This document shows, one piece after another, positions 1-14,868 of a DNA stretch of 14,868 nt. Position numbers and translations under genes: made by a program. The notes beneath the pieces were generated by a model. That model saw only the letters and a list, made by a program, of their open reading frames with translations, searched no databases and was not told the DNA's origin. The stretch is from Nitrososphaerales archaeon. GTDB taxonomy: Archaea > Thermoproteota > Nitrososphaeria > Nitrososphaerales > CADDZS01. The stretch covers positions 1-14,868 of the forward strand of contig JASHXQ010000259.1 of NCBI GenBank assembly GCA_030043455.1, given 5' to 3'. How positions within the stretch are numbered: position 1 is the first letter of the stretch; each line of letters starts with the position of its first letter.

Positions 1-108
1 AAACTTGTCGCGGAATTGATTCTCAACGGAAAAACGGAAACGGTAAAAGACATCTCGCCGCTAGAAATGGGACGTTTCAGGAAAAAGAGTGGTTATTCAT
101 TATTCTGA
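1..108 (+). CDS. C-terminal end of a probable FAD-dependent (DAO-type) oxidoreductase, truncated by window edge
   Basis: Frame 1 is open from the first base to a TGA at 106-108 and gives 35 residues. The tail contains A-E-L-I-L-N-G-K, then D-I-S-P-L and G-R-F. This resembles the extreme C-terminus of the D-amino-acid/sarcosine/glycine oxidase superfamily, where a helix ending in a 'LI..G' turn is followed by 'DISP...RF'. Only this tail is visible, with no FAD-binding motif in the window, so the substrate cannot be named. An 81-base gap separates it from the peptide-binding protein on the same strand, which has its own promoter. The family call rests on a short motif and is tentative; the reading frame is more secure. 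Confidence 0.5.
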   Translation, partial: KLVAELILNGKTETVKDISPLEMGRFRKKSGYSLF

Positions 109-158
109 TCGGCCGGAAGTAGGATAAGGCCAGCCGTGCGTGCGCAATCGCTAAACGA

Positions 159-166
159 TTAAATAA
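159..166 (+). promoter_or_regulatory. TATA box of the peptide-binding protein gene (leaderless promoter)
   Basis: The sequence TTAAATAA begins 31 bases before the ATG at 190. That is the archaeal TATA-to-start distance, so transcription would begin at or within a base or two of the start codon. Only a weak purine stretch (GGTGAG, 175-180) could serve as a ribosome-binding site, which fits leaderless initiation. Read from the sequence; no transcript data. Confidence 0.5.
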
Positions 167-189
167 CGTGCGACGGTGAGCGTGCAATC

Positions 190-2274
190 ATGCTTTCTGC
201 GAAGACTGGATCGGCCATCTCACGAGTGCAAACGGTGGTTATTGTGGTCGTTGTCCTAATTGTGATCGTAGCTGCGGGGTATATCGTTACCCTTCCGAGC
301 AAAGCTACGACCACCAGCACGGCCAGTTCATCTTCGAGCTCGTCCAGTTCTTCAAGCTCGGTCGTAGTAAATAGCACTCCTTCCAGCTCTTCCTCATCTT
401 CCTCAAGTTCCAGCTCGAGCCCAATCACGACGAGCAATAGCTCTTCCTCTTCCATATCTCCACCCACAACTTCTACATCTGCATCCCAAGCTACAAGCTC
501 CACTTCGTCGTCCTCTTCCATTGCTCCGCTGATTTCAGTGGACAGCTGGATCTGGCCCGGCGTAGACCTGAACATGCTCTGGGCTCCCACGGGATCCAAC
601 TGGCCTCTGTGGATGGCATATGCCGTGAACCAGCCCTTAGTACAAGTGAACATTACCGCTCAAAATGAGGGGAACCTCCAGTACTTGCCAGGTCTCGCTC
701 AAAACTGGACAGTATCCTCCAGTGGAACGACCTACACTTTCAATCTGAGACAGGGGATCAATTTCTCCGATGGAAACCCCTTCAACGCGTATCAGGTCTG
801 GTCTCAGATGTACAGCTTCTACTATCTCTCTGACAATGACTCCAGCTGGCTGTACGGGTATCCGAATCTGTTCAACTACGCTCCGGTCCAGTTTGGACCG
901 GCTACGCTTGCCCTAATGAACCAAACGAATGCAGTGAGCAATCCGACAGGACAGCTGTTGCAGATCATGGAAAACAGCTCGTGGCCGATCTATGCTACTG
1001 GACCCTACTCCATTGTGTTCCAGCTCAACAACCCGTTCATTTGGTTCCCCGGAACCCTGACGGTATACGCGGGTTTGGTTTTGGACATGCAGTACGTCTT
1101 TGACAACGGGGGATTGGGGACGCCCACGACTTACAATCCATACTTCAACCAGCACCCGATTCCGGGCACGGGGCCGTACGAGATCACACAGGTGTCCGAA
1201 CTAGACTACGTAAAGTTCCAGCAAGTCCCCAACTACTGGGGAGCCAATCTAAGCGCGGCGTATCTTGCGCAATATCCCTATCTCGATCCGGGTCACGCCA
1301 AGACGATCATAGTCTACTACAAGACAGATGACCTGACGAGATATACAGATCTCACGGACAATGCGGCGCAAGTCGTTACCATACAGCAGCCCGACTGGAA
1401 CTTGGTGACTTCAAATCCTGATCTCGCCTACTATCAGCTACCTGCGATTAGCGACGACGTTTCCATCCTCGGTCTGAACACCCAGCTCTACCCTACTAAT
1501 ATCACCGCCGTGAGACAGGCGATCGTGCGTGCGATCAACTATTCACAGATCTACGCTCAAGCCGATCTGGGAAAACCCGCGTATTACATGGGGCCGGTCG
1601 CGCCCATTTTTAGCAACCTGTATGACCTGGGAGGGTATGCCCCCTATCAGTTCAACCTCACGCTGGCGACACAAATTCTGGTGAACGCAAGCATTAATCC
1701 GGCGAATCTGCCGACTCTGACCTTCAGAATTGTCAGCGGGTGCTACGCCTGTCAGACGGTCGCGCAGGATGTTCAGGCGGATCTTGCTGCGATTAACATG
1801 ACAGTGCAAATCGTGGTGCAAACCCCAGCTCTCTTCAATTCCTATCTGGGTGCATACACGTCCGAGCTGGCTAACCCACAGGGAGTCGGTAACATCGCCT
1901 TCCCCTACGATTCGGTGGGATGGGGGCCCTTCGCTCCTACACCCGTAGACAACCCAATTTCCTTCGTCAGCAACACGTCACTCTTTGGAAACTCTGCAAT
2001 CTATTACAATCCAATCGTCCAGACCTGCGTGAATTCGATGACTTCGAGCGCTAACATTTCCGCCATCCAAGCGCTGTGCAAACCTGCTCAGGCGCAGATT
2101 TACAATGACGCGCCGTACGCGTGGATTGGACAGATCACCCTCTGGGGACAGGCGGGTGGCTCGCTGGTCTGGAACACTAAGGTTGTGTCAGGCTTTCTGG
2201 TGGACGGCGAGTGGTCTGGAGAATCCATCGACCCTATCCTAAATACAATCTCGCTGGTGCCCGGGGCCAGTTGA
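190..2274 (+). CDS. ABC transporter substrate-binding protein, family 5 (oligopeptide/dipeptide type), membrane-anchored
   Basis: A 694-residue extracytoplasmic solute receptor, probably for peptides. Residues 1-12 are short and basic, and 13-34 form one hydrophobic helix. The Ala9-Ile10-Ser11 context resembles the class III (pilin-like) signals of Sulfolobus sugar and peptide receptors. Residues 38-110 are an almost pure Ser/Thr linker. The binding domain runs from about 111 to the end, with the SBP_bac_5 signature near 164-200: LPGLAQNW, YTFNLRQGINFSDG, then an Asn-Ala. Many N-X-S/T sequons suggest heavy N-glycosylation. Four cysteines (518, 521, 613, 630) could form disulfides. Bacterial relatives are about 500-550 residues, the excess here being the linker and anchor. 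No permease or ATPase gene lies within the window. A weak terminator or none separates it from the convergent peptidase 43 bases away. The family is secure; the ligand is inferred. Confidence 0.9.
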   Translation: MLSAKTGSAISRVQTVVIVVVVLIVIVAAGYIVTLPSKATTTSTASSSSSSSSSSSSVVVNSTPSSSSSSSSSSSSSPITTSNSSSSSISPPTTSTSASQATSSTSSSSSIAPLISVDSWIWPGVDLNMLWAPTGSNWPLWMAYAVNQPLVQVNITAQNEGNLQYLPGLAQNWTVSSSGTTYTFNLRQGINFSDGNPFNAYQVWSQMYSFYYLSDNDSSWLYGYPNLFNYAPVQFGPATLALMNQTNAVSNPTGQLLQIMENSSWPIYATGPYSIVFQLNNPFIWFPGTLTVYAGLVLDMQYVFDNGGLGTPTTYNPYFNQHPIPGTGPYEITQVSELDYVKFQQVPNYWGANLSAAYLAQYPYLDPGHAKTIIVYYKTDDLTRYTDLTDNAAQVVTIQQPDWNLVTSNPDLAYYQLPAISDDVSILGLNTQLYPTNITAVRQAIVRAINYSQIYAQADLGKPAYYMGPVAPIFSNLYDLGGYAPYQFNLTLATQILVNASINPANLPTLTFRIVSGCYACQTVAQDVQADLAAINMTVQIVVQTPALFNSYLGAYTSELANPQGVGNIAFPYDSVGWGPFAPTPVDNPISFVSNTSLFGNSAIYYNPIVQTCVNSMTSSANISAIQALCKPAQAQIYNDAPYAWIGQITLWGQAGGSLVWNTKVVSGFLVDGEWSGESIDPILNTISLVPGAS
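301..520 (+). repeat. Low-complexity Ser/Thr linker coding region
   Basis: This stretch encodes residues 38-110 of the binding protein and is mostly serine. All six serine codons are used in mixed order (AGC, AGT, TCA, TCC, TCG, TCT). The repeat is therefore maintained at the protein level rather than being a simple DNA slippage tract. It probably acts as an O-glycosylated spacer holding the binding domain away from the membrane through the S-layer. That role is an inference from other archaeal receptors. Confidence 0.7.
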
Positions 2275-2317
2275 TAAAGCGCCTATCGACCAAAATTCCG
2301 TGAGGGTTATCGAAGAA

Positions 2318-3445
2318 TTAACCGCTTGGCAAAGTCGCCAGGCGGTTGTGTCGGTGGAGGATCTCCACTAGAAGATCATGGGGCAATGCATTAACAGTAC
2401 CACTGAACCCCTTCATCGTTCTTGCTGCAATCAGTGAGTTGATGATCGCCTCTTCTGTGGCTTCTACAGCGGCCTCGAATAGATAGTCCATCTCCCGATT
2501 AGGCAAAATGGTTGTCTTGTACTCCTCTGTTTTTAGAGCAGAACCTGGATTGGCTACCGAAAAGGCGAGAAAGAGATCCCCGGAACCATTGGCGGAAATC
2601 GCCCCCGTTCTAGCCAGTCCAAGTGACGCACGTCTTGCGATTCTCTTCAACTGATGGGGTAGAAGGGGCGCGTCGGTCGCAACCACGAAGATGATCGAAC
2701 TTTTTTCGGATCTTCCGCGGTCAGAGTGACGCTTAATCCCGCGGGAAACTCCGAGATTGCTCGGGAGCTCCAGACCTGCAGGCACCCCAGCTACCATCAG
2801 CTGATGCAGCTCTCCGTGGTTAGTCTGGGCGAGAACTCCGAGCTTGTATTCTCGGTTGCCAATGTCCACGCACCTGGAAGCCGTGCCGGTACCTCCTTTC
2901 AATCCGTAGCAGATCATTCCCGTCCCTCCGCCCACATTTCCTTCGGTTACGGGTCCTGATGATGCCGTGTCAATCGCGGCGAAGGCATGCTCCTTTTTGA
3001 CGTGGAATCCCTCCATATCGCTCAGGTAAATGTCGGAGGTCTCAGCGACGGTAGAGAGGTGCATGTTAAATCCGTGATCCACCGCCCATTGGTCGACGGC
3101 ATCCCTCACCACCCCCACGCTGCAAGTGTTGGTGATCATAAAGGGGCCCTGCATGAATCCAGTTTCTTCGATGGAATGGGCACCTGTCATCTCACCGTAC
3201 CCATTCAGAGAGAACCAGCCGGCGAACACAAAATCGTCGAAGGACCGATCCCTTCCCCGAGGCAGAAGGGCGGTGACTCCCGTCCGCACTGGACCCTCGC
3301 CTGTCTCGGATCCGCCTGTCTTCGACTCTTCGATGATTGTGCAGAATCCAACTTGCACGCCGGGCACGTCGGTAATCGCGTTGAATTTGCCAGGCTTCCC
3401 CTCGAAGGGAATTCCAAGATCACGCGCGCGAACGTTTTTCTCCAT
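2318..3445 (-). CDS. P1-family (DmpA/BapA-type) self-processing aminopeptidase
   Basis: A 375-residue N-terminal-nucleophile hydrolase of the L-aminopeptidase/D-esterase family, which removes N-terminal residues from small peptides, some members acting on D- or beta-amino acid derivatives. The family opening NAITDVPGVQVG lies at 22-33. GGGTG is at 172-176 and Q-T-N-H-G at 207-211. The nucleophile motif SSIIFVVATDAPLLPHQ starts at 249. Ser250 falls at exactly the DmpA/BapA nucleophile number, and Ser288 and Asp290 (GSGD) lie where BapA has Ser288 and Glu290. The residue before the nucleophile is Ser249, where DmpA has Gly and BapA Asn. There is no signal peptide, so it acts in the cytosol, presumably on imported peptides. 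It converges on the peptide receptor gene, a functional link by context only. The ATG at 3445 has no close Shine-Dalgarno sequence; a loose A/T-rich box lies about 30-40 bases upstream. Confidence 0.92.
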   Translation of the reverse strand: MEKNVRARDLGIPFEGKPGKFNAITDVPGVQVGFCTIIEESKTGGSETGEGPVRTGVTALLPRGRDRSFDDFVFAGWFSLNGYGEMTGAHSIEETGFMQGPFMITNTCSVGVVRDAVDQWAVDHGFNMHLSTVAETSDIYLSDMEGFHVKKEHAFAAIDTASSGPVTEGNVGGGTGMICYGLKGGTGTASRCVDIGNREYKLGVLAQTNHGELHQLMVAGVPAGLELPSNLGVSRGIKRHSDRGRSEKSSIIFVVATDAPLLPHQLKRIARRASLGLARTGAISANGSGDLFLAFSVANPGSALKTEEYKTTILPNREMDYLFEAAVEATEEAIINSLIAARTMKGFSGTVNALPHDLLVEILHRHNRLATLPSG

Positions 3446-3558
3446 TTCTTATCGTTGGGATGTAATGCTCCTGTCTCCTTATTTCTTTTCACAATGTTCT
3501 CTCCGCACAATGAAAAACGTGAATTAGGTGTCTGTCTATAGAAGACCCGATACTGACT

Positions 3559-3837
3559 ATGGCTACCATCGTTTCTCTTTGTGTGATCCGAGACGAGATG
3601 ATTGTCTACAAAGCATACTTGGGACAGATCGACACTGCAAATTCGATTCGCACCCTTCTTGGCAGCGGGAACTTGGTCCCGACTGACTCTTGGTCGGAAC
3701 TCCACCTGAGCTATGAAAGATACGATTCAGACGATCTGCAACGGAATTGGGGAAACATCGCGAAAACGTCAGATGGATTGCAAACCCTCGACAATGTGCC
3801 CTCAGATGGAACCTGGGGAATTCTTTACGAGAGCTAA
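3559..3837 (+). CDS. Small hypothetical protein
   Basis: I do not recognise this 92-residue protein. It has a mixed hydrophobic N-terminal strand (A-T-I-V-S-L-C-V-I), a probable helix around I-D-T-A-N-S-I-R-T-L-L, and an acidic, Trp- and Tyr-containing C-terminal half (S-W-S-E-L, N-W-G-N-I, T-W-G-I-L-Y-E). It has no signal peptide, membrane span or metal motif and is probably a small soluble protein. It is divergent from the P1 peptidase, with 113 bases between the two starts, and has an ATG start. An A/T-rich element at 3521-3528 could be its promoter. The opposite strand also carries a long open frame, but that reads through the peptidase start in another frame and looks like a shadow. The call rests on its open length, ATG start and filling of an otherwise empty interval. 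Confidence 0.45.
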   Translation: MATIVSLCVIRDEMIVYKAYLGQIDTANSIRTLLGSGNLVPTDSWSELHLSYERYDSDDLQRNWGNIAKTSDGLQTLDNVPSDGTWGILYES

Positions 3838-3870
3838 AGGGCTTTTATCGATCAGTACATCGGACGGAAG

Positions 3871-4197
3871 TTAGATCAATGCCCTAATTGGACCACTTGC
3901 AACTGAATTCAGCTCGGCAACAATACCGACAAGTAGGGCAACTGAAAGAAAAAATAGGTAAAGAGCTAATCCGGCTCCAATCCATATTTCAACGCCAGTG
4001 AGAGGCAGGTATAGAAATAACCAGAGGGGATTGGAAACGACAGTCAATAGATGAAGGACCACAAATAGATTGTAGATTGCAAGTACGATGAGATCGAAAG
4101 GCCTCGGATATCTTAGGGCGTTTTGGATCGCCAAGAGAGTTGCCACTACTAATCCGGAGGCTACGTAACCCAAGATCATACGAGTCTTGTTAGGCAA
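3871..4197 (-). CDS. Small integral membrane protein, three predicted spans, unknown function
   Basis: A 108-residue hydrophobic protein with three apparent membrane helices, at about residues 8-25, 34-57 and 62-97 (the last long stretch could be two short passes, making four). Short polar loops contain R-Y-P-R-P and S-N-P. No catalytic or binding motif is visible, and I cannot assign a family. The longest frame starts at a TTG (4195-4197). An ATG at 4177-4179 (residue 7) is an equally good start and would fit a weak TAAAAT box near 4208-4214. It lies 33 bases downstream of the PLP enzyme on the same strand, so the two may be co-transcribed. A role in exporting a product of that enzyme is possible but unsupported. 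Confidence 0.6.
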   Translation of the reverse strand: MPNKTRMILGYVASGLVVATLLAIQNALRYPRPFDLIVLAIYNLFVVLHLLTVVSNPLWLFLYLPLTGVEIWIGAGLALYLFFLSVALLVGIVAELNSVASGPIRALI

Positions 4198-4230
4198 GTA
4201 GACTCGATTTTAGGTAGTACTTCAGAAATT

Positions 4231-5250
4231 TCAGATAGGCTTCGCCGGCTGAAATAGCTCTTTGTACGCGAACAACGCCGGAACGCCTCCTGTGTGCACG
4301 AAGCAGACGTTCATATCTTTCGAGAAATCTCCCTTCTTTACTGAATCGATCACAAATGCCAACGTCTTTGAAGTGTACACGGGATCGATGATCAAACCCT
4401 CTTTTCTCGCTATGAGTCTCAAGGCATCATTGGATTTCCTTGTGGGAAAACCGTAGCCGTCCCCGGCGTAACCTTCTATCACGTGGATGTCTCCCTTTTG
4501 AAGCTCAATATTGGTGCCAAGAAGCTGCGAGGCGCCACCGGCACACTCGAGAGCTGTCTGGACTATCTTTTTCGTCGTATAGGCTCCAATGTTTACTCCC
4601 ATCACTTTGGTCCTGGTGCCTAGAATTTTCATACCCAGGGCGAGACCAGCATAGGTCGAGCCCGACCCGTTCGCAACTATTAGGGCGTCAATGTTTACGC
4701 CCATACGATCAATTTGCTTTTGCAGTTCAAACGCACATTCTGCAAAGGCCCCCGCGACAATGGGAGAGGAGGACATTTTCGGCCCTAATACGATTGGGTT
4801 GTATCCCTTTTTCCTGAGTTTGGCCGCTTCTTCTTGGAGATATTCTTCCGGATCCTCATCAATTCCCATGTCTACGATCCGAATATCCGCGCCCATTATG
4901 TGGTCAAGCAAGATGTTGCCGTCCAGAACACGGGGCTTTCGTTTGAACTGTGCCTTTCTCAGGACAAGTGAAGGTTTCATACCCAGCTTGATTGCTGCAG
5001 CCACAGTTTGTCTCGACCAGTTGGATTGGATACCGCATGTCGTAATCACAGCGTTAGCTTTCATTTGCTTGGCTTTGACGAGAAGATAATCCAAAGACCT
5101 TGTCTTGTTTCCACCCAAAGCGAGTCCGCTCATGTCTTCTCTCTTGACGTAGAGCTTCGCTCCTCCCAACTCCTCGGTCAGCCGGGGCATAAACTCAAAC
5201 GGGGTGGGAAAATTTCCGATTCCAACCCGTTCTAATTTTTGGATCTCCAT
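4231..5250 (-). CDS. PLP-dependent D-cysteine desulfhydrase / ACC deaminase family protein
   Basis: A 339-residue fold-type II PLP enzyme. The cofactor lysine is Lys49 in GGNKTR, the substrate serine motif is QSNWSRQ near residue 75, and the phosphate-binding loop is NGSGSTYAG near 194. The C-terminal motif VHTGGVPALF is typical of the family. At the discriminating site the sequence is DPVYTSK, with Thr293 where true ACC deaminases have Glu in DPVYEGK. It is therefore more like D-cysteine desulfhydrase (D-cysteine to pyruvate, ammonia and sulfide) or a related D-amino-acid lyase. An upstream TTG (5262) and ATG (5259) are also in frame. I chose the ATG at 5250 because a CTAAATAG box at 5273-5280 would start transcription almost exactly there, and family members begin just before a conserved F-P-T-P. 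Family certain; exact substrate inferred. Confidence 0.9.
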   Translation of the reverse strand: MEIQKLERVGIGNFPTPFEFMPRLTEELGGAKLYVKREDMSGLALGGNKTRSLDYLLVKAKQMKANAVITTCGIQSNWSRQTVAAAIKLGMKPSLVLRKAQFKRKPRVLDGNILLDHIMGADIRIVDMGIDEDPEEYLQEEAAKLRKKGYNPIVLGPKMSSSPIVAGAFAECAFELQKQIDRMGVNIDALIVANGSGSTYAGLALGMKILGTRTKVMGVNIGAYTTKKIVQTALECAGGASQLLGTNIELQKGDIHVIEGYAGDGYGFPTRKSNDALRLIARKEGLIIDPVYTSKTLAFVIDSVKKGDFSKDMNVCFVHTGGVPALFAYKELFQPAKPI

Positions 5251-5272
5251 CTTACCCATCAATGATACAAGA

Positions 5273-5280
5273 GCTATTTA
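5273..5280 (-). promoter_or_regulatory. TATA box of the PLP enzyme gene
   Basis: Read on the minus strand, CTAAATAG is centred about 27 bases upstream of the ATG at 5250. That is the standard distance from an archaeal TATA box to the transcription start. It supports leaderless initiation at 5250 rather than at the in-frame TTG or ATG at 5262/5259, which would then lie outside the transcript. Confidence 0.45.
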
Positions 5281-5735
5281 GGCTTACAACAGAGGATACC
5301 TTCACAATCTTCCGTCCGTCATCTCGTTTCGGAATCCCCCAACCAGTCCAGACATCTCGAGGTTGGGCATCTCTGTTTTTAGAATCTACAACCTTTTCTT
5401 CCGTTGCGACAGCTAAACTGCGAGAGTACGCATGTTTGAGGATTTGTTCCTAGCCTTACGGAAGACAGTACATGCGTATCTGTCCGGAGAATTGGCCACA
5501 CATTGCTAGCTAGGTCCAAATGTTAGGGCAGGAGGCAATATAGTTACATCTTTGGAATTGCCCCCTTATTTGCCCGCCTCTTAGCTATGGGGGGACACTG
5601 ACTTTCCGGAGAAAAAAAGTTCCCGTCTTTGGAAAAATTTCATCTGATATCGATGGTCGAAACGAAGAGCCATTTCCATGTAGGCCGCTACAAAATGTAA
5701 GAACAATATACGCAAATTCTACGCGGTCATTGCGT
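5281..5735. other. Long intergenic stretch without a recognisable gene
   Basis: I see no protein family, tRNA T-loop signature or C/D-box pair here. A 63-codon plus-strand frame (5262-5453) lies across the divergent promoter and has no recognisable sequence. A short plus-strand frame open from 5602 to 5700 includes an ATG at 5653 encoding 15 residues, too short to support. Loosely complementary G- and C-rich tracts near 5524-5600 (GGGCAGGAGGCAA, TTGCCCGCCTC, GGGGGG) could fold as RNA. No covariation can be judged, so a small RNA or a decayed gene remains open. Confidence 0.4.
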
Positions 5736-5778
5736 GTATAATTATGGATAATTAGTCAGATTTGGAATCCTGATTCCA
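5736..5778 (+). promoter_or_regulatory. Promoter and palindromic operator of the TSUP exporter gene
   Basis: A TATA-like TATAATTA (5737-5744) is followed about 25-30 bases later by a perfect inverted repeat, TGGAATC-CT-GATTCCA at 5763-5778. The repeat straddles the predicted transcription start (about 5766). A dimeric regulator bound there would block initiation. The TTG start of the exporter is at 5788, so the leader would be about 20 bases. The repeat is directly visible; its role as operator is inferred. Confidence 0.55.
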
Positions 5779-5787
5779 GATTCAGTT

Positions 5788-6684
5788 TTGATAGTTAGCT
5801 TGGAATTGCTAGTCTTCCTCGCGTTGCTCTCCCTCGCCGCTTCTTTTGTGAATGGCGGCATCGGTTACGGATATTCTTCCCTGTCCGTTCCTCTGGCTAT
5901 CCTAGTGATTGCTAACAAGATCATCAACCCAGTTTACGTCCTCGTCGAAGCCTGCGTAAATACTGTGATGCTCGCGTTCGCGGGAAAGGCCAACATCAAG
6001 GCAACCTTCCGGCGCGTGATTCCTATTGTGTTACCTGTCGTCCCCGGTGTCATCATTGGCAGCTATCTTCTCAGTATTGTGGCCCCGCTTTGGGTAAAGT
6101 TCATAGTATACGCCGCTATACTTCCCCTAGTTCTCCTTCAAGCAGCCGGCTTTCGGAAACCCATCAAGAAAGAATCTGCCGCAGGAGTCCCCCTCGGTTT
6201 GGGAATTGGACTACTCTATTCCATCACCACGATCTCTGGGCCTCCTATCGCACTCTTTTGGAGCAATCAGGGGATGGCAAAGAACGAATTCAAAGCGGCT
6301 GTCGCTCAGGTGCGTATTGCAGAATCGTATCTCACATGCATTTCATATGCCATCCTCGGGTTGTTTACTGCTACGACTTTCCAGCTTTTCACCTTCACCG
6401 CGCTTCCAGTGTTTTTGGGAATTCCACTGGGAATGATCGTTGCAGTAAAGATCTCGGCGGAGACTTTCAGGAGATTTGCGATGGCCTTCAATGCCGGTGT
6501 TGTCGGCTTTGGACTCGCACAGGTCTTCCTGTCGTTGTTTAAACTCTCGCCTCTTTTCTCCTACTCTTTCTGGGGCGTGGTTGTGGCGATCGACTTGGCT
6601 CTACTCTTCAGATATCTAAGGGACCGGAACAAGGTAAAGGAAGAACCCTCGAAACTCGAAGTCCCTCTAACACAAGCAAAGTAA
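5788..6684 (+). CDS. TSUP (TauE/SafE) family membrane exporter
   Basis: A 298-residue polytopic membrane protein, length typical of the sulfite exporter TauE/SafE family, which moves small organic or sulfur anions such as sulfite or sulfoacetate. The N-terminal half holds the family's Gly-rich first repeat (S-F-V-N-G-G-I-G-Y-G-Y-S-S-L near residues 19-32). A second repeat begins near 130 with V-P-L-G-L-G-I-G-L-L-Y-S and S-G-P-P-I-A. Roughly eight hydrophobic segments are visible. The C-terminal tail is charged and cytosolic. The start is a TTG with no Shine-Dalgarno sequence, placed about 22 bases after the predicted transcription start. Substrate cannot be read from sequence; sulfur export would fit a desulfhydrase next door but is speculative. 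A T-rich terminator follows, and a palindrome on the promoter suggests regulation. Confidence 0.88.
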   Translation: MIVSLELLVFLALLSLAASFVNGGIGYGYSSLSVPLAILVIANKIINPVYVLVEACVNTVMLAFAGKANIKATFRRVIPIVLPVVPGVIIGSYLLSIVAPLWVKFIVYAAILPLVLLQAAGFRKPIKKESAAGVPLGLGIGLLYSITTISGPPIALFWSNQGMAKNEFKAAVAQVRIAESYLTCISYAILGLFTATTFQLFTFTALPVFLGIPLGMIVAVKISAETFRRFAMAFNAGVVGFGLAQVFLSLFKLSPLFSYSFWGVVVAIDLALLFRYLRDRNKVKEEPSKLEVPLTQAK

Positions 6685-6717
6685 ATTCACTTTCGCCTGG
6701 GCAGTTCCTTCTGCCTA

Positions 6718-6749
6718 CATTTTTTTCTTTTGCCAGCTTCACTTTTTTC
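6718..6749 (+). terminator. T-tract terminator after the TSUP gene
   Basis: Two runs of T (seven at 6720-6726 plus four more after one C, and six at 6743-6748) follow the TSUP stop by 35-60 bases, in a pyrimidine-rich stretch without a strong hairpin. U-tracts alone are sufficient for archaeal termination. The next gene has its own promoter downstream. Confidence 0.55.
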
Positions 6750-6771
6750 CTAAATTCTTCTTGACGATCAC

Positions 6772-6790
6772 TGATTCTTGTTGAGAATCA
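6772..6790. promoter_or_regulatory. Palindromic operator-like site upstream of the zinc/RHH regulator
   Basis: TGATTCT-TGTTG-AGAATCA is a perfect 7-bp inverted repeat with a 5-base spacer. It sits directly upstream of a TTAATA box (6795-6800) that would start transcription near the ATG at 6827. Its half-site GATTC also occurs in the palindrome of the neighbouring exporter promoter. Autoregulation by the downstream regulator is a reasonable inference. Confidence 0.5.
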
Positions 6791-6826
6791 CATTGTTAAT
6801 AGGTGACCCTCATCCCTTCTCAACCC

Positions 6827-7159
6827 ATGAGTTGCCACCACCTAGAAGTAAGTGAGTTTGGTAGCTACTCGATAGAACTCGAGGGAGCCCTACAGATCGT
6901 CACCCTGCAAAAGTGCAATAACTGCGGCAAGTTCCTTAACTTCGAAGGAAGGGAAATATCTTCTGGACGGATTTCCACTGCTGAATATCCTGCCCGGAAA
7001 AGAATGCGCACAGTAACTGCGCAGCTAGATGCCGAGATGTACGATCGACTACTCCATCTTGCTAGAAGTGAAACGGGAGAGGAGAACATTTCGAAAATTA
7101 TGAACGAGGTCGTAGCCCTCGGACTGAAGCATTACAGGCAGCATCTTTTAGTTCACTGA
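6827..7159 (+). CDS. Small putative transcription regulator: Cys/His zinc motif plus ribbon-helix-helix-like domain
   Basis: A 110-residue protein with two parts. The first 35 residues carry a possible zinc site: Cys3, His4/His5, then Cys30-x2-Cys33 (K-C-N-N-C-G-K). Residues about 58-105 resemble a ribbon-helix-helix DNA-binding domain: a strand RTVTAQLD, helix AEMYDRLLHLAR, a loop, then helix ISKIMNEVVALGLKHY. RHH proteins bind DNA as dimers through the strand. I chose the ATG at 6827 over an in-frame GTG at 6803 because the TTAATA box at 6795-6800 fits a start near 6825 and because Cys3-His5 then lie at the very N-terminus. It lies between two genes with palindromic promoters and may repress itself and the exporter. 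The domain call is by pattern, not by search. Confidence 0.65.
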   Translation: MSCHHLEVSEFGSYSIELEGALQIVTLQKCNNCGKFLNFEGREISSGRISTAEYPARKRMRTVTAQLDAEMYDRLLHLARSETGEENISKIMNEVVALGLKHYRQHLLVH

Positions 7160-7179
7160 TAGATTAAATTGCGTGAGAA

Positions 7180-7195
7180 CCTCCGAATACGGAGG
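7180..7195 (+). promoter_or_regulatory. Hairpin CCTCCG-AATA-CGGAGG burying a Shine-Dalgarno sequence
   Basis: A perfect 6-bp stem with a 4-base loop, 20 bases after the regulator stop. Its 3' arm is an ideal Shine-Dalgarno sequence, two bases before an ATG (7198) that opens a 14-codon frame ending at 7242. The spacing is too short for efficient initiation. It could equally be a weak terminator of the regulator gene, though no T-run follows at once. Confidence 0.4.
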
Positions 7196-7233
7196 AAATG
7201 AATTCCCTCTCCATTATTGCGATCTGGAGTTCA

Positions 7234-7254
7234 TTATCTTAAGGGATAAGATAA
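7234..7254. promoter_or_regulatory. Palindrome overlapping the TATA box of the DUF2299-like gene
   Basis: TTATCTT-AAGGGAT-AAGATAA is a perfect 7-bp inverted repeat with a 7-base spacer. The left arm is itself a plausible TATA box for transcription starting near 7264. Protein bound here would compete with TBP, so this is a candidate repressor operator. The regulator is unknown. Confidence 0.5.
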
Positions 7255-7262
7255 GGCCGGGG

Positions 7263-7280
7263 GCTTTCTAGCCGGAAAGC
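7263..7280 (+). promoter_or_regulatory. Leader hairpin immediately before the TTG start
   Basis: GCTTTC-TAGCCG-GAAAGC forms a perfect 6-bp stem with a 6-base loop that ends one base before the TTG at 7281. If transcription starts near 7264, nearly the whole leader folds into this hairpin. The gene has no free Shine-Dalgarno sequence. An effect on translation is inferred. Confidence 0.4.
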
Positions 7281-7793
7281 TTGGGCAACATCAGAACGCC
7301 AGATGCGAAGGAGAGAATCCGGACCTGGCTGAGTGAGGAGCGGCTTTCTCCTGAGGAAGTGCAGAATGCGGGCACTTTTTTCACATTTAAGATCAACGTC
7401 TACGGCACGATCATGTTTGTAGTGCACTCCACCCAGTTTGCTGACTCTTTTTCTGTCTCCGCATCCTTCGATCTGACTGGGGACAAAGATCAACGGATTC
7501 TCCAGACAATGGACACGAAAAAGAGAACCGAGTTCCTGAGAGACCTGAGCATAGCCTTACTTTCCAACAACGGGATCTGGTATCACCTGATCCGACCCAA
7601 CCCACCGAACGAGATGAAAGTATTCGAACTCGCCTCGCGTAGGATTTACTACGATACGATGACCAAAGAGAAAGTGATGAATGCCGTTCTGGATGTCCGC
7701 AACGCTTCCGGAATTTTCACCTGTCTGTTCGAAAAATACGCGGGTCCTGTCATTGTGCCTAAGCAGGAAGCTAGGGCGTCTTTCATCGGTTAG
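7281..7793 (+). CDS. DUF2299-like conserved archaeal protein
   Basis: A 170-residue soluble protein of unknown function. It opens with an amphipathic helix (R-I-R-T-W-L-S-E-E) and a beta-rich segment (F-F-T-F-K-I-N-V-Y-G-T-I-M-F-V-V). Then comes K-K-R-T-E-F-L-R-D-L-S-I-A-L-L near residues 74-90 and R-R-I-Y-Y-D-T-M-T-K-E-K-V-M-N-A-V near 124-142. This order (W-L helix, strands, 'FL.DL...L', 'IY.D.LT...') is what I remember of the archaeal DUF2299 family, which has a secretion-chaperone-like fold; I could not confirm it. There is no signal peptide or membrane span. The start is a TTG because an in-frame TAG lies only nine bases upstream and no ATG or GTG is near. A palindrome and a leader hairpin precede it, so expression is probably controlled. 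Confidence 0.6.
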   Translation: MGNIRTPDAKERIRTWLSEERLSPEEVQNAGTFFTFKINVYGTIMFVVHSTQFADSFSVSASFDLTGDKDQRILQTMDTKKRTEFLRDLSIALLSNNGIWYHLIRPNPPNEMKVFELASRRIYYDTMTKEKVMNAVLDVRNASGIFTCLFEKYAGPVIVPKQEARASFIG

Positions 7794-7926
7794 CCCGCAA
7801 GGTCGTAATGCTAGGGTCCTCCAGAGGGGGAGTATCAGAGTAGACGAGCTTACATCACAGCCAAGAAATCGGAGCATTAGTACGCTTATCAAGCACCTAC
7901 TCTAAGCTCGAGCCCGCATCGTACTC

Positions 7927-7933
7927 AGGAGGT
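7927..7933 (+). promoter_or_regulatory. Shine-Dalgarno sequence preceding an ATA start
   Basis: AGGAGGT lies eight bases before the ATA at 7942-7944, an ideal spacing. No ATG, GTG or TTG occurs in the same frame between the upstream stop (7903-7905) and position 8089. It therefore decides the start of the wHTH-HD gene. A TATA-like CTTATCAA (7884-7891) would start transcription near 7915. Confidence 0.55.
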
Positions 7934-7941
7934 CATCTAGC

Positions 7942-8817
7942 ATAGCAGATCCGCAAAGCGACATCGAGCAACGTATTCTGGAGTTCCTCCAGAAAAAACA
8001 GACAGCGACCAACGCCGGGATAGCCAAGGAGTTTTCCCTGGAAGAGAAATCGGTCAACGAGATACTGAATAATCTGCGAAAGGAGGGCTTGGTGCAATTC
8101 CAGCAAGAGTTGCGTCTAACTCGCGGGGAGCTGATCATGGCGAAAATCTCTGCGAAGGGAACTACAACGGTTCTCTCTCCGAAGGTCGAAACGATGCAGC
8201 CGAGCATTCGGAAAGGCTACGATTTTGATCACCTATCCTCCGCGATCCGATTCGCCTCTTACGCCCACCAGGACGAGTTTCGTAAGGGAACCACGGTTCC
8301 CTACGTTGTGCACCCGCTCGACGTCCTTTCTATCCTTCTAAAGAACGGAGCGAGTGAAGACCTCGCAATAGCTGGAGTCTTACACGACGTCTTGGAAGAC
8401 ACGCCTCACTCTAGAAAGGAAATTCGCAAGAATTTTGGAGATGCCGTGGGGACACTGGTGGAGGGAGCCTCAGAGAGTGAAGCCTTGACCAAGGGAGTTC
8501 CGAACGAGGAGAAGAAGAAAACTTGGAAACTCCGCAAGACCGAACGGATTGAGAAAGTCAAGACCTCCGGCAGGGAATTGCGTCTTTTGATTTGCGCGGA
8601 CAAACTGGCGAATATCAGGGATCTCTTGGTAGACCTGCATGTGCGAGGTGAGCCAGCGTGGGAGAAGTTCAACGCTCCCAAAGAAGAGGAAGAATGGTAT
8701 TATCGGGAGATCGCTGCCGCCATGGCTTCATCGAAGGGTACTGATTCCGACATTTCCGGAACCGCGGCGTATCAAGAACTCGAACGGTGTATCCAGGAAG
8801 TTTTTGGTCCTCCTTGA
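7942..8817 (+). CDS. Winged-helix domain fused to a SpoT/Mesh1-like HD hydrolase
   Basis: A 291-residue protein. Residues 7-62 form a winged-helix-like DNA-binding domain (D-I-E-Q-R-I-L-E-F-L, then T-N-A-G-I-A-K-E-F, K-S-V-N-E-I-L-N-N-L-R-K-E-G-L-V). Residues about 95-225 are an HD phosphohydrolase domain of the RelA/SpoT hydrolase type. The metal ligands are His124 (Y-V-V-H-P), His148-Asp149 with the Glu152-Asp153 pair (LHDVLEDT), and Asp220 (CADKLANIRD). R114-K115 of the RK motif and F-G-D-A-V are also present. No alarmone synthetase or ACT domain follows, so it resembles stand-alone small alarmone hydrolases, which remove the 3'-pyrophosphate of (p)ppGpp. A DNA-binding fusion suggests a nucleotide-sensing regulator. 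The start is an ATA behind a strong Shine-Dalgarno sequence; starting at the TTG at 8089 would remove most of the winged helix. The alcohol dehydrogenase follows 40 bases later. Confidence 0.8.
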   Translation: MADPQSDIEQRILEFLQKKQTATNAGIAKEFSLEEKSVNEILNNLRKEGLVQFQQELRLTRGELIMAKISAKGTTTVLSPKVETMQPSIRKGYDFDHLSSAIRFASYAHQDEFRKGTTVPYVVHPLDVLSILLKNGASEDLAIAGVLHDVLEDTPHSRKEIRKNFGDAVGTLVEGASESEALTKGVPNEEKKKTWKLRKTERIEKVKTSGRELRLLICADKLANIRDLLVDLHVRGEPAWEKFNAPKEEEEWYYREIAAAMASSKGTDSDISGTAAYQELERCIQEVFGPP

Positions 8818-8857
8818 GAAAGTCAGATTAGAACCGGGTGGGGAGATAGTAGCTACT

Positions 8858-9934
8858 TTGAAAGCGATGAGAATTGTGGCCTGGGGTAAGCCTCTGGAGC
8901 TTCAACAAATTCCAGTCCCTAAGCCAAATGGCAGAGAGGCTCTCGTAAAAATTACCGCGTCAGGTGTCTGTCACAGTGATGTTCACATCCTCGAGGGAGC
9001 ATACGATCTTGGAGAAGGGCGTAAAATGTCGATGTCCGATCGTGGGGCTTCTCTTCCAATTACCTTGGGACACGAAATAGCAGGCACCATCGAATCTCTC
9101 CCTCCGGGAGGGATTTCGGATCCCGCCGGTTTGAAATTAGGTGATCCCGTGGTGGTTTATCCGTGGCTGGGTTGCGGTCAGTGTCGAAAGTGTCGCGCTG
9201 GTCTAGAAAATATTTGTGAGGTTAAACCGAGAAGTTTAGGCATTTTCCAAGATGGGGGACACGCAGAATATGCGCTAGTGCCCGATGTGAGATATTTGGT
9301 GCCATTGGGTAAGGTGGATCCTGTTCACGGGGCGCTTCTAGGGTGCTCGGGCCTCACCACTTATAGTGCCGTGAAAAAATCCCGACTCGGGGCGAGCGAA
9401 CTCCTTGTAGTCATCGGGGCGGGGGGTCTGGGTACTACCGCGATCCAGATAGCGAAAAAGACTACTGGAGCGAGAGTGATCGCTATGGATGTGGACGACA
9501 AAAAGCTCGATGTTGCGCGGGAAGTCGGAGCGGATCTTGGGATAAATACAAGAGGACTCGCCAACAGAGAGATCCTTTCGAAAGTGAGAGATTTCAATGC
9601 AAAGCTGCCGGCGGATGCAGCGATTGATTTTGTAGGCACGCCGGCGACCAGTTCGCTCGGCTTTGATTTGATTGGTCGCGGAGGCAGGCTGGTTATGGTA
9701 GGTCTTTTCGGTGGCGAGGGTAAATTCCCCCTGCCCCTTTTCCCCATCAAGTCTGTAGAGGTAAAGGGTAATTTTACAGGAACCCTCGAGGATCTTGGGG
9801 AAATGGTCCAGCTTGTTTCCAGAGGCCTCATCAATCCGGTGGTCTCCGAGACACTGCCACTTGAGAAAGCCAACGACGCGATGGAGAGGCTGGCGGCAGG
9901 CAAAATTCAGGGTAGAGCGGTTCTAGTTCCTTGA
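8858..9934 (+). CDS. adh: Zinc-dependent, NAD-linked alcohol dehydrogenase (Sulfolobus ADH type)
   Basis: A 358-residue medium-chain dehydrogenase that oxidises alcohols or reduces aldehydes. Catalytic zinc ligands are Cys38 (GVCHSD), His72-Glu73 (GHE) and Cys163 (L-G-C-S-G). The structural zinc site is complete: Cys106, Cys109, Cys112 and Cys120. The Rossmann loop G-A-G-G-L-G is at 187-192, and Asp211 ends the second strand, favouring NAD over NADP. The whole sequence tracks Sulfolobus solfataricus ADH, including the opening: L-K-A-M-R-I-V-A-W-G-K-P-L aligns residue for residue with that enzyme's start, which is why I chose the TTG at 8858 rather than the ATG at 8867 or a longer frame. A GGGGAG stretch 12-13 bases upstream may be the ribosome-binding site. 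Probably co-transcribed with the wHTH-HD gene before it and the DUF971 gene after it. Confidence 0.93.
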   Translation: MKAMRIVAWGKPLELQQIPVPKPNGREALVKITASGVCHSDVHILEGAYDLGEGRKMSMSDRGASLPITLGHEIAGTIESLPPGGISDPAGLKLGDPVVVYPWLGCGQCRKCRAGLENICEVKPRSLGIFQDGGHAEYALVPDVRYLVPLGKVDPVHGALLGCSGLTTYSAVKKSRLGASELLVVIGAGGLGTTAIQIAKKTTGARVIAMDVDDKKLDVAREVGADLGINTRGLANREILSKVRDFNAKLPADAAIDFVGTPATSSLGFDLIGRGGRLVMVGLFGGEGKFPLPLFPIKSVEVKGNFTGTLEDLGEMVQLVSRGLINPVVSETLPLEKANDAMERLAAGKIQGRAVLVP

Positions 9935-9955
9935 TTTGCCGTAGAGTAATTTGAT

Positions 9956-10312
9956 TTGGAACCAGTCGAATTAAACGTCCTGAAGCTCCAAGGCAGAGAA
10001 ACCATTTTTCTTCTCTGGCCCGACGGCCACAGATCGAGCTACGATGTTTTTCAGCTCCGGAATTTGTGTCCCTGCGCGATGTGTCAAGGGGAACCCGGAA
10101 TATTTGGCAAAAAATACGAATCCGCGAAGGAAGCAGTACGGGCAGACGTTGTTCCTCAGGAGATCGAGCCCGTTGGAAGATATGGGATGAAGATTACATG
10201 GAGCGATGGTCACAACCTAGGAATCTACACCTTCGAATATCTGAGAAAACTTTGTCCCTGTGAAGAGTGCCAGAAGATAAGAACTGCACAGCAAAGCAGT
10301 CCTTCAAGGTAG
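9956..10312 (+). CDS. DUF971 (gamma-butyrobetaine hydroxylase N-terminal-like) protein
   Basis: A 118-residue protein of the DUF971 family, a small domain found alone in prokaryotes and as the zinc-binding N-terminal part of eukaryotic gamma-butyrobetaine dioxygenase. Visible hallmarks are L-W-P-D-G-H near 20-25, R-N-L-C-P-C-A-M-C near 35-43, then I-T-W-S-D-G-H-N-L-G-I-Y near 80-91 and Y-L-R-K-L-C-P-C-E-E-C. The two C-P-C-x-x-C clusters probably bind zinc or an iron-sulfur cluster. Stand-alone members often sit beside Mrp/ApbC iron-sulfur carriers, but none is here. It starts at a TTG 21 bases after the alcohol dehydrogenase stop, with no ATG nearby, so it is probably translated from the same message. 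The biochemical role is unknown. Confidence 0.88.
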   Translation: MEPVELNVLKLQGRETIFLLWPDGHRSSYDVFQLRNLCPCAMCQGEPGIFGKKYESAKEAVRADVVPQEIEPVGRYGMKITWSDGHNLGIYTFEYLRKLCPCEECQKIRTAQQSSPSR

Positions 10313-10390
10313 AACCATCCTCGCACCCGTCACCTGTCGGCATTCAGCTTTTCTAAGACTCTCAGACATCTTGAGGATGTGGTTTCAAAG

Positions 10391-10771
10391 ATGAACACAA
10401 GACTAACTTACACCGGAATAAGGGTGAAAGACTTGGATGCTTCGATCGAATTTTACACGAAACTCCTCGGGATGAAACAAACCGGAAGATCTAAGATCGA
10501 AGCGACCGGTGCCGAGGTGGCAAGTCTCGCAAGCGAGGACGGCGGCCACGAAATCGAACTCAACTTTTATCCCAAAGGGAGTCGATTTTATTCAGAATAT
10601 ATTCCAGGAGAGAGCCTAGATCACTTCGCCTTCAAGGTAGATAATCTGGACAGGGCGCTTGAGGAAGCCGCTCAAGCAGGGTATCCTACGGTTCTCGATA
10701 TGAAGGGCAAGACGAGCCGGTGGGCGTACATTCAGGATCCCAATGGGATCTATATCGAGCTCTTCGCATAA
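10391..10771 (+). CDS. VOC-superfamily (glyoxalase I-like) protein
   Basis: A 126-residue vicinal-oxygen-chelate protein with both beta-alpha-beta-beta-beta modules: Y-T-G-I-R-V-K-D-L-D-A-S-I-E-F-Y with L-L-G-M at the start, and L-D-H-F-A-F-K-V-D-N-L near residue 76. The end reads Y-I-Q-D-P-N-G-I-Y-I-E-L-F. Compared with E. coli glyoxalase I metal ligands (His5, Glu56, His74, Glu122), three are conserved here (Glu56, His78, Glu123), but the first is Tyr7. It may therefore be a metal-dependent lyase, dioxygenase or epimerase other than a true lactoylglutathione lyase. I used the ATG at 10391; a GTG at 10379 is in frame but leaves the GAGG at 10373-10376 only two bases away. It follows the DUF971 gene by 78 bases on the same strand. 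Confidence 0.85.
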   Translation: MNTRLTYTGIRVKDLDASIEFYTKLLGMKQTGRSKIEATGAEVASLASEDGGHEIELNFYPKGSRFYSEYIPGESLDHFAFKVDNLDRALEEAAQAGYPTVLDMKGKTSRWAYIQDPNGIYIELFA

Positions 10772-10828
10772 TTCCAAAAAGATTAGTTCCGGGCGAAAAG
10801 TGGCGGAATTTCGTCCGTCTCACGCCTA

Positions 10829-10837
10829 ATCTAAATA
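10829..10837 (+). promoter_or_regulatory. TATA-like box of the VIT-family transporter gene
   Basis: ATCTAAATA lies about 34-42 bases before the TTG at 10871, predicting transcription from about 10860 and a leader near 11 bases. This suggests the transporter is transcribed apart from the upstream cluster. Confidence 0.4.
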
Positions 10838-10870
10838 GGGCTAGCTTCAGATTTCGGGCGGTTATCTGAG

Positions 10871-11584
10871 TTGCCAGCCCTAAAAAAACCTCTGAGGGAG
10901 CAGCATTCGTCACATTCGACTCTCGCAGATTTTATCCTCGGGAGTCAGGACGGCCTAGTGAATGTTTTAGGGATCTTGCTCGGGATCGCAGCTGCGACTA
11001 GCGATGTGCGGATCATATATGTGGCTGCCCTCGCGGCTCTAGGTGCCGAGTCAATTTCGATGGGGGCGGTGGCTTATACGTCCACCATAGCCAAGCGCAA
11101 ACAGTATCTCAAAGAGATCTCCCGCGAGGAGACTGAAATGAAGGACGTTCCTGAGACAGAGGTCGACGAAGTGCGAGATATTTTCAAGAGCTGGGGATAT
11201 GTGGGTGATCAGCTCGAGACGGTAACCAGGTTGATCGCCTCCAACCGGAAAGCGTGGCTCGAATTCATGATGTCGTTTGAGCTAAAACTTGAGCCTGTTT
11301 CGGAAAACGAGGCAGTCCGCAGCTTTGGGATCGTTTTTACATCCACGGTCTTTGGGTCGATCATTCCACTGATTCCGTTCTTTTTCGTGAGCTCCACAAA
11401 TATCGCTTCAGGCACTATTGCATCAGTCATTCTGAGCGGGGTTGCTCTATTCATAATCGGCGCTTATGAAGCCAGAACCACTGTGGGATCGCTATGGTGG
11501 AGTGGCTTGCAAATGACCGCTATTGGGCTGTCTGCTGGATTTGCCGGATATCTGATCGGACGTGTGGTAGGTTCGGTGCCCTAA
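10871..11584 (+). CDS. VIT1/CCC1-family iron/manganese transporter
   Basis: A 237-residue integral membrane protein of the vacuolar iron transporter family, which moves Fe(II) or Mn(II), probably out of the cytosol in a prokaryote. The first helix carries the family signature D-F-I-L-G-S-Q-D-G-L-V-N near residues 20-31, and the second E-S-I-S-M-G-A-V-A-Y near 62-71. A cytosolic helical segment (about 75-125) is rich in Glu (S-R-E-E-T-E-M-K-D-V-P-E-T-E-V-D-E-V), matching the metal-binding helices of plant VIT1. Three more hydrophobic helices follow (about 150-175, 182-202, 210-234). Length is standard. The TTG start is the only one that keeps the first signature. It is convergent with the next gene, with 30 bases between stops. 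Confidence 0.88.
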   Translation: MPALKKPLREQHSSHSTLADFILGSQDGLVNVLGILLGIAAATSDVRIIYVAALAALGAESISMGAVAYTSTIAKRKQYLKEISREETEMKDVPETEVDEVRDIFKSWGYVGDQLETVTRLIASNRKAWLEFMMSFELKLEPVSENEAVRSFGIVFTSTVFGSIIPLIPFFFVSSTNIASGTIASVILSGVALFIIGAYEARTTVGSLWWSGLQMTAIGLSAGFAGYLIGRVVGSVP

Positions 11585-11614
11585 AATCGAAAGAGGACTT
11601 TCCCTCAAACGCAA

Positions 11615-11917
11615 TCAACGCATTCGACCCCGCCTCATTCGATGGAAGACTACCGCTCTTGCGATGTATTTCTCGACAATTGGGATAGCTTGATCAGCGT
11701 TAACAATTCCGGATAGCTCCATAGCGAGATCTGGTTCTTCGGCGTACTGTAACCACTTCGCGATATTTCCTGATCCGAGATGATATTCCAGACAGGCGCG
11801 ATCCTCCCTCGATAGTCGTTTCATCTCAATGTCGAGCTCTCTGACGTTACCGGCGACTCCAATCACCCGGTCGTAGCTCGTGAAGTAAAAGGGCTCGATC
11901 TTCTCCTCGCTTGTCAT
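11615..11917 (-). CDS. DUF5752-like small protein
   Basis: A 100-residue soluble protein. It opens with E-P-F-Y-F-T-S-Y-D-R-V-I-G, followed by V-R-E-L-D-I-E-M-K-R-L, then L-E-Y-H-L-G-S-G-N-I-A-K-W-L. This order (PFYF near the start, a helix, 'S/C-L-x-Y/F-H', then 'x-W-L') resembles small archaeal DUF5752 proteins, sometimes attached to glycoside hydrolases or helicases. I could not confirm it. The C-terminus is basic (H-R-M-R-R-G-R-M-R). A TTG at 11938 is in frame, but the TATA box at 11948-11955 predicts transcription from about 11925, which excludes it and favours the ATG at 11917. Function unknown. Confidence 0.62.
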   Translation of the reverse strand: MTSEEKIEPFYFTSYDRVIGVAGNVRELDIEMKRLSREDRACLEYHLGSGNIAKWLQYAEEPDLAMELSGIVNADQAIPIVEKYIARAVVFHRMRRGRMR

Positions 11918-11947
11918 TACAGTCAAGTTTGGTCTCAACTATTCCGT

Positions 11948-11955
11948 GATATATC
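11948..11955 (-). promoter_or_regulatory. TATA box of the DUF5752-like gene
   Basis: On the minus strand GATATATC is centred near 11952, about 27 bases before a predicted start at 11925, with the ATG at 11917. It lies in the region between two divergent genes; the other direction has its own A/T-rich box (12030-12037, ATTTATTA). Confidence 0.5.
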
Positions 11956-12104
11956 TTCCTAACTGAAAAATAGATGAAGAGGGGCAATCATCGAGTTTGT
12001 TACTGACTAACTTGAGATATTTGAACGAAATTTATTAGCCACCGGAAGCAAATGTGTGTAACAACTGGGGGATTTTCGGGCAATTGGCGGGTCAGCTGGC
12101 GGAG

Positions 12105-12524
12105 ATGAAAAACGCTTTCAGCCGACAATCCCTTTCCAATTTCTTCACAATTGCCAGATTTGGTCCAGACACCCTGGTCATTTTCACTCTACTTACTGGT
12201 ATATCTCTAGCTTTGTATTATTGGGGCATGTGGTATCTTTCCGCTGCCGTTATTCTTACCTTGATAATTCTGTTCATGATTGAATCCACAGAGACGATCA
12301 GTTTGTCACGGGCAGAATACCGGCAAATTCTGGGATCTAAATGCCTCGTAATCCAAAGCGCCACTCCCGGGAGCAGAGGCATAGTCCGACTGTACTCTTC
12401 TGCCGGGTGCCTAGATGGCGAACTATGGTCTACCGACTACTCCCAGTCCCCAATACGTGCAGGAAAAATCGCTACTGTGACTGGAATTAACAGCACGATT
12501 CTACAAATTGGTCCAAATAATTAG
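12105..12524 (+). CDS. Short NfeD-like membrane protein
   Basis: About 139 residues. Two membrane helices (roughly 22-39 and 42-60) are followed by a soluble beta-rich domain at about 75-136 (ILGSKCLVIQS, then G-I-V-R-L-Y, G-E-L-W-S-T-D, I-R-A-G-K-I-A-T-V-T-G and S-T-I-L-Q-I-G-P). This matches the OB-fold of NfeD proteins, which have 'G..G.v...G..w.A.s...i..G..V.V....G..L.V'. Such proteins partner with membrane stomatin/flotillin-like proteins in quality control; no stomatin gene is in this window. The open frame extends upstream to a GTG at 12054. I prefer the ATG at 12105 because the A/T box at 12030-12037 predicts transcription from about 12060 and the extra 17 residues show no conserved pattern. 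The start remains uncertain. Confidence 0.7.
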   Translation: MKNAFSRQSLSNFFTIARFGPDTLVIFTLLTGISLALYYWGMWYLSAAVILTLIILFMIESTETISLSRAEYRQILGSKCLVIQSATPGSRGIVRLYSSAGCLDGELWSTDYSQSPIRAGKIATVTGINSTILQIGPNN

Positions 12525-12565
12525 TTTGAAAACTGTAAACTAAACTAGCATCAGGAATAGCTGAC

Positions 12566-12585
12566 AAGAAGCGAGCTTCTTCTTT
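12566..12585. terminator. Hairpin terminator between convergent genes
   Basis: AAGAAG-CGAG-CTTCTT is a perfect 6-bp stem with a 4-base loop, followed on the plus strand by C-TTT. It lies between the stop of the NfeD-like gene (plus) and the stop of the acidic microprotein (minus), so it could end both transcripts. Confidence 0.45.
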
Positions 12586-12593
12586 ACTGTAAT

Positions 12594-12689
12594 CTACTCT
12601 TCGTCATCATCGTCGTCTGATGAATCAGAGTCATCATCGTCGTCATCCCAGTCATTTTCGTCATCCAGCTCTCCATCTTCTTCTGACAT
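12594..12689 (-). CDS. 31-residue highly acidic microprotein
   Basis: An ATG (12687-12689) opens a 31-codon frame ending in TAG (12594-12596). It starts M-S-E-E-D-G-E-L-D-D-E-N-D-W and continues with Asp runs broken by S-D-S-S, ending E-E. It has no Lys or Arg, one Trp, and 23 Asp or Glu in 31 residues. Asp is encoded by a mixture of GAT and GAC, so the frame is not a simple trinucleotide expansion. It lies 83 bases downstream of queE on the same strand, with an AT-rich possible box (12720-12733) and a hairpin terminator after it. Short acidic tails of this kind bind basic proteins, ribosomes or divalent metals in other systems, but nothing assigns a function here. It could be a missed small gene or a chance acidic frame. 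Confidence 0.5.
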   Translation of the reverse strand: MSEEDGELDDENDWDDDDDDSDSSDDDDDEE

Positions 12690-12772
12690 TCTAAACACTT
12701 GGGAAACCTAACCGTTTGGGACATATTGATAAGCTAATTGGGTTCCCCGTCGATTTTCTTCTATCAGAATCT

Positions 12773-13618
12773 TCACGTCCCCCTCCGGTTCCCCCAGAGA
12801 AGAATGTGCAAGCGCGGGGTGATCCTGTATCCCCGATTTTCGCAGACTTTCGCAAGCTTCTGTGTACTATCTTTCAAAACCGAGACATCAGTTCCTTCCG
12901 CCATCAGAATGATCCTGTTCGGGGGTATTCGATAGCGATGCGACAGATCGTCTATTTCTCGGAGGTCTTGATCAAAAGTTTGAGCACCGACAACATATTT
13001 GAAATAACAATTCAGCAACTTGGCAAAATTGCTCAGAGGCTCCTTTCTTTCTCGGGAATGTCTGGAATTACCCGAACTCTCCAATTTCGGAGAGACATTC
13101 CACTGATCTACAAGGGAAAACAATTCCACACTAGGCTTGATCGAACCGTTAGTCTCGATCTCGATATAGAAACGATCCTTTACGTCTGCGCTTCGCCTCT
13201 TCAGACGCTCAAAAAGTGGAATCAGCTGGAGATGTTGTACTAAGGGTTCGCCCCCCGTAACCACCAGATGATCTATTCCGTAGCTTTCAATCCTAGACGC
13301 GGCTTCCTCAATGGCTAGAGCTTGCGTTTCTTCGGAGGTATCGTAAACTCGCAAATCTCCGGGAATTAGATCTCCCCGAACTCCCAATCGGTCCATATCG
13401 GACATGACAGTTTGAAGCAACTTCTCACTGTAGAGCCAAGTATACTTGGTGTCGCAATACCAGCAATGTAAATTGCACACAGCCAATCTCAAGAATACGG
13501 AAGGAGCACCGAGATTGATCCCTTCCCCCTGTATCGAGCTGAAGATCTCGGAGACCAGCAAGGGCCTCACCTTCTCAGTGGCCAGCATTGACTCGTCTCG
13601 CCTTTTTCCCGATACCAT
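12773..13618 (-). CDS. queE: 7-carboxy-7-deazaguanine synthase, radical SAM enzyme
   Basis: QueE converts 6-carboxytetrahydropterin to 7-carboxy-7-deazaguanine, on the route to preQ0 and, in archaea, archaeosine in tRNA. The 281-residue protein has V-S-E-I-F-S-S-I-Q-G-E-G at 22-33. The radical SAM cluster motif C-x3-C-x2-C follows, with Cys48, Cys52 and Cys55 (C-N-L-H-C-W-Y-C-D-T). T-G-G-E-P is at 121-125, E-T-N-G at 155-158 and S-P-K at 176-178. Bacterial enzymes are about 210-245 residues; this one has an extended middle. Two ATGs are possible, 13618 and 13588 (residue 11). A TTTATC box just upstream favours 13618 as leaderless, whereas coupling to the overlapping 66-residue gene would favour 13588. 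QueC and QueD are not in the window. Confidence 0.93.
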   Translation of the reverse strand: MVSGKRRDESMLATEKVRPLLVSEIFSSIQGEGINLGAPSVFLRLAVCNLHCWYCDTKYTWLYSEKLLQTVMSDMDRLGVRGDLIPGDLRVYDTSEETQALAIEEAASRIESYGIDHLVVTGGEPLVQHLQLIPLFERLKRRSADVKDRFYIEIETNGSIKPSVELFSLVDQWNVSPKLESSGNSRHSRERKEPLSNFAKLLNCYFKYVVGAQTFDQDLREIDDLSHRYRIPPNRIILMAEGTDVSVLKDSTQKLAKVCENRGYRITPRLHILLWGNRRGT

Positions 13619-13775
13619 GTCCCTCGACTAATATAGGGTTCTGATAAAGCTCCGGAATTCTCAGTGAATCCTCGAAAGCTTCTCCAAAATTCGCTACTCT
13701 TCTTCTCCATCCCGGAATGTAGTCGCGTTGGGGGCTGTTCTCAACGAGGAATCTCTTGCCGTTTTCAAAGTCCAT
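13575..13775 (-). CDS. Small unknown protein upstream of and overlapping queE
   Basis: A 66-residue frame with an ATG start. It is polar and mixed in charge (M-D-F-E-N-G-K-R-F-L-V-E-N, then Y-I-P-G-W-R-R-R-V-A-N-F-G-E-A-F-E-D-S-L-R-I-P-E-L-Y, with a basic tail G-K-K-A-R-R). I do not recognise it. Its composition looks protein-like, it fills the gap between queE and the divergent promoter, and a good TTTATCC box lies about 30-40 bases upstream. Its stop overlaps the queE coding region by 14 bases (ATG 13588) or 44 bases (ATG 13618) in another frame, which would permit translational coupling. It could instead be a non-coding leader of queE. Confidence 0.45.
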   Translation of the reverse strand: MDFENGKRFLVENSPQRDYIPGWRRRVANFGEAFEDSLRIPELYQNPILVEGHGIGKKARRVNAGH

Positions 13776-13799
13776 TCCAAAGATAGTTCATTGAAAAAG

Positions 13800-13820
13800 C
13801 ACGATTTTGGATAAATCGTG
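13800..13820. promoter_or_regulatory. Palindrome with back-to-back TATA boxes in a divergent promoter
   Basis: CACGATTT-TGGAT-AAATCGTG is a perfect 8-bp inverted repeat with a 5-base spacer. Read leftwards it contains TTTATCC, placed to start the queE-side transcript near 13786. Read rightwards it contains GGATAAAT, placed to start the other transcript near 13841, ahead of the ATG at 13854. One regulator bound here could control both directions. The regulator is not identified. Confidence 0.55.
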
Positions 13821-13853
13821 AGACCCACTATTCCTTTCCCTGCGTGTTAACTC

Positions 13854-14174
13854 ATGGAGATGTATGACCTCCTCCAGTGCGTCGACAGGGCACTTGACAA
13901 GTTCGGCTCGAACACAAAGCAGGCGACCTATTGGACCCTGATGACGAAAGAGGGTATATCGTCTGACAGGATAGCCTCCAATCCAGAAGCGCTTTCCCGC
14001 ATCCTTCAGGACATCTTTGGAAACGAGGGTTCCAAGATCGTCGAAAAAGCGATTGTGAAAGAGATCAAGAAAGCTTTCAGTCTGGAAAATCCCAGCAGCT
14101 ATTACAACCTGAGTGACGCACTAGAGACTGCATGCCGGGACCTTCCCGGAATGTCCGAAATGATTTCTGTTTAG
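13854..14174 (+). CDS. Small helical archaeal protein of unknown function
   Basis: A 106-residue, probably all-helical soluble protein. The pattern is L-L-Q-C-V-D-R-A-L-D-K-F-G near the start, T-Y-W-T-L-M-T-K-E-G-I-S-S-D-R-I near 26-41, then A-L-S-R-I-L-Q-D-I-F-G and S-K-I-V-E-K-A-I-V-K-E-I at 46-70. It resembles small archaeal proteins with 'a..y..L....gi...eI...pe.f...L...FG.g...ie..Iv' (DUF3227 or NitrOD5 output-domain type). That is a memory-based likeness, not a confirmed family. The C-terminal part (S-Y-Y-N-L-S-D-A-L-E-T-A) is extra. The start is an ATG at 13854, with another at 13860. It shares a divergent promoter with the queE cluster, and its stop overlaps the stop of the carboxypeptidase gene by four bases. 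Confidence 0.7.
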   Translation: MEMYDLLQCVDRALDKFGSNTKQATYWTLMTKEGISSDRIASNPEALSRILQDIFGNEGSKIVEKAIVKEIKKAFSLENPSSYYNLSDALETACRDLPGMSEMISV

Positions 14175-14868
14175 CTCTCGACGTACTTCCATTCGAGATA
14201 CTCGATCAATCGGTCGGAATTTACCGGCTCTCCGAGTGATTTTTCAGCAAGCTCTTTGGGTGAAAAAGTCGCTCCCCAACGATGGATTTTTTGGTATAGC
14301 CAATTCTTGATGGGATCGAAAGTTCCCGCCTCTACATTTTCCTCGTAGTCCAGATCTTTCCGAATGTTGTTCCACAGCATCCCCGCGATCACGTTGCCCA
14401 GGGTATATGTGGGGAAATACCCAAAGTCTCCATGACTCCAGTGAACATCCTGCAAAACGCCCAGCGAGTCATTTGGCGGTCTAACTCCCAGATAATCTTC
14501 CAGTAGGTCATTCCACATTTCCGGCAGCTCGGATGCGACGACTTCTCCTCCAATTACTTTCTTCTCGAGCTCATAACGTAACGCGGTGTGGAAGTTGTAA
14601 GTTAGCTCGTCTGCATCCACCCTGATCAGTCCAGGTCTAACCAGATTAAAGTAATAATAGAGCTGCTCATTATTGTAAGGTGCCACAAAATTCAGATTGT
14701 CTCTTAACATTGGTCCGATCAGCTGCACGAAGCCTCTGCTCCGCCCGACGACATTCTCCCAGAACCGCGATTGTGACTCGTGGAAACCGTTGGAAGCCGC
14801 AGTTCCCAAAGGAGATAATTGCAGCTTCTCGTCGATCTGTAGCTCGTAGATGGCATGCCCTGATTCGT
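14171..14868 (-). CDS. M32 family metallocarboxypeptidase (Taq type), N-terminus beyond window
   Basis: The minus-strand frame is open from the right edge to TAA at 14171-14173 and gives 232 complete codons before the stop. At the edge it reads (H)-E-S-G-H-A-I-Y-E, the zinc-binding HExxH of M32 carboxypeptidases; the first His codon is cut, but its visible bases fit. H-E-S-Q-S-R-F-W-E-N follows with the third, Glu ligand, then V-G-R-S-R-G-F. Further on come R-V-D-A-D-E-L-T-Y-N, L-Q-D-V-H-W-S-H-G-D-F-G-Y-F-P-T-Y and a typical C-terminal E-Y-L-E-W-K-Y. The enzyme removes C-terminal residues from peptides in the cytosol. Full-length members are about 500 residues, so roughly half is present. The TTG at 14807-14809 is internal, not a start. 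Together with the P1 aminopeptidase it implies peptide catabolism. Confidence 0.95.
   Translation of the reverse strand, partial: ESGHAIYELQIDEKLQLSPLGTAASNGFHESQSRFWENVVGRSRGFVQLIGPMLRDNLNFVAPYNNEQLYYYFNLVRPGLIRVDADELTYNFHTALRYELEKKVIGGEVVASELPEMWNDLLEDYLGVRPPNDSLGVLQDVHWSHGDFGYFPTYTLGNVIAGMLWNNIRKDLDYEENVEAGTFDPIKNWLYQKIHRWGATFSPKELAEKSLGEPVNSDRLIEYLEWKYVES

What the first reader, a model, noticed from the sequence alone, without database searches (positions are those of the whole stretch)
7942..8817. Winged-helix domain fused to a stand-alone SpoT/Mesh1-type HD hydrolase in an archaeon
All metal ligands and the ED pair of (p)ppGpp hydrolases are present, yet no synthetase domain follows and the N-terminus looks like a DNA-binding winged helix. 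Alarmone enzymes are uncommon in archaea, and I do not know of a described wHTH-hydrolase fusion. It could be a transcription factor that senses or destroys a nucleotide signal, possibly controlling the downstream dehydrogenase cluster.
Basis: partly seen in the sequence, partly recalled or inferred. Interest (0 to 1): 0.7.

Follow-up and report, generated by a model that had tools for sequence, protein, structure and literature searches.

The report
Archaeal DNA-binding domain fused to alarmone hydrolase
A group of uncultured archaea carries a conserved protein that joins a DNA-binding type of domain to an intact alarmone-hydrolase domain, although no known alarmone-making enzyme was found in the one related genome that could be searched, which suggests a gene regulator that senses or destroys a nucleotide or cofactor.

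Summary
Window 7942-8817 encodes 291 residues: a winged helix (1-78), a variable linker and a RelH/Mesh1-L-type small alarmone hydrolase domain (92-291). Pfam, AlphaFold and structure comparison agree on both halves. The fusion is no local accident: 28 of 120 listed hits cover at least 96% of the query at 55-80% identity; the metal and catalytic residues are invariant in 29 aligned rows except D220 (28 of 29). The host is a Nitrososphaerales-type archaeon. Two surprises: the frame starts at ATA, so a database copy is cut short (P0005); and neither the one relative with a searchable genome (G001) nor 8 family genomes has a RelA/SpoT synthetase match. A zinc alcohol dehydrogenase gene follows in the window and in L001, but a contig-length proxy links the genes on only 2 of 19 other contigs. 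Best reading: a regulator and enzyme in one protein that binds DNA and hydrolyses a phosphorylated nucleotide or cofactor. DNA binding, substrate and regulation are inferred. My searches found no description of this architecture. It is a new variant of a known family.

The parts
7942..8817 (+). wHTH-SAH fusion gene, 291 codons plus stop; non-canonical ATA first codon
7942..8175 (+). winged helix-turn-helix, residues 1-78 (H4-19, E21-23, H24-30, H35-47, E51-59, E62-69, H71-78)
8176..8214 (+). variable linker, residues 79-91
   Evidence: 18.1% mean pairwise identity against 62.8% and 69.9% for its neighbours; residues 80-90 pLDDT under 50
8215..8814 (+). RelH/Mesh1-L-type HD hydrolase domain, residues 92-291, with W195-x-x-R198-K199 and the W240-F243-N244-W252-Y253-Y254 signature
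7927..7933 (+). AGGAGGT, Shine-Dalgarno-like, 8 nt before ATA 7942
   Evidence: sequence; L001 shows no such block before its ATG
7886..7898 (+). TTATCAAGCACCT, block shared with nearly the same place upstream of L001's gene (TTATCAAGCGCCT); candidate promoter or operator
   Evidence: not enriched in G001, 6 hits with up to 1 mismatch against 12 for the reversed control
8867..9934 (+). zinc alcohol dehydrogenase, 49 nt after the fusion gene; possibly co-transcribed
   Evidence: ADH_N and ADH_zinc_N; the same gene starts 31 nt after the homologue in L001, 42 of 55 residues identical before the contig ends
9956..10312 (+). DUF971 / GBBH-like_N protein, possible next gene of the same transcript
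   Evidence: PF06155 E 9.6e-27; spacing only
10379..10771 (+). glyoxalase-family protein, possible further gene of the transcript
   Evidence: PF00903 E 1.3e-17; spacing only

Best explanation
It is a one-component regulator that is also an enzyme. The N-terminal winged helix binds DNA, probably near its own operon with the alcohol dehydrogenase. The C-terminal RelH/Mesh1-L-type HD domain binds and, with a metal such as Mn2+, hydrolyses the phosphate or pyrophosphate on the ribose of a nucleotide or cofactor: (p)ppGpp/(p)ppApp-like, or NADPH or CoA as reported for other family members. Substrate occupancy would change DNA binding, and hydrolysis would reset the switch. Shown here: the two domains, their conservation together, the intact catalytic set, and no RelA/SpoT synthetase domain found in the one related genome. 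Inferred: DNA binding, catalysis, substrate, coupling and targets.
For: Both domains by Pfam, model and structure comparison. 28 of 120 listed homologues cover at least 96% of the query; winged helix and HD domain are under similar constraint, 62.8% and 69.9% mean pairwise identity, with a free linker at 18.1%. Metal and catalytic residues 29 of 29, D220 28 of 29. RelH of C. glutamicum, the nearest characterised relative found, is a Mn-dependent (pp)pGpp hydrolase placed in the Mesh1-L group (PMC5954133, passages); XccSAH, also Mesh1-L, cleaves (pp)pGpp, pppApp and NADPH (PMC9765508, abstract and passages); MESH1 is also reported to cleave CoA (PMC13221220, abstract). The ADH gene follows directly in window and L001. 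No PF04607 synthetase match in any of the 9 held genomes of G001's family, while the control rings in 11 of 14 known genomes, Methanosarcina acetivorans among them.
Against: No binding, activity or expression data exist. The ADH link is seen in only 2 of 19 other contigs by length. The shared 13-mer upstream is not repeated in G001 above control, and no shared palindrome was found. Only one archaeal relative (L001) gave DNA, so no operator could be derived. A1 was picked for full length: some relatives are listed without the winged helix (P0034, 203 residues on a 1.8 Mb contig; P0041, 213 residues; P0035 and P0038 on short contigs), and whether their starts are right is unknown. HTH_24 is detected in 22 of 29 rows, not all. 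G001 is a MAG of unstated completeness, so absence of a synthetase is weak for one genome. A winged helix can serve for dimerisation or RNA binding instead of promoter binding.
Confidence: 0.45

Rival explanations
1. A housekeeping alarmone hydrolase: archaeal (p)ppGpp or (p)ppApp made by an unrecognised or non-homologous synthetase is destroyed here, and the winged helix only places or dimerises the enzyme.
For: Closest solved and characterised relatives include (pp)pGpp hydrolases. 10 of 350 genomes of the class do carry a PF04607 synthetase domain. N. [quoted passage not shown]
Against: No PF04607 match in G001 or the 8 other held genomes of its family. [quoted passage not shown]
Confidence: 0.2
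2. An immunity or antitoxin hydrolase that detoxifies alarmones made by bacterial or mobile toxic synthetases, with the winged helix controlling its own expression.
For: SAHs can act as antitoxins against toxic synthetases (PMC9765508, introduction passage), and Streptomyces exports alarmone synthetases (PMC12691689, abstract). The family is rare and patchy: only G001 itself among 400, 9 and 398 genomes searched.
Against: No synthetase family appears in the Pfam or NCBIfam scans of 14 other window ORFs (smaller ORFs were not scanned); PADLOC gives only weak matches of the winged helix to three CARF models; no relative in viral contigs.
Confidence: 0.15
3. A cofactor phosphatase (NADPH or CoA) whose winged helix is only a dimerisation or tethering module, tuned with the neighbouring dehydrogenase.
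For: MESH1 and XccSAH cleave NADPH, MESH1 also CoA (abstracts). A zinc-type dehydrogenase gene (cofactor not tested) is adjacent in window and L001. No synthetase match in the family.
Against: The winged helix keeps invariant residues in the recognition-helix region and wing (N39 and R61 29 of 29, R46 28 of 29), which pure dimerisation would not need. XccSAH is said to lack a well-defined nicotinamide-ribose motif yet cleaves NADPH, so the substrate cannot be read from sequence.
Confidence: 0.15
4. Translation really begins at TTG 8089 or ATG 8137, and the protein in this organism is a plain HD hydrolase with a broken or unused winged-helix segment.
For: 7942 is ATA and no ATG, GTG or TTG precedes 8089 in frame; the database copy P0005 starts at 8137.
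Against: Codons 2-49 show protein-level constraint against L001 (10/7/28 differences by position), Shine-Dalgarno-like AGGAGGT sits 8 nt before 7942, and 24 of 28 homologues in A1 start within one column of it. It would concern this copy only, not the family.
Confidence: 0.05

Closest known systems
RelH of Corynebacterium glutamicum (7qoc, 7qod; Mesh1-L small alarmone hydrolase)
   Different: RelH is a bacterial protein of one domain in a host with Rel and RelS synthetases; no winged helix in the 196-residue chain
Leptospira levettii SAH (7qoe) and Listeria Lmo0812 (4yf1)
   Same: best sequence hits, E 2.3e-36 and 7.1e-33 with the A1 profile
   Different: bacterial chains of 204 and 187 residues without a winged helix
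Metazoan MESH1
   Different: about 26% identity; profile match ends at residue 229, before the W..FN..WYY end; no DNA-binding domain
MarR/TrmB-type winged-helix regulators
   Different: no HD hydrolase noted in the listed regulator chains
NrtR (Nudix-winged helix) and archaeal RbkR (winged helix-riboflavin kinase)
   Same: works like: nucleotide or cofactor enzyme fold joined to a winged helix as a regulator (NrtR: abstract starts in the listing; RbkR: recalled, nothing read)
   Different: unrelated enzyme folds; analogues, not relatives
Stand-alone HD proteins of Nitrososphaeria (L055-L081)
   Same: HD_4-like, HD and ED motifs
   Different: open frames of about 175-215 residues, about 28-37% identical over the match, 0 of 27 with the W..FN..WYY end; in another part of the full tree, though one clade with the family is not rejected in a reduced set

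Membership tests
Small alarmone hydrolase (SAH), Mesh1-L/RelH type | HD_4 hydrolase domain without a synthetase domain | tested here: met
   PF13328 E 3.7e-19, no PF04607 among the Pfam matches shown
Small alarmone hydrolase (SAH), Mesh1-L/RelH type | metal and catalytic residues (RK..H, HD, ED, D/N of the last motif) | tested here: met
   29 of 29 at R114, K115, H124, H148, D149, E152, D153, N224; D220 28 of 29; aligned to RelH and Rel; the roles of single residues are recalled
Small alarmone hydrolase (SAH), Mesh1-L/RelH type | fold of solved SAHs | tested here: met
Small alarmone hydrolase (SAH), Mesh1-L/RelH type | groups with RelH-type rather than long RSH in a tree | tested here: inconclusive
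   Split supported 98 in the 169-row quick tree, but no named Mesh1-L sequence was in it; placement rests on PDB scores
Small alarmone hydrolase (SAH), Mesh1-L/RelH type | hydrolysis of (pp)pGpp | not testable with these tools
   needs an assay
Small alarmone hydrolase (SAH), Mesh1-L/RelH type | single-domain protein (usual for SAHs, Atkinson 2011) | tested here: not met
   a winged-helix region precedes the domain in the 29 full-length rows of A1, modelled for P0001 and detected as HTH_24 in 22; [quoted passage not shown] A usual trait, not a catalytic one
Winged-helix transcription regulator | winged-helix topology (helix, strand, two helices, two wing strands) | tested here: met
Winged-helix transcription regulator | sequence-specific DNA binding | not testable with these tools
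   needs EMSA or DAP-seq; upstream 13-mer shared with L001 is only a lead
Z-alpha (Z-DNA/Z-RNA binding) domain | Z-alpha sequence match above cut-off | tested here: inconclusive
   P0001 scores 19.6 bits against the PF02295 cut-off of 21, but 16 of 29 members match at E up to 0.01, P0008 and P0039 carry PF02295 in the precomputed Pfam column, and Z-alpha chains are the best PDB hits of residues 1-85 (E 0.005)
Long RSH (RelA/SpoT/Rel) | synthetase, TGS and ACT domains after the HD domain | tested here: not met
   protein ends at residue 291; no such domain among the matches

The most novel reading that the evidence does not exclude
A new class of archaeal one-component switch in which a transcription factor destroys its own signal: a winged helix joined to a catalytically intact alarmone-hydrolase domain that reads a ribose-phosphorylated nucleotide or cofactor (NADPH, CoA or an alarmone) in a lineage without a RelA/SpoT synthetase, and couples it to redox-enzyme genes.
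Probability: 0.3. Interest if true: 0.8.

Novelty: new variant of a known kind. Interest (0 to 1): 0.6.

Why it matters
A ppGpp-mediated stringent response is said not to have been observed in archaea (PMC12542715), yet here a conserved archaeal protein ties an alarmone-hydrolase fold directly to a DNA-binding type of domain. If the mechanism holds, it would be a direct route from a nucleotide or cofactor pool to transcription in archaea, and it would make the question of what orphan alarmone hydrolases read (alarmone, NADPH or CoA) testable in one protein. The same approach would bear on the many stand-alone HD hydrolases of Nitrososphaeria, whose genomes rarely show synthetases.

Tried and rejected
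Tried without result: viral contigs (2 stretches matched a pattern, no relative); a search for the shared upstream 13-mer in G001 (6 hits with up to 1 mismatch, 12 for the reversed control, so no regulon signal); inverted repeats upstream (window and L001 differ, no shared palindrome); sigma-70 scan (0 promoter-like sites, not meaningful for an archaeon); a wHTH gene beside the Heimdallarchaeota stand-alone relative L002 as a split form (I saw none by eye among the 10 ORFs listed; they were not scanned against a library).

Considered and rejected or left open: Z-alpha function stays open (see Membership tests); in the alignment to the kinase Z-alpha chains the asparagine of the recognition helix is shared, but the basic and aromatic residues that follow it are not, and that these contact Z-DNA is recalled. 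A chance or contaminating MAG contig: G001 also holds a queE on another contig that is 65% identical to the window's queE, against 43-53% for the main matches in the five other family genomes with a match (two further short fragments there show 69-71%; three genomes have none), so the window and G001 are kin. Derivation from the stand-alone Nitrososphaeria hydrolases: the full quick tree separates them (98), but a reduced 90-row test does not reject one clade (p-AU 0.643), so the origin is open. Monophyly of the fusion family (35 rows): support 89, 57 and 95. A grouping of the family with the Methanohalophilus-type, Heimdallarchaeota and two unnamed relatives had support 0 and is not claimed. 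Contig-length matching is a proxy on capped listings of 120; coincidences do occur at short lengths (1344 and 1212 in the listings are too short for both genes), so only HD contigs of 5 kb or more were used, 19 rows, with P0005 (the window itself) left out. Trees left out P0005, P0033, P0036, P0037, P0039, P0040, P0101-P0121 except P0117, and L028, L037, L050-L054, L090; one search left out nine further long branches, and its careful search was not finished (quick tree used). The signature count left out P0033, P0036, P0037, P0039 and P0040; its 35 family rows include both P0001 and its shorter copy P0005.

Full report

The start. 7942 is ATA. The frame is open from 7906 and has no ATG, GTG or TTG before 8089. 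A database copy of this very gene, P0005, starts at 8137 and so has lost the winged helix. I accept the 7942 start because AGGAGGT lies 8 nt upstream, 24 of the 28 homologues in A1 begin within one column of that place (20 of them with Met), and codons 2-49 differ from L001 mostly at third positions (10/7/28). Whether ATA is a real start or a base-call or assembly error cannot be decided here.

A conserved family. The protein search gave 129 hits at E up to 0.001, 120 listed; 28 of the 120 cover at least 96% of the query, at 55-80% identity. These 28 and P0001 make A1. HD_4 is found in 29 of 29 and HTH_24 in 22 of 29. Mean pairwise identity is 62.8% in the winged helix (4-78), 18.1% in the linker (79-91), 69.9% in the HD domain (92-262) and 47.4% in the C-terminal tail. 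Residues R114, K115, H124, H148, D149, E152, D153, W195, R198, K199 and N224 are invariant; D220, the presumed last metal ligand, is Tyr in one row (P0004). In the winged helix N39 and R61 are invariant and R46 is 28 of 29. Against a universal fusion: P0034 (203 residues, longest contig 1.8 Mb), P0041 (213), P0035 and P0038 are listed without the winged helix; I could not see their DNA.

Which hydrolase. Sequence search of the PDB ranks 7qoe, 4yf1 (Lmo0812) and 7qoc (RelH) far above long Rel proteins and MESH1. By regular expression, the W-x-x-R-K-like motif and the W..FN..WYY end are both in 35 of 35 family rows; among 52 other hits (P0041-P0092) the end is in 7 and the motif in 41, among 30 genome-contig loci (L002-L031) in 3 and 21, among 27 stand-alone Nitrososphaeria proteins in 0 and 1, among 9 proteins I took as long RSHs by length in 0 and 0. 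RelH was placed in the Mesh1-L group and shown to hydrolyse (pp)pGpp with Mn2+ (PMC5954133, passages). [quoted passage not shown] MESH1 is also reported as a CoA phosphatase (PMC13221220, abstract). So the fold and motifs predict a metal-dependent hydrolase of a ribose-phosphorylated nucleotide or cofactor, but not which one.

Host and distribution. Of 51 loci found among GTDB species contigs, L001, 'Nitrososphaerales archaeon isolate JOPF053', 70% identical, is the only one matched over the full query; that scan used two peptide patterns, so it is not exhaustive. The window's queE is 65% identical to one on another contig of that genome (G001) and 43-53% in the main matches of the five other family genomes that have one, so the window comes from a close lineage; a window-type dehydrogenase hit, P0257, is named '[Nitrososphaerales archaeon]'. 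With A1 at E up to 1e-20 only G001 itself is found: 1 of 400 in its order, 1 of 398 in its phylum; at E up to 0.001, 1 of 9 in its family. The family is thus rare in held genomes; its other members come mostly from unnamed contigs.

No alarmone maker found. PF04607 (RelA_SpoT synthetase) is found in 0 of 9 genomes of G001's family, while the control search rings in 11 of 14 known genomes, including Methanosarcina acetivorans. In the class it is found in 10 of 350, whereas 144 of 400 genomes of the class have a match to P0001 at E up to 0.001, nearly all listed rows in the HD half (G337 only in residues 7-95). PF13328 finds only the fusion gene in G001 and nothing in the other eight. Completeness of these genomes is not told, so single absences are weak.

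Neighbourhood. In the window a zinc alcohol dehydrogenase starts 49 nt downstream, followed by a DUF971-type protein and a glyoxalase on the same strand. In L001 the same dehydrogenase starts 31 nt after the homologue, 42 of 55 residues identical before the contig ends. By equal contig lengths, 2 of 19 other contigs of 5 kb or more carry both genes, and 2 of 19 carry the window-type queE (lists capped at 120). The link is therefore real in two loci read at DNA level but not shown to be general. A 13-base block, TTATCAAGC(A/G)CCT, lies 56-58 nt before the start in both window and L001; it is not enriched in G001, so it may be a promoter element.

Mechanism. I think the likeliest reading is a one-component regulator with a working hydrolase as sensor, in the way NrtR proteins join a Nudix fold to DNA binding (abstract starts in the listing; the archaeal RbkR analogy is recalled). 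Steps shown: domains, co-conservation, catalytic set, lack of a detected synthetase in one related genome. Steps inferred: DNA binding, hydrolysis, substrate, coupling, target operon.

Novelty. [quoted passage not shown] My searches with alarmone-hydrolase or ppGpp terms plus archaea, DNA-binding or helix-turn-helix terms showed no report of a winged helix-SAH fusion in what they listed: 8 of 8 listed; 20 of 26; 2 of 2; 20 of 1,048; 20 of 73. I saw titles and abstract starts there, and opened passages of PMC3153485 and of PMC10434055, whose 'helix-turn-helix' means TPR repeats. The library holds open-licence papers only, and the JBC 2022 paper on SAH dimers was not held. N. viennensis was said to carry a putative SpoT/RelA gene, with no ppGpp response observed in archaea (PMC12542715, passages). 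I file it as a new architecture of a known enzyme family.

Noticed in passing
L055-L081: Stand-alone HD hydrolases (open frames of about 175-215 residues) occur in many Nitrososphaeria genomes (144 of 400 genomes match P0001, nearly all listed rows in the HD half), while synthetase domains are rare (10 of 350): a large set of orphan alarmone-hydrolase-like proteins of unknown substrate.
   Followed up: partly
window 7942; P0005, P0006, P0033: The gene's first codon is ATA and its database copy is cut to 226 residues; two close relatives (P0006, P0033) are also listed from an internal Met with most of the winged helix missing, so the fusion may be under-annotated.
   Followed up: partly
P0004 residue 220 (window numbering): One family member has Tyr in place of the presumed metal-ligand Asp; could be sequencing error or a non-catalytic sensor copy.
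   Followed up: no
P0043, P0044: P0043, named Methanohalophilus, and its relative P0044 carry a different N-terminal extension of about 60-100 residues before the same kind of HD domain.
   Followed up: no
P0082, P0090, P0059: Precomputed Pfam domains show other HD_4 fusions: with nitroreductase, with an APH-type phosphotransferase, and with Sel1 repeats (domain names recalled from accession numbers).
   Followed up: no
window 12773-13618 (-): QueE-like 7-carboxy-7-deazaguanine synthase; equal contig lengths put it on two contigs with the fusion gene.
   Followed up: partly
window 7281-7793 (+): DUF2299 protein directly upstream of the fusion gene; not seen in L001, where ABC-transporter-like genes on the other strand lie upstream (by eye).
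   Followed up: partly
window 190-2274 (+): ABC-type peptide/nickel substrate-binding protein (NCBIfam matches below cut-off) with a long Ser/Thr-rich stretch after its N-terminal hydrophobic segment.
   Followed up: no
window 4231-5262 (-): PLP enzyme close to D-cysteate sulfo-lyase/D-cysteine desulfhydrase models, below their cut-offs, about 0.5 kb from a TauE/SafE-family gene at 5788-6684 on the other strand; a possible sulfonate or sulfur link.
   Followed up: no
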